Shown here: positions 1 to 64,000 of the stretch, one piece after another
Layout of the letters: each line of letters begins with the position of its first letter
Numbering within the stretch: position 1 is the first letter of the stretch
Source: Aporhodopirellula aestuarii
GTDB taxonomy: Bacteria; Planctomycetota; Planctomycetia; Pirellulales; Pirellulaceae
DNA: 64,000 nucleotides
Direction of reading: 5' to 3'
Assembly: GCF_023701485.1 (NCBI RefSeq)
Contig: NZ_JAMQBK010000073.1
Coordinates: 1 to 64,000 of the forward strand
Notes under the pieces: generated by a model
Told to the model about the DNA's origin: nothing
Database searches by the model: none
The model's input: the letters and a program-made list of their open reading frames with translations, nothing else
Translations under genes and position numbers: made by a program

Positions 1-76
1 CGTCGGGATAGTTCCGCAAGGGTTGCAGACGCAGAGCGACGACGAAGATAGGCGGCCATGTCACGCCCACGGCTCC

Positions 77-110
77 GAGACCGACCTCTTCTTCCGAAGA
101 GGTCGGTCTC
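77..110. terminator. Perfect 15-bp inverted repeat
   Basis: Arms at 77-91 and 96-110 (starting GAGACCGACC) are perfectly complementary around a 4-nt TTCC loop. It lies about 50 nt past the stop of the minus-strand gene ending at 163, where a transcription terminator is expected. There is no clear T-tract, so a transcript-stabilising hairpin or an intergenic repeat is also possible. Confidence 0.5.
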
Positions 111-162
111 AGGGGGGAACAAGCCGCTTAAGAACGGCGCGGTCTCACGTTTGGGGCGGTCA

Positions 163-1131
163 CTACTTGATCAGACCGCCGAGGGATGGGACGCTTCCTC
201 CCGAGCCCGCATTGCCACCTCCCAGGTTGGCACCTCCCAGATTGCCGCCTCCAAGGTTACCACCTCGTCGATTGCCTCCTCCTCCTCCTGGAACGCCGCC
301 CCCTAGGTTGCCACCCCCGGGAACGCCACCTCCAAGAATGCCACGGCCGGGAATGCCGCTTCCAGGGTTACCGCTTCCGGGATTAGCCGGTCCGCGGTTT
401 CGTCCAGCCTCCGATCCCAAGCCAGGTACGTTGAGGTTGGGGCTGCCCCCTCTGATTCCGGGGACGTCTCCGGATCGATTCGCCGGGCCTCGTGAGGGAG
501 CAGGCGACGAGTCGGCTCCGGGCAAACCGGGGACACGGTTGCTTCGATCATTCAACGATCGACGCATCGATGGCAACGAGTTAGGGTTCTGTGGGAGTTG
601 GGATCGGAGAGAATCCGCGTTTGGTCGTTCCAGCGGATTTGGTCGGCCTTGAGTTGAATTTAAGTCCGCGGGAACTTGAGACGGCGGTGTTGTTCCGCCA
701 GAGCGATTTCGATCCGCTTGACCGTTGCGAGGCATCGTGCGTGGATCTTCAGCACGCGGCGCTCCGGCACGGTCTCGCAATGAACTCTCTGTGCGATTAA
801 GGCGATCGCCGATCGCTTCGGTTTGCGAAGGGAGGTCTGTTGATGGACGGTCCGTTGCGGGACGGTCCGTTGAGGGACGGTCTGTTGATGGACGGTCTGT
901 TGATGGACGGTCTGTTGATGGACGGTCTGTTGAGGGGCGGTCTGTTGAGGGACGGTCTACCGATGGACGGTCTGTTGAAGAACGGTTGGTGCCTTTGTTG
1001 AGAGCGTCCCTTGCGTCGTCCATTGACCGATCAATGCGATCGTTTCCGTTGATCGCCGCCTCTCTGTTTTCACGATTGTCCTGGCGGTCTCTGGAATCAC
1101 GGTCGTCCGAACGTGAATTCAAACCGGGCAA
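163..1131 (-). pseudogene. Low-complexity STDRP/Gly-rich protein, 5' end apparently lost
   Basis: The reading frame encodes about 320 residues of very biased composition. There is an Asp/Arg/Asn-rich start, then about ten tandem five-residue units of the STDRP type, then a Ser/Pro/Asn region, then a Gly-rich tail of GGGN/GGGV type repeats. No enzymatic domain is recognisable. Only a TTG codon at 1131 is available as a start. The frame stays open to a stop at 1213-1215 without any ATG and shows no signal peptide. Immediately upstream lies a transposase remnant with REP-like repeats, so I infer the original 5' end was replaced by that element. It could still be translated from a non-ATG codon. 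Function unknown; such low-complexity secreted or surface proteins are common in planctomycetes. Confidence 0.5.
836..990. repeat. 15-bp coding tandem repeat (STDRP units)
   Basis: On the plus strand the unit reads like GGACGGTCTGTTGAT with small variants, repeated about ten times. It produces the STDRP amino-acid repeats of the minus-strand gene. Unit-to-unit variation is mostly synonymous or single-base. Such an array is prone to slippage and length variation between strains. Confidence 0.8.
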
Positions 1132-1204
1132 ACGAAATTGTCCTCGCGTCGCTCGATCGACTTGTTCACCGAGGTCACGCCCTTGTTCGCCGTCTGCGGG
1201 GAAG

Positions 1205-1225
1205 AAAAGGTGTCAGGACTCTTTT
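1205..1225 (-). repeat. REP-like repeat flanking RAYT remnant, copy 1
   Basis: On the plus strand this 21-mer reads AAAAGGTGTCAGGACTCTTT plus T. It is the exact reverse complement of the two copies at 1572 and 1604, so the RAYT remnant is bracketed by inverted copies. RAYT transposases act on such short palindrome-related sequences. Confidence 0.75.
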
Positions 1226-1570
1226 CTCTTTCTCGGTTCTTTTTTTTGGGCCTTCCACGTGGGCGGAGGATGGATTCGAGGTCGAGGCGACGTGCGATCG
1301 ATTCTACCCAAGTTGACTGTCTAAGGGGGCTGCCTCGGCGAATCGACCATTGGATTAGATCGAGTTCCTTTTCGTCGAGTGGTTCGTTGACTCGCTTGAG
1401 CCGATTGGGCGAACGCGGAATCGGCCATGGTCACAGGAGCCTTGGCAGCGGTTCACTGTTTTGGGACCAGCGGTGCAGGGATCCCCATCACCAGTCCTCT
1501 GCCTTTTCAGCCAACCCTGCTCGCTTCGCATTTCGTTCCACGTAGCGGCACAGGACTAGGAAGTGGGCCG
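1213..1570 (-). pseudogene. REP-associated tyrosine transposase (RAYT, IS200-like), C-terminal remnant
   Basis: One minus-strand frame reads CRYVERNAKRAGLAEKAEDW, stop, WGSLHRW, and later PWPIPRSPNRLKRVNEPL and ESILRPRGRPKKK. These are the hallmark C-terminal segments of Y1-type RAYT transposases (YVERNA, DWRWGSL, WVNEPL, RPRGRPK). Two in-frame TGA codons interrupt it, one where DWRWGS normally has Arg. The N-terminal HUH half with the catalytic Tyr is absent; the sequence starts abruptly next to REP-like repeats. It is therefore a dead fragment. Its insertion probably removed the start of the STDRP gene downstream. Confidence 0.8.
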
Positions 1571-1571
1571 T

Positions 1572-1624
1572 AAAAGAGTCCTGACACCTTTTCTTTGCCT
1601 CGTAAAAGAGTCCTGACACCTTTT
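1572..1624 (+). repeat. REP-like repeat, tandem copies 2 and 3
   Basis: Two copies of the 21-mer (AAAAGAGTCCTGACACC then TTTT) start at 1572 and 1604 as part of a 32-nt tandem unit that also includes CTTTGCC. They are in opposite orientation to the copy at 1205. Confidence 0.75.
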
Positions 1625-1713
1625 CTTTGCCGAACGTCCACGATCACCGGGCACGGACGATTGATCCTCCATTTGATTCCACGCGCAAGCCGTGCTCCGC
1701 GTGCATCGTGTTG

Positions 1714-2163
1714 TTACGTCGCGTCGTCGGCGTCACCAAGTGCATTCTGGGAATGACGTTCAAGAACGTAAAGCCATGCCATCATTGCGGGAACCAGCAA
1801 AAGTACAACAACGTGCCATATTGCCGAAGACGGCCAGTTCATTTGTGCAAGTGATTCTTGCGATCCCCAAACTGAGACCGCTATGTACGATAATGGCACG
1901 GTGAATGCGAGTACAGCCAGTATTGCCATCAGCCCTGAAAACGGGTTGTTCAGTTCACGACGCGTCCACAACGCAAAGGCGATCATGTTGGTTATAACAA
2001 AGCAACCAGCCGGAACTGCGGCAACGAGCAATTGCCGATTCGCGACCAAGAATCCGGCCATCACAATCATCCACGCCGTACCGCCCGCGATGGAACCAAA
2101 CCACGCGCCGGTGTTCCATTGAAATCGCCCTGTACCCAATCGCGGATTTCTTGATGTCTGCAT
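1714..2163 (-). CDS. Small integral membrane protein, unknown function
   Basis: 149 residues from the ATG at 2163; a GTG five codons upstream is an alternative start. Four hydrophobic segments can be seen: roughly GTAWMIVMAGFLVA, LLVAAVPAGCFVI, LMAILAVLAFTVPL and HVVVLLLVPAMMAWL. A hydrophilic acidic tail (GDADDAT) follows. This predicts a four-helix inner-membrane protein with no recognisable enzymatic motif. It stands alone on the minus strand between the transposase remnant and another small membrane protein. Function not recognised. Confidence 0.6.
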   Translation of the reverse strand: MQTSRNPRLGTGRFQWNTGAWFGSIAGGTAWMIVMAGFLVANRQLLVAAVPAGCFVITNMIAFALWTRRELNNPFSGLMAILAVLAFTVPLSYIAVSVWGSQESLAQMNWPSSAIWHVVVLLLVPAMMAWLYVLERHSQNALGDADDAT

Positions 2164-2337
2164 AAGTTTCGACTTCACGTGTTGATGGGTTGGTTCAGCG
2201 ACGTAACGTCACGCGTCACCCGGTACGCGCGAAAGATTTTCAACTTCAACACCACCCTACTCGCGTACTCGGGTGCACGCGATTGTTCTGCCTTCTGGTG
2301 AATTTAGGGTAACGGAAGGTCAGCGAGAGTAGGAAAA

Positions 2338-2718
2338 TTACTTCGGATATTCCTTCCTTCGCAGATGAACGTCTAGGTTTGAGGCAATCAGTAGAACTGC
2401 ACAAATCGAAAATAATATTCCAGGTAAAACAAACGCATCTCCCGCGACCTCCTTAGAATCAATGAGGACGGATCTGGACCTAATGTAAAGGAGCAAATTA
2501 AATGACGAATAGGCTCCAAACAAACTTATCGCGAGGGTAAGCCACCGACTGAAAACATCTCCACGCAAGAAATTGATCGCAAGCGCAACGGCTAGCACGA
2601 CTGCGAGTAAAGCAGAAAAACGGAACTGGCCGAATGCCCAACACCGGGCGGCATACCAAGCTATTGCTCCAGCCACGAATAGCGAAACGATTGATATTGA
2701 GAAGGCTTTGGATTGCAT
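2338..2718 (-). CDS. Small integral membrane protein, unknown function
   Basis: 126 residues from ATG 2718; an upstream in-frame start at 2748 would add a short polar extension. Four hydrophobic stretches are visible: SISIVSLFVAGAIAWY, ALLAVVLAVALAINF, WLTLAISLFGAY and VLPGILFSICAVLLIAS. The basic tail ends HLRRKEYPK. The protein is probably membrane-bound with a cytosolic basic C-terminus. The stretch is AT-richer than the phage genes that follow. No family recognised. Confidence 0.6.
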   Translation of the reverse strand: MQSKAFSISIVSLFVAGAIAWYAARCWAFGQFRFSALLAVVLAVALAINFLRGDVFSRWLTLAISLFGAYSSFNLLLYIRSRSVLIDSKEVAGDAFVLPGILFSICAVLLIASNLDVHLRRKEYPK

Positions 2719-2770
2719 TTTATTTAGGCAGAACAAAGTAATTCTCACCGGTTGGAAGCGGTGATAAGTT

Positions 2771-2819
2771 GCAACCGGGGATGTTATCGCCGGTCAACCG
2801 GCGATAACAGGTCGGTTGC
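2771..2819. repeat. Nested inverted repeat at left edge of phage module
   Basis: Inner arms of 13 nt (TGTTATCGCCGGT at 2782-2794 and its complement at 2797-2809) are separated by only 2 nt. They are surrounded by outer arms GCAACC (2771-2776) and GGTTGC (2814-2819). It lies in the gap between the minus-strand membrane protein and the phage head genes. It could be a terminator, an operator, or a mark of the element boundary. The rest of the 305-nt gap holds only a G-tract at about 2874-2883 and the small palindrome below. Confidence 0.7.
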
Positions 2820-2965
2820 GATCGCCAAGTCCGCCTATTAGAGGGGGTGGGCGTGGCGATGTCCACTATTTTTTTGGGGGGGGCGTTCGGTTCGGCGTAG
2901 GGGCAGCCGGTGGGAGGTGAGGGTTGAGGCGAGCGTCTCCCAGAAGTTGCTACTTTTGGACCTCG

Positions 2966-2981
2966 GTCCTATACATAGGAC
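2966..2981. promoter_or_regulatory. Small inverted repeat upstream of phage head operon
   Basis: GTCCTATACATAGGAC has 7-bp perfect arms around AC. It sits about 40 nt before the first phage head gene, where a repressor or activator of the late operon could bind. Binding is inference only. Confidence 0.35.
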
Positions 2982-3023
2982 GGTCGCTCTGGAGTTGTGA
3001 TCGTCGACCGCCATGATGGATTC

Positions 3024-3263
3024 ATGGCGACGATCCAGGAACGCATCGACGAGCTCGAGGCTCACAAAGACGCTCTCATTCTTGAGATGGCGACGGGCAC
3101 GTTCGCGAAACGGACTCGGCAGCGATTTAAGGAGCTCGAGAACTTCGAGCCGGCCAAGATCGTCGCGGTCATCGATCAACGGATCGCTGAACTGCGTGCC
3201 CAGGCCGATCCGACGTATGGCACTCTCGCCGCGGGACGTCGTCTTGGGAGGCTGCGTCGATGA
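3024..3263 (+). CDS. gpW-like phage head-tail joining protein
   Basis: 79 residues, almost entirely helical and charged, beginning MATIQERIDELEAH and ending GRRLGRLRR. Length, helix-helix layout and position directly before a lambda-type portal gene match the gpW family, which plugs the portal after DNA packaging. I chose ATG 3024; a GTG at 2997 would add nine residues. It overlaps the portal start by 4 nt (ATGA), indicating translational coupling. A terminase gene would normally lie upstream and is missing. The family call rests on size, composition and synteny, so it is moderate. Confidence 0.6.
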   Translation: MATIQERIDELEAHKDALILEMATGTFAKRTRQRFKELENFEPAKIVAVIDQRIAELRAQADPTYGTLAAGRRLGRLRR

Positions 3264-5041
3264 GTGGGATGGGGCCGATGATCGATGCGACGGATGTGCT
3301 CCGGGGGCCGGATCCTCGTACGAAGCAAAAGGAGACGCTTGGGCAGCGTTCTCGCCGGGCACTCGATCGAGTCATCATGACGGTGGCTCCGGTTCACGGT
3401 CAGCGCCGCCTCGCTGCGCGGGAGCGGGCTCGGCTCGAGGCTCAGTCGTCGGAGTTTCTTCGTAAGCGAATCAAGGCGCTCGAGTACAGCACGTTGGGAC
3501 ATCCTTCGGTCGCGCCGAATGAGTCGACGGATAAGAAGTGGATCGGCAATCGGCAGTCCAACGATGATCAGTTGCAGGAATCGCTCGTTGAGATGCAGTT
3601 CCGCTCTCGGGAATTGTATCAGGTCAATCCCCACGCCCACGGTGCCGTTGAGAGCCGAGCGAAGTACATCGTCGGCACCGGTTTGTCGTGCCGGCCGTCG
3701 CTGCCAACGTGCAAGCATCTGAGCGATGACCAGTGCAAGGAGTTTGTGAGCACTTGCAAGCGTGCGTACAAACGGTGGAGTGACCGCGGGGTCGATCGAC
3801 GCCGGCGGTTGAGTCTGCCGGCGATGCAGCGTCTCGCGGCGAAGACGTACTCGATCTACGGGGAGGCGTTCTTCGTCTTCCGGGAGGCCCCGTTCTCGGG
3901 TCCATGCGGGTTAACGGTCGAAGAGATCCATCCGATGCGGGTGGAAACGCCGCCGGAATTTTTTACAGACGACAACGTCCGGATGGGGATCCGGTACGAC
4001 GAGAATGACCAAATCGTCGGGTATTACATTCGCAAAGCGAACGTCAAGTTCCGCCGCGGTGCCGATTCTGACTATGACTTCATGCCTCGATTCAACGAGG
4101 CCGGTCAAGAGCAGATGGTGCACGTGTTCGAACCGTGCCTGCCCGATCGATCTCGAGGGATCCCGTGGCTGTGTGCCGCGTTCTCGTTCATCAAGTTGAT
4201 CGACGATTTCCACGAATCGGAATTAATCGGCAAACAGATCGAAGCGTGCTTCGGTGTCGTCGTCAAACGCGGATCGAGCAACAAGGTCTCGCCGTACACG
4301 ATTCACGACGGTGAGGGGTCATCATCAAGCGGCATGCCTTTCGAGGACCTGTACCCGGCGATGGTGCAGGAGATCGGCGAGAACGATGACATCGTCAAAG
4401 TCGACCCGTCGCGTCCCGGTGGAAACTTTGCTCCGTTCATCGAAGCGTCTCTGCGTGCGGTCTCGGCGGCGCTGGATCATCCGTACGAGTTGATCGCCAA
4501 GAACTTCTTCCGCACCACGTATTCGTCCGGGCGCCTCGCGATGCTGGACGGTCGGTTGTCGTTCGACATCGGCCGGCAACCCCTGACGCATCAATTGCTC
4601 GGACCGATGCATCGCCGGTTCATCGGTTCGTGTTTCTTCCACGGTGTGTTCGATGCCATTTGCGACATGATCCATTACGCCGCATGCCGCCAAGACTTTG
4701 AGGACCACGCCTGGGGCGGGACTCAACAGGGCGTGATCGATCCGCAGAAGGAAACCGGTGCCAACGAGACGGCACTCGAGACGGACCAAACCACGCTCGC
4801 GGATATCCACGCCGACAAGAACGGCGATTGGGAGGACGTGAAGGAACAACGACACCTCGAGCGAGTCCGTGAGATTCATCTCCGCATCGAAGAGGAAGTA
4901 CTCGAGCGGGACCTGCGTCGCCAACACGGGTTGCCGGATCGGATCAAGGATGAGCAGGGCAAGGGCGAAACCGTTCCGGCCGGATCCACCGCCACCGATT
5001 CCAACGCCACCGATGACGACGAAGAGGACGACTACGAATGA
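3260..5041 (+). CDS. Phage portal protein, lambda family
   Basis: 593 residues. The portal forms the dodecameric ring at one capsid vertex through which DNA enters and leaves and to which the tail is attached. Features fitting lambda gpB-like portals are the N-terminal basic region, a conserved block around NPHAHGAVESRAKYIVGTGL, the block GEAFFVFREAP, the block EIHPMRVETP and the block YSSGRLAMLDGRLSFD. The C-terminus is acidic (DDDEEDDYE). It overlaps gpW upstream and the protease gene downstream by 4 nt each, so the three genes form one coupled translation unit. The frame appears intact. Confidence 0.88.
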   Translation: MSGMGPMIDATDVLRGPDPRTKQKETLGQRSRRALDRVIMTVAPVHGQRRLAARERARLEAQSSEFLRKRIKALEYSTLGHPSVAPNESTDKKWIGNRQSNDDQLQESLVEMQFRSRELYQVNPHAHGAVESRAKYIVGTGLSCRPSLPTCKHLSDDQCKEFVSTCKRAYKRWSDRGVDRRRRLSLPAMQRLAAKTYSIYGEAFFVFREAPFSGPCGLTVEEIHPMRVETPPEFFTDDNVRMGIRYDENDQIVGYYIRKANVKFRRGADSDYDFMPRFNEAGQEQMVHVFEPCLPDRSRGIPWLCAAFSFIKLIDDFHESELIGKQIEACFGVVVKRGSSNKVSPYTIHDGEGSSSSGMPFEDLYPAMVQEIGENDDIVKVDPSRPGGNFAPFIEASLRAVSAALDHPYELIAKNFFRTTYSSGRLAMLDGRLSFDIGRQPLTHQLLGPMHRRFIGSCFFHGVFDAICDMIHYAACRQDFEDHAWGGTQQGVIDPQKETGANETALETDQTTLADIHADKNGDWEDVKEQRHLERVREIHLRIEEEVLERDLRRQHGLPDRIKDEQGKGETVPAGSTATDSNATDDDEEDDYE

Positions 5042-6282
5042 CCGTTTCCGCAGTGCCCGAAGTACTCCGCTCCGGTGTCGTCAAAGGTGACGACCAGATC
5101 GGCGTTGATCGTAAAGCCAACATCATCCGTGGGTTCGTTGTTGCCGAAGAGGGGAGATTCAAATCGGCCGGCCGCGGTGAGTTCGATCTCGCGGGGCTGC
5201 AGAAGATCGTCGATCTCGGCAACGCCCAAGCCGACGGCGTCCGTCAACGGTTTCAGCATCCGAGCCTGAGTGACGACGGCCTCGGTACGTTCACCGGTCG
5301 CGCGAAGAACTTCCGGCTCGATCGACGTGACAACCGAAACATCGTCCGCGCCGATGCCCACATGGACAAGACCGCTCTCGAGCCAGGTCCACGGGGCGGC
5401 AAGCCGATCGGCGTGTACCTGATGGATCTCGCCGAGTCGGATCCGGGGGCACTTCAAACCTCGGTCGCAATCAAGACCGACAAGTTGATGAGAGAGAACG
5501 ACGCCGACGGCAACCGTCAACCGCCGCTGTGGTACCCGACCGAGTTGCAAGCGAGCGACTGGGTCGATCGAGGTGACGCGGTGCATGGCGATTTGCTGTC
5601 GGAAGATTCACTCGATGGATTCCTCGAGGGCAGCGGTCGACGCTTGCCTTCAAAACTGGTGATCGTTTTCGATCAATACCTCTCCCAAGTCTTCCCGGAC
5701 GCTGATCGCGAGTTCCTGGAAACACGATTGAACGGACTCCGCGATCGGATTTTGAGTGATCGGTTTGGTGCCGATGACGATCAATTGAACCCTTCCCCTG
5801 ACGGAGAAAATGAAGTGGATAAAGACACCCAAGAAGCGCTCGCGAAGACGAACGCAGCAATCGAAAATCTCGGCAAGTCGTTCGACGAGAAGTTGTCGAA
5901 GCTCGCCGATGTCATCGAAGGCGATCGCAAGGAACGTCAAGAGCTCGCCGCCGGCGAAAAGCGATCCAAGGAGATCGTTGCGTTGTGCAGTGTCGCCGGC
6001 GTGGACGCCGCGTCGTATCTGTCCAACTCGGCACTCTCGGCCGATGCGGTGAAGGATGACTTGTTCCAAAAGATGGCGAAAGCGGGCGGTCGCCTGAGTG
6101 CCACCGAAACGAACGACGAGTCCAACGGTCCCCAGGGCGGAAAGAGTGTCGAGCAAAAGGCCTACGACAAACTCGGCGAAGAGTGGGACGCGATGGAAGA
6201 AACCATGCTCGCGGCGAAGTACCCGCGCGATGAGTGGATTCGGGATACCGGCAAGGATCGGGGGATTGTTGTTGGTTGCTAG
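5038..6282 (+). CDS. Prohead maturation protease with C-terminal scaffold region
   Basis: 414 residues. The N-terminal about 210 residues look like a phage head-maturation protease: start VLRSGVVKGDDQIGVDRKAN, then HPSLSDDGLGTFTGRAKNF, then GVYLMDLAESDPGALQTSVA. The C-terminal half is helical and acidic (EALAKTNAAIENLGKSF through KERQELAAGEK), as in scaffold proteins. In lambda the scaffold Nu3 is made from an internal start within the protease gene C. Here an in-frame GTG at 5815 is preceded by GGAG at 5803, giving a comparable possibility. The gene starts within the portal stop codon. The protease class is inferred from synteny; I could not assign the catalytic residues confidently. Confidence 0.7.
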   Translation: MTVSAVPEVLRSGVVKGDDQIGVDRKANIIRGFVVAEEGRFKSAGRGEFDLAGLQKIVDLGNAQADGVRQRFQHPSLSDDGLGTFTGRAKNFRLDRRDNRNIVRADAHMDKTALEPGPRGGKPIGVYLMDLAESDPGALQTSVAIKTDKLMRENDADGNRQPPLWYPTELQASDWVDRGDAVHGDLLSEDSLDGFLEGSGRRLPSKLVIVFDQYLSQVFPDADREFLETRLNGLRDRILSDRFGADDDQLNPSPDGENEVDKDTQEALAKTNAAIENLGKSFDEKLSKLADVIEGDRKERQELAAGEKRSKEIVALCSVAGVDAASYLSNSALSADAVKDDLFQKMAKAGGRLSATETNDESNGPQGGKSVEQKAYDKLGEEWDAMEETMLAAKYPRDEWIRDTGKDRGIVVGC

Positions 6283-6368
6283 GCGTTAGCTGTTAGCCGT
6301 TAGCCGTTAGCTGCTAGTTGCTAGTTGCTAGTTGCTAGTTGGGGGACGTTTGGGAACGGGAAAACGAC

Positions 6369-6479
6369 TTCACCCTCCCTCCGGGAGGGTCGAGCGAAGC
6401 GAGGGGAGGGCTGGGGGGAAATCAGTGCTGAGCCCTCCCCGGCCCGAAACGGGCCGACCCTCCCGGAGGGAGGGTGAAG
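6369..6479. repeat. Intergenic palindromic repeat, copy A (both halves)
   Basis: Half 1 (6369-6410) begins TTCACCCTCCCT and contains GAGCGAAGCGAGG. Half 2 (6430-6479) contains CCTCCCCGGCCCG...CGGGCCGACCCTCCCGG and ends AGGGTGAAG. Both halves are strongly self-complementary. Related copies lie at 7085, 8208 and 12553. The remainder of this 350-nt gene-free gap is filled with TTAGCTG/TAGTTGC micro-repeats (6286-6340) and unremarkable sequence. Confidence 0.85.
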
Positions 6480-6634
6480 TAAGGCTGAAGTTCTTTTTGA
6501 GGAGTCAATCCGATTTAGCAAGATCCACTCACACTCGTCGTTGGTCCGAGGGGCCCGCGTTTAACACGTTTCTTAGTACGAAGCTAAAAGCTCATCGCTA
6601 ATAGCTCACCGCTTTTTTATCCAAAGGAAAAATC

Positions 6635-7072
6635 ATGGCCGCCGACACAACACAAGACCAACTCATCGACATGACCGGCGGTGAGGGTGGTCTCTCCGCC
6701 GCTCCCGTACTCGCCGCCAAAGTGATCCCGCACGGAACGATGGTGTTCAAGGATGCGGCGAGTGGGCACGCAACGCCAACCATCTCCGCCGCTGCCAACC
6801 GTTTCATGGGGATCTCCCACGAACGCGTTGACAACGGTGCGGGCGGCAACGGAGCTCGGGACGTCGAGTTCTACATTCAGCATCGCTTCATCTTGCCACA
6901 GGACGGCAACATCACGCAGGCGGATGTCGGAAAGCGTGCCCACGCCAAGGGCAACTATCAAATCACGAAGACCGAGACGGATCTGCCGTATGTCGGCACG
7001 ATCGAGAAGTTCATCAGCGCGACGAAAGTCATGGTGAAGATCGACTTCGACGTTCCGACGCCATCGGTATAG
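6635..7072 (+). CDS. Capsid decoration/stabilisation protein (lambda gpD-like position)
   Basis: 145 residues. It begins MAADTTQDQLIDMTGG, is rich in Ala, Gly, Thr and beta-strand-like segments, and ends KIDFDVPTPSV. The order portal, protease/scaffold, small beta protein, major capsid is that of lambda B-C-D-E, so a trimeric decoration protein that binds the expanded capsid surface is the best reading. Similar short proteins (DUF2190-like) occupy this slot in many prophages. A good Shine-Dalgarno (AAAGGAAAA) precedes the ATG. The assignment is positional and by size. Confidence 0.6.
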   Translation: MAADTTQDQLIDMTGGEGGLSAAPVLAAKVIPHGTMVFKDAASGHATPTISAAANRFMGISHERVDNGAGGNGARDVEFYIQHRFILPQDGNITQADVGKRAHAKGNYQITKTETDLPYVGTIEKFISATKVMVKIDFDVPTPSV

Positions 7073-7084
7073 GAATTGGTGTCT

Positions 7085-7133
7085 GACCCTCCCCGGCCCG
7101 AAGCGGGCCGACCCTCCCGAAGGGAGGGTGAAG
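7085..7133. repeat. Intergenic palindromic repeat, copy B (half 2 only)
   Basis: Contains CCTCCCCGGCCCGAAGCG and then GGGCCGACCCTCCCG, ending AGGGTGAAG. It matches the second half of copy A. It is followed by GCTAATGGCTCAACGCTAAC-type micro-repeats up to the capsid gene. Confidence 0.85.
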
Positions 7134-7215
7134 AATTGATAGATCACCTCACTCAACCAAACGCTAATGGCTCAACGCTAACAGCTAACCGCTTTTTCTC
7201 AAAGGAAGAATATCC

Positions 7216-8166
7216 ATGGCTATCGTGCAAAACGCTCTCTACGCCAACGTCGCACAGAAAGTGCGTCACCGCGTCGAGACGCAGCTCGAGAACTTCACCG
7301 ACATCGTCCCCGATCTCTGCATGACTGTGCCGAGTGATACGGACATCGAAGAGTACGACTGGATGGGCGCGATGCCCACCGTGGTCGAGTGGCTCGGCGA
7401 TCAGACGTTCAGTCAGATCCGCTCGGCCGGCCACACCCTTCGCAACCGCGATTGGGTCAATGGTATCCGATTGCCGAAGAAGAAGATCGACGACGGAAAG
7501 ACCGGCTACTTCGACAACCTTGCCGATCGTCTCGCCGGCACGTTCCGGAAACACCCCTCGGGGTTGTTGCTCGACATGATGGCGGAACTCGAGACGATCG
7601 AATGTTTCGACGGGCAACCGTTCTTCGACACCGATCACGAGTTCGGCGATTCGGGACTTCAGAGCAACCTCGTCACCGTCGAGATCGCGGACGTCGACAA
7701 CCCGACGCTCACCGAGATCCGGGAAGCGGTGCACGCGGTTTTGAAGAACATGCTCACCTACCGAAACGATCGCGGTGAGTTGTACACGTTCCCGACCGCG
7801 CAACCGTTCGAAGGGGTGACGATCTATTGTTCCCTCGACGATTGGGAGTTGTTCAACGAGGCGTTCACGTCGGCGTTGAAGATCACGGTCGAAGGCAGCG
7901 TCAACGGCGTGACGAACAACTACACGTTGGTCAATCCGACGATCGTCCCGTTGATCGGTCAATCGAGCGGCTACTTCGACGTGTACCGATCCGAAGGTGA
8001 CGCGAAACCGTTCGTGTTCCAGGATCGCCAAAAAGTCCGGATCGGTGACAAGTTTGTTACCGACGTGTTGGAGAAGGACATCGTGATCGGCGGCAACGCT
8101 CGATACGCGATTGGTCCGATGCTGTGGTGGCTCGCGACTCGCTGCAAGTGGGCACAAGAAGCGTAG
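7216..8166 (+). CDS. Major capsid protein (Mu gpT-like major head subunit)
   Basis: 316 residues, starting MAIVQNALYANVAQKVRHRV after an AAAGGAAG ribosome-binding site. Length and sequence style (WLGDQTFSQIRSAGHTLRNRDW, KHPSGLLLDMMAELETIECF, YFDVYRSEGDAKPFVFQDRQ) resemble Mu-type major head subunits such as gpT, which form the icosahedral shell. It follows the decoration gene, as expected. The last residues are WWLATRCKWAQEA. Codon usage is like that of the neighbouring phage genes. Major capsid is highly likely from order and length; the exact fold family is less certain. Confidence 0.8.
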   Translation: MAIVQNALYANVAQKVRHRVETQLENFTDIVPDLCMTVPSDTDIEEYDWMGAMPTVVEWLGDQTFSQIRSAGHTLRNRDWVNGIRLPKKKIDDGKTGYFDNLADRLAGTFRKHPSGLLLDMMAELETIECFDGQPFFDTDHEFGDSGLQSNLVTVEIADVDNPTLTEIREAVHAVLKNMLTYRNDRGELYTFPTAQPFEGVTIYCSLDDWELFNEAFTSALKITVEGSVNGVTNNYTLVNPTIVPLIGQSSGYFDVYRSEGDAKPFVFQDRQKVRIGDKFVTDVLEKDIVIGGNARYAIGPMLWWLATRCKWAQEA

Positions 8167-8207
8167 TCGAAGCGATGGGCGACGGTTATGGGGTGGCGTT
8201 CAATGCT

Positions 8208-8257
8208 GAGCCCTCCCCGTCCCGAAGCGGGCCGACCCTCCCGGAGGGAGGGTGAAG
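8208..8257. repeat. Intergenic palindromic repeat, copy C (half 2 only)
   Basis: Same second-half module: GAGCCCTCCCCG, then CGGGCCGACCCTCCCGG, ending AGGGTGAAG. The following AAGATGAACAGG duplication creates spurious ATG codons before the next gene. Confidence 0.85.
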
Positions 8258-8308
8258 ATGAACAGGAAGATGAACAGGATGATAAACACCGATGAAAGGC
8301 AAACCGAA

Positions 8309-8986
8309 ATGGCAAGAACCACATCCGAAACCCATTCTGCGACCAAGATCTGGGTGACTCGAATCCCTGGTCGCAAGTCCTCATTCCGCCGTCGCGTACC
8401 AGCGGGCGAGGAGATGAAGCTAATCGTTTTCGAACCCGATCAGCCGGTCGCGTTGACCGAGCAGCAGTTTGAGGCGGTGCGTCGTGACATGGGGCATGCC
8501 CTCGTGATCATTGTCCCCCGAGACGGCGGGCGCGGCGACTTCGACACCGACTGGGAACAGACCAGCGAAATCTTCGAGGAGTGTCACAACCGTGATCTCA
8601 AGAAGGTGGAAGAGGTCAACACCAAGCGGAAATTCCGCAGTCAACCAACGTTGCTGAAGCGTCGCAAGCCTTCGGTAGACACGCCCCAACCGGTCAAGAA
8701 GCGACAGCGCCGTCGGAAGTCAACCAAGAAGACCGAAACGACTCCGAAGCTGGATTCGAAGGACAACGAGTCCGAAACGGATGGTGAGCAGATCGAGGTC
8801 AGTGATGAACTGATGACGGTGCTCGAGGCGAACGCCAAGGAGATGAAGAACACTGACTTCGCGAGTCCGGAGGGACTGAAGGAGTTTGTCGCCAATGAGG
8901 GTGTTCTCTCCGATCTCCCCGGATTCACCGATGAGCTCGTCACCGAGGCCGAACTGATCATCGAGCAATTGGACGGCAGCAAGTAG
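8309..8986 (+). CDS. Phage structural-region protein, unknown
   Basis: 225 residues from the ATG at 8309, preceded by GAAAGG; ATGs from 8252 lie in repeat-derived sequence and are less likely. The N-terminal third is globular (TKIWVTRIPGRKSSFRR). The middle is very basic (KKRQRRRKSTKK) and is followed by an acidic linker. The C-terminal about 50 residues (FASPEGLKEFVANEG through ELIIEQLDGSK) look like a small helical domain. The gene lies between the capsid and neck genes, so a head-tail connector or DNA-contacting head protein is possible. No family recognised. Confidence 0.6.
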   Translation: MARTTSETHSATKIWVTRIPGRKSSFRRRVPAGEEMKLIVFEPDQPVALTEQQFEAVRRDMGHALVIIVPRDGGRGDFDTDWEQTSEIFEECHNRDLKKVEEVNTKRKFRSQPTLLKRRKPSVDTPQPVKKRQRRRKSTKKTETTPKLDSKDNESETDGEQIEVSDELMTVLEANAKEMKNTDFASPEGLKEFVANEGVLSDLPGFTDELVTEAELIIEQLDGSK

Positions 8987-8989
8987 GAC

Positions 8990-9403
8990 ATGAGTCCCTT
9001 CAAGAAGCTCGCCGAGTCAGCAATCGCGATGGACGGAGAGACGGTGTTCTACGTCCCTCGCGGCGTTGAGGCGGCGAAGTATGAACTGATCGGCGATGCG
9101 GATTGGCACGATGAGGACGAATCAATGTCCGGAGCCAAATCGAAGGGTGACCGCGGTCGATCGACCGAACGAACCGTGTACATCGAGTTGCCGGCGCGAC
9201 GGATCATCGGCCGGGGAACCCTGCAGGAGGCGAACGTTCCCGTTGTCGTTAAAGAGGACGGCAAAGATTTGGTGCAGTTGAAAGACCCCGTCACGCAGCG
9301 GTGGGTGAACGTCAAGGTGCACGGGGTGATCGGTCGTGATCGCGATTCGATGACTCTGAAATGTAGTTGCGAAATCGAGTATCGAGCTCAGAGCAAACGA
9401 TAG
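8990..9403 (+). CDS. Phage neck/head-tail region protein, unknown
   Basis: 137 residues, starting 3 nt after the previous stop and ending directly against the next ATG, so it belongs to the late operon. Beta-rich appearance: RTVYIELPARRIIGRGTL, then VVVKEDGKDLVQLKDPVTQ. Its position after the major capsid suggests a head-completion or neck protein. No motif decides this. Confidence 0.55.
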   Translation: MSPFKKLAESAIAMDGETVFYVPRGVEAAKYELIGDADWHDEDESMSGAKSKGDRGRSTERTVYIELPARRIIGRGTLQEANVPVVVKEDGKDLVQLKDPVTQRWVNVKVHGVIGRDRDSMTLKCSCEIEYRAQSKR

Positions 9404-9973
9404 ATGCCTTTCACGCCCTCCGGGAAGTTCTCCACCGATTACCTGATCTCGTTGCTGCTATCGCAATGCGAATCGGTGCGGGATGCCTTGGAGGTTGCCG
9501 ACGCGGAGGCGGCGCTCGAGAAGATCGCGACGTACACCGCGGAGAACATGGCACCGCCGCGGATCCTCGTTGAAGAGTCCGAGGTCGAGTTCCGGACGGA
9601 CGATCACGGCCAACGCATCGGTGAAGTAGTCGACCGCAATATCAAACTCGGGTTCTGGTTGCGTGTTCCGGATGCTGCCGAGTTTGTGGGCGACTTGAAT
9701 TTGCAGCAGCAGTGGTGCAACTATCAACTCGACTTGATCGACACCGAAATCCGTGCGCTCGGCGGTACCGGCGAAGTCGTCCCCGGCAAGACTCATGTGG
9801 TGATGCACTCGCCTCGATTGATCAAGCCGTGGCTCGACGAGTTTGACGACACCCCGGAGTACGCGGATCCGGATGACGAAGTCGACTACGACGATTCGGA
9901 CACGCCCCCGGTGATCGCCGAAGAGCGTCCGATTTGGTGTGCGATTCTGTTCTATCAATTGGGATGGGGCTGA
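9404..9973 (+). CDS. Phage neck/tail-terminator region protein, unknown
   Basis: 189 residues beginning MPFTPSGKFSTDYLISLLLS. The protein is acidic overall, with a DDEVDYDDSD stretch near the C-terminus. It abuts the upstream gene with no gap and its TGA overlaps the next ATG (TGATG). Position between the capsid and tail-tube genes is where tail-completion or minor tail proteins are encoded. No family recognised with confidence. Confidence 0.55.
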   Translation: MPFTPSGKFSTDYLISLLLSQCESVRDALEVADAEAALEKIATYTAENMAPPRILVEESEVEFRTDDHGQRIGEVVDRNIKLGFWLRVPDAAEFVGDLNLQQQWCNYQLDLIDTEIRALGGTGEVVPGKTHVVMHSPRLIKPWLDEFDDTPEYADPDDEVDYDDSDTPPVIAEERPIWCAILFYQLGWG

Positions 9974-10458
9974 TGTTTCGCATTGAAGTCAAATCGAAGA
10001 AACCGGTCGCTCGAGCACTCGCGAAAGAGTACCGGGCGGCGAGCACGAAGACGTGGGGCGAGGTCGGGCGTGAAGACTTCCACAAGTCGAAGATGCCCAA
10101 TCGGTTCACCCCGGAGCACGCCAAGAAGGCAGGCTACACGCCTCGCCAGGGCGAACGGATGACGCGGCAGAACAAACTCTACCCGCGTTCCTACACCGGT
10201 CGCAAAGAACGCAAGTTCGGGCATCGCAATCCGCTGGAGTACTCCGGGGAATCGAAACGCAACGCCAAGGCGACGGCGGTGATCGTGTCGGACTCCAGCG
10301 GCGTGCGGGTGAAGTATCCGGGATTGAGAAAGCTCAACCTGCGTCACGCTAATAGCAACATCAACATGGCGGAAGAGTTCCGCATCATCACCCCTCGTGA
10401 GAACCGTGAATTGGGCGAAGCCTATGACACTCGGTTCACTCGCAATTTCACCACGTAG
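9973..10458 (+). CDS. Basic phage protein of head-tail junction, unknown
   Basis: 161 residues. The start is the ATG at 9973 that overlaps the previous TGA; an in-frame ATG at 9964 is less likely. The protein is strongly basic, with Tyr/Arg/Lys-rich stretches such as KLYPRSYTGRKERKFGHR, and ends DTRFTRNFTT. Basic proteins of this size directly before the tail-tube gene are often neck or tail-completion proteins. Function is inferred from place only. Confidence 0.55.
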   Translation: MFRIEVKSKKPVARALAKEYRAASTKTWGEVGREDFHKSKMPNRFTPEHAKKAGYTPRQGERMTRQNKLYPRSYTGRKERKFGHRNPLEYSGESKRNAKATAVIVSDSSGVRVKYPGLRKLNLRHANSNINMAEEFRIITPRENRELGEAYDTRFTRNFTT

Positions 10459-10487
10459 ATTTCCATTCCTGTTTTACGGAGTTTGAC

Positions 10488-11387
10488 ATGACCTTTTCAG
10501 CCCACAGCGCCGCGATCAACGGCACGAATATCGGCGCGATCATTTCACAAAGCATCGATCCGGGGATCGAGGTGCAGAGCGATGTCGCGGCCGGGTTCGT
10601 CAAACCGCAATACGGCGAAATCGTTTCGGCCAACGGCATTGGTTCCCTATCGACCTACGACATTGCAGGATTGCTGGCGATCGTCGGTGCGGAGGGGGTT
10701 TGTTTGGACGAGAACGGGTTCGTTCTCAATTTCGCCTCATGGACCGCGTGCGGTGCCGTCGCCACTAGTGGTCACATCGCCAGATCGATTGCGAAGGGGT
10801 TCGTGTTTCCCGACTCGATCACGTTGCAGCATGGTAGCCGGGGGAACATGTCGGCACGAGTTGCCGCTTATCGTGAGGGGGCGAACGATCCGATCACGAC
10901 GGGGGCGGCAACGCTACCGACCGGTTTGACCGATGAGCTCGGGTACCACCTCGGGCCGATCACCGTCGCCGGCATCACGTTCACTCGTAATACAACCGTA
11001 TCGATCAACTTTGGCATTGAAGTCGAACCGGAGATCGACGACGGCGATACCTATCCGCTGAGTCTGCGGGTCAAGAAGGTGCAACCCATCATCGACATCA
11101 CGACCAAGGATCTCAGCCAATTCGGATCCTCCGGGATCCCAATCGGCGGCATCCGTGCGACTCATTCGAACACCTCATTGGTCGCCCGCAAACGGGTGAT
11201 CGGTACGGGCACGTACGCGACGGGCACATCCCACCTCGAGATGACCTTTGACGGAGTGGCGCAAGTTGGCGTGACCGAGGGCAGCGGCAACGATTCGGCA
11301 ACCATGGGCGTGCGGATCACAACGCTCGATGACAAGACCAACGCGATGATCGTGTTCGACCCAGCCTTCGATTTGAACCCGACGTAA
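10488..11387 (+). CDS. Major tail tube protein (likely)
   Basis: 299 residues, starting MTFSAHSAAINGTNIGAIIS, with alternating beta-type segments and Gly/Thr/Ile richness (e.g. LSLRVKKVQPIIDITTKDL, RVIGTGTYATGTSHLEMTFD). Upstream of a tail-chaperone-sized gene and a long tape measure gene, the abundant tube protein is expected. A clear Shine-Dalgarno (CGGAG) precedes it and 30 nt separate it from the gene before, consistent with independent strong translation. Assignment by synteny and composition. Confidence 0.6.
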   Translation: MTFSAHSAAINGTNIGAIISQSIDPGIEVQSDVAAGFVKPQYGEIVSANGIGSLSTYDIAGLLAIVGAEGVCLDENGFVLNFASWTACGAVATSGHIARSIAKGFVFPDSITLQHGSRGNMSARVAAYREGANDPITTGAATLPTGLTDELGYHLGPITVAGITFTRNTTVSINFGIEVEPEIDDGDTYPLSLRVKKVQPIIDITTKDLSQFGSSGIPIGGIRATHSNTSLVARKRVIGTGTYATGTSHLEMTFDGVAQVGVTEGSGNDSATMGVRITTLDDKTNAMIVFDPAFDLNPT

Positions 11388-11449
11388 TCGCAGAGGCGTT
11401 TCTGAATTTTCTCACCCATCCCTTTCTTTGAAAAGAGAGCGTAACCGTC

Positions 11450-11719
11450 ATGAAGAAAGCCAGCGTTAAGAAAGCGTTGACACCCAATCGCGTCATTTGT
11501 TGCATCCTCGGGTGTGGGTCGGAGCGTGCCGACCGCATCCTCAAGAAGATCGGCCCACGATCGAGTGAACTCGTCGAGGCCTACGGCAAGGGGACCGCGA
11601 GAACGTTGTTGCAGCAGTTGCGAGCTGCCGCGGACTCGCCTCCGGATCCGCCGAAAAAGTCAAAGAACACTGGCGGAAAGGCGGATGAAGGGAGCAAGGT
11701 AACGACCGATGACAAGTAA
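11450..11719 (+). CDS. Small protein in tail-assembly-chaperone position
   Basis: 89 residues: a globular helical first half (TPNRVICCILGCGSERADRI, LVEAYGKGTARTLLQQLRAA) and a disordered Pro/Lys-rich tail. It overlaps the next gene by 11 nt. The slot between tail tube and tape measure normally holds the tail chaperones (lambda G/GT). I see no canonical X-XXY-YYZ slippery site in the overlap, so a frameshift product is not supported. Confidence 0.5.
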   Translation: MKKASVKKALTPNRVICCILGCGSERADRILKKIGPRSSELVEAYGKGTARTLLQQLRAAADSPPDPPKKSKNTGGKADEGSKVTTDDK

Positions 11720-12512
11720 GGCATTCGTTTACTACGTCCCGGGTCGCGTCAGCATCTCGTCGTCCCAGGTCGCGGACGTCGGGTTGAGCAGTCAATGCCC
11801 CGATCCTCTGTTCCGTGGCATCTCGCCGGGGCCAGACGGTGGCAGTGGGATCACGGTGGTCGATCGATCGAGCGGCATCAAGCCTGGGGATTTCCCTGGT
11901 GTGCAGTGGATCGCAGCGCCCAAGGGCGATGCGGATCACCCGCCGTATTGGATCGGGATCGATCCGTCGGCGATGCTGTCCCCGGGGGATTTGCAGCGAA
12001 AGGTGATGCACCCGGGCAAGGTGATCACGCTCAGTAATAGGCAGTCGTGGCAGGTTCCCGAGTTGTTCAAGTGGTATGAGGGCGACGGCACTCCTTACGC
12101 GTACGACACTCGGTTGCCGTGCATGCTCGACATGGACGACTACGGTCGTCCGATTCGCGGCGCGGTGGTCTCGCAGTATCGCCGGATATTTGATGTCGGC
12201 ATGCGTGTGTTAATGAACTTGCACGCCGGTGCGAGCGATCTGTTGATGACGGACGCCTACCAGTTTCTCGTTGACGTGCTGGCGATCAATTACCGCGTGA
12301 CGATGTTTGAGTTGTCGCCACGCGTTCTGGATTCGATCCGCACCGATGAGGTGTTCGGTTTGATCGATGCCGCCACGGATGCGGAGGGGTTCCTCGATGT
12401 CCAAAAAAAGGTGGCTGGCCGACTGATCCCCGACGATACGAATTCGCTCGATGGATCAAGTCGGTCAACGCCGGAAGAGACTACCGATACCGCCCTACCT
12501 GCGGAGAATTAG
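11709..12512 (+). CDS. Phage tail-region protein, unknown
   Basis: 267 residues starting MTSKAFVYYVPGRVSISSSQ. The first half is Gly/Pro-rich with WIAAPKGDADHPPYWIGIDP. The middle part (KVITLSNRQSWQVPELFKWY) is followed by helical segments up to FLDVQKKVAGRLIPDD. It overlaps the preceding small gene and is followed by a 260-nt palindromic gap before the tape measure gene. It may be a tail-assembly or minor tail protein. No family recognised. Confidence 0.55.
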   Translation: MTSKAFVYYVPGRVSISSSQVADVGLSSQCPDPLFRGISPGPDGGSGITVVDRSSGIKPGDFPGVQWIAAPKGDADHPPYWIGIDPSAMLSPGDLQRKVMHPGKVITLSNRQSWQVPELFKWYEGDGTPYAYDTRLPCMLDMDDYGRPIRGAVVSQYRRIFDVGMRVLMNLHAGASDLLMTDAYQFLVDVLAINYRVTMFELSPRVLDSIRTDEVFGLIDAATDAEGFLDVQKKVAGRLIPDDTNSLDGSSRSTPEETTDTALPAEN

Positions 12513-12552
12513 CCGCTTGGATGTTGACGGGGAGCTGTTAGCCGCGTTTGTC

Positions 12553-12663
12553 TTCACCCTCCCTCAGGGAGGGTCGAGCGAAGCGAGGGGAGGGTCGGGT
12601 GGAGTTTGGTGCTGAGCCCTCCCCGGCCCGAAGCGGGCCGACCCTCCCGGAGGGAGGGTGAAG
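12553..12663. repeat. Intergenic palindromic repeat, copy D (both halves)
   Basis: Half 1 (12553-12594) and half 2 (12614-12663) have the same order and spacing as copy A at 6369. The remaining gap up to the tape measure gene contains GCTAAAA micro-repeats at 12720-12770 that resemble those near copies A and B. Confidence 0.85.
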
Positions 12664-12774
12664 AGAGGAGGGAGGGTGAAGTGAATTGAGGGTGAATAGG
12701 ATCCACGGTTAAACAAAATCCAAAGCTAAAAGCTAAAAGCTAAAAGCTAATCGCTAACCGCTAAAAGCTACCCC

Positions 12775-15700
12775 ATGGCAAAAGAAATTGTTGTTTCGTT
12801 GACGAGCGACGAGGAGCGTTTGCTCCGTGGGTTCCGTCGGGTGGAGGCGGCTGAGAAGTCGGTCCAAAGCAATTTTGAGCAGACGGGGAAGGTTGCCGAG
12901 AATGTCGGCAAACGCATCGCCGATGCGATGATCAAGGCCGGCCGTGATGGTACGGGATCGCTGAACAAGCATCTCGCGGCGTTGCGTCGTGATGGTGGCC
13001 GCGACGGTCGCCAATTGGCAGAAGGGCTGGAGAAGAACTTCCGTGAACTCGGGTTGCACGGGCGTCGGTCGATCGAGGAGATCTCGGATGCAATCGCTCG
13101 TCTGGATCCGGAAGCCGGCAAGATGCTGGCCGGGATGCGTCAGGAGCTCGAGGCAACCAAACGCACCGATCTGTTTTCGGAGAAGCGACAGGAGCTCGCG
13201 GCCCTCGGCGGTGATTTCGCGATCATGGCCCAACAGATCGATAGCAAGATCAATGCCCCGTTGAAGGACACTGCCACTGCGGCTGAGCAACTCGTCAAAG
13301 AGATGCAGGAGTTGTCCCCCGAGAACGCCGAGGCGATTTCCAAGGCACTCTCGGAGGCCCAGCAGGTTATCGAGAAGACCCGCTTGGATGATCTCGTGAA
13401 GGAGCTCGAGCAAGGGGACAAGTCGAGCCGCGAGATGGCAAAGACGATTCGTGGTCAATTGCCGGCCGCGTTCGATGAGACGCAACAATCGGTCGAGTCG
13501 GTCCTGCAGGCGATCAAGGAGATGCGTCCCGAATTGACGGGCACGATCGACGAGTTCCAAGCCAAATTGGCCGCGGCGAACAAGGAGACGAGTTTCGCGA
13601 AAATTCGCGATGAGCTCGCGTCGCTCGGGGGTGAGTACAAAGTACTCGCGGCCGAGATCGACAAGGCGACGGCACCGAACCTCGAGCAGCGGGTTGCGGA
13701 AGGGAAACGGTTGGTTGCCGAACTGCGAAAGATCGATCCGGACAAGGCGGAAGCACTCGATCGAGCATTGGCGAACGCACGCAAGAGTGTCGCCGATACC
13801 AAGCTGGACAAACTGATGTCTCAGTTGTCGCAGGCCAGCGCCGACGGGCAATCACTCGCCAAGGCACTCGGCACCGGGATGCAAGAGGCATCGCTCCAGG
13901 CCGAGGGCGGCATCGACGCGATCGCGGATCGGATTATCGCTCTGCGTCCGGAGATGAAGGCGACCGTTGATCAGTGGCGTGCCGGCATGGCCGAGGCCGC
14001 TCGATTCGGTGAGGGTGAGTACGCCAGACCGCTTGCGACACTGCGTGAGGCGGGGCCGATAGGAAGGCGGGTTGCTGATGAATTGAGGCGGCAACTCGTC
14101 GAATCGGGACAGATCATCGAGCGAACGTTCGAGGATATGCTCGCACCATTGCAGAGGATTGATCCGATCGCGGCCGAGCAGGCTCGCGCGATGCATGCAC
14201 ACTTCGACGACATCGAGAACCGCGGTCGAGGTGCATTCCATGGAATCGCTCAATCGGCGATCGCTCAAGGAACGGCGATCATTAGTTCCTACGTTGGCGT
14301 GCAAGAGGCGATTCAAACGGTCACGAAGATGATTCAAGACCAACGGCAAATGATGAAGGACGCCTCCGATGCTCACATGGGGATGGCCGAGGCACAGCAG
14401 GAAGCGATCAAGAACTTATCGACGCTCCCTGAGAAACAGCGCGACGAGTTGATCAATGTCGCGGCATACGACATCGCGTCCAAAGCGGGCATTCCTGAGA
14501 TTCCTCAAATCGTGCGTGCGATCGGCAATGCACGATCGGCGGGTGGTGATTTCGAAGAGGTGAAGTCGGCCGTGGAAGTGGCGGCGATGACGAACCCGCT
14601 CACCCCTGACAAGATTGCTCCGACGGCATCCTCTTTGATCGACATGGCGAACGCCACCGGAATCGCGGATGCACGCATCAACGCGAACCAAGCATTCGTT
14701 GCCGGTGCCGAGGCTCGGATGGAGGATCCGATCAAGGTTGCCAAGGCGATGGCACCGGTCGCGGTGGCCGCGGCGAACCGTGCTCCCGAGGGCATGCGTG
14801 ACATCGCTGCGTATCAGGGCATGGCGTTGATGTCCGCGATCAGCAAGTTGGCCGCTGACAAAGAGGGTGACACGTCATCCACCGGAACGATCCAGATAAT
14901 GGACAAGCTGAATGAGTTCGTGTCCGACCTGCAGGAGGAGTTGACCACGACACAAAAGGAAATCACGACGGAGAAGTATAAGTCCCCGTTGTCGGCGCAG
15001 CAGTCGCTGCAAAAGCGGGACCTCGAATCCCGGCAATCGAACAAGGCAACGACGGATCAGTGGGTCGCTGAGCTCGAGAAGGTGTTGGCCGAAATGGATG
15101 CCGAAGACGCGAGGTTGGATCCTCGTTCCATGACTAAGGCCGAAACAACCAAGCGACGTCAACAGCGTGCATCCCTGAAGTCCGAGCTATCGAAGGCGCG
15201 GTCGATGCAGTTTGAAGACGCCGATGCCGCCAAGCTCGAGGACCTGCAGGCGAAGGAAGATGCGGCGAAGAAGAAGTTTGCCGAAGAGCAGGAGAAACGC
15301 AAGAAGCGAGTGCAGGAGTTGCAGGACGCGGGTGTGAAAGCCGGTGAGCAGATGCTGCCGTTTGACCAATTCGCTCTGTTGCACCGAGCACCCGGTTTGA
15401 AAAAGGAGTTCGCCGCTCTCAAGTTTGGTGAGCAGCGGGTTCGACCGAGTATGGATCAGTTGATCGATAACGGTGAGGCTTTCGATATTGCACGTAACAC
15501 ATTCTCCAAGCTCGACGCAAACCGCGGACGTGTGGACCTGTACGAGTCGAAACTCCATGACATCCGAAACCTGACGCCGCAAATACGTGAAACCATTTTG
15601 CGACGGCAAGGTGAAGCGAACACCGCGAGGGCGAACATCACCAACACCAGCGGGGCGAGTTTGAGCAACGTTCGGGAGAATGCGGTCAGCACTCTGGAAC

Positions 15701-16254
15701 GCACGCGTGACGCCAACTGGTTCTTCGGAACCATGCAGTACGTCGGTGAAGCATTCACTGGTAGCGGTGGGTTGGCGGGGGACAACGCGTTGGAGGAATC
15801 GGTCAGTTCGATCAGCCGATTCGCCGCTCGTATCGAAGATCTCAAGAAGGGCGGCATCACCGGCAACGAGGAGGCGCAGATTGGCGAATTGCGCGGTGCC
15901 ATCGAGGTGGCCCGCGGACGATTGGCGTCCCCGGAACTCTTGAACGAGTCTCCTGATCAGTTGCGGGAATTGAGGAACCGGGCGGCGTACGAACACAACC
16001 TGAGTGAGTCGATATCGACGGAGAGCGAATCGACCAAGATTCTGGCTGAATTGGTTCAGGTGCTGCAGATGCAAATGAAATTGCAGGAGAAACAACTTGA
16101 AGAGGCAGAGAAGGCCCGAAAAGCGGCCGAGGAGCAGCGGGACGAACAGCGGCGGCGTGACTCACAACCCAACCGCTCTCGTCCACCATCACCGTCGGAC
16201 GCTCAGCGTGAAGCGGCTCGACGATCAGCAGAACGGGCGGGAGGTGTCCGATGA
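12775..16254 (+). CDS. Tail tape measure protein
   Basis: 1159 residues, by far the longest gene of the module. The first about 480 residues are long alpha-helical coiled-coil-like segments with a repeated design: the block around SEKRQELAALGGDFAIMAQQ recurs as KIRDELASLGGEYKVLAAEI about 140 residues later. A hydrophobic segment (AIAQGTAIISSYVGVQEAIQ) lies in the middle. More helical, Glu/Arg/Lys-rich sequence follows, ending in a polar tail. This is typical of tape measure proteins, which set tail length and help eject DNA. The stop overlaps the next ATG by 4 nt. A long-tailed (siphovirus-type) architecture is implied. Confidence 0.85.
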   Translation: MAKEIVVSLTSDEERLLRGFRRVEAAEKSVQSNFEQTGKVAENVGKRIADAMIKAGRDGTGSLNKHLAALRRDGGRDGRQLAEGLEKNFRELGLHGRRSIEEISDAIARLDPEAGKMLAGMRQELEATKRTDLFSEKRQELAALGGDFAIMAQQIDSKINAPLKDTATAAEQLVKEMQELSPENAEAISKALSEAQQVIEKTRLDDLVKELEQGDKSSREMAKTIRGQLPAAFDETQQSVESVLQAIKEMRPELTGTIDEFQAKLAAANKETSFAKIRDELASLGGEYKVLAAEIDKATAPNLEQRVAEGKRLVAELRKIDPDKAEALDRALANARKSVADTKLDKLMSQLSQASADGQSLAKALGTGMQEASLQAEGGIDAIADRIIALRPEMKATVDQWRAGMAEAARFGEGEYARPLATLREAGPIGRRVADELRRQLVESGQIIERTFEDMLAPLQRIDPIAAEQARAMHAHFDDIENRGRGAFHGIAQSAIAQGTAIISSYVGVQEAIQTVTKMIQDQRQMMKDASDAHMGMAEAQQEAIKNLSTLPEKQRDELINVAAYDIASKAGIPEIPQIVRAIGNARSAGGDFEEVKSAVEVAAMTNPLTPDKIAPTASSLIDMANATGIADARINANQAFVAGAEARMEDPIKVAKAMAPVAVAAANRAPEGMRDIAAYQGMALMSAISKLAADKEGDTSSTGTIQIMDKLNEFVSDLQEELTTTQKEITTEKYKSPLSAQQSLQKRDLESRQSNKATTDQWVAELEKVLAEMDAEDARLDPRSMTKAETTKRRQQRASLKSELSKARSMQFEDADAAKLEDLQAKEDAAKKKFAEEQEKRKKRVQELQDAGVKAGEQMLPFDQFALLHRAPGLKKEFAALKFGEQRVRPSMDQLIDNGEAFDIARNTFSKLDANRGRVDLYESKLHDIRNLTPQIRETILRRQGEANTARANITNTSGASLSNVRENAVSTLERTRDANWFFGTMQYVGEAFTGSGGLAGDNALEESVSSISRFAARIEDLKKGGITGNEEAQIGELRGAIEVARGRLASPELLNESPDQLRELRNRAAYEHNLSESISTESESTKILAELVQVLQMQMKLQEKQLEEAEKARKAAEEQRDEQRRRDSQPNRSRPPSPSDAQREAARRSAERAGGVR

Positions 16255-16676
16255 TTTCGATTGACGGTGTTTTCTTTGATTGGTCGCAGGGGCAGGTTCA
16301 ACTTCCCAAGTCCGATGCGATCCCGTTTCGTAACGCGACCATGCGAGGCATCGGCCTGCAGGTGACTCCGCCTCGAGGTGAAGGGTTCACGCTGACGTGC
16401 CGACGCTATGACAGTCCCAATAACCTGACCGCGATGGTCAACAGCATCAACTTGCGGAACGGTCGTGTGGTGCGGCTGATCGAGTACTACGCGAGCGGGA
16501 CGATCTATTACGAGATGCCGATGCACGGCGGCGTGAAGTTCCTGTGTTCGCAAGCACGCGTGATCGAGACGGGGGAGTTGGTCCGCGTCTGCGGCACACG
16601 TCCCTCGGGACCGATTGATTTTGCACCCGCGGCGTACGTGATGGCGCAGTTCACCTTTTACGCAGTCAAGTTGTAG
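16251..16676 (+). CDS. Distal tail-region protein, unknown
   Basis: 141 residues beginning MISIDGVFFDWSQGQVQLPK, beta-rich, overlapping the tape measure stop by 4 nt. Small beta proteins immediately after the tape measure gene commonly form the distal tail or hub connection. No motif confirms this. Confidence 0.55.
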   Translation: MISIDGVFFDWSQGQVQLPKSDAIPFRNATMRGIGLQVTPPRGEGFTLTCRRYDSPNNLTAMVNSINLRNGRVVRLIEYYASGTIYYEMPMHGGVKFLCSQARVIETGELVRVCGTRPSGPIDFAPAAYVMAQFTFYAVKL

Positions 16677-16681
16677 GCCCC

Positions 16682-18868
16682 ATGGCGACATTGAATTTGG
16701 ATGCCGGTACCATCAACCCGGTGGTTGGTGAACAGCAGGTTTGGATCAAAGCGAATTGGAGTGATCCGTTCACGCTCGAGCCGCGGTTGATGGTGGAGGA
16801 ATGTGTGTGGGCGATGCCGCCTTCGATGGACTCGGCCACGCTTCGGTGGCGATTCGGGGAAGTCGTGACGCCTGGGGCGACCGTGAAGACGACCGTCCCT
16901 CCGATCGACATCCGCGGCTACTACGTGCTGATCTTGCAATACAGCAACGAGGGGTCCCTGCTGGCGTGGCTCGGATACGCGGACGCCCCGATCGTGACGG
17001 ACATGGTCGACCTCGTTGGTGAGGCTCACGGCGGCGAGCAAGCGGTGCCCTGCTTTGGACTCGATCGAGCACTCCAGTACGCGTTCATCAACACGGTCGC
17101 TCACCTCAACCCGGCTGTCGATCCGGAGGACAAGTGGTTGAGGAAATACCACGGGGGGACGTTCAACGGTGGCCTGACAGGGAATCGGACGAAGGACAAG
17201 GTCGATCTGACGAGCGATTTCAATCCCGAGAAGGCTTATGTGTTCGATGATCCGCAAGCCGATGACTCGCAGTGGTGGTCGACGCGTGATGTGTTCGAAC
17301 ATTTGATTCGATTCCACTTGCCGACCAACGTGGCCGGCGAAGTGACGTTGCCGTGGAACTTCCGCAACGAGGGTATCCTCCCGACTTGGGATCGTCCGTT
17401 TCTGGAGACTGACGGTCGGTCGCTCTGGGATTGCTTGACCGAACTGCTCAGCCCCGAACGGATGCTCGCGTGGTCTGTTCGGCCGACATTGGTGATGGGC
17501 ACCGTCCCGTCGATTACCGAGATCGCGATCTATGCCCACTCACAGGCCCCGTCTGCGATCGTTATCCCGGACCTGACCGTAATCGCACCGAACACCGATA
17601 CGCTCGCCATTGTGGCATCCACGGACTCGATGACGGACATCCAGGTGCAGGCCGATGACAGCGATGTCGTTGACCAAGTCGTTGTGCAGGGGCCGCGGGA
17701 GATCGGGGTGGCAACGTTTGATTGGTTTCAGTGGGATCGCGCATGGGGCGTCGGCGATCTGAATTCTTATAATGTCGCGTTCTCGACGTTGCCCGGATGG
17801 GCGGCGCAGTCGCTGAGCAGGAAGCGTGAGCTCAATGAGCGGTTTCGATCGCAAGGCCGATACGCGGATTTGTATAGCCACCTTCCGATCTGGTCAGACT
17901 GGGACGGCACGACAGGAGTTTTCCCCGTGTTTGCTGACAATCGGGACGAGGAGTCGGATGAGCCGGTCTACGTTCCCTATCTGGGACACGCCGAGATCCT
18001 CGAGGATCTGCCGCTGTACGCCGGCGTCGATTACACGGGTGACTTGGATGATGTGGACGAGAGCAAAGGGCGGAAGCGGTTGCCGATTCTGGCGTTCATT
18101 TCCAAACCTGCCGACCCATTCAGGTACGAGACGCTGCAGGACGCCACCACGGTCAGCGGTGGCTTTCGATCCAACCCGCCGAACATGCTGCCTTTCTCGG
18201 TAGAGATCCTGCCGGATAATTCCAAAGGGGCTGGCTTTCGTGTCGCGGTGTCGGGGGCTCCGAAACATGCCCTTTGGCCGACCATGTTCACGCCGAATGA
18301 TGCCGACCCGGAGAAGACGAACCCGGATGTGTGGGGAAACTACGACGGGAACACGATGAATATCACGGCCGCGATGCGTGGTGACCGCAGGCCAACGGTT
18401 TGGTACCCAACGTCGCCATCGTCGGACATGATCCGTCAACGGTTTATTCGCTTGGAACATTCGGCGTTGCAATTGGTTCACATCGCCGCGAACACGCGTC
18501 TTGGGCTGGACGATAACGATATACCAACAAGCAGCAACGGCGGCATCCTGCGTGATCCGATGCAGATGCTGACCGCGTTGGCTCGACTGGCCGGGGAGAG
18601 CATGACGGTGCCTCGTGTGCACTTCTGGATGTCGACGGGGCGATTGGTCCGTGTGATTCCGGGGCAGATGATCACGACGGCCAATGGATCCACCGTGAAC
18701 GCGATCGTGACGGAGGTGCGGTTGAGCACGCCGATCGTGGAATCGGACTCGCCGCCCCCGGTGCGGGTCCAAGTGATCGCGCAGACGAACCCGGTTGACC
18801 TGATCGCGATGATGGGGCGAAAGCCTGACCTCGAGGAAGAGTTACACGGATCCGGAGTTACACGATAA
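16682..18868 (+). CDS. Large distal tail/baseplate-hub protein
   Basis: 728 residues, starting MATLNLDAGTINPVVGEQQ. It is beta-rich and Trp-rich (e.g. VWIKANWSDPF, DPQADDSQWWSTRDVFEHL, WGNYDGNTMNITAAMR). It lies after the tape measure, and a large protein here usually forms the tail tip or baseplate hub. The last segment (LVRVIPGQMITTANGSTVNA) is compatible with a beta-domain at the tip. Its last base is shared with the next gene's ATG. No signal peptide and no enzymatic motif visible. Confidence 0.6.
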   Translation: MATLNLDAGTINPVVGEQQVWIKANWSDPFTLEPRLMVEECVWAMPPSMDSATLRWRFGEVVTPGATVKTTVPPIDIRGYYVLILQYSNEGSLLAWLGYADAPIVTDMVDLVGEAHGGEQAVPCFGLDRALQYAFINTVAHLNPAVDPEDKWLRKYHGGTFNGGLTGNRTKDKVDLTSDFNPEKAYVFDDPQADDSQWWSTRDVFEHLIRFHLPTNVAGEVTLPWNFRNEGILPTWDRPFLETDGRSLWDCLTELLSPERMLAWSVRPTLVMGTVPSITEIAIYAHSQAPSAIVIPDLTVIAPNTDTLAIVASTDSMTDIQVQADDSDVVDQVVVQGPREIGVATFDWFQWDRAWGVGDLNSYNVAFSTLPGWAAQSLSRKRELNERFRSQGRYADLYSHLPIWSDWDGTTGVFPVFADNRDEESDEPVYVPYLGHAEILEDLPLYAGVDYTGDLDDVDESKGRKRLPILAFISKPADPFRYETLQDATTVSGGFRSNPPNMLPFSVEILPDNSKGAGFRVAVSGAPKHALWPTMFTPNDADPEKTNPDVWGNYDGNTMNITAAMRGDRRPTVWYPTSPSSDMIRQRFIRLEHSALQLVHIAANTRLGLDDNDIPTSSNGGILRDPMQMLTALARLAGESMTVPRVHFWMSTGRLVRVIPGQMITTANGSTVNAIVTEVRLSTPIVESDSPPPVRVQVIAQTNPVDLIAMMGRKPDLEEELHGSGVTR

Positions 18869-19191
18869 TGAATATGCGTTTCAACGGTGAACCATCGAAG
18901 GTCGTCCGGAGTTTCGTGATCAGTGGCGTTGCGATCACGTCAGCACCCGCGGCCACGGAAACCGGTACCGAAGCAACCAAGGAGTTGATCGAGCATAGCT
19001 TCAAGGTTCATCGCCGGCGATTGCGGCCGCTGGATCCGCCGCAGTCGGGAAAGCTTGTCCGGGCGGTTGATGGGGACACGGAGTACACGGTTTGGAACTC
19101 CCTGCAGGAACCGATCGAGGTGGGTGACCGGGTGAAGTTTTGCCAAGAGGACGATGGCACTTGGTCGATGGTCTACAAGGAGTGTGTCTGA
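18868..19191 (+). CDS. Small tail-tip region protein, unknown
   Basis: 107 residues, coupled on both sides: its ATG overlaps the previous TAA by one base and its TGA overlaps the next ATG. Segments such as SGKLVRAVDGDTEYTVWNSL and RVKFCQEDDGTWSMVYKECV suggest a small beta domain. Function not recognised. Confidence 0.55.
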   Translation: MNMRFNGEPSKVVRSFVISGVAITSAPAATETGTEATKELIEHSFKVHRRRLRPLDPPQSGKLVRAVDGDTEYTVWNSLQEPIEVGDRVKFCQEDDGTWSMVYKECV

Positions 19192-20792
19192 TGCCGGATG
19201 CCACGAGCGGGTGTTCATGCTGTGGATGTCTGAACAAGGAGTACGCATCGCCGAGGTCGCACGAGGATTGGAACGTGATCGATGCAGACACGGCGTCGAC
19301 AAAGTCATCGCAGTTCCGAAACCATGATGTGAAGATCTTGGTCAGGTACGGAAGGCTGGAGGACTTTTCGTTTAGCTCCGACTCGCTGACGGTGTCAATG
19401 GAATGGGTCGATCCTTTCACGCACCCTGATGACTTTCCGGCGTTGGTGCGTGGAAACTTCTCCGGTGGATACGTTGTCGTCACTGACCAACTGTACTTCA
19501 ACCTGACGCTGCGGATCCACTTGAGCGGTGAGGATGAGATCGTTCACGTTTGGAAGGGGGTCGTGTTCTCTGATGCTTGGGTGAGCCAGGGGGCGGGTAC
19601 GACCACGAACCGGTACTCGCTGATCCTCGAAAGCTACGATGATTCAATCATCCTCCAAACGAGATTGGGCAACGCACCGAACGGACAGATGCTGCACGTG
19701 TACACGCCTGCTTACCCGGCTACAGACACCAGCAAGATCTGGATAACCAACGCTGATAAATATCTGTTTAAGGACGGTGAACCAAACATCTCATTGGACG
19801 CAGTCCGTGTGCAGCACCCGAACCCATCGCTCGAGGTGAAGTCGAACTACACCCTGGATGGTGACGTTGACGAGTTTTCCATTCAGCATCTGGCTAGGTT
19901 TCAGGAGGAGGACTTCGAACGGGTTCCCTACGATCCTGAAACAGCGGACACGGAACGCATCTCCGGATGCCAGATCCCGTGGGCGGGAGTCCCGATGCTC
20001 CGCTCCGAAGAGCACATGCTGTTAGATGTGGAGTTCGACTACAGCGGGAAGGTGGACACCATCTCGCCGGCGGTGTTTGACATCGGAATGTGGCACTACG
20101 GGATTGTGAAACCGTGGAACAACACCCCGGTCTACGCGGTCATGTTCCACTCGAGGCCGACAGCGGCTGATCAACTGGTGTTTATTGACGAAGATTCGAA
20201 CCCTGATGCTTACGACGTTCGTAGACTTTCCGTTGCTGTGAACTTTGAGACGATCGACGGAGTGAAGTTCGTTGTCCTGGATGCAAGTGTCCATTTCTGG
20301 CTACCTTACATGCAGTTGATCGAACCCGCGCAGCTTTACGCAACGACTCCGGATCGGTTTGTCCCGGCAGACGGCGTTTGGTACGACTACGCATCCACGG
20401 GGGCGAGCAAGAATATCTTGGTTGCCAGAAACACGACCGTCCTGCAGGTGTACGGATCGATGATTTGGAAGAAGGTGATGCCGACGTATGATTCGCTTGC
20501 TGACATCTCGTCTGCAATTGAATTCACTTACGATGACCTGACTTACACGAGAACGGCGGGTCGTGTGCCTTTTGGACCGAGCACCGTTGTCGATGAGGAC
20601 GGCCGGATTTTTCAATACGATACAGGCGGAACGGCCATCGACAGTTTCGACGACTTCCAGTTCCCCGACGATGCAGAAATCGACGACACCAACCTGACCA
20701 CCACCGGCGAGTTCAGCGTCAAGATCAACCGCAAGATCCTGGGTGCGTTTCAGGATTGGAAGGTTCGCCTCGTGCCTCGCGTTGCATCGTGA
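19191..20792 (+). CDS. Tail-tip / putative receptor-binding protein
   Basis: 533 residues from the ATG at 19191 that overlaps the previous stop; an in-frame start at 19140 would lie inside the upstream gene. The N-terminus is Cys-rich (SGCSCCGCLNKEY), followed by long beta-rich sequence with many Asp, Tyr and Thr, as in tail-fibre or adhesion proteins. It is the last large gene of the plus-strand tail operon, where host-recognition proteins are usually encoded. The role is inferred from position and composition. Confidence 0.5.
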   Translation: MPDATSGCSCCGCLNKEYASPRSHEDWNVIDADTASTKSSQFRNHDVKILVRYGRLEDFSFSSDSLTVSMEWVDPFTHPDDFPALVRGNFSGGYVVVTDQLYFNLTLRIHLSGEDEIVHVWKGVVFSDAWVSQGAGTTTNRYSLILESYDDSIILQTRLGNAPNGQMLHVYTPAYPATDTSKIWITNADKYLFKDGEPNISLDAVRVQHPNPSLEVKSNYTLDGDVDEFSIQHLARFQEEDFERVPYDPETADTERISGCQIPWAGVPMLRSEEHMLLDVEFDYSGKVDTISPAVFDIGMWHYGIVKPWNNTPVYAVMFHSRPTAADQLVFIDEDSNPDAYDVRRLSVAVNFETIDGVKFVVLDASVHFWLPYMQLIEPAQLYATTPDRFVPADGVWYDYASTGASKNILVARNTTVLQVYGSMIWKKVMPTYDSLADISSAIEFTYDDLTYTRTAGRVPFGPSTVVDEDGRIFQYDTGGTAIDSFDDFQFPDDAEIDDTNLTTTGEFSVKINRKILGAFQDWKVRLVPRVAS

Positions 20793-20995
20793 GTAGGTCG
20801 CATTTCATCAAGAACGATCCCATCTGCCGATCGAAGGAGTGTGGGAAGTTTGGCCCGGTCGAGAACGGCGACTTGCGGTGTGAGTTCTTCAATCGGTGCG
20901 ATTGCGACCGGGTGAAGCACCTTCTCGACGGGCGCGGATGCCCCGCGGATTCTGCCATGTTCCCACCTGAGTCAACAACGCCTCCGGAAAAGTGA
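20789..20995 (+). CDS. Small Cys-rich protein at end of tail operon
   Basis: 68 residues from a GTG at 20789 that overlaps the previous TGA (GTGA). Seven cysteines occur in patterns such as CRSKECGKFG, CEFFNRCDC and GCPADS, which suggest metal binding. The coupled start supports translation. An upstream in-frame start at 20756 would lie within the previous gene and seems less likely. Function unknown. Confidence 0.55.
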   Translation: MSRSHFIKNDPICRSKECGKFGPVENGDLRCEFFNRCDCDRVKHLLDGRGCPADSAMFPPESTTPPEK

Positions 20996-21256
20996 CCCCC
21001 TCCTTTTCAGATGGCCGATCTGTGACTGACGGCCGAGTACGTTTCGTTTTCGAGCAAGCCAAAAAATATACTATTTGTCCCCCTGTTCTTAGCGGGCGAG
21101 CGGATGCGTGCGTCTGTACCAGAGACTGCACTGGAGAAAACCACATAGGGATTTGGTGGTCATGCCAACTCGATGACAAACGGAGTTTTGGGACTTGCTA
21201 TGAAAGCGCGCAGCAGCTCCCGAGATATCGTTGGAAAAACTTTCCGAAAAACACCC

Positions 21257-21435
21257 GCGCAGCCGACATCGGACGCGACACCCGCGCGACATCGGCCGCG
21301 GTGCGGAGCTCGGGGCGGGGCGGAGCGCGGGGCGGGGCGGAGCGCGGGGGCGTGTGCCCGGATCCCCGCGGAAACGATAGCGCAGCCGACAACGGACACG
21401 ACACCTGCGCGACATCGGCCGCGGGGCGGAGCTCG
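21257..21435. repeat. 56-nt direct repeat flanking GC-rich tandem units
   Basis: Copies at 21257-21312 and 21380-21435 both begin GCGCAGCCGACA and end GGAGCTCG, with few differences. Between them are two tandem GCGGGGCGGAGCGCGGG-like units (about 21313-21350). The whole 20996-21606 interval is gene-free; an AT-rich patch with TATACT lies at 21068-21074. Confidence 0.75.
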
Positions 21436-21492
21436 AGCACTACGGGGGACACTGGACACGATGGCGCAATAAGAAACGGGGGGAACGTATCG

Positions 21493-21586
21493 CACGCTCC
21501 CCCCGTAAACGAAACGAGGGGAGCGTGAACGATCCCACAACGCCTAGGCGTTGCAGGAACCACTCACACTCCCCAGCTGGGGTTCC
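21493..21586. terminator. Cluster of three hairpins between convergent gene blocks
   Basis: First, 10-bp arms CACGCTCCCC (21493-21502) and its complement (21518-21527). Second, the 16-nt perfect palindrome CAACGCCTAGGCGTTG at 21538-21553. Third, CCCCAGCTGGGG at 21571-21582. They lie between the plus-strand tail operon and the minus-strand gene ending at 21607, the place for a bidirectional terminator. A phage processing or packaging site is an alternative. Confidence 0.55.
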
Positions 21587-21606
21587 CTCGTTATTCGGTT
21601 GTTTCT

Positions 21607-21774
21607 CTAGTCGTCGTCCTCCTCGAGCTCGAGACGATCATTCAACGATTGCAGCTGATCGGTTAATACCTGCGCCATCTCCTGAATTTCGCTATCGTTG
21701 GCACGCCGTTCCTCGGGTGTGCAATCCGACAGCCACCGCATGAACTTCTCTAGTTCGATCAAAAGCCGTTTCAT
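21607..21774 (-). CDS. 55-residue acidic protein, unknown
   Basis: Starts MKRLLIELEKFMRWLSD and ends in the acidic tail LELEEDDD. It is predicted to be entirely helical. Its ATG overlaps the TGA of the GP88-like gene by 4 nt, which makes translation by coupling likely. It is too short for a domain call and is probably part of the same minus-strand unit. Confidence 0.55.
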   Translation of the reverse strand: MKRLLIELEKFMRWLSDCTPEERRANDSEIQEMAQVLTDQLQSLNDRLELEEDDD

Positions 21775-22616
21775 CGTTTTACCTTAACTGAAAATCCTGA
21801 TTCGATGATTGCCGCACGGGTCGCGTTGTCGTGCGCCTTCAAACGCAATCCGACAACACGCCCCCGTGTTTTGCCGCGGGGATCGTCAAAACGTAAATCG
21901 GTTGTATCCCCATCGACAACGGGAAACCCGCGCCATGAGCTCGGGAGACGTTGCCGGCCGGATCGATTGCCTACAAACTTCCCGCCCTCGTCATGAAAGA
22001 CAACGGCAACGTTTGCACCTCGTTTCAACGCGTTCAAACAATCAGCGTGATTAGTTTCACTCCTCGAGAAAGTCACCCAGTAGTTTGGGAGGAGCTCCCC
22101 CGCGCGTTTGGAATGTTTCGTGTAATCGTAGAATTTAACCTGCGGGAAGCCCTGCGGGATACCGTAGCGTTCCCATTGGATATCAGAAAACATATTCAGG
22201 CGGGCGCAGAGCTCCAGCCCTTTGCGATCGGCTTTCCGTTGCCACCGTTCCAAGTCACTAGCGAGCGTCTCGAGGAACCATTGTCGTTCGAGATACCATA
22301 ACACCGTCCGCGCTTTCCGCGCGTATCCGATCGTCTCGAATACGCTTGCTAGTCCCTGGTCATTCAGACACCCGGCAACGCATCCGGCGCTAGCGCTAGT
22401 GCATACGTTGCCGATGCCGATTGAACGATGTGGCGACATCGACAGCCCGCAGGATACGTATCCCACGTTCTTACGCGTTTTCGTGTTGCTGTCCCCATTG
22501 GCTAGCAACCTCGGCACCTCGAGGCCCTCGGGAAAACGATCCCCGAACCCATCGACCCAAACGCGTGGGACACCGTTTTCGAACTCTACCCGATGCTGTG
22601 TTTGTGGAACGCGCAT
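21771..22616 (-). CDS. GP88-family protein (phage-associated)
   Basis: 281 residues. The segment GNVCTSASAGCVAGCLNDQG, followed by ARKARTVLWYLERQWFLETL and ARLNMFSDIQWERYGIPQ, is the signature of the phage 'gene product 88' family described from mycobacteriophages and found in many prophages. The biochemical role of that family is not established to my knowledge; the cysteine cluster suggests a metal or Fe-S site. It lies between a RadC-type gene (TAATG overlap) and a 55-aa gene (ATGA overlap), so the three form one coupled minus-strand operon convergent with the tail operon. Confidence 0.75.
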   Translation of the reverse strand: MRVPQTQHRVEFENGVPRVWVDGFGDRFPEGLEVPRLLANGDSNTKTRKNVGYVSCGLSMSPHRSIGIGNVCTSASAGCVAGCLNDQGLASVFETIGYARKARTVLWYLERQWFLETLASDLERWQRKADRKGLELCARLNMFSDIQWERYGIPQGFPQVKFYDYTKHSKRAGELLPNYWVTFSRSETNHADCLNALKRGANVAVVFHDEGGKFVGNRSGRQRLPSSWRGFPVVDGDTTDLRFDDPRGKTRGRVVGLRLKAHDNATRAAIIESGFSVKVKR

Positions 22617-23062
22617 TACATCACCTCCCGCAGCGATACCGATCCGCCTTCGTCATCGCCGACCACGATATGGTCTAATACGGTGATGCCGATCAGTTTG
22701 CCGACTTCGTCGAGACGATCAGTTACCGCTTTGTCCTCGCGGCTTGGGGTGGGATCACCCGAGGGGTGATTGTGCATCAACAACACGGCCGACGCACCCA
22801 CAACGATTGCCGCCTTGAATACTTCGCGAGGATGCACCAACGACGCGTCGAGCGTTCCAACGGTGCAAACCTCGATTGAAATTGGGCGGTGTTTTGTGTC
22901 CAGGTGAACAACAACAAAACACTCGCGGTCCGCGCCACGCTCTGCAAAGAACGCCTCAGCAAACTTCCGCGCCGTTTGGGTGCACGTGATACGGGGGCGA
23001 CGCTTGAATGATCCCTCGCGTATGACCTGTAAACGCTGAATCGGGGTACAATAATTCGACAC
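22616..23062 (-). CDS. RadC-like JAB/JAMM domain protein
   Basis: 148 residues from a GTG at 23062 preceded by GGAG; a TTG at 23113 would add 17 residues. It contains the RadC-type metalloprotease-fold signature: an upstream Glu in HPREVF, then HNHPSGDPTPSRED with His97, His99 and Asp110. Classical RadC proteins carry an N-terminal HhH domain before this one. Here the protein is short and mainly the JAB domain, as in plasmid- and phage-borne versions. Its function is uncertain, with possible roles in DNA metabolism. It is first in the minus-strand operon with GP88, downstream of the palindrome near 23400. Confidence 0.8.
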   Translation of the reverse strand: MSNYCTPIQRLQVIREGSFKRRPRITCTQTARKFAEAFFAERGADRECFVVVHLDTKHRPISIEVCTVGTLDASLVHPREVFKAAIVVGASAVLLMHNHPSGDPTPSREDKAVTDRLDEVGKLIGITVLDHIVVGDDEGGSVSLREVM

Positions 23063-23336
23063 TTGGGGAGCTCCACTTAAGCTTTCCGGGTGAGGTGTCG
23101 GCGATGGCTGCAATCCATCGTCGACACCGTTTCTTTCGCACCCGCGCGGGTGCGTTCATGCCGGCATCTTTCGGCTTTCACTAGTACCCAGCAATCACCC
23201 CCCAAGTGTCGCGTGGCCTGCGGGTTGCCACCTGTTTATGCACGCAAACGCCAATAAAAACGGCACGGGTCCTTCTAGCTCGGGTGGGGGTGCCGCGCGG
23301 GAAAGGTGTCCGAGGAGAACTCGTTGGCGAGTTCTG

Positions 23337-23413
23337 TACCGTTTTGCCCCACCACCACCACTCTAAAACCCCGTAAATCACGGCGTTTTACAAAACGGTA
23401 ATTACCGTTTTGC
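23337..23413. promoter_or_regulatory. Operator candidate: 22-nt perfect palindrome and repeated half-site
   Basis: A perfect 22-nt palindrome at 23391-23412 has half-site CAAAACGGTAA. The half-site TACCGTTTTGC occurs at 23337-23347 and again at 23403-23413. The cluster lies about 280 nt upstream of the RadC/GP88 operon. It resembles a repressor operator region. No repressor gene is recognised next to it. Confidence 0.5.
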
Positions 23414-23519
23414 GCTCCTACAGGGGCCAAAATGGGCGAATCTGGGCTTTCGCGGTTTTTCGAAAACGCTACAATTCCCTGCATAAACGAGGAAACGTCG
23501 TGATTTCAGCCCGCCCGGA

Positions 23520-23566
23520 GCGGATTGCAAATCCTTTATTCGTGGGTTCGAATCCCACCGTCGCCT
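23520..23566 (+). other. tRNA-Cys 3' fragment (attachment-site relic)
   Basis: The sequence reads GCGGATTGCAAATCC, a variable region TTTATTC, a perfect T arm (GTGGG/CCCAC around TTCGAAT) and the acceptor strand CGTCGCCT. This is the 3' half of a tRNA-Cys with anticodon GCA. The 5' half upstream does not form a D arm, and the GGCGACG expected for the acceptor is absent. A 3' tRNA fragment of this type is what integration into tRNA-Cys leaves at one end of an element. The intact tRNA-Cys is not in the window. Confidence 0.65.
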
Positions 23567-23695
23567 CTTGCGAAACTCTCACCGATTGACGAATCGGCGG
23601 GGAAATCGCAAAATCGGCGTCTCGCTGTGAGAAGGTAGCCCAACGGGCCATGTTCTTCACCCAGCAAAGACACCAATGTGGCTTCCACCACAACC

Positions 23696-23768
23696 GCCCC
23701 TATAGCTCAGTTGGTAGAGCAAATGACTCTTAATCATTGGGTCCTAGGTTCGAGTCCTAGTGGGGGCA
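23696..23768 (+). tRNA. tRNA-Lys (anticodon CTT)
   Basis: A 73-nt cloverleaf. The acceptor GCCCCTA pairs with TGGGGGC. The D arm is GCTC/GAGC. The anticodon stem AATGA/TCATT encloses loop CTCTTAA with anticodon CTT at positions 34-36. The T arm is CTAGG/CCTAG with loop TTCGAGT. The discriminator base is A and CCA is not encoded. It stands about 100 nt before the 3' end of the minus-strand integrase gene, the classical arrangement for integration at a tRNA 3' end. Confidence 0.95.
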
Positions 23769-23868
23769 TCTTTGAGTGCGGAAAACACGCTGTTTTCCGT
23801 GTTTTCCGCACCCGATGCGTCTTCCTGACACCTTCTGAAACGTCAGGAATCATCGATTTTGGGCCACT

Positions 23869-25077
23869 TTATGGTCCACTTTTTCGATGGGGGTCCGAAC
23901 GCTCTCCGCTTGAGTTTCGAAAGCCTTCGGTTGGAGGCTCCGTCCCTCGCAAGATCACGTAGTGCTTCATCGCCACCGGCATGCTGTTTCCGAACCACTT
24001 GCATACGATGTGTAGCGGGTAATCGTCTGCCGCGTCCGTGAGGGCACTCGCACGCAGGTTCTGAAAGATCCGCGGCCATGCTTCGATCTTCGCTTGCTTG
24101 AGGTCGCGTAGAAGCCGCGTACGAAGGTTGAGATTGGTGTGGCTCGCTAGGCGTTGCAGCACAGGTGTATCAGCGTGGCTCCGTGACGGGTTGATCGCAT
24201 CGAAATAGGGAACCAACGTTTCGAACAAGGGGCAGACGCGCTGCCCACCTGCGGCGTCGCCCTTCTTCTTCTGGGCCCGCAGTCGCATCGTCCGCTTGTC
24301 CCAATTCAGGTCCGACCACTTGAGTGCTTGTGCTTCCGTCGGGATGCGGAGCCCAGCGACGCGAGCAAGCATGACCAGTAGCCGGCGTTCGGGATCATCG
24401 ATCACTTTGAGGACCCGCTCGATCAGGTCCATCTCAACGTAGTGAAGGTTGTCGGGATTATCCTGGGCCGGCGGGCGGATCTCAGCGAACGGGTTGCGTG
24501 TGATCAGATCCGTTTTACAGGCATGCTCAAAAAATTGTCGAGCATCTTTCAGCTTCTTGCCCGTCGAGGCCGGTGCAAGTCCACGGCCCGCAGGCGGAGG
24601 ATCCAGCATCCATTTTAGCCACTTGTGAGGCGAGTCGAGGGCGATTTCCGTGAGCGGCTGCTCGCGGCCGAAGAAGGCGATCAAATCGTTGGCGGTTTGC
24701 GTCCGTTTTTGTACTGTCGATTCGCACCAACCACCTTTCCTAACGCTTCCGGTTGAGCGAACCGCGATATAGTCATCGAGGTAGTTGCCGAGTGTTACTG
24801 CTTGAGATTGGGTCCGCTCGCCGACCAGTTTTGCTCGTGCCAACCGGTCGTATAGGCGGTCAGAAAGTGTGCCCAGCCAATGAAGCGTCGACGGCGGGTA
24901 GTCTTGGTGAAACTTGCGAGCCTCCAACAGCTTGGCGATATGGGCTCCAGCTTCGACGGCCGTCTCGTGTGAGACGACTCCGAATCTGACCCGGACGCGT
25001 TTTCCGGTATCTGGATGGGGAAATCGAAAGAGCCAGGCCTCTCGGCCTCGTACTGTATATTTATGGGGAGATAGCAT
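23869..25077 (-). CDS. Tyrosine site-specific recombinase (phage-type integrase)
   Basis: 402 residues from the ATG at 25077, preceded by AAAGGA; the frame opens 7 codons earlier at 25098. Catalytic-domain features are Arg at about 244 in AGLRIPTEAQALKW, then NLRASALTDAAD with the second Arg at about 342, then KWFGNSMPVAMKHYV with the nucleophile Tyr at about 373. The LGH box is replaced by FGN. The N-terminal part contains a core-binding-like domain (LGNYLDDYIAVRSTG, TANDLIAFFG). It integrates or excises DNA by strand exchange through a Tyr-DNA intermediate. Its neighbours are tRNA-Lys on one side and an excisionase-like gene on the other, typical of an integrative element end. Confidence 0.9.
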   Translation of the reverse strand: MLSPHKYTVRGREAWLFRFPHPDTGKRVRVRFGVVSHETAVEAGAHIAKLLEARKFHQDYPPSTLHWLGTLSDRLYDRLARAKLVGERTQSQAVTLGNYLDDYIAVRSTGSVRKGGWCESTVQKRTQTANDLIAFFGREQPLTEIALDSPHKWLKWMLDPPPAGRGLAPASTGKKLKDARQFFEHACKTDLITRNPFAEIRPPAQDNPDNLHYVEMDLIERVLKVIDDPERRLLVMLARVAGLRIPTEAQALKWSDLNWDKRTMRLRAQKKKGDAAGGQRVCPLFETLVPYFDAINPSRSHADTPVLQRLASHTNLNLRTRLLRDLKQAKIEAWPRIFQNLRASALTDAADDYPLHIVCKWFGNSMPVAMKHYVILRGTEPPTEGFRNSSGERSDPHRKSGP

Positions 25078-25133
25078 TGAATGTCCTTTGGAACTCATTG
25101 GAAGTTGTTGCTTGTGAAATTGGATGTTGTTGT

Positions 25134-25424
25134 TCAGTTGGGCTTAGGCGCAAGGAAGTCTTCCAACGCTTGGGCCGGAATGATCCGGCGTCGTCCCAAC
25201 TTGGTGCTCCGTATCTCGCCCGCGTCGATCGCTCGCCTGAGCGTCGAGAGTGAAACATCTAGACGCTCCGCAGCGCCCTGGAGCGAGTAAGCGAGCTTCT
25301 CCGAAGAAGGCTCTGACGGCGGAGGAGATTCCTCAACGCGGGGAACCGAGACGGGCGGTTTTCGCGGCGCGGGCGCGATCACGTATCTGGGCGGTGGCAT
25401 GGCACCGCTACTCATCTGAGACAT
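25134..25424 (-). CDS. Excisionase-like MerR/AlpA-type HTH protein
   Basis: 96 residues from the ATG at 25424 (GCAGAG upstream); longer in-frame starts reach 25610. A disordered Pro/Ser-rich N-terminus is followed by the compact winged-HTH block SLQGAAERLDVSLSTLRRA and GEIRSTKLGRRRIIPAQALE. This is the excisionase-family DNA-binding domain. It lies just upstream of the integrase gene on the same strand, so it probably directs excision or regulates the integrase. Confidence 0.8.
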   Translation of the reverse strand: MSQMSSGAMPPPRYVIAPAPRKPPVSVPRVEESPPPSEPSSEKLAYSLQGAAERLDVSLSTLRRAIDAGEIRSTKLGRRRIIPAQALEDFLAPKPN

Positions 25425-26023
25425 GGAAAGCATCTCTGCTCGGGATAGAAAGACGCGACGCAACATTGCGTTCAGGAGGATCGCATGCCGCCGTTGCGTC
25501 GGCTGCGTGCGATCGCTCTCGCGTTCTGATTCCTGAAGATTGAAGAGGCCGTATTGCACAATTCTTCCGAATTGCAACAACGTTTCTGGCGGGGCGAACG
25601 GCTCGTACACGCACCCGCGTCACGCCGCCCGTGACGCATTCATGTTCCCTTGAGCTCAACGGATTGCGCGAGCCATGTGCTTCCTGCTGGCGTACCCGCT
25701 TCGGTGGACACGCCTCGCATCGCAGCGACGCTTTCAAGTAGCTCGGTCTCTCCGAGACCGAGGCTGACGGGCGTTATCCGCTTTCGGAGCACCGGAGTGA
25801 CTCCGGTACGTGCGAAGCAAGAGTCCGGTACGTACCCGAGAAGGTGACGCGGTCCAGCAAAGAGGCCGATCGACTCCATTCCCGGAATCGGTCGAATGCG
25901 GCGTATGAGTTCCTAACGTGGATCTTGCACGTCGCGCTGCACCGCGTGCTCGTCGCGGTTGTTAGACAGGTCGTGCTCGGCCTGTCCCGTTGGCTCTTCT
26001 TTGGCGATTCTGTACGAAGCCGA
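25425..26023. other. Gene-free stretch with clustered palindromes
   Basis: No convincing gene. A palindrome cluster lies at 25742-25836: CTCGGTCTC with its complement (3-nt loop), ACCGGAG with its complement (3-nt loop), and GGTACGTACC. It resembles an intergenic repeat of the host rather than a promoter. Open frames crossing it have no ribosome-binding sites and no recognisable domains. Confidence 0.5.
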
Positions 26024-26662
26024 TCACTGCTGGAGGAGCGTCGCCTCGACATACCCCGCCGCGTCTTTGGGGGCGCTCACGGAGATTTTGATTGGGAGGT
26101 CGCGATCTACTAAGAAGTCCTTCAGCCTGCTCGCGATGGAACGGATCGAACTCGTCTTTGCATCCTCGCTGCCCCAAACCGCCAGCTTCACTTCGGCCAA
26201 GTCGACCTTCCACTTGTCCAACGCCTTGGGGTTCTTTGACCAAAGGTAATTGGCAAGTTGCAATTGTCGGGTCTTCCACCCCAGGTCGGCGAGTTGGTCA
26301 CTCCAAGGGGCAGAGTGTTGTGGGGCGCGTTCGAAATCTGCTGCGTCCCTGAGTTCGTGGACGATTTTGAGGAGTAACTCCTCGGGGTAAACCTCGTCGA
26401 TGGTTGCGTCCTCAATCCGATTGGACAACTCCTCCAATTTGCGTCGGCAAAGTGAGTGGTTGTCGCCCGACATCGCCCTTATCAGTTTTTTGAGATACGC
26501 CGAATCCTGCTTGGCGTCCTCTGATGTACTGAGCTTGGTTTTGCCCTCCTGAAATTCTTCCTCCCATTCCGCCAGATCTTGCAGGGCTTTGCGTCTGCGG
26601 GAGGTCTCTTTAGGGGGCTGACTCTTCGAGCTCTTGATTGCCTTCAACTGATTCTTACCCAT
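26024..26662 (-). CDS. Hypothetical helical protein on the integrase-side island
   Basis: 212 residues starting MGKNQLKAIKSSKSQPPKE. The first third is Lys/Glu-rich and likely coiled-coil (RKALQDLAEWEEEFQEGKTK). The middle contains LCRRKLEELSNRIEDATIDE. The C-terminus has a small beta-like segment (LPIKISVSAPKDAAGYVEA). No known family recognised. It sits between the excisionase-like gene and other small genes of unknown function on the same strand, as accessory cargo of integrative elements often does. Confidence 0.55.
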   Translation of the reverse strand: MGKNQLKAIKSSKSQPPKETSRRRKALQDLAEWEEEFQEGKTKLSTSEDAKQDSAYLKKLIRAMSGDNHSLCRRKLEELSNRIEDATIDEVYPEELLLKIVHELRDAADFERAPQHSAPWSDQLADLGWKTRQLQLANYLWSKNPKALDKWKVDLAEVKLAVWGSEDAKTSSIRSIASRLKDFLVDRDLPIKISVSAPKDAAGYVEATLLQQ

Positions 26663-26936
26663 CGATTTGCCTTCTGTTCGTTTTTCACTGTTCTCCGGTG
26701 TTTTTCACCGGGCTCAATCGCGCAAGAATCGAACCTAAGCCAAGAAAGCGATTCGCCCTACACGGGTTTGAGCGGAAAACGGGCGATTTCAGAATTTTTT
26801 TCGGAGGTGCGGGCGGCGAGCGTGAACGGTGAAAACAACGCGTTTCCCTCGTCCGCGACTCGCTCGGCCCCGATCCGGATCGTTGTTGGGGTTGGGAGGC
26901 ACGGCGTCTCGCCTTCGGCGGCTGAGTCGCTACTGA

Positions 26937-27464
26937 CTACTCGGTAGCGAGGCTGCTCTCGACGCCCCGTAGGAGCGAGCGGAGCAGCTCGGGAAGATGC
27001 CGGAGCAACGCGACCCGCACCGCAGGACGGCAATCACGCAGCGGCACGCATCGCTTGAACGCCGCCTCGTACGCCTCGTCGCCTTCCTGCCACTCCTGGT
27101 AGTCGTCTGAGGACCAGACGACGGCGGAACAGCCGTGGTCCGTTGTGATGGCGGCCTGCACGAATTCGAGGCACTCGGGTGGACCGTCCGGTCCGTAGAG
27201 CCGGCGGATCGAGACCGGCCCCATGGCGAATTGCCGGTGGCAGAGCCCGAGTCGGTGTGCCCGTTGGATCGCCCGATCGACCGCGTCGATGGCTCGGTCC
27301 GCCGTGTCGACCTGGTCCGAGATCCGGTAGCAGGCGGCGTCGAGCTTGTCGGCCAACGCAAGCAGTTGGTCGGCCGCTCCGACGCTCTTGGGCGACGCGG
27401 TCGCGGGGCCAGTGGCGTCGCAGATCATTTCACCCAGCAGGGGTGAGTAAAAACAGTGAGTCAT
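26937..27464 (-). CDS. Hypothetical protein, unknown
   Basis: 175 residues beginning MTHCFYSPLLGEMICDATGP. There is a helical segment LLALADKLDAACYRISDQVD, then a mixed alpha/beta part (QFAMGPVSIRRLYGPDGP, GCSAVVWSSDDYQEWQEG), and a helical C-terminus (RHLPELLRSLLRGVESSL). Its ATG overlaps the upstream TGA by 4 nt, so it is the last gene of a three-gene coupled unit. Function not recognised. Confidence 0.6.
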   Translation of the reverse strand: MTHCFYSPLLGEMICDATGPATASPKSVGAADQLLALADKLDAACYRISDQVDTADRAIDAVDRAIQRAHRLGLCHRQFAMGPVSIRRLYGPDGPPECLEFVQAAITTDHGCSAVVWSSDDYQEWQEGDEAYEAAFKRCVPLRDCRPAVRVALLRHLPELLRSLLRGVESSLATE

Positions 27465-27661
27465 GGTTTCTCCGATTCGTGGTTTGGTTGTTGAGTGTCT
27501 TCGTGGGTAAGTGCTTCCTTGGTTTCCCGAAGTCGTCTTCGGGCGGCGAGTCTCGCGATCAGTTCGATCAACTCATCGAACGGGGCCGAAGGTGACGTTG
27601 CGTCTTCCTGCGGATCGTCCTGACGGACTCTTCCGTCCTTCGCGTTGGGGTGCCGAGTCAT
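27461..27661 (-). CDS. Small acidic protein, unknown
   Basis: 66 residues from the ATG at 27661, which overlaps the previous TGA by 4 nt. It ends inside the start of the 175-aa gene, also by 4 nt. Sequence style: PFDELIELIARLAARRRLRE, with a hydrophilic tail. The frame is open further upstream to 27784 and would there encode a CPKCGS zinc-knuckle-like motif in the alternative frame of the gene before; which frame is used there is not certain. Confidence 0.5.
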   Translation of the reverse strand: MTRHPNAKDGRVRQDDPQEDATSPSAPFDELIELIARLAARRRLRETKEALTHEDTQQPNHESEKP

Positions 27662-27873
27662 CGTCGCACCCCGTGTTGTCGATCCACACTTCGGGCAGTC
27701 CTGCCCTTCAGTTTCGACCGCTGCCGGCGCAGTTCGCGTCGGCCGATTTTCAGCGGGGCATTCTTTGCCTGATACCACTGCCACCAGGGCGGCAGCGGAT
27801 TGAGACGGTGAGGCAACGCACCGTTCTGGTTCTGAGAACCGAATCGGCCAGTGGGCCGTGATCGGTTTGACAT
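27658..27873 (-). CDS. Small basic protein, unknown
   Basis: 71 residues from the ATG at 27873, with a near-perfect AGGAGG Shine-Dalgarno 6 nt upstream, the strongest of this block. The sequence is basic and aromatic (NPLPPWWQWYQAKNAPLKIG, RRELRRQRSKLKGR), suggesting nucleic-acid or membrane contact. First gene of a three-gene coupled unit. Function not recognised. Confidence 0.55.
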   Translation of the reverse strand: MSNRSRPTGRFGSQNQNGALPHRLNPLPPWWQWYQAKNAPLKIGRRELRRQRSKLKGRTARSVDRQHGVRR

Positions 27874-28436
27874 CGATTCCTCCTTGTGAATCATGGTCTC
27901 CGCGAAATCAACGAGAGACGTTGATCGCTTGTACTAGAAGTGTCCGTGTCCCCTTGCACGCGACTCGCGGTTCAGGCTGCAGCGGCAAGGCGGGACCGCA
28001 TTACCGCGTGTCGCGAAGAACAGGCTAGCTGTCGATCGGACGAGGGACGTTTCGGTGGATGGTGGCTAACCTTCTTTCAACTATACGTAGCGCAATTTCA
28101 GGATAAATTCAGCATCAGTTATGCATTGTCGATATCGCAGCGAGAGCGAGCATGCGTACTCATGTAGTATTCCACTTGTTGGAATCACGATGCCTGGGGG
28201 AGGAAGTGGTTTGTGTATCTCAACGTGCGGTTTTGTGATGCACACTGGAGCGTGTTCGAGAGACCGCAAACACGCTCGTGAATGGCTTCAATGCGTCTGA
28301 CGCTTTCGTGTTCGCAATAATATTGCTCGCATGTGTAGTTGCGCGGTTGAGTTACTTTCGGCGGACGAGTGACCAAACGTGTCACGGCAAGTGCTAAAAT
28401 TTTGGCTTTCCTTGATCTGTTCTCTCGCCAGCTGCT
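27874..28436. promoter_or_regulatory. Divergent intergenic region upstream of cas3
   Basis: No gene seen. An operator-like inverted repeat ATCAACG/CGTTGAT (27907-27925) lies 34 nt before the minus-strand start at 27873. Near cas3 there is a GTGAC...GTCAC repeat (28369-28385) followed by TAAAAT (28395-28400), which could serve as a -10 about 40 nt before the ATG. No good -35 is visible. The seed sequence of the guide-like RNA at 30796 was not found here. Confidence 0.35.
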
Positions 28437-30671
28437 ATGTCCCGCTACGCGCACAGCCTTCCCTGCAATCCTGATCGTGATTTATGGGAGCCAATCGAAA
28501 ATCATGAACAGGCGGTTGCTGCTCTTTCTGAAGGGTTTCTCAAACGCATTGATTCTGGGCTTGCTGCTTGGGGAGACCTGCTCGGCCGTTGGCATGACGT
28601 TGGCAAGTATAGCGACGAATTTCAAAACTACTTGGCTTGCGCCGGCGATGTTCACGGTTCAGAAGTTTCGGGCAAAGTCGATCATTCGACTGCTGGCGCT
28701 CAGCTCGCCATTGGTAGCCCTTCGCCTTTTGGGAAACTGATTGCTTATGCATTGGCAGGGCATCACACGGGTTTGCCCGATTGGGACGTCGCGACAGGGC
28801 GATCAGGATTGAAGCAAAGGCTCGAAAAACAGGTGCCGCGTTGGCAATCTGAAGCGACGAAGCACCTGGAATCCCTCAGGCTTCCGGCAACAATTCCTGT
28901 GCGACCGCCGGAAGCATATGAGACGTATTGTCGGCATCGTATCGCTTCGTTCCGAATCTGCTGTGTAATTCGTATGATGTTTTCCGCGTTGGTCGACGCT
29001 GACTTCTTGGCTACCGAAGCGTTTATGTCGCCGGAGCAGTCGGGAAATCGCCAGAGCGGTTCGGCGAGCATGGACGATTTGGCAGAAACGCTCGACGGGT
29101 ATCTGAACCGTCTTCGATCTGGCGCTAAGCCGTCGCCGGTCAATCAGATTCGCGATCAAGTCAGCGAAGCGTGTATTGACGCGGCTGAACTTGTCCCCGG
29201 ATTGTTTTCGCTCAACGTCCCCACCGGTGGCGGCAAAACGCTCTCGTCATTGCAATTCGCTCTGCGGCACTCCGTGCGTCACGGGCTGGATGGCGTTATC
29301 GTCGGCATCCCATTCACCAGCATTATCGAACAGAATGCGAAGGTGTATCGAGGTGTTTTCGAATCGCTCGGTGAGGGTGTGGTGCTCGAGCATCACAGCA
29401 ATACCGATCCGGAACAAGAGACCACTCAAAGTCGCCTTCAGTCGGAGAATTGGGACGCACCGGTGGTGATTACCACCAACAATCAGCTCTTTGAATCTTT
29501 GTTTGCGTGCCGCACCTCTCGCTGTCGCAAACTCCACCGGATTGCTCGGCGGGTCATCATCTTAGACGAAGTGCAATCGCTACCTGTCGAATTGTTGACG
29601 CCTACCTTGTTGGCTATTCGCGAATTGGTCGAGTCGTTCGGTTGCACTGTAGTGCTTTGCACAGCCACTCAGCCCGCACTGCAATGGAAAGGCGACTTTG
29701 CAATCGGTTTGCGTGGCATCCGCGACATCATTCCAACGTCTGCCAAACTGCATGACCGCTTGCGTCGGACGACTGTTCGTGCGATCGGCAAACTGAACGA
29801 TGAGGACCTCATTGCTCGGATCGAGGCCGAAAATCAGACCCTTTGCATCGTCAACACTCGGCCTCACGCGAGCAAACTGTTTGCCGCATTGGATGAGTCA
29901 GAAGCGAATTTCCACTTGAGTACCCGCATGTGCGCGGCCCACCGATTGGACGTACTCAATAGCCAGATTCGCCCGCGACTGGACAATGGAACGCCGTGTC
30001 GTGTCATTAGCACTCAGTTGATTGAAGCTGGCGTAGATGTCGACTTTCCGGTCGTGTTCCGCGATGCATGTGGAATTGATTCGTTAACGCAAGCTGCTGG
30101 ACGCTGCAACCGTGAAGGGCGCGCTGCCATTGGCAACGTGTACTATTTCCAGGGCGAGCGACGACCGCCACCGGGGACGCTGCGGATGTCGGCCGATCAT
30201 GGGCTGGAGATCGCTCGTCATTACGACGATTTGCTCAGTCCGGAAGCCATCGAAGCGTATTTTCGCATGCACTATTGGCAACAGAAAGATCGCTGGGATT
30301 TCCGCCAAGTGATGGACGCGATCGGTCGCGATCCAAGCCGAATGGAATTTCAGTTTCGTCAGATTGCCGATCGCTATCGCTTTATTGATGAGGAAGCCGA
30401 AACCCTGTATGTGCCGTGGGAGAAGGGGAAGCAGTTAATCCGCAGCTTAAGCGAATCGGACTATCCACCCGACCGAAAGCTGAGACGTCATTTGCAACGA
30501 TATTCGATCAACCTACGTCGTCATGAATTAGTGCAACTTGATGCCGCCGGCGCGTTGTTGTCGTTTCACGGTTACCACACGCTAACGCAGCGACATTTGT
30601 ACGATGACAAACTTGGCTTGATGCTCTTGAAAGCGGACGGCATTGTACCACCGGAGGACTACATGTGTTGA
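28437..30671 (+). CDS. cas3: Cas3 helicase-nuclease, type I-C
   Basis: 744 residues. The N-terminal HD nuclease domain has His53-Asp54 (RWHDVGKYSDEF) and a further GHH block (ALAGHHTGLPDW). The SF2 helicase domain has Walker A PTGGGKT near residue 262, a DEVQ box (VIILDEVQSLP) near 376, and motif VI QAAGRCNREGR near 551. Cas3 is recruited to Cascade bound to target DNA, and unwinds and degrades it. HD and helicase are fused in one chain, as in type I-C. It is first in the locus and is separated from cas5c by 335 nt that carry a second promoter and a guide-like RNA. Confidence 0.95.
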   Translation: MSRYAHSLPCNPDRDLWEPIENHEQAVAALSEGFLKRIDSGLAAWGDLLGRWHDVGKYSDEFQNYLACAGDVHGSEVSGKVDHSTAGAQLAIGSPSPFGKLIAYALAGHHTGLPDWDVATGRSGLKQRLEKQVPRWQSEATKHLESLRLPATIPVRPPEAYETYCRHRIASFRICCVIRMMFSALVDADFLATEAFMSPEQSGNRQSGSASMDDLAETLDGYLNRLRSGAKPSPVNQIRDQVSEACIDAAELVPGLFSLNVPTGGGKTLSSLQFALRHSVRHGLDGVIVGIPFTSIIEQNAKVYRGVFESLGEGVVLEHHSNTDPEQETTQSRLQSENWDAPVVITTNNQLFESLFACRTSRCRKLHRIARRVIILDEVQSLPVELLTPTLLAIRELVESFGCTVVLCTATQPALQWKGDFAIGLRGIRDIIPTSAKLHDRLRRTTVRAIGKLNDEDLIARIEAENQTLCIVNTRPHASKLFAALDESEANFHLSTRMCAAHRLDVLNSQIRPRLDNGTPCRVISTQLIEAGVDVDFPVVFRDACGIDSLTQAAGRCNREGRAAIGNVYYFQGERRPPPGTLRMSADHGLEIARHYDDLLSPEAIEAYFRMHYWQQKDRWDFRQVMDAIGRDPSRMEFQFRQIADRYRFIDEEAETLYVPWEKGKQLIRSLSESDYPPDRKLRRHLQRYSINLRRHELVQLDAAGALLSFHGYHTLTQRHLYDDKLGLMLLKADGIVPPEDYMC

Positions 30672-30739
30672 GGCATTGATCGGGCAAGAGATGAGATGGA
30701 TCTAGATTGGGCATCCACGCCCTTGCAGTTCATTGGAAA

Positions 30740-30825
30740 GCCGCAGCGGCAATGCCGCTGCGGCTATCGATCTTTCCTGACGTACAGAACTAACGCGTTT
30801 CAATCCACGCTGGTGACCCAGCGAC
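30740..30825 (-). ncRNA. Putative Cas-regulating guide RNA (CreR-like): solitary CRISPR repeat, pseudo-spacer and hairpin
   Basis: On the minus strand, 30825-30797 reads as a 29-nt CRISPR-like repeat. It starts GTCGC and ends GCGTGGATTGAAAC, identical to the array repeat in these parts, with a shorter re-paired stem (CGCTGG/CCAGCG). It is followed by about 32 nt of pseudo-spacer (30796-30765) and then a perfect 12-bp hairpin (30764-30740) and TTTCC. The first 11 spacer nt (GCGTTAGTTCT) match 30980-30970, inside the cas5c promoter, directly next to a TTC PAM at 30983-30981. A partial match with seed and PAM allows Cascade binding without cleavage. That is the logic of CreR RNAs known from other CRISPR types. 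No clear promoter for this RNA was found. Confidence 0.75.
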
Positions 30826-30945
30826 GTGGGATTCGGTTGCTCCCAACCAAAGAAAGGAAGCCGGTGCCACCAAAATGTGGAGGTCAGCCGGCTGCATTCT
30901 CGATGATGCGTTTAAGTCTCGCGACAAATTGTTTGGTTACAACCC

Positions 30946-30972
30946 TTGACACTGGGATTAGGTACATATAGA
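30946..30972 (+). promoter_or_regulatory. Promoter of the cas5c-8c-7c-4-1-2 operon
   Basis: A perfect TTGACA -35 at 30946-30951 is followed at 15-17 nt by TATAGA (30967-30972) or the overlapping TAGAAC. It lies 35 nt before the cas5c ATG. The guide-like RNA's 11-nt seed target overlaps the -10 and the expected start site. Confidence 0.65.
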
Positions 30973-30983
30973 ACTAACGCGAA
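30970..30983 (-). promoter_or_regulatory. Seed target and TTC PAM for the guide-like RNA
   Basis: Minus strand 5'-TTC-3' (30983-30981) is followed by GCGTTAGTTCT (30980-30970). The 11 nt equal the first 11 pseudo-spacer positions, and 4 of the following 6 positions also match. TTC is the established PAM of type I-C systems. At the guide locus itself the repeat supplies AAC instead, so the guide gene would not be a target. Confidence 0.75.
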
Positions 30984-31006
30984 GTTGCAAGTTACCAGGG
31001 GAACCG

Positions 31007-31678
31007 ATGGATTTATCAAAAAACCGCGTTGCTTTACGAATTTGGGGCATCCTTGCCTGTTTCACCCGGCCCGAGATGAAGGTCGAGCGTGTGTCTTATG
31101 ACGTGATCACACCTTCGGCGGCACGGGGGATACTGGAATCCATCTATTGGAAGCCGCAGATCGTTTGGGTGGTTGATCGCTTGCACGTTCTCAAACCGAT
31201 TCGCTTTACGAACATTCGTCGAAACGAACTCGGCAGCGTTGGGCCGTCCGAACGGTCGCTCAAACCGTACTTAAACGGTTCGAAAACCGAACCGCTGATG
31301 CAAGTCATCGAAGACGATCGGCAACAACGTGCCGCGACACTTTTGCAAGATGTCGAGTATGTGATCGAAGCACACTACGAAGTCCGAAATGGAAACGAGT
31401 CGCCACAAAAGCACTTTGAGATGTTCAAGCGACGTGCATCGAAAGGTCAGTGCTTCCAACAACCCTATCTCGGTTGCCGAGAATTCGTCGCGGATTTTGC
31501 GTGGCACGAAGGCGATAGGGCATCGGTGGATGAATCGTTAATTGGTATACATGATCTGGGGTTCATGCTGCACGACATCGACTTTGATAATCAGATGACA
31601 CCTCGCTTCTTTCGCGCGACCATGGTCGACGGCGTGATTGACGTTCCGCAGATTCAAAGTAACGAGGTGCGTTCATGA
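31007..31678 (+). CDS. cas5c: Cas5c (Cas5d), pre-crRNA-processing Cascade subunit
   Basis: 223 residues. In type I-C there is no Cas6; Cas5c cuts pre-crRNA at the repeat stem base and stays on the 5' handle. The N-terminal RAMP strand is [20 protein letters not shown]. It is followed by the characteristic [20 protein letters not shown] with the Tyr of the active-site region and by [13 protein letters not shown]. The C-terminus has FMLHDIDF and [15 protein letters not shown]. The start ATG follows AGGGG. The stop overlaps the cas8c ATG by 4 nt. Transcribed from the TTGACA promoter just upstream, which contains the putative guide target. Confidence 0.95.
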
Positions 31679-33411
31679 TTCTGCAACGTTTGTGTGAGTA
31701 CTACGACGTTATCGACGCGGACCCAGAAATCGAAATCGCTCAGCAAGGTTTTTCGCCGCAAAAAGTCACGTTTGAAATTGTACTCTCTCGCGATGGAAGT
31801 GTTGCCGCAATCAATGATCTGCGATCGATCGATGGAAAACGCAAGGTTCCGCGGTCACTTCAGTTGCCATTCGAAGGACGAACCAGCGGCGTCAAAGCAA
31901 TGTTTCTGTGGGACAAAGCGGAGTATCTACTGGGGTACCTGTCACCGGAACTTCGTGATCCGCCCAACGATGAAAGTGATTCAGATCGAAAGAAGCGACT
32001 GAAGAAAGTCGATCGCGTTTTGAAATGTTTCGAAGCATCGAAGAAAACGCACTTGGCGTTTGCAGATTCGATTGATGATGATGACTACGCTGTTCTCTGC
32101 CAATTCTATTCAGCTTGGGAACCGGAAAAGCTGCCAGTTGAGCAACGGACGTTGATTGACGAATTAGGAACGGGATTTGGCGTTTTTCGGATTGACGGCG
32201 AGCGAGACTTTTTGCACGAATCTAGCGAACTGCGTCGGTTTTGGTCGCACTACCAGGCGAACCGCGATAGTGATGAGATATCAGGAATTTGCTTGGTTAC
32301 TGGTGAGCGTACATCACTGGCTCGCTTGCACGGCAGTATAAAAGGGGTCCGCGACGCTCAATCTTCGGGTGCCTCGATTGTCTCGTTTAACAAATCGTCA
32401 TTCGAAAGCTTCGGCAAAACCCAAAGTTTCAATTCACCGGTCGGCGAACAGGCCGCGTTCAAATATGCCACTGCACTGAATCACTTGCTCGATCGCAAGA
32501 ACAGTCGGACCATCCAAGTCGGTGACGCGACGTGTGTATTCTGGTCCGAAGCGAAAGACCCAGTCGCCGAAGATGTCTTTTCGTTCGGGCTTGATCCCGG
32601 ACGGTTTGAAGACGATTCGCGGGCCGCCGCGATTGGTAATGTGCTCAGCCAAGCCGTGAACGGCAACGCCGTCTTGCCGGAACCCGGTGCCGCGTTCCAT
32701 GTACTCGGTTTGTCCCCGAACGCATCACGATTATCGATTCGGTTTTGGATTTCGGGCTCGGCGATCGAAATGGTCGGCCGTGTTGCCGAACATCAGCGAA
32801 GGCTTGAAATCGTTCGTAGCGGCAAGGATTCCGATTGGATTCCGCTGTGGATGATCCTCGCTCAAACGGCCCGAGAATCTAAAGAAGTGCCGCCGTTGTT
32901 GGGTGGTGCTTTACTTCGCAGTGTACTGACGGGCGGTCACTATCCCGAGGCTCTGCTCGCCGCGATCCTGCGTCGAATTCGCGCCGAACAGGAGATCCGG
33001 CACGTCAAGGCAGCCACGATCAAAGCGATATTGAACCATAACCATCAAAAGGAGATTTCCGTCATGCTCGACCCTGAACGTCCCGATCCGGCCTATCAAC
33101 TCGGGCGTCTGTTCGCGTGCCTCGAGAGAGCGCAAGAAGATGCCCTGCCCGGCCTCAATGCTACGATCAAAGACCGCTACTTCGGTGCGGCATCCGCCAC
33201 ACCTGGAACGGTGTTCCCTCGACTCATCCGAATGAACCAGCACCACATCGGTAAGCTCGAAGGCGGCAAGAAGGTCGTCGCCGAAAAACGAATCCAAGAA
33301 ATCATGGGACGACTGCATGACTTCCCGTCACATCTTGGCATCATCGACCAGGGTCTGTTTTCGATCGGTTATTACCACCAGCGGCAAGACTTCTTCACGA
33401 AGAAAGAATAA
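31675..33411 (+). CDS. cas8c: Cas8c (Csd1), large subunit of type I-C Cascade
   Basis: 578 residues, the usual Cas8c length. It starts [18 protein letters not shown] and contains [59 protein letters not shown] and the C-terminal [15 protein letters not shown], all typical of Csd1. It recognises the PAM and positions Cas3. The gene may also yield a small C-terminal subunit from an internal start, as reported for other type I-C systems; an ATG at 33064 ([20 protein letters not shown]) after AAAAGGAG would be a fitting internal start. Intact frame. Confidence 0.95.
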
Positions 33412-33481
33412 CCGACGGAAGCCACTCAGTAGTCTTTTGCACCCTTTACTCAATTTTGATTCAACTTTCCAAGGATTCATC

Positions 33482-34336
33482 ATGGACCACCGATACGATT
33501 TTGTTTTCTTGTTTGATGTCACTGACGGTAACCCCAACGGAGACCCGGACGCAGGCAACCTTCCACGTGTTGATCCCGAAACCGGACACGGGCTTGTTAC
33601 CGATGTTTGTTTGAAACGCAAAATCCGTAACTTCGTGGCCAATGTGAAGGACGAGACGCCACCATTTGAAATCTATGTAAAAGAACGTGCGGTGTTGAAC
33701 AACCAACACTCGCGAGCCTACGAAGCGTTGAAACTGGACGCGTCGAAGGCGAAACGCACTGAAGTTGATCAGTGTCGCGATTGGATGTGTCAAAATTTTT
33801 ATGACGTTCGTGCGTTCGGTGCGGTGATGAGTACCAAAGTCAATTGTGGCCAAGTCCGTGGTCCGGTTCAAATGGCATTCTCACGAAGCATTGACCCGAT
33901 CGTGTCGCTGGAACATTCAATTACGCGTTGCGCTGTTGCCACGGAGAAAGAGGCGGAAAAGCAAGACGGCGACAACCGAACGATGGGGCGGAAGTTTACG
34001 GTTCCTTATGGCCTGTATCGTTGCCACGGGTTCATCAATCCATTCTTCGCACGTCAAACTGGATTCGGCGAAGACGATTTGCAACTGTTTTGGAAGTCGC
34101 TTCAAAATATGTTCGAACTGGATCGTTCAGCCAGTCGTGGGCAGATGACGCCGCAAGCATTGGTCGTGTTTCAACACGACGACACCTTAGGCAACGCCCC
34201 GGCTCATCAGTTGCAAAAACGTGTCAGTGTTGTCCTAAGGGATGCCACAACGCCAGCACGTTCGAGCGATGACTATGACGTCCAGATCGACGAAGCCAAC
34301 CTACCCGCAGGGATCTCAATTCATCGGATGTTTTGA
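33482..34336 (+). CDS. cas7c: Cas7c (Csd2), backbone subunit of type I-C Cascade
   Basis: 284 residues from the ATG at 33482, preceded by AAGGA; the frame is open upstream to 33317 but that part overlaps cas8c. The diagnostic N-terminus is [20 protein letters not shown], followed by [33 protein letters not shown] and [14 protein letters not shown] are further Csd2 signatures. Multiple copies coat the crRNA. A gap of 70 nt separates it from cas8c. It is followed by the inserted gene pair rather than directly by cas4. Confidence 0.95.
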
Positions 34337-34390
34337 TTGATTTTGTTTGATCGAGACGCTTCAACGCGGTATTCAATCACTATGAGCGTC

Positions 34391-34636
34391 TTACGTTGAA
34401 GGCGCCGAGAATATGATCCGCTTTGATTCCGCTGAGTGGCTTTGGATGACTCCTACAGGAAAGCAATCCGACTGTCCGTCGATGATCGTCTCGACGACCG
34501 CTTCGCCGCCAACGATCGACTCGTGTTTGGTAAGGATGGCAAAGTCGCCGCCGACCTGCCCCAGTTCGTATCGTTTCCCGCCACAATGCAACCACAACTC
34601 AACTTCGGCTGATCGAGGAAGGTTCGAGGCGATCAT
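34391..34636 (-). CDS. 81-aa protein on the opposite strand within the cas operon
   Basis: Reads as a compact beta-type protein: VELWLHCGGKRYELGQVGGD, then FAILTKHESIVGGEAVVETI, then CFPVGVIQSHSAESKRIIF. It looks far more protein-like than the plus-strand frame over the same bases. Its ATG (CAT at 34634-34636) shares two bases with the ATG of the divergent kinase-like gene at 34635, so the two starts overlap head to head. It points against the cas operon. Function unknown. I recall similar small proteins in planctomycetes but cannot name a family. Confidence 0.55.
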   Translation of the reverse strand: MIASNLPRSAEVELWLHCGGKRYELGQVGGDFAILTKHESIVGGEAVVETIIDGQSDCFPVGVIQSHSAESKRIIFSAPST

Positions 34637-35129
34637 GGATTTACCCGTTGGTTATGAAGAACAGATCGAAGAATACTGCCGAAAGCATGAGGCCGTGCTG
34701 CGGCGATCACTCGGCACCGGTACCCAGGGTACCGTTTTCACTGCAAAAAAGCCACGTCATCCCAGTGTTTATGCAGTCAAGTTTCATCTCCGTCAAATAG
34801 CTTACGATCGCGAAGTTGGCGTTTACCTCCGCCTGCAAGATCTGGAAGTATCCGAAGTTCGCGGGCATCAAGTCCCGCAATTGCTTGCGTACGACGACGA
34901 TTTGCTTGTCATCGAGATGTCCACAGTCAAACCTCCATTCTGTCTCGATTTCGGAGGTGCCTATTTGGACTGCCCGCCAGACTACACGCCCGAAGTGTGG
35001 CGGGATTGGCGAGAGGAAAAATCGGAGGACTTTGAGGACAATTGGCCTGCCGTGGAAGAGATTCTTGAGGAATTTCGCTGGATGGGGATCCACATCGCCG
35101 ACGTGAATCCAGGCAACATCCGATTTTAA
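34635..35129 (+). CDS. Truncated protein-kinase-like protein inserted between cas7c and cas4
   Basis: 164 residues from the ATG at 34635. A glycine-rich loop SLGTGTQGTVF (25-35), the Lys of YAVKFH (Lys49), a hinge-like DLLVIEMSTVKPPF, and a catalytic-loop-like HIADVNPGN (Asp156, Asn161) match the eukaryotic-like/aminoglycoside kinase fold. The protein ends three residues after the catalytic loop, so the DFG metal-binding motif and the C-lobe are missing. It could be a minimal kinase, a pseudokinase or an antitoxin-like partner. It lies 13 nt before cas4 on the same strand and would be co-transcribed with the cas genes. It is not a known type I-C component. Confidence 0.7.
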   Translation: MDLPVGYEEQIEEYCRKHEAVLRRSLGTGTQGTVFTAKKPRHPSVYAVKFHLRQIAYDREVGVYLRLQDLEVSEVRGHQVPQLLAYDDDLLVIEMSTVKPPFCLDFGGAYLDCPPDYTPEVWRDWREEKSEDFEDNWPAVEEILEEFRWMGIHIADVNPGNIRF

Positions 35130-35142
35130 GGCCGCGAGAACC

Positions 35143-35823
35143 ATGACCTACCACGATGATGATTTGTTTCCCATTTCCGCGTTGCAACATTACCTGTTCT
35201 GCCCTCGGCAATGTGCGTTGATTCACCTCGAACAAGTTTGGGCTGAAAACCACCTGACGATGGAAGGTTTGTTGTTACACGAGAAGGCCGATTCGCCGAC
35301 GCATGAGACACGCCCGCACGACGATGGCGTTCGTGTTCGTGTCGAACGCGCGTTACCAATTCGGTCGCTTGCATTGGGGTTGATCGGCAAGGCCGACATC
35401 GTCGAATTTCACCATTCGGCTGGCTCGCCCCCGTCCACGCGGATCGTCCCGGTCGAGTACAAGCGTGGCAAACCCAAGGCGAATGATTGCGACCGTGTTC
35501 AGCTATGTGCTCAAGCTTTGTGCTTGGAGGAAATGTGCTCCACCGAGGTGACCGAAGGTGCGCTCTTTTACGGCGTTCGACGGCGGCGAACTGACGTGGC
35601 TTTTGATGGCAAGCTTCGTCAACGCACGATGCAAACAATCGATGCCCTGCGGACGATGGTGGACGGTCGCATTACACCCCCCGCGATTCGCACGAAGGCC
35701 TGCGATAAGTGTTCACTAATTGAACTCTGTTTGCCTGACGCCACTGCCGGCAACCGTAGCGTTGCGAGGTTTATGAGCCGGCAGTTGTTGTCCAATCTTC
35801 GAGACGAAACGACGATTGAATGA
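35143..35823 (+). CDS. cas4: Cas4 exonuclease
   Basis: 226 residues. An N-terminal Cys in [11 protein letters not shown] and a C-terminal cysteine cluster [12 protein letters not shown] would bind a 4Fe-4S cluster. RecB-type nuclease residues are visible in [11 protein letters not shown] and [13 protein letters not shown] (the Asp and Glu-x-Lys motif). Cas4 works with Cas1-Cas2 to choose and trim PAM-containing prespacers and set their orientation. Its stop overlaps the cas1 ATG (ATGA). The upstream neighbour is the kinase-like gene instead of cas7c. Confidence 0.95.
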
Positions 35824-36845
35824 AACGACATCTCAACACACTGTTCGTCACGACCGAAGGAAGCTATCTAGCGAAAGACGGTGCGGCCGTACAAGTGCGT
35901 TTCGAAAAGAAAACCTTGCTTCGGGTGCCATTACACAATCTGGATGGCATCGTATGCTTCGGTCGTGTCGGATTCAGCTCGCAGTTGGCCGCAGCTTGTG
36001 CCGATGCCGGTGTATCGATTTCATTGATGTCCCCGCATGGGCGATTCCGGGCCGCTGTGGTCGGGTTTTCCCCCGGCAACGTGTTGCTGCGACGTCAACA
36101 GTATCGGGCAGCTGATGATTCTGAGGTGACCGCACGGATCGCTCGTAATTGCATCTCCGGTAAGATCGCAAATTGCCGCAGTGTGCTGCTGCGAGCGGCT
36201 CGTGACGCCAATGAGGAGGAGCGATCAAGCCGGTTGAAGCTGGCTGCCAAACATCTCGCACCGATCCTACGTCGAGTTGCGAAGGCTGATGACGCGGATA
36301 CGGTACGTGGTTATGAGGGCGAGTCGGCGTCAAAGTACTTTGCGGCGTTTGACGACTTGACATCCGTGGAGGGTTTTCAAATGAAAGGAAGGTCCAGACG
36401 ACCTCCTTTGGACCCTATCAATGCATTGCTGTCGTTCTTGTACGCGATGTTGGCGCACGACGCCCGTAGTGCTTGCGAGGCATGCGGGCTCGACGCAGCG
36501 GTAGGATTTTTGCATCGAGACCGTCCCGGTCGACCTGGGTGTGCATTGGACTTGATGGAGGAATTCCGCCCTGTTTTGGCGGACCGTTTGGCATTCTCAC
36601 TAATCAATCGAAAACAGGTTAGCACCAAGGGATTCGACGTGACTTCGTCGGGAGCGGTGCGAATGGATGATAAAACCCGCAAGACCGTATTGACGGCGTA
36701 TCAAACTCGAAAGCAAGACACTATCGAACACCCGTTTTTGGGTGAGAAAACCACGATGGGGCTGTTGGTGCACCTGCAAGCTCGGTTGCTTGCCCGGCAT
36801 CTGCGAGGGGACCTAGACGAATACCCGGCGTTCATTTGGAAGTAA
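35820..36845 (+). CDS. cas1: Cas1 integrase, type I-C
   Basis: 341 residues, starting [20 protein letters not shown]. The N-terminal beta domain includes [19 protein letters not shown]. In the helical domain the metal ligands are the Glu in [16 protein letters not shown], the His in [20 protein letters not shown] and the Asp/Glu of [13 protein letters not shown]. Cas1 with Cas2 inserts new spacers next to the leader. It is translationally coupled to cas4. Confidence 0.95.
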
Positions 36846-36895
36846 ATTTCGGTTGGCGATCCGAATAAAACGATCATGATTTAAAGGTGACTTCA

Positions 36896-37189
36896 ATGGT
36901 GATGTTGGTGACGTATGATGTGAGCACGGCCAGCACTGCGGGAAAACGCCGTTTGCGCATGATCGCGAAAATTTGCTTGGACTATGGCCAGCGGGTTCAA
37001 AACAGCGTTTTCGAGCTGGACTTGGATCACGCAAAATGGGTGGAATGCCGAGCAAGGTTGGTGGAGGCGATGGAGCCGGACGAGGACAGTCTACGTTTCT
37101 ACCGGCTGGGTAATCATTGGCGTGAACGGGTCGAACACATTGGTACGAACCCCTCGACAGACCTCAGCGGTGGGACGTTGTTGGCGTGA
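36896..37189 (+). CDS. cas2: Cas2
   Basis: 97 residues from the ATG at 36896, with AAAGGTG just upstream; an in-frame GTG at 36887 would add three residues. The ferredoxin-like start MVMLVTYDVSTASTAGKRRL carries the conserved Asp. QRVQNSVFELDLD and DSLRFYRLGNHW are typical of type I-C Cas2. It forms the Cas1-Cas2 adaptation complex. Its stop is directly followed by the leader. Confidence 0.95.
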   Translation: MVMLVTYDVSTASTAGKRRLRMIAKICLDYGQRVQNSVFELDLDHAKWVECRARLVEAMEPDEDSLRFYRLGNHWRERVEHIGTNPSTDLSGGTLLA

Positions 37190-37369
37190 CCGCGAACCCA
37201 AAGCGCACACGCGAAAGCAGGCGGGTTCGCGGAAGCCGTATTATCCCACTATGAACGGTATGTTGATCGGTTGCGACTGCCAAAGAAGCTGGGCAATACC
37301 GCACTACATCCCCGCTTCGCGAATTGCTACGCTGAAAAGCTGCTGTGGCTGCGTTGTGCGACCACCGCG
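37190..37369 (+). promoter_or_regulatory. CRISPR leader with 10-bp inverted repeat
   Basis: 180 nt between cas2 and the first repeat. CCGCGAACCC at 37190-37199 pairs perfectly with 37223-37232 across a 23-nt loop, starting at the base after the cas2 stop. It may end cas2 transcription or be a leader recognition structure. Array transcription is expected to begin downstream, but no strong -35/-10 pair is evident. Confidence 0.65.
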
Positions 37370-40300
37370 GTCGCGTCCTTCACGGGACGCGTGGATTGAA
37401 ACTGATCACTGATCGGCCACCGAGCATCGGCACCCGTCGCGTCCTTCACGGGACGCGTGGATTGAAACAACGGCGGATTCAACAGCGAAAGCGTGGTTGC
37501 GGGTCGCGTCCTTCACGGGACGCGTGGATTGAAACTATCCGAGTGCATCACCGTCGTCGTTGTTCGATGTCGCGTCCTTCACGGGACGCGTGGATTGAAA
37601 CCGTACGGCACACCGTCGACTTTTTCGGACGCGTCGTCGCGTCCTTCACGGGACGCGTGGATTGAAACAAATTGCCCGATGTCACCTCGGATCGCCCCGG
37701 TGGTCGCGTCCTTCACGGGACGCGTGGATTGAAACTATTTCATACCCAAGACCGACCGAAAACTGGGTGGTCGCGTCCTTCACGGGACGCGTGGATTGAA
37801 ACAAGACCATCCGCAACGCGTCTTCCGAATCGGTTTTGGTCGCGTCCTTCACGGGACGCGTGGATTGAAACATTAAAGGGTGTTTGGGAACAAAGACTGC
37901 TGGACGGTCGCGTCCTTCACGGGACGCGTGGATTGAAACAAGCTGAAGTCAGGGCCGTACTTGATCGTGACCAAGTCGCGTCCTTCACGGGACGCGTGGA
38001 TTGAAACTTCACGACCGGCGAACTGAAATTCGATTTCTCGCCGTCGCGTCCTTCACGGGACGCGTGGATTGAAACTCGCCGGGCTATCCGTGCTGGCAAA
38101 ACGACCGAGGGTCGCGTCCTTCACGGGACGCGTGGATTGAAACATGGACACGCGGCGGCTCGCCGAGCGATTCGCCTGTCGCGTCCTTCACGGGACGCGT
38201 GGATTGAAACCTCCTCGCGTCCGGATCGCTGATTGCGATTCGACGTCGCGTCCTTCACGGGACGCGTGGATTGAAACAAGTACGCGTCTGGCGAAAACGG
38301 ATTCCACTGCTAGTCGCGTCCTTCACGGGACGCGTGGATTGAAACTGTTGTAAATAAACAAGCAGAGCAAACAATTGGGCCGTCGCGTCCTTCACGGGAC
38401 GCGTGGATTGAAACTTCGGCTCCTCGGTTTCGGCTTCGTCGCCCTTGAGTCGCGTCCTTCACGGGACGCGTGGATTGAAACTCGCCTGCGTGCAGCATCC
38501 AACCATTCGTCTCGGTCGCGTCCTTCACGGGACGCGTGGATTGAAACGGTAACGGGCTCATCCCATACGCTGTCGTCGTCGGGTCGCGTCCTTCACGGGA
38601 CGCGTGGATTGAAACTCGTTCGACAAAGAAGCCGTAATCAACGTCAATCGGTCGCGTCCTTCACGGGACGCGTGGATTGAAACACGGCGTGAATCGCGAA
38701 TCGACGCCATAGCCGCAGTCGCGTCCTTCACGGGACGCGTGGATTGAAACGTCGGTTAATTCGCGCGTAACGGTGGCGAACATTTGTCGCGTCCTTCACG
38801 GGACGCGTGGATTGAAACCGTAACAGTCAATGTGCCTACCGCGGCTGAGATCGCGTCGCGTCCTTCACGGGACGCGTGGATTGAAACTCGTACGGTTTGC
38901 ATGCCCCTGGCACCGCGGCAAGTCGCGTCCTTCACGGGACGCGTGGATTGAAACTCGAAGCGCACACGCTGAAAGGTTGCAGGCACACAGTCGCGTCCTT
39001 CACGGGACGCGTGGATTGAAACACGTAGAGCAAACATCTCAAAGTCAGTCAATGAAGTAGTCGCGTCCTTCACGGGACGCGTGGATTGAAACTAATTCGG
39101 ATGTTGCAGGTTCAAATCCTGCCGGGGGGTCGCGTCCTTCACGGGACGCGTGGATTGAAACATGCCTTCGCGAGTTAACGCGGCTCGCCCGACATGTCGC
39201 GTCCTTCACGGGACGCGTGGATTGAAACGCCTAATCCGGCTCCAACCAGGATCTCAGCAAGCGTCGCGTCCTTCACGGGACGCGTGGATTGAAACCCGAC
39301 AGGTGATGAAGACGACGAAGGCACACCGGTCGCGTCCTTCACGGGACGCGTGGATTGAAACACTCCGAAGGGATTCTTGACGGCTCACATGGCACGTCGC
39401 GTCCTTCACGGGACGCGTGGATTGAAACCACCTATTGTGGACTGAGTACAACCCGCGTTGTTGTCGCGTCCTTCACGGGACGCGTGGATTGAAACACGGA
39501 CGCAGCAAAACTCGCTGGTGTGTCACACACGTCGCGTCCTTCACGGGACGCGTGGATTGAAACCCGTTGCTGTTAATTCATTGATCGTCTTTCTCAGGTC
39601 GCGTCCTTCACGGGACGCGTGGATTGAAACGGATAAGCTGGAGCCCCACGACCATGAATTTATTGTCGCGTCCTTCACGGGACGCGTGGATTGAAACCTC
39701 ACAGCAGTGGGCAACAACAGCAAGTGTCTGAACGTCGCGTCCTTCACGGGACGCGTGGATTGAAACAATGGCCGGTTGGGTTACCGCGTGGATTGCTTCA
39801 CGTCGCGTCCTTCACGGGACGCGTGGATTGAAACCATTGGTGCTGGCGACTGATACCGAGGCAAGAGTGGTCGCGTCCTTCACGGGACGCGTGGATTGAA
39901 ACAACAGCGAAAATGTTGTTGCTGGACTTGGCACACCGGTCGCGTCCTTCACGGGACGCGTGGATTGAAACCTCCGCATCCTTCTTCAATTGCTCGGAAA
40001 TTTCGGTCGCGTCCTTCACGGGACGCGTGGATTGAAACTCGCTGTTGAACCCACCGTTGAACGGAGTGGACGTCGCGTCCTTCACGGGACGCGTGGATTG
40101 AAACCGGCTGCTGGATTGTCGAGCGTAGATGACGGCCCGTCGCGTCCTTCACGGGACGCGTGGATTGAAACGGTCGACCGGTCGCCGAAATATGGCGGCA
40201 CGGGGTCGCGTCCTTCACGGGACGCGTGGATTGAAACATTGAGGATTATCTGGAGGAAAACACGCACCTGGAGTCGCGTCCTTCACGGGACGCGTGGATT

Positions 40301-40370
40301 GAAACCGTAAGATCGAGCGGTCTTACAAACTCCCTAGGTCGCGTCCTTCACGGGACGCGTGGATTGAAAC
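37370..40370 (+). CRISPR. Type I-C CRISPR array, 45 repeats and 44 spacers
   Basis: The repeat is 33 nt: it begins GTCGCGTCCTTCACGGGACG and ends CGTGGATTGAAAC, with a 7-bp stem CGCGTCC/GGACGCG. I counted 45 copies starting at 37370, 37436, 37503 and so on to 40338. Spacers are 32-37 nt. All repeats, including the distal one, read as identical. The orientation given by the 3' ATTGAAAC matches the cas operon, with the leader on the cas2 side. Open frames through the array are repeat artefacts. No spacer was seen by eye to match the phage module in this window, but I could not search this properly. Confidence 0.97.
39093..39128 (+). other. Spacer 26: matches the 3' half of a tRNA gene
   Basis: The spacer parses as TAA (loop end), TTCGG (anticodon stem), ATGTT (variable), GCAGG-TTCAAAT-CCTGC (perfect T arm) and CGGGGG (acceptor strand). 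It is not the tRNA-Lys or tRNA-Cys sequence of this window. It may derive from a phage tRNA or from the tRNA-like attachment core of an integrative element. Confidence 0.75.
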
Positions 40371-40371
40371 T

Positions 40372-40447
40372 GAAAGTGTCTCTAGGTTAGACCCCCAGTC
40401 GAGTGTCCTCAGAGCACTTGAGTTCGGCGCTCTGAGGCAGCACTTTC
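40372..40447. terminator. Long stem-loop after the CRISPR array
   Basis: Inner arms CCTCAGAGC (40407-40415) and GCTCTGAGG (40429-40437) are perfect. Outer arms GAAAGTG (40372-40378) and CACTTTC (40441-40447) can extend the structure. It lies between the last repeat and a convergent gene, so it is a likely bidirectional terminator. Confidence 0.6.
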
Positions 40448-40458
40448 GACGAGCATTC

Positions 40459-41028
40459 CTATCCTGTTGTTTCGGACATCCGCTTCTTTTCATCGCGAAC
40501 GGTCCAGGCACTTACTCCAGCTCGGCGGGCGATCTCTCGTTTGCTGAGGTTGCTGTTGGTGAGAAGGTCGCGGATCTGGTTGATCTTCTCCTCGGGGATC
40601 TTGCGGTGATTGGTGCCGGTGTTGAGGTTCTTACCCGCGTTGACGGCTTTGAGGTTCTCGGCGGAGTGAAACTGCTTGTAGGCTCGTGAGGCGGTTCCCT
40701 GGGAGGTATTCAGTCGCTTGGCGATCTCTACGAAGGATAAGCCTTCGTTTCGTAACCGTACGACCTCGGGACCGATCCTTTCCGTCTTGCTGTTGGGGTT
40801 CTTGCGTCGGACGCTGAAGTCGGCCGGTGGGATGAACCGAGTGTCGTTCTTTGCCCCCCACTCGATCGCACGTTTGACAGTCGATGGATCGATCTCCAGG
40901 GCCACGGCGATAGCGTTTATTGGCGAGCCCGCCTCGTGCATTTTCGATGCTTCGCCCGCAATCCGTTGGTAATTCGGGAAGTCGACGATCGTGACCGGCA
41001 GCTCTTCCCCCATTGTCCAACTACACAC
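40459..41028 (-). CDS. Helix-turn-helix protein, probable C-terminal remnant of a serine recombinase
   Basis: 189 residues with a GTG start at 41028; the ATG at 41013 is an alternative. Three HTH-like units follow each other: MHEAGSPINAIAVALEIDPS, VRLRNEGLSFVEIAKRLN and ISDLL-type INQIRDLLTNSNLSKREIAR. This chain after VDFPNYQRIAGEAS resembles the C-terminal DNA-binding part of large serine recombinases. The catalytic N-terminal domain is absent; the frame is closed by a stop at 41062-41064. It is therefore either a small stand-alone DNA-binding protein or what remains of a mobile-element recombinase at the far edge of the CRISPR locus. It is convergent with the array. Confidence 0.5.
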   Translation of the reverse strand: MCSWTMGEELPVTIVDFPNYQRIAGEASKMHEAGSPINAIAVALEIDPSTVKRAIEWGAKNDTRFIPPADFSVRRKNPNSKTERIGPEVVRLRNEGLSFVEIAKRLNTSQGTASRAYKQFHSAENLKAVNAGKNLNTGTNHRKIPEEKINQIRDLLTNSNLSKREIARRAGVSAWTVRDEKKRMSETTG

Positions 41029-41709
41029 TTGAAGGAACTCGAGATGCAGAGCACTATCGCCTCATATTTGCTAGCACTGCCGGTTGTTGCCTGCTGGAGC
41101 AAAACCCACAGCATATTGATCGTGAAGGCTTACGCCCGTGCCATTCAGTTCAGGGGTGATTTCTTTCCCGGCGCGACTCAGAATCAAGGAGTGCCATCGG
41201 GAAGCTCCAACTCTCGTCGCAACTCGTACGGATCTCAAGTTCCCGGGGAAGAGCGAGTGACCGTTGTCTCTTGGGACATCGTATCGTACGCATTGCAGAC
41301 TGTGCCGATTTGACGTGCGAATCGGGCATCTATCGACTCGACTTCTGCCGCGCACGGGATCACCAAATCAGTGCTACCAGACGTTTATCACTCGATCCAT
41401 CAAAGCGGTTGATCAAAGAAATTACAGCGGACCACTACAACAGCCATGGCGGGTCGTTTATGAACGCCCCGCTAGGACTGTGTTCATGCGTGCACTGGTG
41501 AAAGCAAGAAAAGCTGGCTTGTCATCCAAAGAGAGGACAGACTAGGTGCTCGTAGTGGTATAACATTGAACTTTAACCAGCTGTCAATGGTTGCTACTGC
41601 AGCGATATCCGAACTCGTGTAGGCCGGTCATCAAGTCAGTGGGCCTTCTGTTTTCCATGCTGGTTGACTGTTTTGTACAGGTTCAATTTTTCTACTTAGA
41701 GGTGTATCC
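41029..41709. other. Gene-free stretch before the DUF1559 gene
   Basis: No gene with support. A TTGACT hexamer at 41664-41669 and AGAGGTG at about 41698 could be the -35 and ribosome-binding site of the DUF1559 gene, but a good -10 is not apparent. Short open frames have no recognisable domains. Confidence 0.4.
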
Positions 41710-42924
41710 ATGAATTACTCAAAAGGGCGACGCGCGTTCACGTTAGTTGAGCTGCTCGTCGTGATCGCCATTATCGGTGTTCTGGTGGGGTTGTTGCTGC
41801 CCGCCGTGCAGGCTGCCCGCGAGGCGGCACGCAGAATGAGTTGCAGCAACAACTTCAAGCAAATTGGGCTCGGAATTCACAACTATCACAGTGCTTACAA
41901 GAAGGTGCCGAAGCACGGGACTGGCAGTGACTACGTTTGGAAACCCAATTACTGGTGGAGAAGTAGTTGGAAAGGTAGCAGCATGCGTTTGAGTATGCTC
42001 GTATCCATCACACCCTTCGTTGAGCAACAGTCGCTATGGGAGACCATTTCCAATCCATCAATCGGTCGGACTGATGGGGATACGTCGGCTAATGGGGGCC
42101 ATGTGGGCGCTCCCTGGCGAGAGATGGGCCCGTCCCCCGATAATATTCAATACAAGCCCTGGATTACTCGGATTCCGACCTTCCGCTGCCCTAGCGATCC
42201 AGGGCAGGGCTTGCCGGCCCTTGGCAGGACCAACTACGCAGCCTGTGTAGGCGACGCGATTGGGCAAATCCATACGGGTCCCTGGCAAAGGGCAGGCTCT
42301 CGCGTCATCATCAGTCAGACTAGAAGAGAGCAAGCAAGGGCCAGGAATCGTGGGTTCTTCAAGCCGCGTGACGAAGGGGCCTTCCGTGACTGTCTTGATG
42401 GCCTGGCCAACACCATTGCGATGGGCGAGATCATTACCTACCTGGGAGATCAGGATTCACGGGGTGTCCCTCCAGAGGCTGGATTGTCAGGCAACAATGT
42501 AATCAACAACCCCTCCAGGTGCACCGACGACAATCTGCTCGACGCAGCACGCCCACGATTCTGGAATGCCGCTTCAAGGCAGGTGGCCAACGATCTTAAG
42601 GGGCGGGGATTTGCGTGGGCTGATGCTATGAACCATATGTCCAGCGTCACAACGATTCTTCCTCCAAACCGAGAGGTCTGTGGCCCCGACAACTCGGGGG
42701 TGAGAGGTCAAGCGATCTTCACTGTCTCTAGCCAACACCAAGGCGGTGCTCACGTGCTCATGGCCGATGGTGCGGTTAAGTTCATCACGGACTCGATTGA
42801 AGCCGGAGACTCACGCGCGCGAATGATTCACAGTCTCAGCGATGGAGGCCGTCCAAGTCCGTACGGGCTCTGGGGCGCACTTGGAACTCGTGCTAACAAA
42901 GAAGTTATTGACCAGGATTTCTAA
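41710..42924 (+). CDS. DUF1559 domain protein with type IV pilin-like N-terminus
   Basis: 404 residues. The N-terminus RRAFTLVELLVVIAIIGVLV is a prepilin methylation/cleavage motif (cleavage before Phe, Glu at +5) followed by the hydrophobic helix. PAVQAAREAARRMSCSNNFK and GLGIHNYHSAY are the hallmark of the DUF1559 (SBP_bac_10-like) family greatly expanded in planctomycetes. The C-terminal HQGGAHVLMADGAVKFITDS motif is also typical. It is probably processed by prepilin peptidase and assembled or exported by a type II/IV pilus-like machinery. Its exact role is unknown. Confidence 0.9.
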   Translation: MNYSKGRRAFTLVELLVVIAIIGVLVGLLLPAVQAAREAARRMSCSNNFKQIGLGIHNYHSAYKKVPKHGTGSDYVWKPNYWWRSSWKGSSMRLSMLVSITPFVEQQSLWETISNPSIGRTDGDTSANGGHVGAPWREMGPSPDNIQYKPWITRIPTFRCPSDPGQGLPALGRTNYAACVGDAIGQIHTGPWQRAGSRVIISQTRREQARARNRGFFKPRDEGAFRDCLDGLANTIAMGEIITYLGDQDSRGVPPEAGLSGNNVINNPSRCTDDNLLDAARPRFWNAASRQVANDLKGRGFAWADAMNHMSSVTTILPPNREVCGPDNSGVRGQAIFTVSSQHQGGAHVLMADGAVKFITDSIEAGDSRARMIHSLSDGGRPSPYGLWGALGTRANKEVIDQDF

Positions 42925-43180
42925 GGAGCCGAGGTTCTATCGAGCATGTTAGCATGCAAGATGAAAGTTTGGCGACCAAAGCCTCTCATTTGATGAGGGG
43001 CAGAGTGTTTGCGGAATTTCCTACCAAAACGTAGTGTTACTCCACAGGCTGTGATGCGACATTCGCGATTGATTAAGGCAGGAGAGTTTGGGTCGACTAG
43101 GCTTTCCTGTCTTCACTTCCGAAAATTGGTCGTCCCCGGTAAGTCGAATTGAACTAACAACCTTTTGAAAGATTTTGATT

Positions 43181-43360
43181 ATGCAATTGCGTGTATGTAT
43201 ATTGGGCTTGGGTGCGGTTTTATTCTTTGCTGGCTGCGATGAGGGAAATAGTACTGCCATCGACACTAGCGATAAGGCGGCGATTCAGGATTACGAGGCG
43301 AAATTGAAGGCGATGGAAGATCGGTTGGTCGAGGAGGGGTTGTCGGACGACGGCCTATAG
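43181..43360 (+). CDS. Small lipoprotein
   Basis: 59 residues from the ATG at 43181; a TTG two codons upstream is in frame. A signal peptide with lipobox (LGAVLFFAGC) makes lipidation at the Cys likely. The mature part is short and acidic, with a helix DKAAIQDYEAKLKAMEDRLV. Small lipoproteins often follow DUF1559 genes in planctomycetes, so the two may work together. Function unknown. Confidence 0.65.
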   Translation: MQLRVCILGLGAVLFFAGCDEGNSTAIDTSDKAAIQDYEAKLKAMEDRLVEEGLSDDGL

Positions 43361-43699
43361 GTTGGCGAGCTTGGGCGATCAGCAGACATCTGGGTGCGAT
43401 TTTCCGCAGCCAACGAAGTAATAATAGACGCGACACGTGCCACCTATGAGCGTCACCGTCGCTTCTATAATTACGAGATTAGGCTTGCCTACTTCCTTCG
43501 CCAGGTGTTTGTCGCGGGCCGTTGACACTGTCGGTGAGGGGACAATCCAGAACCCAGCATTCGATTCCCCTCGCTCAGAAACTGCTCGGCGAGTAGAGGC
43601 GCGAGCGAACGCCCAAACGGATGGCTTCCGCCGCTTCGAGGTAAACCGTAGCAGGCTGTGTATAGACGCAGACTTAAGGTGACACCATGGACTTGCCCA
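43361..43699. other. Gene-free stretch
   Basis: No supported gene. The minus-strand open frame crossing it has an unnatural composition and no ribosome-binding site. The sequence leads into the SGNH pseudogene. Confidence 0.4.
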
Positions 43700-44572
43700 A
43701 TGCGACCAAACAATTATCAGCAACTGAACAATTTGCCGCGCACCGTGCTGGTTGTGGCGCTCGGTACGCTTAGTTCGCAAGCCGATGAAGGCCAGATGGT
43801 CAAATTTTCGTTGCATGAAGCAGCCGATTCGGAGGTGAGTTCGTCGGGCCAATCAATATCGGCAATATCGGCAATATCGGCAAAGGAGGCGTGGGCGAAG
43901 CCTCCAGGTAGGTTCGTGACGCATCTTGAGTTTGAGTTTGTTGAAAACGATCCGGCCTTGTCCAATGTGCTGATCCATGGTGATTCGATCTCGATCATGT
44001 ACACCGGGCGCGTCTGCGAATAGGCTCAATGGTGAAACAAATGTGTACAGACTGTATTGCCACGGCGGAGATTCGGGTTCCTTCATCGCCAAAATGAAAA
44101 ATGCACGAGGCAATGAGAGACGAAAGCCTTGATCGACCTTGGGCGTTCGATTGGGACGTGATCCATTTCAACGTCGGTTTGCACGACTTGAAATCTCTCT
44201 CCGCCAGAAAGCTCGGCAAGAAGAACGGAGTGCAAGTTTCATCGCTTGGTGTCTACCAAAAGAAAGTTGGCGAGATCGCTAAATACATGAAGGCCCCCGC
44301 TCCCGACGCAAAGTTGATCATCGCAATGACGACGCCAGTCCCTGACGGTGAACCGGGCCGGGTAGCAGGTGACGCACAAAAGGACACCCAAGCGGCCAGA
44401 CAGATCCTGCTTGGACACCCGGGAATCCCCATCAACGATCTCTACCGCTCTATTAAGCTGACTCAAACGAAATGGTGGACCGCACCGGGCAATGTTCACT
44501 TCAACAAATCAGGGTAGGAACGCCCAGAGCGGTGAAGTGGCGCGAACCATTCTTGGCTCGCTTTCCCACTGA
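43700..44572 (+). pseudogene. SGNH/GDSL hydrolase, frameshifted
   Basis: The pieces match the intact gene at 63348 in order: EFVENDPALSNVLIHGDSIS (versus FVENDPTLPNVLIYGDSIS), then in another frame the GGDS region near 44070. MRDESLDRPWAFDWDVIHFN through NVHFNKSG follows from 44101, and [18 protein letters not shown] in a third frame ends at TGA 44572. At least three frame disruptions are needed: near 44020, before 44100 and near 44512. A GGCAATATC triplet repeat (about 43857-43880) lies in the N-terminal part. It is non-functional as a whole. Confidence 0.85.
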
Positions 44573-44678
44573 AACCGCAATCGTCTTTTTCCGCACGATC
44601 ATTGAGATCCGGGGCGCTCAGGAGCGTACCTATTGTCCCGCGACCAGCAGCATCTTCAACATGAGAATCAACAGGCAC

Positions 44679-46496
44679 ATGAAACGCCTCTTTCAAATTG
44701 CACTTTTAGTTTTGGTCGCTGTACCCTCGGTCTATTCTGACGATAAACGGCAACCCAACGTTGTCGTCGTCATCACGGATGACCAGGGTTACGGCGATCT
44801 GGCCTTCACCGGCAACCCCGCGATCAAGACGCCGAATATCGACAGGTTGGCCAAGCAAGGAACGTTGCTGAACAACTTTCACGTCGATCCCACCTGTGCC
44901 CCGACACGATCGGCGCTGATGACCGGGCGCTACTCCGATCGTGTTGGTGTCTGGCACACCGTTCAAGGGCGCAACATGTTGCGCCGTCGTGAAACTACCA
45001 TGGCCGATGTCTTCAGCGCTAATGGTTATGCCACGGGGCTGTTTGGTAAATGGCACCTCGGCGACTGCTATCCCTATCGCCCACAAGACCGGGGCTTCCA
45101 GTACTGCGTTTACCATGAAGCCGGCGGAGTTGGCCAAGCACCCGATTACTGGGGCAACGACTACTTTGATGACACCTACATCGTCAACGGAAGGCACCAG
45201 CGATTTGAAGGTTTCTGTACCGACGTTTGGTTCGATGAGGGCATGAAATTTATCGAGACAAACAAAGACAAACCGTTTTTTGCTTATATCTCGACCAACG
45301 CCCCGCACAGCCCATATTTCTGTCCCGAGGAATATAGCAAGCCCTACGAAGGGAACCCGCAGGTCTCCGTCCCAGAGTTCTACGGCATGATCACCAACAT
45401 CGACGACAACATGGCCAAACTCATGAAAATGCTCGATGACCAAGGCATCGCCGACAATACGATCTTGGTTTTCATGACCGACAACGGAACGGCAGGAGGC
45501 TTGAAAGGGGGACGCGGGTACGACGGTGGCATGCGTGGCATGAAAAACTCCGAATACGAAGGCGGTCACCGCGTCCCGTTCATCGTCCGCTGGCCCGATG
45601 GAAACATCGAGGCTGGGAAATCAATCGAAAATCTTACCGCCCACATCGATATCCTGCCGACCTTCATCGAACTATGCGATCTTGAGGCGCCCGAGATCGA
45701 ATTTGACGGCCGCAGCATCGCGAACTTGCTGCATACCGATGGCAAGGGCTGGGCGGAACGATCCCTGGTGGTGGAATCGCAGCGGGTGGTCGACCCGATC
45801 AAATGGCGCAAGAGTGCCGTGATGGATAGCCGTTGGCGTTTGGTCAACGGCGAGGAACTCTTTGACCTGAAATCCGACCCCAAACAAGCCAACGATCTGG
45901 CCGCCAATCACCCGGAAGTACTAAAACGCCTGCGCGATCGATACGACGCTTTCTGGGACGACGTTTCGCAGGAACATGACCTGACCAGCTACATGGTCAT
46001 CGGTTCGGACCGTTCACCCATCGTCTCGCTTTCCTCCCACGACTGGCTGATTGATAAACTTCCGCCATGGAACCAGAATCACATCAAGAACGGCGCCGTG
46101 GCAGAAGAATCGTTCTGGGCGATCGAGGTCGAGCAAGACGGCGAGTATGAAATTTCGCTCCGCCGCTGGCCGGTCGAAGCCGACAAGGGCATCAACGATG
46201 GCACCTACGGCAAAGCATTCAACTACAAGCAGGCACGTTTGCGGATTGGTGATATTGACCAGACGATCGACATCCCTGAGGGAGCGAAAGAGGTCACGTT
46301 CAAGGTTTCCTTGAAAAGAGGAATCACCGAGCTCGCGCCGGTTTTCATTGGCCCCAATCTGACGGCCACCCCATACTATGCCTACGTGACGCACCAACCC
46401 AAGACCGGTTGGCAAACGCCGCAAGGTATGGGCATTCCCGTTTACGACCCGTCCTATGGTCGGGTCCCGCCGCAAGCAACAGCGAGGAAAAGGTAG
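44679..46496 (+). CDS. Sulfatase (type I, formylglycine-dependent), secreted
   Basis: 605 residues from the ATG at 44679; an ATG at 44661 is in frame. Signal peptide [20 protein letters not shown]. Alkaline-phosphatase-superfamily sulfatase with metal-binding Asp34-Asp35 (ITDDQGYGD). The C-x-P-T-R box ([12 protein letters not shown], Cys73) would be matured to formylglycine. GKWHLG and a later TDNG metal site follow. The C-terminal about 150 residues form an added beta domain. It removes sulfate esters from glycans or aryl compounds. First gene of the long sulfated-glycan operon; 6 nt before the second sulfatase. Confidence 0.92.
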
Positions 46497-46502
46497 AGCC
46501 AG

Positions 46503-48026
46503 ATGAAATACGCTTTTCTATTTGCCATCGCGTGGTTGTCTGTTTGGCCAGTGCAAGCAGCTGGGCCCAACGCCAGGCCGAATATTGTCTTTCTGATGTC
46601 CGATGACCAGAGCACCTACACCATGGGGTGCTACGGCAATCACGACGTGAAGACACCTAACCTCGATCGCCTCGCGGCCGCCGGGATGGTATTCGACAAT
46701 CACTATGACACCACCGCCATCTGCATGGGCTCACGCGCCAATGTGATGACCGGCATGTATGAATACAAGCACGGCTGCAATTTCAAGCATGGCGAAATGC
46801 TTGCGGATATCTGGGGAAAATCTTATCCCATGCTGTTGCGTGATGCGGGGTACACCACCGCGTTTGCTGGGAAGTTCGGGTTCGATCTGCGGAGCACGCC
46901 CGACGGGCCGAAACTCGATTTGCCCAGCGATGATTTTGATCGCTGGGGCGGCGGCCCTGGACAGACCTTCTATGAAACAAAAATGAACGAATCGATGGCG
47001 GCCTACGCGAAGGAGTACCCGCACTCCACACTCTCGTACGGCGCGTTCGGACGCGACTTCATTCGCGATGTATCCAAGTCCGAAAAGCCGTTCTGCTTGT
47101 CGATCAGTTTTAAGGCGCCTCATCGGCCAACCACACCGGATCCCAAATTCGATGCGGTCTACGCCGGCAAAACCTTCAAGAAGCCGGACAACTATGGCCG
47201 TGAAAATGGCGAGCATTTCTCCCAGCAGAGCAAGCAGGGACGTCAGTACGTTCGTTTCGAAGAGTGGGGCTATCACAACGATTACGACAACGTCATGGCC
47301 ACGTATCATCAACAGATCTATGCGATTGATGTCGCCGTGGGCATGATCCGCGACGCACTTCGAGAACAGGGCGCCGCAGACAACACCGTAATTATCTACA
47401 CGTCCGACAATGGCTTCTTCTGCGGTTCGCACGGCTATGGCTCCAAGGTGCTGCCATACGAGGAGGCCTCGCGTGTTCCGTTGATCATCTACGACCCACG
47501 CCATCCAAACTCCGGTAACCAAGTGCGGTGTGATGCGCTGACGGGCAACATCGACTTTGCCCCAACGATTTTGAAGCTTGCGGGTCTATCTGTCCCTGAA
47601 AACATTGATGGCGCGGATCTGATGCAACTCTATGACGATCCGCAGGAATCGATCCATGAATCGCTCGCATTGATCAACGTTTACAACCAAGCAGGACCAC
47701 CCATCACGCACGCGATGGCCGTTGTGACGAAGGAACTGAAATACATTTATTGGCCCTATGCAGCCGAAGGCTTTGAGCCAACCGAAGAACTTTATCAGCT
47801 TGGAAATGATCCGCTTGAGTTGAGAGAGCTGGCTCGCGTGCCCGACTACCACGTCGCCCTAAAGAAGATGCAGGCGGTTTATGACCGACACCTGGACCAT
47901 TGGAAGTCGGAAGGTATTTCGTTCAACAACTACCGGCCTTACACCGCGCTTTTTGATCGAAACGTCGATTGGGCGGACAAAGTACCTCACCTCGAAAAGC
48001 TCAAGAAGAATACAAAAAGACGATGA
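46503..48026 (+). CDS. Sulfatase (type I, C-x-G-S-R variant), secreted
   Basis: 507 residues with signal peptide [20 protein letters not shown]. Metal-binding DD at 34-35 ([16 protein letters not shown]). The modification box is [11 protein letters not shown] with Cys74; the C-x-G-S-R form differs from the C-x-P-T-R of the preceding sulfatase. This points to a different subfamily and probably a different sulfate position. [12 protein letters not shown] provides the other metal ligands. The usual GKWHxG is replaced by GKFGFD. The stop overlaps the next ATG by 4 nt. Confidence 0.92.
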
Positions 48027-48985
48027 ATTACCTCACCAAAGTGATGGCCATTGCGGCAATCTGTTTGTGCACAGCTGTCGCGGCGGCAGATGATGCGAAA
48101 GTGGCTTGGACCGGAACAACATTCTTGGACGTCACCTACAAGCAGGTTGACGGACGACAGATCAAGCTAGACATCTATCTGCCTCCGGCTGGCAACTCGG
48201 GGGCGGTGCCCGTCCTCTACTACGTGCACGGCGGGGGATGGGCCGCCGGAAGCAAAGATAAGGGCGGGCTGCCCTTGATGTTGCCGGTGTTCCAGCAATT
48301 CGCCGAAGAAGGATTCGCTTGCGTTTCGATCAACTATCGGCTCTGCAAAAAGAATAGCGGCGTGCTGATGCGAGACTGCGTGACCGATGCCATGGATGGG
48401 TTGCGTTTCTTAAAGAAGAACGCGAAACGCTATGGCCTTGATCCCGATCGAATCGTGGTGTGGGGCGACTCGGCTGGCGGGCAACTTGCACAGATGCTCA
48501 CGCTTGCCGATCCGGATGCCTTCATCGGTGACGAATCGCTCGCGGACGTTTCTGTGCGACCCATTGCCGGAATGTCCTGGTATGGCCCCACGGACTTCAC
48601 CGATGTCGATCTCTTCAAGACCGATCTCTCCGATAAGAACCCGGATCGCTTTGGTGCCAGGATTACAGGATCAGCGGGAGGCTATGCGGAGAATCCGGAA
48701 GCCTACGAGGAGATGAGCCCCTACTACTGGATCAAAAAAGAGAGTCCGCCGCTCCTTCTCATTCAGGGCGATACGGATGCAACCATTCCGTTTGCCCACG
48801 CGTCTCATTTGAAAACAAAGGCCGACAAGATCGGGGCAGATGTCACAATGATCATTGTCAAGAACGCTGGTCACAACTGGCGAAAGGCTGGGGGAGATCC
48901 GAATCCCAGCGTGAAGGAGATCCAACGCATGACAGCGGAATTTGCGATCCGGCAGGTCCTCGAAACGAGAAACACAATCAAATGA
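48023..48985 (+). CDS. Secreted alpha/beta-hydrolase esterase (BD-FAE/acetyl esterase type)
   Basis: 320 residues from the ATG at 48023 that overlaps the sulfatase stop. Signal peptide ending AVAAADD. Oxyanion HGGGW at about 69-73, nucleophile GDSAG with Ser150, Asp in [10 protein letters not shown] and His in KNAGHNWRK complete the triad. Family members deacetylate or deacylate plant and algal polysaccharides; a role in removing O-acetyl groups before glycosidase action fits the operon. It overlaps the beta-helix gene by 4 nt. Confidence 0.88.
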
Positions 48986-51162
48986 AAAACCTATCGATTT
49001 GCCTGCTGTTGTTGATGATGACGATGATCGTCAGGTTCGGCGTCGCTGCCACACCAGACGCGGACTTTTATCTGTCGTCGAAGGGATCGGATCAATGGTC
49101 GGGCACGCTCGCCCAGCCCAATGCGGAGGGGACGGACGGCCCATTCGCTACGCTCACGCGGGCTCGCAATGCGGTGCGCATCCTGAAGCAGCATAAGAAG
49201 TCGGACATTCGAGTCCTGCTTCGTGAAGGCACGTACCCGCTGGCGGAAACAGTCGTCTTTGGCGTGGAAGATTCTGGCGAGAGCGACGCGACCGTGACCT
49301 ACGCCGCCTATCCCGATGAGACTCCCGTGCTGAGTTCGGGCCGGGAGATCAAGGGCTGGCAGAAAGTGTCGGAAGATCTTCCTGGTTTGCCTGAGAATGC
49401 TCGCGGAAATGTGTGGGTAGCAAACACCTCTGATCGATTCCTCACTCTTTACGATGACGGGGGAATGCTGCCGCGCGCTCGGTCGGAGCGTTTTGTTCCC
49501 AAAGGCAACGCGACGGAGCTTCAGTATCCAGAAGGAAAATTGAAGAATTGGCCGAATGTGCAAGACGTCGAAATTGTGGTCCGCCCCACTCGGCTTTGGA
49601 CCATGAATATCTTGCCCCTGGTTTCAGTGAATGAGAAGCAAAGAGTTGCTCATACTGCCATTCCTGCGACCTATGGAATGAACAAAATCGGTTGCTGGGT
49701 TGAGAATGTCGTGGAGGAAATCGACAAGCCAGGTGAATGGGCACTCAACACGAAAGAAGGGAAGGTCTACCTGTGGCCCCGGACTCCTTGGGACGCAGGG
49801 AATTCACCTGTCATCTCTCCGCGGTTAATTGAGTTCATCCGAGTCGAGGGGAGAATCGACAAGAAGGGGCCTAAAGATATTCCCGTTCGCAACCTGCGTT
49901 TTCGTGGTCTCACGTTCCAGCATGGGGAACGCTATACGCTGGCTGGCGACGATGCCGGCCTACAGCACGATTGGGACATGTTCGACAAGGGCAATGCACT
50001 CGTTCGTTTTCGCGGTGCCGAGAACTGTGCCATCGAGCAGTGTCATTTTCTTCATAGCGGAAGCGGCGCAATCCGCGTGGATCTGCATGGGCAGCACAAC
50101 AAAATCACTGGCAACCGCATCGAACACCTGGGTGGCGGTGGCATTCTGCTTTGTGGTTACGGACCCGGTACGAAGGACGTGAACAAGAACAACATCGTCT
50201 ACAACAACGACATTCATCACGTGGGACAAATCTACTGGCAGTCACCGGGGATTTTCCTTTCTCAGAGTGGCGAAAACCGTGTGGCACACAACCTGATCCA
50301 TCACACCAACTATTCAGGGCTGATCGTTTCAGGCATCGTTCACCGCTTTATCACGCAGGGCAACAAACGCGAATCGCAGCGGACCGTCCGATGGCATGAG
50401 CTGGAAAACCTGCCGAAAAATCCTGAGCCAGACGAAGTTCGACCGTTTCTGCACACGCGTAATAACGTGATCGAGAACAACGAGATCCACCACGCAATGC
50501 AGATCCTGGGTGACGGCAATGGAATCTACATTCGCGGCTGCGGTCCGGGCAATGTGATTCGCCGAAACTACATCCACCATTTGGTGTCCGACATCCATGG
50601 CCAAAGCGCGATCCGGACCGACGGAGGACAGGAAGATACCATAATCGCCGAAAATTTGATGTACCAATGCAAGTCGCAGGGCGTGACTTTGAAGCTGAAC
50701 AATCGCCTTGAAAACAACATCATTGCTGACGTGATTGCACCACGGGGCGTCTATCTGAAAATCGTCGAAGGACCGATGAAGGGCGCGAGAAACAAGCGGA
50801 ACATTTTCTATTCTTCGCGGGCCGACTGTACGTTCATCTCCGAACCCGGAGGTGGTACCGGAAAAGTCGGTGAGGATCGCAGGGGACGGCTGCCGGCGCG
50901 GATGAAAGATATCGATTCCGACCACAACATCTACTTCTGCAAAGCCGAACCCCGACTGGGTGAAGAAACACTGGCGAGACTTCGACGTGATGGCGTCGAT
51001 GCCAGCAGCCGGTCGGTCGACCCGATGTTCGTTGATCCGGAGAATGGCGACTTTCGATTCAAGCCGGGATCACCCGCGCTAGAAATGGGGATTGTCCCCA
51101 TCAATGTTTCCGAAATTGGATTGCGAACCAAATCGGTTGGGAACGCGGACGTCGGGTCATGA
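48982..51162 (+). CDS. Secreted right-handed parallel beta-helix protein (polysaccharide lyase/hydrolase-like)
   Basis: 726 residues with signal peptide [20 protein letters not shown]. The start DFYLSSKGSDQWSGTLAQPN followed by GPFATLTRARNAVRILK is the typical entrance of carbohydrate-active beta-helix proteins. Repeated coils such as CAIEQCHFLHSGSGAIRVDL, NKITGNRIEHLGGGGILLCG and NVIENNEIHHAMQILGDGNG follow. The His-rich coils and large size resemble glycan-active beta-helix enzymes. The substrate cannot be read from sequence; a galactose/fucose-type sulfated glycan is inferred from neighbours. Coupled to the esterase upstream. Confidence 0.82.
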   Translation: MKNLSICLLLLMMTMIVRFGVAATPDADFYLSSKGSDQWSGTLAQPNAEGTDGPFATLTRARNAVRILKQHKKSDIRVLLREGTYPLAETVVFGVEDSGESDATVTYAAYPDETPVLSSGREIKGWQKVSEDLPGLPENARGNVWVANTSDRFLTLYDDGGMLPRARSERFVPKGNATELQYPEGKLKNWPNVQDVEIVVRPTRLWTMNILPLVSVNEKQRVAHTAIPATYGMNKIGCWVENVVEEIDKPGEWALNTKEGKVYLWPRTPWDAGNSPVISPRLIEFIRVEGRIDKKGPKDIPVRNLRFRGLTFQHGERYTLAGDDAGLQHDWDMFDKGNALVRFRGAENCAIEQCHFLHSGSGAIRVDLHGQHNKITGNRIEHLGGGGILLCGYGPGTKDVNKNNIVYNNDIHHVGQIYWQSPGIFLSQSGENRVAHNLIHHTNYSGLIVSGIVHRFITQGNKRESQRTVRWHELENLPKNPEPDEVRPFLHTRNNVIENNEIHHAMQILGDGNGIYIRGCGPGNVIRRNYIHHLVSDIHGQSAIRTDGGQEDTIIAENLMYQCKSQGVTLKLNNRLENNIIADVIAPRGVYLKIVEGPMKGARNKRNIFYSSRADCTFISEPGGGTGKVGEDRRGRLPARMKDIDSDHNIYFCKAEPRLGEETLARLRRDGVDASSRSVDPMFVDPENGDFRFKPGSPALEMGIVPINVSEIGLRTKSVGNADVGS

Positions 51163-51214
51163 TGACACGACGATGCTATGCGACCCCCCAAAAAGCTATA
51201 GAAAGAGACAAAAC

Positions 51215-52684
51215 ATGAACCGACAAATTAGCAGCTTGGTATTGATGTGGCTCGGATACACATTTTCGGCTACGCCCCTGTATGCAATTGACAACCAAGC
51301 CCTGATCGCTGGAGCGAGGAAGGCGAATGAAGCGAAGGTCTTTAACATCAAGACATTCGGTGCCGTCGGCGATGGCGTCGCGATGGAAACCGAAGCGGTG
51401 CAACAGACCATCAATGCCTGTCACGATGCCGGTGGGGGTGTTGTTTGGGTGCCTGCTGGTGATTTTCAAATTGGAACGATTATTCTCAAAAGTAAAGTCA
51501 CGCTCTCGTTGGATTACGGGGCCAGCTTGCTTGGAAGCACCAATGTGGCGGACTACCCAACTGAAAACCTCAGCAGACCAAGAGAGGGTGCTGCCCATTG
51601 CCTGATTTATGCTGAAAACGCAAACAACATCACGATCGAAGGACTCGGCGTGATCGATGGCAGAGGAACTCACGAGAACTTTCCCCGGAACCGGAACGGT
51701 GGTCGAAACAAAGGCATCCGCCCGCGCCTGATGCGGATGGAGAGTTGTGAGGATCTGACCTTTTCTGGTGTTACTTACAAGCGTCCAGCGTTTTGGGGGT
51801 TGCACCTGATCGACTGCAAGAACATTCATTTTAATGCAGTCACCTTGCGCTTTCGCAACAACAACTACAACAATGACGGTTTCGATCTGGATGGCTGTGA
51901 GAATGTGCTGATCGAGAACTGTGATCTTAGCACTGGAGACGACGCGATCTGTTTAAAAAGCTCGTTGAATCCCTGTAGGAATATCGTGGTGCGCGGGTGT
52001 CGGGCGGATAGCAATACGGCCGCGGTCAAATTTGGCTCGTCCTCCCGTGGCGGGTTTATCGATATCAGCATCACCAACTGCTATTTTCACGACTGCCCGA
52101 TGGGCGCCATCAAGCTGCAGTCGGTGGACGGCGGGCGATTGGAAAACGTCAACATCTCCCGAGTGGTCATGAAAGATGTTGGCAATCCCCTATTCTTGTG
52201 TCTGGGAAATCGCGGCAGTCACTTTGGCGAAGCACGAGAAGATGCCTCGGTCGGCACGTTGAAGAATATACGAATCAGTGATGTGGTTGCCGAGGTCACT
52301 GTAGAGGACCGGGCCAAAGCTGCTGAAGCGGTTTATAAGAACCTCAAGGTGGATGAGACCCCAGGTGTGACTGACAAAGAGAAGTCGAAAGCCGGGCCAA
52401 TTATGATCACGGGCATCCCAGGTCATTTCGTCGAAAACGTCATCTTGGAAAATATCAAGATCTCTTACCCAGGTCATGGCACCGAGGAAGATGCACAGCG
52501 GGTGGTGGCGGAGGACGAGAGTCGGTATCCAGAACAGTTTTTCTTTGGTGTGTTGCCAGCATGGGGTGCCTATCTCCGCCATGCCAAGAACATTGAGTTC
52601 AAGAATGTCGAATTGACGCTTCGAGGTGACGACGCGCGTCAAGAGATCGTCATGGATGATGTGGAAGGCTTTGTGAACGAGTGA
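51215..52684 (+). CDS. GH28 polygalacturonase-type glycosidase, secreted
   Basis: 489 residues from the ATG at 51215 with signal peptide (VLMWLGYTFSATPLYA). The pectate-like fold starts FNIKTFGAVGDGVAMETEAV. GH28 catalytic Asp motifs are visible as NNDGFDLDG near residue 220 and TGDDAICLKSS near 241. The usual GHG is replaced by FGSSSRGG near 270, so activity may be toward an unusual uronic-acid or related substrate. The stop lies one base before a possible in-frame ATG and 36 nt before the likely start of the next gene. Confidence 0.85.
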   Translation: MNRQISSLVLMWLGYTFSATPLYAIDNQALIAGARKANEAKVFNIKTFGAVGDGVAMETEAVQQTINACHDAGGGVVWVPAGDFQIGTIILKSKVTLSLDYGASLLGSTNVADYPTENLSRPREGAAHCLIYAENANNITIEGLGVIDGRGTHENFPRNRNGGRNKGIRPRLMRMESCEDLTFSGVTYKRPAFWGLHLIDCKNIHFNAVTLRFRNNNYNNDGFDLDGCENVLIENCDLSTGDDAICLKSSLNPCRNIVVRGCRADSNTAAVKFGSSSRGGFIDISITNCYFHDCPMGAIKLQSVDGGRLENVNISRVVMKDVGNPLFLCLGNRGSHFGEAREDASVGTLKNIRISDVVAEVTVEDRAKAAEAVYKNLKVDETPGVTDKEKSKAGPIMITGIPGHFVENVILENIKISYPGHGTEEDAQRVVAEDESRYPEQFFFGVLPAWGAYLRHAKNIEFKNVELTLRGDDARQEIVMDDVEGFVNE

Positions 52685-52720
52685 ATGGGAAATTCAAATG
52701 AGCACACACGGAGATGTGTA

Positions 52721-53929
52721 ATGGCGAATAAGTTTAGCGTGACTACCCTGCTGACCTTGCTTGCGCTTTGCATGAACGCCCAGGCAGAGCAGGTGGGGCC
52801 GTGGGAACTCGACCAATTAACCAAGGTGCCGAAATGGGAAAAAACGGACAAGGCCGCCAAGGAGGGTATGACGGGGATTCTCTTCTCTTCCATTTCCTAC
52901 AGGGGCAACCCCGTGCAGGTCTTTGCTTACTACAGTGCCCCCAAGGGAACCGCTCCCGCAGAGGGCTGGCCGGCGGTCGTCTGCATCCACGGCGGCGGCG
53001 GTACGGCGTTTGACGAATGGGTGAACTTGTGGAACGAACACGGTTACGCAGCGATCAGCATGGACCTGGAAGGGCATCTCCCGATTAGTAAAACCAAAGA
53101 CAGCAGGAGGCCGCGTCTTTCAACGGACAATCCCGGGCCAAGTCGGGATGGAGTGTTCGGTGACTATGCCAAGCCGATTCAACAGCAGTGGTATTATCAT
53201 GCCGTCGCGCAGGTCGTGATTGCCCACTCGTTGATACGGTCGTTTCCGGAGGTCAACGCTGAGAAGATTGGCGTGACCGGCATCAGTTGGGGCGGAACGC
53301 TGACCAGCACTGTGATGGGTGTCGACAACCGGTTTCAATTTGCCGTTCCCGTCTATGGCTGCGGGTTCTTGCCCGATTCAGACGGCCATCAGGGCGAAGC
53401 AATCAAGCCCGGCCAACAGACCGACGTGGTGAATGCGAGTTTTGACGGCTCGGCCTATTTCGAAAACGTCACCATCCCAACGCTGTGGGTCAACGGGACC
53501 AACGACAATCACTTCACCATGCCGATCACCCAGCTGTCGTCCCAAGCGGTGCAGGGGCCATCGATCTTACGCTATCAATTTGAAATGAGTCACGGTCACG
53601 GTTCCGGCTGGCGTCCGGAGGAAATCTACGCATTTGCCAATAGCGTGGTGAACGAAGGTAAGCCGTTGGTGCAGTTTGACAAACCAACGATTAAGAATGA
53701 TCAGGCTACCGTGACGTATACCGCTTCCACGAAGATTACCAACGCCGAACTACTTTATACGGCGGACTGGACCAGTGCCTGGCCGAAACGAAAATGGCGC
53801 AAGGCACCGGCGACTATTTCAGAGGCAACGCTGATCGCAGACGTGCCGGAAGATGCTGTTGCCTTCTTTTTCTCTGCCACGGATGAGCGAAAGCTGATGA
53901 CGACATCAGAGTTTATTTTGTCAAGGTAA
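52721..53929 (+). CDS. Secreted alpha/beta-hydrolase (acetyl-xylan esterase/dienelactone-type)
   Basis: 402 residues from the ATG at 52721 (GGAG upstream); an earlier start at 52685 is possible. Signal peptide ending AQAEQ. IHGGGGTAFDEWVNLW gives the oxyanion region, GISWGG the nucleophile Ser near residue 188, and the late MSHGHGSGWRPEEIYAF a candidate His. The C-terminal about 90 residues form an extra beta domain (KITNAELLYTADWTSAWPKR). Probably a second deacylase for the substrate of the operon. Confidence 0.82.
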   Translation: MANKFSVTTLLTLLALCMNAQAEQVGPWELDQLTKVPKWEKTDKAAKEGMTGILFSSISYRGNPVQVFAYYSAPKGTAPAEGWPAVVCIHGGGGTAFDEWVNLWNEHGYAAISMDLEGHLPISKTKDSRRPRLSTDNPGPSRDGVFGDYAKPIQQQWYYHAVAQVVIAHSLIRSFPEVNAEKIGVTGISWGGTLTSTVMGVDNRFQFAVPVYGCGFLPDSDGHQGEAIKPGQQTDVVNASFDGSAYFENVTIPTLWVNGTNDNHFTMPITQLSSQAVQGPSILRYQFEMSHGHGSGWRPEEIYAFANSVVNEGKPLVQFDKPTIKNDQATVTYTASTKITNAELLYTADWTSAWPKRKWRKAPATISEATLIADVPEDAVAFFFSATDERKLMTTSEFILSR

Positions 53930-53952
53930 ATCGCGTTTTGCATCGAGCCATC

Positions 53953-55791
53953 ATGAAGCCAATGAAGTTAAACGACGCAATGAAGACGGTGCGCAATTTG
54001 ATGTGTGCCATCGTTTTTGCGTTGTTGGGACTGCCGCATCCGTCCTTTTCAGCATCGATTGAAGGTGAAAAGAATGATGACGGTAGTTTCAAGCAATGGC
54101 ACCGCATCGAGTTGGTCTTCGATGGCCCGGAGGCGAATGAATCTTCCGCGACGTTCAGAGATTACCGACTGGATGTCACGCTTACCGCACCCAGCGGAAG
54201 AGAGTATGAGGTTCCAGGCTTTTTTGATGCCGATGGAGATCCGGCGAATACATCCGCGGTCAGCGGAAATAAATGGAAAGCGCGCTTCGCCGGTGGTGAG
54301 AAGGGCGAGTGGACGTACAAGACAAGTTTTGTCACCGGGAATGATGTTGCCGCAAACTTGGCAGGAGGAACCCGTGGCACTGCCCCGGATGGCGAAACAG
54401 GAAGACTGCGAATCGGCTCACAGGATAAATCAGGAAGTGATTTTCGAGCCAAGGGGAAGTTAGAATATGTTGGCGAGCATTACTTGCGTTTTGCCGATGG
54501 GGATCACTTTATCAAAGTGGGAGCCAACAGCCCGGAGGTGCTTTTGGAGTACGGTGAATTCGACGGAACCCCCGGGCATGCAAACGACCTCTACACGCCC
54601 AACATCACCGACTGGAATCCTGGAGATCCCACTTGGGCAGATGGAAAAGGCAAGGGCATCATCGGATTGATCAATTACCTTTCATCTCTGGGCGTGAACG
54701 GGCACTACTTCTTGTGCATGAACGCCTACGGGGATGGCAAAGAGGCTTGGCCTTGGACCGGTGCAGATCACATTGATGTTTATGATGTTTCCAAGCTCGC
54801 TCAATGGGAGGTGCTGTTTACCCATTTCGATCGAATGGGATTGATGGTGCATTTCCAACTATCAGAATCTGAGAACACAAATTATCTCGAGCAGCAGGAT
54901 GGACATGGAGCGTTCTCCAATGCTCGGAAGATTCTCTACCGCGAAATGATTGCGAGGTTTGGTCATCACATGGCCATCACTTGGAATATCGGTGAAGAAA
55001 ATCAGGCGAAGGGAACTGGCATCCAGACACCCAATACCCATTCCCAAAGAAAAGAGTTCGCAACTCGGATCAGGGAGCTCACGTACTACAACGATCACAT
55101 TTCCGTTCACAATGGCCCTGCCGGCAAGTTTGCCGATATCTTCCCTCAGCTGATCGGACATGAGGACATCACGGGGCCCAGCCTGCAGACTTACCTCGTC
55201 AATCGCAAATTACCGAGCAACCACGACGAGGTGAAAGAGTGGTATGACAGAAGTGCCGCCAGCGGTCACAAATGGGTTGTTTCTGTCGATGAACCTTGGT
55301 GGGGCAGGAAGCGACCCAAAGGCTTCGTTGATGTGTTGCGCAAAGAGGTCATCTGGGGCGCTATTATGGCAGGGGGGCACATGGAGTTTTATGCCGGGAG
55401 TGACGACGTAAAGCACATCGACTATACGTCCTATGAAGATTGCTGGAAGGCAATGGGCCACGCAGCCAAGTTCATGAATGAAAACTTGGCCAAAGAGATT
55501 GTCAAAATGAAGCCGAACGACGCTTTGGCTATCGGTGACAACAATTGGGCCTTAGCAGACGAAGGGCAGTCCTACCTGCTGTATTTACAGAATGGTGGAG
55601 AGGCGATCGTAGATTTATCTGGGGCAAACGATCAGGCGTTCTCGGTTCGTTGGTTTAACCCGCGTAGCGGTGGAGTTTTGGTTGGCGGCACACGCGGCAC
55701 CGTCGTCGGCGGCCCTGAAAAGGTGTCTCTCGGAGTGCCTCCAAATACAACCGATCAGGATTGGGTTGTCCTTATTCAAGCTCCAAGATGA
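53953..55791 (+). CDS. DUF5060 glycoside-hydrolase-like protein, secreted
   Basis: 612 residues from the ATG at 53953. After a signal segment (LMCAIVFALLGLPHPSFSAS) a DUF5060 beta domain follows (FKQWHRIELVFDGPE, YEVPGFFDADGD, GEWTYKTSF). A TIM-barrel-like region comes next (FIKVGANSPEVLLEY, ITWNIGEENQAKG with candidate Glu, WVVSVDEPWWG). The C-terminal beta domain (QSYLLYLQNGGEAIVDLSG, VRWFNPRSGG) is of the collagen-binding-like type seen in this family. It is probably a glycosidase acting on a deoxy-sugar or uronate polymer; the substrate is not defined. Confidence 0.78.
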   Translation: MKPMKLNDAMKTVRNLMCAIVFALLGLPHPSFSASIEGEKNDDGSFKQWHRIELVFDGPEANESSATFRDYRLDVTLTAPSGREYEVPGFFDADGDPANTSAVSGNKWKARFAGGEKGEWTYKTSFVTGNDVAANLAGGTRGTAPDGETGRLRIGSQDKSGSDFRAKGKLEYVGEHYLRFADGDHFIKVGANSPEVLLEYGEFDGTPGHANDLYTPNITDWNPGDPTWADGKGKGIIGLINYLSSLGVNGHYFLCMNAYGDGKEAWPWTGADHIDVYDVSKLAQWEVLFTHFDRMGLMVHFQLSESENTNYLEQQDGHGAFSNARKILYREMIARFGHHMAITWNIGEENQAKGTGIQTPNTHSQRKEFATRIRELTYYNDHISVHNGPAGKFADIFPQLIGHEDITGPSLQTYLVNRKLPSNHDEVKEWYDRSAASGHKWVVSVDEPWWGRKRPKGFVDVLRKEVIWGAIMAGGHMEFYAGSDDVKHIDYTSYEDCWKAMGHAAKFMNENLAKEIVKMKPNDALAIGDNNWALADEGQSYLLYLQNGGEAIVDLSGANDQAFSVRWFNPRSGGVLVGGTRGTVVGGPEKVSLGVPPNTTDQDWVVLIQAPR

Positions 55792-55926
55792 CGCAGGGCA
55801 GGCCCTTAAAAGAGCACGCACGGGCAACAGTCGCATGCCGACTCTCCTTGAGCTGCCAGGCGTGCAATCCCCGGTGACCTTTCATGACATTCAATCACTA
55901 AGCCAAGACTAAATCAAAAAGAAGCT

Positions 55927-56565
55927 ATGAAGAACCGAATGATTGTTGCTGTTGGATTGCTCCTATGCATGGGGGCGACCCTGTTTGGGCAACAAAACTT
56001 GTTTGCGCAGTCCGAATCTTGGATGCCCGAGCCAGGTTTTAGCTCCCTATTCAACGGCAAGGATCTCAGCGGTTGGTGCTTCCGCGTCAAAACCCCCAGG
56101 CGCGAGACCAACGCCGGAGCGGTGATCGAAACGTTCGATGGAAAGACTAAGACGGACGAGGATCATCGCTATTCAGCCAACGACGGTGTTCTCACGGTCA
56201 GTTTTCCGGAAGAAAAGGATCGCCTCACCGGTCAGCTATATACGGTCGCGGAGTTTCCAGAAAACTTCGTGCTGAAACTCGAGTTTCGAGCATCGGTCAA
56301 CGCGGATAGTGGCATCTTCATCCGCAAGCCACAACTTCAATGTCGTGACTATCTCGTTGCCGGCCCCTACAACGACTTGAAGTACTATAAGCCGCAAGAC
56401 TGGAATCTGATCGAAGTCACTGTCAATGATGGCGTCGCGCATTGCACGTGTAACGGCGAAGTTCTCGAAGCTGCTCTCGAACTTCCGGAAACCGGTCCCA
56501 TCGGGTTGGAGGGCGACCGCGGCAAGATGGAATATCGCCATTTGCAGCTCAAGAAGTTGCCGTAA
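55927..56565 (+). CDS. DUF1080 (3-keto-disaccharide hydrolase domain) protein, secreted
   Basis: 212 residues with a signal peptide (MIVAVGLLLCMGATLFG). The domain entry FSSLFNGKDLSGWCFRVKTP, with NFVLKLEFRASVNADSGIFI and GPIGLEGDRGKMEYRHLQL, is characteristic of DUF1080, a lectin-like beta-sandwich. Some members hydrolyse 3-keto-glycosides; others probably bind glycans. The family is very abundant in planctomycetes. 135 nt separate it from the DUF5060 gene; nothing convincing is encoded there. Confidence 0.88.
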   Translation: MKNRMIVAVGLLLCMGATLFGQQNLFAQSESWMPEPGFSSLFNGKDLSGWCFRVKTPRRETNAGAVIETFDGKTKTDEDHRYSANDGVLTVSFPEEKDRLTGQLYTVAEFPENFVLKLEFRASVNADSGIFIRKPQLQCRDYLVAGPYNDLKYYKPQDWNLIEVTVNDGVAHCTCNGEVLEAALELPETGPIGLEGDRGKMEYRHLQLKKLP

Positions 56566-56636
56566 TGGGCACTCGTTGCCAATCCCACATCGATAACAAT
56601 TCAGTGACCACAACGACAAGCGAGTTTTTAAGAACC

Positions 56637-59342
56637 ATGTTGGCACGCAATCTACTGACGACTGTCTTGGCCGCGTCCACACTGTTCTGGACGGGTAGCC
56701 ATTTCGCTCCGGAGGCTTCGGCGGTGGAGCAGCAATCTGGTTTGGTCGCAGACGGGGCGGGTAAGGCTCTGCGGCTCTGGTACGACGAGCCTGCGCCGGA
56801 CAGCGATGCCGGCTGGGTCAACCGTTCCATCCCAATGGGCAATGGCTACATGGGTGCCAATGTGTTCGGTGGCACGACGAAGGAGCGAATTCAGATCACT
56901 GAAAACAGTCTGTACGACTGGGCGGCAAAGAACAGTGGATTTAAACGCCGCGGCGTGAATAACTTCGCCGAGGTCTATCTTGATTTCGGCCACGAGAACG
57001 TCAGTGACTACGAACGGGAGTTGAGCCTGAATGAAGGCGTTTCCTATGTGAAATATGTGCAGGAAGGTGTGGAGTACTCGAGGGAGTATTTCACGAGCTA
57101 CCCCGACAAGGTGATGCTAATCCGCCTGAACGCGTCGAAGGCGGGGACTTTGTCGTTCACGCTGCGTCCCACCATTCCCTTCCTTGGCGATGGCAAATCA
57201 GGGTCCGTCTCGGCGGAGGGCGACACGGTCACGCTGTCCGGTGTCATGACGTACTTCAAGATCAAGTTTGAGGGTCAGTTCAAGGTCATTCCCACCGGTG
57301 GCAGGATGAACGCATCAAGCAGTGAAGGCACGATCACGGTCTCGGATGCTGACAGTGCGGTGATTCTGATCGCGGTCGGAACCAATTACCAGTTCGACCC
57401 CCAGGTGTTTCTGACCAAGGATCCCGCAGACAAGCTCGCCGGATTTCCCGATCCCCACGCTAAGGTAACGGGCTATCTGGCCGACGCAGCAGTGAAGTCC
57501 TATGAGGAGTTGTTGGCAAACCATCAGGCCGACTACACCGAACTTTACGACCGGGTCAGTTTGGATCTCGGCGCCACGGCACCGACGAATCCAACCGACG
57601 AGCTAGTCGATGCTTATCCTGATGGCACTTCCAGTCGATACCTGGAGGAACTCGCGTTTCAGTTCGGACGCTACATGCTGATCTGTTCCTCCAGAGCCGG
57701 CACACTTCCGCCCCACCTGCAAGGAATCTGGAACGTCTATGAACGACCGCCGTGGTCTTCTCAGTACTTGCACGATACGAACGTGCAGATGGCCTACGCA
57801 CCGGCCTTTTCCGCCAACCTGCCTGAGCTGTTTGAGTCCTATGCGGACTTCTTCAATGTGTTCGTCCATCGGCAACGGGAATACGCCACGCAGTATATCG
57901 AGCAGTACAATCCCGCGCAGCTCGATCCGGACGGAGACAACGGTTGGTCCGGTCCCTTCTGGGCTAACCCGTATGATGTTCCCGGAAAAACCCCCATTGC
58001 TGGTTTCGGCACAGGTGGCTGGATTTCTCAAATGTTCTGGGACTACTACGACTACACACGCGACGAGACCCTGTTGGCCGAAACCGTCTATCCCGTGATG
58101 TATGAACAGGCCAACTTCGTTTCCCGGTTCGTTCAGGAAATCGATGGTGCGTTATTGGCCAAGCCTTCCTCATCCCCGGAACAATACCTGGAAGGAAAAA
58201 GGAAACGCGAGACAATCGGCACCACCTTCGACCAGCAGATGTTCTACGAAAACCATCACAACACACTGAAGGCCGCCAAAATCCTCGGCCGCATCGATGA
58301 CCGATTGGAGCTGTATGAATCGCAGCTCCCGCGCTTGGACCCGATCCATGTTGGAAAATCCGGACAAATCAAGGAGTTCCGTGAGGAAGAATTCTACGGC
58401 GACGCCGGCAGTACCATCGACCCTCACCACCGGCACACCTCCATGCTGCTGGGATCGTACCCGGGTCAGTTAATTAACGACTCAACTCCGGCCTGGCTCG
58501 ATGCCGTCAAAACAACCCTGACCCTGCGCACCCGCAGCTCCAACATTGGCTGGGCGCGCGCCGAGCGAATCGCCTTTTGGGCTCGTGTGCATGACGGCGA
58601 TGAAGCGTATCTGTTCTATCGGGATTTGCTGGAAGGAAACTACATGCACAACTTGTTCAACGACCATCGTGGCGGCCAGCTGTTTCAGGCCGACGCCAAC
58701 TACGGCGCCACGGCCGGAGTCGCGGAATTGCTCCTGCAGAGCCAGGATTACGTCGTGGCCCCGCTGCCCGCATTGCCCACAGTCTGGCCGGACGGCAGCT
58801 ACCGCGGCCTGCTGGCGCGAGGCAATTTCGAGGTTTCCGCACAGTGGTCCAGCGGACAGGCCACTCGCCTGGAAGTATTGTCCAAGGTGGGCGGAACTTT
58901 GAAGCTCAGATACCCCAACATCGCCAAAGCCCTCATAAAAACCGCGGACGGCAAAACGGTAGACTTCTCGGCCAAGGGTACCGACCAAATCATTATTGAA
59001 ACCACGAAGGGCCAGGCTTATGTCGTCGTGGACATCCCGCTATATCACCCTGTTGCCGCGCCCTCGAACTTGAAAATTGACAAAGGCGGCAGAAGTCAGA
59101 TCGAGCTTTCATGGACCGGCAGCGCGGATGCGGTGTCGTACAACCTGTACCGCGCGGTAGGTAACGCGCCGGACTATGAGCCGATCGCGTCAGATATCGA
59201 GGGTACCCAGTTCATCTACCAAGCCCCCGACCTGACACAGATCGACCAGATGACGCTCAAGGTCACCGCAGTACGGGCCGACGGGCGCGAGAGCGACGAG
59301 GGTGCCACGTTGATCCGCCTATTGCCGGCAATGAAGCGGTAG
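56637..59342 (+). CDS. GH95 alpha-L-fucosidase/galactosidase with C-terminal Fn3 domain, secreted
   Basis: 901 residues from the ATG at 56637; an upstream in-frame start at 56565 overlaps the previous stop. Signal peptide ending PEASAVEQ. GH95 hallmarks are LWYDEPAPDSDAGWVNRSIP, MGNGYMGANVFGGTTKERIQ, the (alpha/alpha)6 segment GTLPPHLQGIWNVYERPPWS and the C-terminal HNLFNDHRGGQLFQADANYG. The last about 95 residues (PSNLKIDKGGRSQIELSWTG, YNLYRAVGN) form an Fn3 domain. GH95 removes alpha-1,2-fucose or galactose with inversion. It supports a fucose-containing substrate for the operon. Confidence 0.92.
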   Translation: MLARNLLTTVLAASTLFWTGSHFAPEASAVEQQSGLVADGAGKALRLWYDEPAPDSDAGWVNRSIPMGNGYMGANVFGGTTKERIQITENSLYDWAAKNSGFKRRGVNNFAEVYLDFGHENVSDYERELSLNEGVSYVKYVQEGVEYSREYFTSYPDKVMLIRLNASKAGTLSFTLRPTIPFLGDGKSGSVSAEGDTVTLSGVMTYFKIKFEGQFKVIPTGGRMNASSSEGTITVSDADSAVILIAVGTNYQFDPQVFLTKDPADKLAGFPDPHAKVTGYLADAAVKSYEELLANHQADYTELYDRVSLDLGATAPTNPTDELVDAYPDGTSSRYLEELAFQFGRYMLICSSRAGTLPPHLQGIWNVYERPPWSSQYLHDTNVQMAYAPAFSANLPELFESYADFFNVFVHRQREYATQYIEQYNPAQLDPDGDNGWSGPFWANPYDVPGKTPIAGFGTGGWISQMFWDYYDYTRDETLLAETVYPVMYEQANFVSRFVQEIDGALLAKPSSSPEQYLEGKRKRETIGTTFDQQMFYENHHNTLKAAKILGRIDDRLELYESQLPRLDPIHVGKSGQIKEFREEEFYGDAGSTIDPHHRHTSMLLGSYPGQLINDSTPAWLDAVKTTLTLRTRSSNIGWARAERIAFWARVHDGDEAYLFYRDLLEGNYMHNLFNDHRGGQLFQADANYGATAGVAELLLQSQDYVVAPLPALPTVWPDGSYRGLLARGNFEVSAQWSSGQATRLEVLSKVGGTLKLRYPNIAKALIKTADGKTVDFSAKGTDQIIIETTKGQAYVVVDIPLYHPVAAPSNLKIDKGGRSQIELSWTGSADAVSYNLYRAVGNAPDYEPIASDIEGTQFIYQAPDLTQIDQMTLKVTAVRADGRESDEGATLIRLLPAMKR

Positions 59343-59382
59343 AGAAAGAACCCTGTCGAAGGTTAATGCGAGGAAATCCACA

Positions 59383-60735
59383 ATGAAGACTATTCTTGAA
59401 TGCATCATTGTCGTCGGCCTGCTGTTGGCGGTGTTTGCGCCAGAGTCCTACGCTCAGTCGGAGTCTAGCAAGGGAAAGGTGGTCAATGACCAGCAGCGCG
59501 AAGAGGAGTTCATGGATTGGGGGCTTGGCATGTTCGTCCATTGGTCCCTGGATTCACAACTGGGATCCGTGATCAGTCACTCGATGGTGGGGGCGAACGA
59601 GCGGTATCTTGACCGCTACATCAACGAGCTTCCCCAAACGTTCAATCCAAAAAAGTACGACCCGGACGAGTGGATGGCGATCGCCAAACTTGCGGGTGCA
59701 AAGTACATGGTTCTGACCACCAAGCACCACAGTGGATTTTGTCTTTGGGATACCAAGACGACCGACTTTGGCATCATGAGTACACCCTATAAGAAGGACA
59801 TTGTCCGCGAGTATGTCGATGCCTGTCGCAAAACAGGCCTCAAGGTTGGCTTCTATTTTTCTCCGGAGGATTTCTATTTCTTACGTCAACAGGGGCACGT
59901 GATTCGCCGGACCGGCGAAGCTACTCGGATCTCCGAAAACCAGGAGCTACTTGAATACGACAAGCGGCAGATCAAAGAGTTGCTGACCGATTACGGTCCA
60001 ATCGATGTGGTTTTTCTGGATGCGTTTGATAGTGCCCAAATCCGAGATTACGTCCATGACCTGCAGCCGAAGTGCCTGGTGACTCGGGGCGAGATGGCCA
60101 CGCCGGAACAAAAGATTCCAGATGCACCGATTCCCGGTCCTTGGGAATCGTGTTTTACATTGGGGACGCAGTGGCAATTCAAACCTACCAACGAGGATTA
60201 CAAGAATGGCGGCAAACTCATTGACATGTTGATCGAGACTCGGGCCAAGGGTGGGAATCTGTTGATCAATATCGGTCCCGAGCCCTCCGGTATCATTCCC
60301 CCGGAACAGGAACGAATCTTCCGTGAGCTGGGCCTATGGATGTTCATCAACGACGAAGCCATACACGATGTTCGCCCCAGCAAGGTCATCCGCGAGAACA
60401 AGATTTGGTACACACAGTCCAAGGATGGAAAAACAGTCTATGTCTTCTTGACAGAATTCACTGGAAAGAATCGTTGGAATTACGGTGAGCGAAAAGAGAT
60501 CGTGCTGAAAAGCTGGAAGGCGACGGAGCAGACACGCGTGTCGGTCCTGGGGCAAAACGACAAGGTGCTGGAATACAAACCTGACGCCGACCCCACGTCG
60601 CGGTTCAAGCAAACCGAGGCTGGTCTCGAACTCTCGGTAATGCGTGCCCAACGCATCTACAACGATAAGACCTGGCCCAATACTGTGGTCCTGAAGCTTG
60701 AGAATGTTGAATTTGTTGAGAATAGAAGACAGTGA
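59383..60735 (+). CDS. GH29 alpha-L-fucosidase, secreted
   Basis: 450 residues, signal peptide up to ESYAQS. GH29 barrel motifs: GLGMFVHWSLDSQLGSVISH, FNPKKYDPDEWMAIAKLAGA, TTKHHSGFCLWDTKTTDF and GLKVGFYFSPEDFYF. The nucleophile strand reads PIDVVFLDAF, where most members have WFDG, so the Asp is kept but its surroundings differ. NIGPEPSGIIPPEQERIF is the usual end of the barrel. It is a retaining exo-fucosidase or a close relative. AGGAAA precedes the start, 40 nt after GH95. Confidence 0.9.
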   Translation: MKTILECIIVVGLLLAVFAPESYAQSESSKGKVVNDQQREEEFMDWGLGMFVHWSLDSQLGSVISHSMVGANERYLDRYINELPQTFNPKKYDPDEWMAIAKLAGAKYMVLTTKHHSGFCLWDTKTTDFGIMSTPYKKDIVREYVDACRKTGLKVGFYFSPEDFYFLRQQGHVIRRTGEATRISENQELLEYDKRQIKELLTDYGPIDVVFLDAFDSAQIRDYVHDLQPKCLVTRGEMATPEQKIPDAPIPGPWESCFTLGTQWQFKPTNEDYKNGGKLIDMLIETRAKGGNLLINIGPEPSGIIPPEQERIFRELGLWMFINDEAIHDVRPSKVIRENKIWYTQSKDGKTVYVFLTEFTGKNRWNYGERKEIVLKSWKATEQTRVSVLGQNDKVLEYKPDADPTSRFKQTEAGLELSVMRAQRIYNDKTWPNTVVLKLENVEFVENRRQ

Positions 60736-60765
60736 ATTTGTTGGCTCATGGAGAGGTTATTTTTG

Positions 60766-61833
60766 ATGAATCGATCAAAGGACGTAACGCGACCGTTCAA
60801 AGCGAAACTGCTTTTGTGGACAACAGCCGTTTGTGCTGCCCTCATTCCCCAAAACCTCCATGCGCAGCCGGCGGGACCGGGCGACTGGTCCAAAGTGCGT
60901 CTTTTCGGTCATGCGTTTCGCAATGACGATTATACGCCTGAACAATACGATTTCATCCGGGACCATTACGCAATCTTTACGATCGAAAAGCGGCATGCAA
61001 AGAACATCTATGGTGCAACGAGCACCGAAAAAGCGGCAGCGGAAACCGCCAAGAAACTGCTAAAGAACAACCCGGAGATGCGTGTCCTGCTCTACTGGAG
61101 CACCAACACCGCATACAGTCAGTTCTATACCACCGTTCGAGATACGGTTGCACAGCATCCGGACTGGGTTGAAGAGGTTCGGAAAGGAACCGTGCGTTGG
61201 ACCTATCCCAACGACGACGCCCGAAACTGGTGGGCCGACACGGCCGACCGGTTGGTCAACGATAGTGCCTTGAACGGAGTTTTCGGCGACGGCGCTCCGG
61301 GTGCCAACGCCCGGGGCCAATTGAAAAGTGTCGAGAGCTGCCTCGAGCGATTGTCCAGCTTCGTGATCTTCAACGGCTACCGCGTCCAAACCTCCAGCAG
61401 GTACGTAGCCGGGGCGAGTACACTTGTTCATGCCGACGGCGTCTTCTGCGAAGCCTTCTTTCGGTCCTCGGTTGAGACCGCTGACGAAGGCGTGAAGTTG
61501 ATAGAGGAGCTGTTAGCCATTCCGTCTGACAAATACATCCTTTGCCGTGGAGCCGGGGATGGTGCCTTTGGGGCCACCCACGACTTTACGCTCGCCTGCT
61601 ACTTGGTCATCGCCAACGATTACTCCTTTTACAGTTGGGGCGGCAACGAAAACTCCTATGCCGCCGACGACTCGCTCATTTACTGGTCCGACGACTTTGC
61701 TCAAAAGATCGGCAAGCCCTTGGGCATGGCCACCAGAGATGGCTACGCCTATCACCGGGATTTTGAGCACTGCAGTGTCGATGTCAACCTGAGAACCAAG
61801 ACCTCGTCCATCATCTGGAAAACTGTGGATTGA
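60766..61833 (+). CDS. Putative secreted glycosidase (TIM-barrel), family not certain
   Basis: 355 residues from the ATG at 60766 (GAGAGG 9 nt upstream); 60748 is in frame. N-terminal signal region TAVCAALIPQNLHAQ. The sequence order YDFIRDHYAIFTIEKRH, MRVLLYWSTNTAYSQFY, GVFGDGAPGANARGQ, TLVHADGVFCEAFFRS, DKYILCRGAGDGAF and YSFYSWGGNENSYA looks like a barrel with Asp/Glu at strand ends. It is similar in style to putative glycoside hydrolases of the GHL15/endo-galactosaminidase type. I cannot assign the family. Located between the two fucosidases, it probably acts on the same glycan. Confidence 0.6.
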   Translation: MNRSKDVTRPFKAKLLLWTTAVCAALIPQNLHAQPAGPGDWSKVRLFGHAFRNDDYTPEQYDFIRDHYAIFTIEKRHAKNIYGATSTEKAAAETAKKLLKNNPEMRVLLYWSTNTAYSQFYTTVRDTVAQHPDWVEEVRKGTVRWTYPNDDARNWWADTADRLVNDSALNGVFGDGAPGANARGQLKSVESCLERLSSFVIFNGYRVQTSSRYVAGASTLVHADGVFCEAFFRSSVETADEGVKLIEELLAIPSDKYILCRGAGDGAFGATHDFTLACYLVIANDYSFYSWGGNENSYAADDSLIYWSDDFAQKIGKPLGMATRDGYAYHRDFEHCSVDVNLRTKTSSIIWKTVD

Positions 61834-61907
61834 GTAGACTGACAATCGAAAGAACAGAGTCCTGATATCCTCTCCCCAACTGAAAACGAAACCAAATTGG
61901 AAAACAA

Positions 61908-63344
61908 ATGAAACCTTTAGCCTTGTCATTGATCGTTGTCGTATCGGCTATTTTGCCGATGCAAGCGCAAGAGGCTCCCAAAAAAATCGTTCCGGAACAT
62001 CGTTTCGAATATCGCTTTGACGAGAACTTGAAACAGACAGACGATTCCATTGCACGACAGGAGAAATGGTTTCGCGATGCCAAGTTTGGTGCGTTCATTC
62101 ACTTTGGCGTCTACTCCACGCTGGAAGGCGAATACCAGGGCCGTGGTTCGGAGCATCGCTACTCGGAATGGATCCAGATCTCTGGCAAGATGACGGCCGC
62201 TGAGTACCATCAGGTGGCGGCAAAGTTTAATCCTTCGGAATTCGATGCAGATGAATGGGCCAAAGTCTTCAAGGATTCCGGCATCCGCTATGTCGTAATT
62301 ACTTCCAAGCACCACGATGGGTTTGCGCTCTTCAAGTCAATGGTCAGCGATTATAATATCGTTGACTACACGCCCTTCAAACGTGACATCATCAAGGAAT
62401 TGAGCGAGGCCTGCCATCGCAACGGTCTAAAGTTCGGTGTCTACTATTCGCAGGCACAGGATTGGGACGAACCCGATGCGCCCTTCATCGCTCCACGCTT
62501 CGACGGAAGGTACAAGCTCATCCATCCCGACCTTCCGGACGATTTTCAACCCGATATGGATCGCTATATCAGCAAAAAGGGGCTTCCTCAGGTCGAGGAA
62601 CTGGTGAAAAACTATGAACTCGATTTGATCTGGTTTGACACGCCACGGGACATGAACCGGGAACGCGTGAAGTTGTATAGCGACATGGTTCGAAAGCACC
62701 GTCGCGATTGCCTGATCAATTCTCGTATCATCCATTCCGGCAAGGGAAAGATCGAAGCTCAGTACCTGCCCTATTACGACTATGTTTCGATTGGTGACAA
62801 GGAAGTCCCCACGAAGAAACTTCCGCTATACGTCGAATCGCCCGACAGTGTGAGTTCTTCCTTTGGCTACAAGACCAAAGGCGATTGCTACTACCATAGC
62901 GAAAAGGAGATGATTGAACGTTTCGTGGGCACCGTTTGCGCCGGCGGAAACTATCTTCTGAACAACGGGCCGATGGGCAACGGACAGCTCGATCCCGAGG
63001 CGATCCGGCTGTATGGCGTGATCGGCGATTGGCTAAAAGTGAACGGTGAATCGATTTATGAAACCCGCCGCAATCCTTTGCAATCGCGACCGCAGTGGGG
63101 CGACATTTCCGCAAGCAAGGATGGCAAGACGCTGTACCTACATATTCTCCAGTGGCCCGAATCCGGGAGCATCACTGTCGATGGCCTGCCCATCCAAGTA
63201 GCCTCGGTTGTCTATCTGGCAGGCGGTGAGCAAGCCGACTTTGTCCAGGATGGCGACGTGCTGAATCTGAGGCTGCCCGCCAAGCCACTGAACGAATACG
63301 ACACGGTCGTAAAAGTCATGCTCACCGACAAGCTTGGAGAATAA
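61908..63344 (+). CDS. GH29 alpha-L-fucosidase, secreted
   Basis: 478 residues with a short signal peptide ending PMQAQE. Clear GH29 motifs: FGAFIHFGVYSTLEGEYQGR, YSEWIQISGKM, KFNPSEFDADEWAKVFKDSG, SKHHDGFALFKS, LKFGVYYSQAQDWDEPDAP and the nucleophile strand LDLIWFDTP near residue 240. A C-terminal beta domain (DGKTLYLHILQWPESGSITV) follows. More canonical than the GH29 at 59383, so the two probably differ in linkage specificity. The stop is 3 nt before the next ATG. Confidence 0.93.
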   Translation: MKPLALSLIVVVSAILPMQAQEAPKKIVPEHRFEYRFDENLKQTDDSIARQEKWFRDAKFGAFIHFGVYSTLEGEYQGRGSEHRYSEWIQISGKMTAAEYHQVAAKFNPSEFDADEWAKVFKDSGIRYVVITSKHHDGFALFKSMVSDYNIVDYTPFKRDIIKELSEACHRNGLKFGVYYSQAQDWDEPDAPFIAPRFDGRYKLIHPDLPDDFQPDMDRYISKKGLPQVEELVKNYELDLIWFDTPRDMNRERVKLYSDMVRKHRRDCLINSRIIHSGKGKIEAQYLPYYDYVSIGDKEVPTKKLPLYVESPDSVSSSFGYKTKGDCYYHSEKEMIERFVGTVCAGGNYLLNNGPMGNGQLDPEAIRLYGVIGDWLKVNGESIYETRRNPLQSRPQWGDISASKDGKTLYLHILQWPESGSITVDGLPIQVASVVYLAGGEQADFVQDGDVLNLRLPAKPLNEYDTVVKVMLTDKLGE

Positions 63345-63347
63345 GCG

Positions 63348-64000
63348 ATGCAGAAACGAATGACGATGCTGGTGTTGGCGGTGCTGCTTTCCGGAGTGAC
63401 TGTGCTTGCCGTGGAGAGCACGAACCGGGCAGAGGATGCCTGGTACAAGCTGGTGGGTGAGAGGTTTTCAAAACGCCCGGAGTTTGCATTTGTAGAGAAT
63501 GATCCAACCTTGCCCAATGTGCTGATCTATGGCGACTCGATATCGATCCATTACACGCAGCGCTTGCGGGAAAAACTGAACGGCCAGGCAAATGTGTACC
63601 GGCTGTTTCGCAATGGAGGCGACTCCAGCACGTTCATTGCCAATATGAGCAAGATGCACGACGCCATGCACGACGAACGTCTTGACCACCCCTGGGATTT
63701 TCAGTGGGACGTCATTCATTTCAACGTCGGTCTCCATGATCTCAAGTATCTTCGGGGCAGGAAGCTGGACAAAACCAACGGAAAACAGGTTTCTTCGCTG
63801 GAGACCTACCAGAAGAACCTTGGCGAGATCGTGGAATATCTACGGACGCTTGCACCTGATGCTAAACTCCTCTTCGCAACCACGACGCCGGTCGCGCCAG
63901 ACGAACCAGGTCGCAAGGTTGGCGACTCGGCTAGGTTCAACGCTGCTGCCCGCGAGGTGTTAGCGGGATATCCCGACGTTTCGATCAATGATCTGCACTC
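63348..64000 (+). CDS. SGNH/GDSL-type esterase, secreted (runs off the window)
   Basis: 217 residues are visible without a stop. Signal peptide MQKRMTMLVLAVLLSGVTVL. SGNH block I is NVLIYGDSISIHYTQRL (Ser nucleophile). Block II/III is FRNGGDSSTF, with VIHFNVGLHDLKYL as the Asn block. The catalytic Asp/His block would lie beyond the window end. It probably removes O-acyl groups from the glycan. An intact paralogue of the pseudogene at 43700-44572. Confidence 0.88.
   Translation, partial: MQKRMTMLVLAVLLSGVTVLAVESTNRAEDAWYKLVGERFSKRPEFAFVENDPTLPNVLIYGDSISIHYTQRLREKLNGQANVYRLFRNGGDSSTFIANMSKMHDAMHDERLDHPWDFQWDVIHFNVGLHDLKYLRGRKLDKTNGKQVSSLETYQKNLGEIVEYLRTLAPDAKLLFATTTPVAPDEPGRKVGDSARFNAAAREVLAGYPDVSINDLH

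What the first reader, a model, noticed from the sequence alone, without database searches (positions are those of the whole stretch)
30740..30983. CreR-like Cas-regulating guide RNA between cas3 and cas5c, aimed at the type I-C cas promoter
A solitary CRISPR-like repeat on the minus strand (30825-30797) ends in the same 14 nt as the array repeat and is followed by a pseudo-spacer. The first 11 spacer nt, GCGTTAGTTCT, recur perfectly at 30980-30970, over the -10/start region of the cas5c operon promoter (TTGACA at 30946). The three bases next to that target on the same strand are TTC, the established I-C PAM. Beyond the seed only 4 of the next 6 positions match, as expected for binding without cleavage. 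The guide locus itself has AAC instead of a PAM. A hairpin with 12-bp arms closes the unit. Cas-regulating RNAs of this logic are known for some type I and V systems. One in a planctomycete type I-C locus would be new to my knowledge. It would hold cas expression down while Cascade is abundant and release it when crRNA is scarce or an anti-CRISPR acts.
Basis: partly seen in the sequence, partly recalled or inferred. Interest (0 to 1): 0.95.

Follow-up and report, generated by a model that had tools for sequence, protein, structure and literature searches.

The report
Guide RNA restraining its own CRISPR
A lone CRISPR-like repeat beside the cas genes of a planctomycete probably makes a small guide RNA that parks the CRISPR complex on its own promoter and keeps it turned down, and related units occur in other bacteria with the same CRISPR subtype.

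Summary
A structured solitary repeat (30825-30797, minus) is followed by a guide whose first 17 nt match the cas5c promoter at 15 positions, next to TTC. Over guide positions 1-14 this is the only perfect TTC-flanked site in the 9.07 Mb genome; the best of 20,000 shuffles scored 10 against 13. Comparison makes the case: 25 of 149 I-C loci carry a repeat-handle guide matching a nearby TTC-flanked site; 1,220 array spacers gave none. Matches are 19-25 of 25 at positions 1-5, 7-11 and 13-16, only 9 and 8 at the unscored positions 6 and 12 (bases Cascade flips out), and background (24%) beyond 17. Two species of one genus changed guide and target together at positions 2, 7 and 9. One other genus keeps the window's unit; two similarly close relatives lack it. 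Best reading: a CreR/crlRNA-type guide that recruits I-C Cascade, without cleavage, to repress the cas5c-cas8c-cas7 operon. Repression is inferred; no guide promoter was recognised. The kind is known (CreR in I-B, I-E, V-A), so this is a new I-C member. Elsewhere such guides sit by small ORFs resembling repressed toxins, the more novel lead.

The parts
28437..30671 (+). cas3 (HD nuclease and helicase)
   Evidence: NCBIfam cas3_core 109 bits and cas3_HD 86 bits
30739..30765 (-). 12-bp hairpin closing the guide unit, terminator-like
   Evidence: a hairpin of 8 bp or more at guide nt 16-44 in 23 of 26 unit sites; no terminator-like site with a T-run found here
30766..30796 (-). pseudo-spacer (guide), 31 nt before the hairpin
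30797..30825 (-). solitary degenerate CRISPR repeat: hairpin CGCTGG/CCAGCG plus 11-nt handle TGGATTGAAAC
   Evidence: stem kept and loop changed in G485
30909..30945 (.). block upstream of the cas5c promoter conserved in three genera; possible activator site or divergent guide promoter
   Evidence: alignment A2; role inferred
30946..30951 (+). -35 TTGACA of the cas5c operon promoter
   Evidence: sequence; conserved in G485 and G319
30969..30974 (+). -10 TAGAAC (17-nt spacing; 4/6 match)
   Evidence: sequence; TAGAAC in G485, GAGAAC in G319; not picked up by the promoter scan
30964..30980 (-). guide target: positions 1-11, 13, 14, 16, 17 match
30981..30983 (-). PAM TTC
   Evidence: PAM-free search over all loci: 23 of 26 best sites flanked by TTC
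31007..31678 (+). cas5c, first gene of the target operon
   Evidence: TIGR01876, 178 bits
31675..33411 (+). cas8c (csd1)
   Evidence: TIGR01863, 498 bits
33317..34336 (+). cas7 (csd2); listed ORF probably starts too early, family match begins at residue 59
   Evidence: TIGR02589, 398 bits
35143..35823 (+). cas4
   Evidence: TIGR00372
35820..36845 (+). cas1 (type I-C)
   Evidence: TIGR03640
36887..37189 (+). cas2
   Evidence: TIGR01573
37370..40370 (+). CRISPR array, 45 repeats of 33 nt

Best explanation
The unit encodes a single-guide, crRNA-like regulatory RNA (CreR/crlRNA type). Cas5c would cut below the repeat hairpin to leave the TGGATTGAAAC handle; the RNA assembles into I-C Cascade; Cascade finds TTC plus the seed on the minus strand at 30983-30964 and sits over the -35/-10/start region of the cas5c-cas8c-cas7 operon. 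Pairing stops at about 17 nt, so Cas3 is not productively recruited and the result is repression, not cleavage. This is negative feedback on free Cascade: abundant crRNAs compete with the guide, and loss or inhibition of Cascade lifts the brake. Shown: the sequences, their uniqueness, recurrence, co-variation and pairing rule. Inferred: transcription, processing, binding, repression, release.
For: Only perfect TTC-plus-guide site (positions 1-14) in the genome; best of 20,000 shuffles 10, observed 13. Same architecture in 25 of 149 distinct I-C loci (26 of 252 handle sites) against 13 of 37,296 cross-locus comparisons and 0 of 1,220 array spacers from 69 loci against their own upstream region. 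With positions 6 and 12 left unscored, matches are 9/25 and 8/25 there, 19-25/25 at 1-5, 7-11 and 13-16, and 102/425 (24%) at 18-34; every sixth guide nt is flipped out in Class 1 complexes (PMC11127173, passages). Guide and target change together at 2, 7, 9 in G510/G508, all staying paired. PAM-free search: 23 of 26 best sites flanked by TTC. Orthologous unit in G485 with stem kept, loop changed. Cas5c, Cas8c and Cas7 match their families over nearly full length. Only 23 nt separate the PAM from the cas5c start codon (sequence).
Against: No transcript data. No sigma-70-like promoter for the guide and no T-run terminator in the window; that scan also missed the cas5c promoter. The unit is decayed in G319 and missing in G379 although Cas5c is 87% and 85% identical; G468 (74%) and G184 (71%) have none either, and G456 (77%) has one with an unrelated guide that scores only 10. 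In G485 guide position 8 no longer pairs. 124 of 149 loci show no such unit under these criteria. Repeat folds are weak or absent in some units (L072, L097, L119, L143). Several units elsewhere sit by small ORFs, so not every member need regulate cas.
Confidence: 0.85

Rival explanations
1. It is a CreA-type antitoxin: the guide holds down a small toxin (RNA or peptide) encoded between target and repeat, and the effect on cas5c is secondary.
For: In other I-C loci guides of this kind lie beside small ORFs with hydrophobic segments or a conserved LPYT..FD motif. The target-repeat interval of the window is conserved in three genera, and a short minus-strand ORF in it (GTG start, VSRVV...) is shared by the window, G485 and G319.
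Against: The target lies on the cas5c promoter, 23 nt from the start codon. The shared minus ORF does not evolve like a gene: over 21 codons 6 of 9, 9 of 10 and 8 of 9 differing codons are non-synonymous, and its length varies. G319 lost the guide but kept the interval, which an unopposed toxin should not allow.
Confidence: 0.08
2. It is a relic: an orphan array unit or a self-targeting spacer once acquired from the cas promoter and now decaying.
For: The repeat diverges from the array repeat; near relatives lack the unit or have a decayed one.
Against: A decayed acquired spacer would match along its whole length; matching stops at about 17 and is background (24%) at 18-34 in 25 loci, while positions 6 and 12 alone are free within 1-14. 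The window repeat and most others keep a stem with changed sequence. Guide and target co-vary in G510/G508.
Confidence: 0.03
3. The RNA acts mainly as a decoy that ties up Cas5c/Cas7 (Racr-like), with no role for the promoter match.
For: Solitary repeats in viral genomes inhibit Cas proteins, including a type I-C case, RacrIC1 (PMC10651486, passages).
Against: It lies between chromosomal cas genes, has a spacer-length guide, and its seed/PAM match is far beyond chance and recurs.
Confidence: 0.02

Closest known systems
CreR, cas-regulating RNA (Liu et al. 2023, Cell Host Microbe 31:1481; itself not seen, known here through reviews)
   Same: crRNA-like RNA, partial complementarity to the cas promoter, autorepression; described in type I-B, I-E and V-A (PMC13131331, passage).
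   Different: Here subtype I-C, one degenerate repeat closed by a hairpin; function untested.
crlRNAs (Shmakov et al. 2023, NAR 51:8150, gkad495; not held, abstract recalled)
   Same: Standalone repeats in cas loci with spacers partly matching cas promoters, mostly type I (recalled).
   Different: Whether I-C or planctomycete loci were listed could not be checked; that survey may already contain relatives of this unit.
CreTA / CrePA (CreA antitoxin guides)
   Same: Degenerate repeat, pseudo-spacer with partial match, TTC PAM in the haloarchaeal case (PMC9458426, passage), Cascade as repressor.
   Different: The target there is a toxin promoter; in the window it is the cas5c promoter.
Cas9 autoregulation by a natural single-guide RNA (Workman et al. 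2021; content recalled, title seen in a reference list)
   Same: A natural guide with short pairing represses its own effector promoter (recalled).
   Different: Type II, long-form tracrRNA; no shared parts.

Membership tests
CreR / crlRNA (cas-regulating crRNA-like RNA) | Repeat-like element outside the array in a cas locus | tested here: met
   30797-30825; the one non-array copy of the 14-mer in the genome
CreR / crlRNA (cas-regulating crRNA-like RNA) | Pseudo-spacer with partial, seed-centred match to a cas promoter | tested here: met
   15 of 17 nt at the cas5c promoter; unique in genome over positions 1-14
CreR / crlRNA (cas-regulating crRNA-like RNA) | Correct PAM at the target, none at the guide locus | tested here: met
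   TTC versus AAC; 23 of 26 PAM-free best sites are TTC; TTC as I-C PAM: PMC8406640, abstract start in the listing
CreR / crlRNA (cas-regulating crRNA-like RNA) | Guide-target match kept across loci although sequences differ | tested here: met
   25 of 149 loci; co-variation G510/G508
CreR / crlRNA (cas-regulating crRNA-like RNA) | RNA is transcribed, processed and bound by the effector | not testable with these tools
   no expression data; no recognisable guide promoter
CreR / crlRNA (cas-regulating crRNA-like RNA) | Represses cas expression without cleavage | not testable with these tools
   inferred from target position and short pairing
CreTA / CrePA | Target is the promoter of a toxin RNA or protein | tested here: not met
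   target is 23 nt from the cas5c start; the one shared minus-strand ORF drifts mostly by non-synonymous change; an RNA toxin is not formally excluded
Racr | Solitary repeat encoded in a viral genome, not associated with cas genes | tested here: not met
   lies between cas3 and cas5c

The most novel reading that the evidence does not exclude
Type I-C Cascade is widely used as a house repressor, with a shared reading rule (TTC, positions 1-16 minus 6 and 12) written into natural guide/target pairs, and with two outputs: cas operons (as in the window) and undescribed small proteins next to cas5c (hydrophobic-segment peptides in Gammaproteobacteria and Pirellulales, an LPYT..FD family in Planctomycetota) that would be new Cascade-repressed toxins guarding I-C systems.
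Probability: 0.5. Interest if true: 0.78.

Novelty: new member of a known kind. Interest (0 to 1): 0.6.

Why it matters
Cas autorepression by crRNA-like guides has been described for I-B, I-E and V-A. A comparative set in I-C would extend it to another subtype and gives a natural record of which guide bases Cascade needs for stable but non-cleaving binding. It predicts that anti-CRISPRs induce cas genes in these hosts, and points to candidate toxin genes tied to I-C immunity.

Tried and rejected
The first scan of 30 loci found the window pair and one clear relative, because loci matched on the minus strand were not flipped; after re-orienting, more pairs appeared. A flat match count over 1560 non-array handle sites, with no PAM filter, is dominated by chance: 539 sites at >=12/16 versus 379 and 381 in reversed and shuffled controls; its TTC pairs are 22 versus 8 and 11, so I rely. 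Array spacers matching places inside arrays (L046, L113 and others) were set aside. L066 (begins at cas5c) and L073 (partial second copy) were not scanned; L074 and L187 were dropped as duplicates of L041 and L078. Nine of the 44 Cas5c genomes were not fetched; of the phylum search only the 27 new matches that received a locus were scanned; 20 of the 149 loci have less than 1.5 kb upstream. Not all 25 units are independent: L082/L085, L166/L167 and WIN/L163 are related pairs, and L082 shows two copies beside an N run. Sites just under the threshold (L087 and L132 at 9, L047 and L169 at 8, L136 and L188 at 7) are not counted. A minus-strand ORF shared by WIN, G485 and G319 was rejected as coding because most codon changes are non-synonymous. 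G204 (L069) has a solitary repeat but no target found. Rfam gave no match up to E = 1; Pfam gave none up to E = 0.1 for four small ORF products and the 238-aa product. Literature: ten searches; I saw no paper in these listings that describes a type I-C CreR, but Shmakov 2023 is not held and Liu 2023 I neither saw listed nor looked up.

Full report
What is there. The window carries a complete type I-C locus: cas3, cas5c, cas8c, cas7, an unassigned 238-aa gene, cas4, cas1, cas2 and a 45-repeat array. Between cas3 and cas5c, on the minus strand, lies one repeat-like element, GTCGCTGGGTCACCAGCGTGGATTGAAAC. It shares the last 14 nt with the array repeat, a string found 46 times in the genome, 45 of them in the array. 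Its stem differs in sequence from the array stem but still folds. A guide of 31 nt and a 12-bp hairpin follow.

The match. Guide positions 1-11, 13, 14, 16 and 17 match minus 30980-30964, preceded by TTC. The site covers the -10 (TAGAAC, 17 nt from TTGACA), and a protospacer of array-spacer length would reach the -35 (sequence). In 20,000 dinucleotide shuffles of the intergenic region the best score was 10 (one shuffle) against 13 observed. Over guide positions 1-14, with 6 and 12 free, it is the only perfect TTC-flanked site in the genome; 13 further matches carry two mismatches, one of them the guide itself, and the reversed control pattern has 19 such matches.

Relatives. Cas5c searches gave hits in 44 of 396 genomes of the order (E <= 1e-15), 27 of 241 of the family and 40 of 392 of the phylum (E <= 1e-25), the own genome included each time, plus 80 named loci from several phyla, the best 80 of 586 or more. 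I scanned up to 1.5 kb upstream of cas5c in 149 distinct loci for a handle (>=9/11) followed by a guide matching a TTC-flanked site, with positions 6 and 12 left unscored. 26 of 252 handle sites in 25 loci scored 10 or more; in cross-locus comparisons 13 of 37,296 did, some of them probably between related loci (the window guide scores 12 and 15 against G319 and G485). As a second control, 1,220 true array spacers from 69 loci, which carry perfect handles, gave none at 10 or more against their own upstream region; the highest was 9. By my count of the records, 16 of the 25 loci are Planctomycetota, out of 80 Planctomycetota loci scanned; the other nine are six Gammaproteobacteria, Aquabacterium, Desulfonema and a Gastranaerophilales MAG. 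In the same-order set, 6 of 12 loci with a cas3-cas5c gap of at least 250 nt have a unit and 0 of 21 with a shorter gap.

The pairing rule. In the 25 loci, positions 1-5, 7-11 and 13-16 match in 19 to 25 of 25, position 6 in 9, position 12 in 8, position 17 in 14, and positions 18-34 in 102 of 425, which is background. Positions 6 and 12 did not enter the score, so their freedom is not a selection effect; the high values elsewhere partly are. Class 1 complexes flip out every sixth guide nucleotide (PMC11127173, passages). A recent DNA duplication or a decaying acquired spacer would not produce this pattern. Searching without a PAM requirement, 26 handle sites had a best site of score 11 or more: 23 flanked by TTC, two by GTC and one by AAC.

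Close comparisons. G485 (another genus, Cas5c 87% identical) has the orthologous unit: stem identical, loop changed, target conserved, guide position 8 changed (unpaired) and position 15 now paired. G319 (87%) keeps the promoter but its repeat handle and guide have decayed; G379 (85%, same genus as the window) has only 97 nt between the cas3 and cas5c matches and no unit. Of the next, G456 (77%) has a unit with an unrelated guide (score 10), G468 (74%) and G184 (71%) have none. G510 and G508, two genomes of one genus, differ at guide positions 2, 6, 7 and 9; the target changed in step at 2, 7 and 9, while 6 and 12 drifted.

Mechanism. The best-supported account is autorepression by a CreR/crlRNA-type guide: Cas5c processing, Cascade assembly, TTC-dependent binding over the cas5c promoter, pairing too short for cleavage. 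None of these steps was tested. The guide's promoter was not recognised and no terminator with a T-run was found in the window, although in several relatives a T-run follows the hairpin (L043, L059, L095, L134, L164, L168, L196).

What it is not. CreTA/CrePA needs a toxin target; here the PAM lies 23 nt from the cas5c start. A short minus-strand ORF in the target-repeat interval is shared by the window, G485 and G319, but most of its codon differences are non-synonymous (6 of 9, 9 of 10, 8 of 9) and its length varies, so I do not take it as a gene. Elsewhere the picture differs: in Oleiagrimonas (L097) and Sinimarinibacterium (L143) the guide follows a homologous 53-54-aa ORF with a hydrophobic segment and targets a site upstream of it; in Pirellulales loci L168 and L169 (the latter's guide scores only 8) a 53-63-aa ORF with a strongly hydrophobic N-terminal segment is encoded on the guide strand before the repeat; a BLAST-linked family of about 65-78 aa, with LPYT..FD in several members, sits in L043, L051, L113, L134, L164 and L172. 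These resemble CreTA/CrePA arrangements; the four products tested have no Pfam match. Toxicity is a guess. In two loci scanned further upstream, guide and target lie ahead of cas3 instead: L145, target about 35 nt before the cas3 match, and L142, about 565 nt before it.

Standing against the literature. A 2026 review states that CreRs mediate autorepression in I-B, I-E and V-A (PMC13131331, passage); [quoted passage not shown] Shmakov et al. 2023 (title seen in reference lists; abstract recalled) surveyed standalone repeats systematically and is not held, so an I-C entry there cannot be excluded. I therefore call this a new member of a known kind.

Noticed in passing
L097, L143 (also L136), upstream of cas5c: Homologous 50-54-aa ORFs with a hydrophobic segment (19-residue mean hydropathy 1.9-2.0); in L097 and L143 they end just before a repeat-like handle whose guide matches a TTC-flanked site upstream of the ORF. 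Looks like a Cascade-repressed small membrane toxin in I-C. Azotobacter L101, Halomonas L119 and Lysobacteraceae L087 have similar layouts with weaker evidence.
   Followed up: partly
L168 and L169 (Pirellulales), minus strand between repeat and cas5c: Similar-looking 63- and 53-aa ORFs with one strongly hydrophobic N-terminal segment (mean hydropathy 3.1-3.2), encoded on the guide strand between the solitary repeat and cas5c; homology not tested.
   Followed up: partly
L043, L051, L113, L134, L164, L172: A small basic protein family linked by BLAST (LPYT..FD in several members, RKxG/RKxK near the C-terminus); four of six loci have a scored guide unit. No Pfam match for the two members tested.
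   Followed up: partly
window 34413-35129 +: 238-aa product between cas7 and cas4 with no NCBIfam (E <= 0.001) or Pfam (E <= 0.1) match.
   Followed up: partly
L069 (G204), solitary repeat with guide start at 3754 minus in the re-oriented locus: Clear solitary repeat and guide followed by a GC-rich inverted repeat, but no matching target in the locus or the genome (best other genome site has 2 mismatches).
   Followed up: partly
L170 and L172, upstream of cas5c: Guides score 13 against sites flanked by GTC instead of TTC; a possible relaxed PAM in this branch.
   Followed up: no
L142 (Pelosinus propionicus) about 3080-3330; L145 (Verrucomicrobia MAG) about 3560-3900: Guide/TTC-target pairs ahead of cas3 (cas3 matches begin at 3783 and 3789); in L142 a second repeat-like element makes a mini-array.
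   Followed up: partly
window 30909-30945: Block TTAAGTCTCGCGACAA...GTTACAACCC just upstream of TTGACA is largely conserved in three genera, including one that lost the guide; possible activator site.
   Followed up: no
L126 (Gastranaerophilales MAG), between target and cas5c: 28-aa ORF MLKIVELLIRVLLRELIKYIMNDYPFGL, rich in hydrophobic residues, downstream of the guide target.
   Followed up: no
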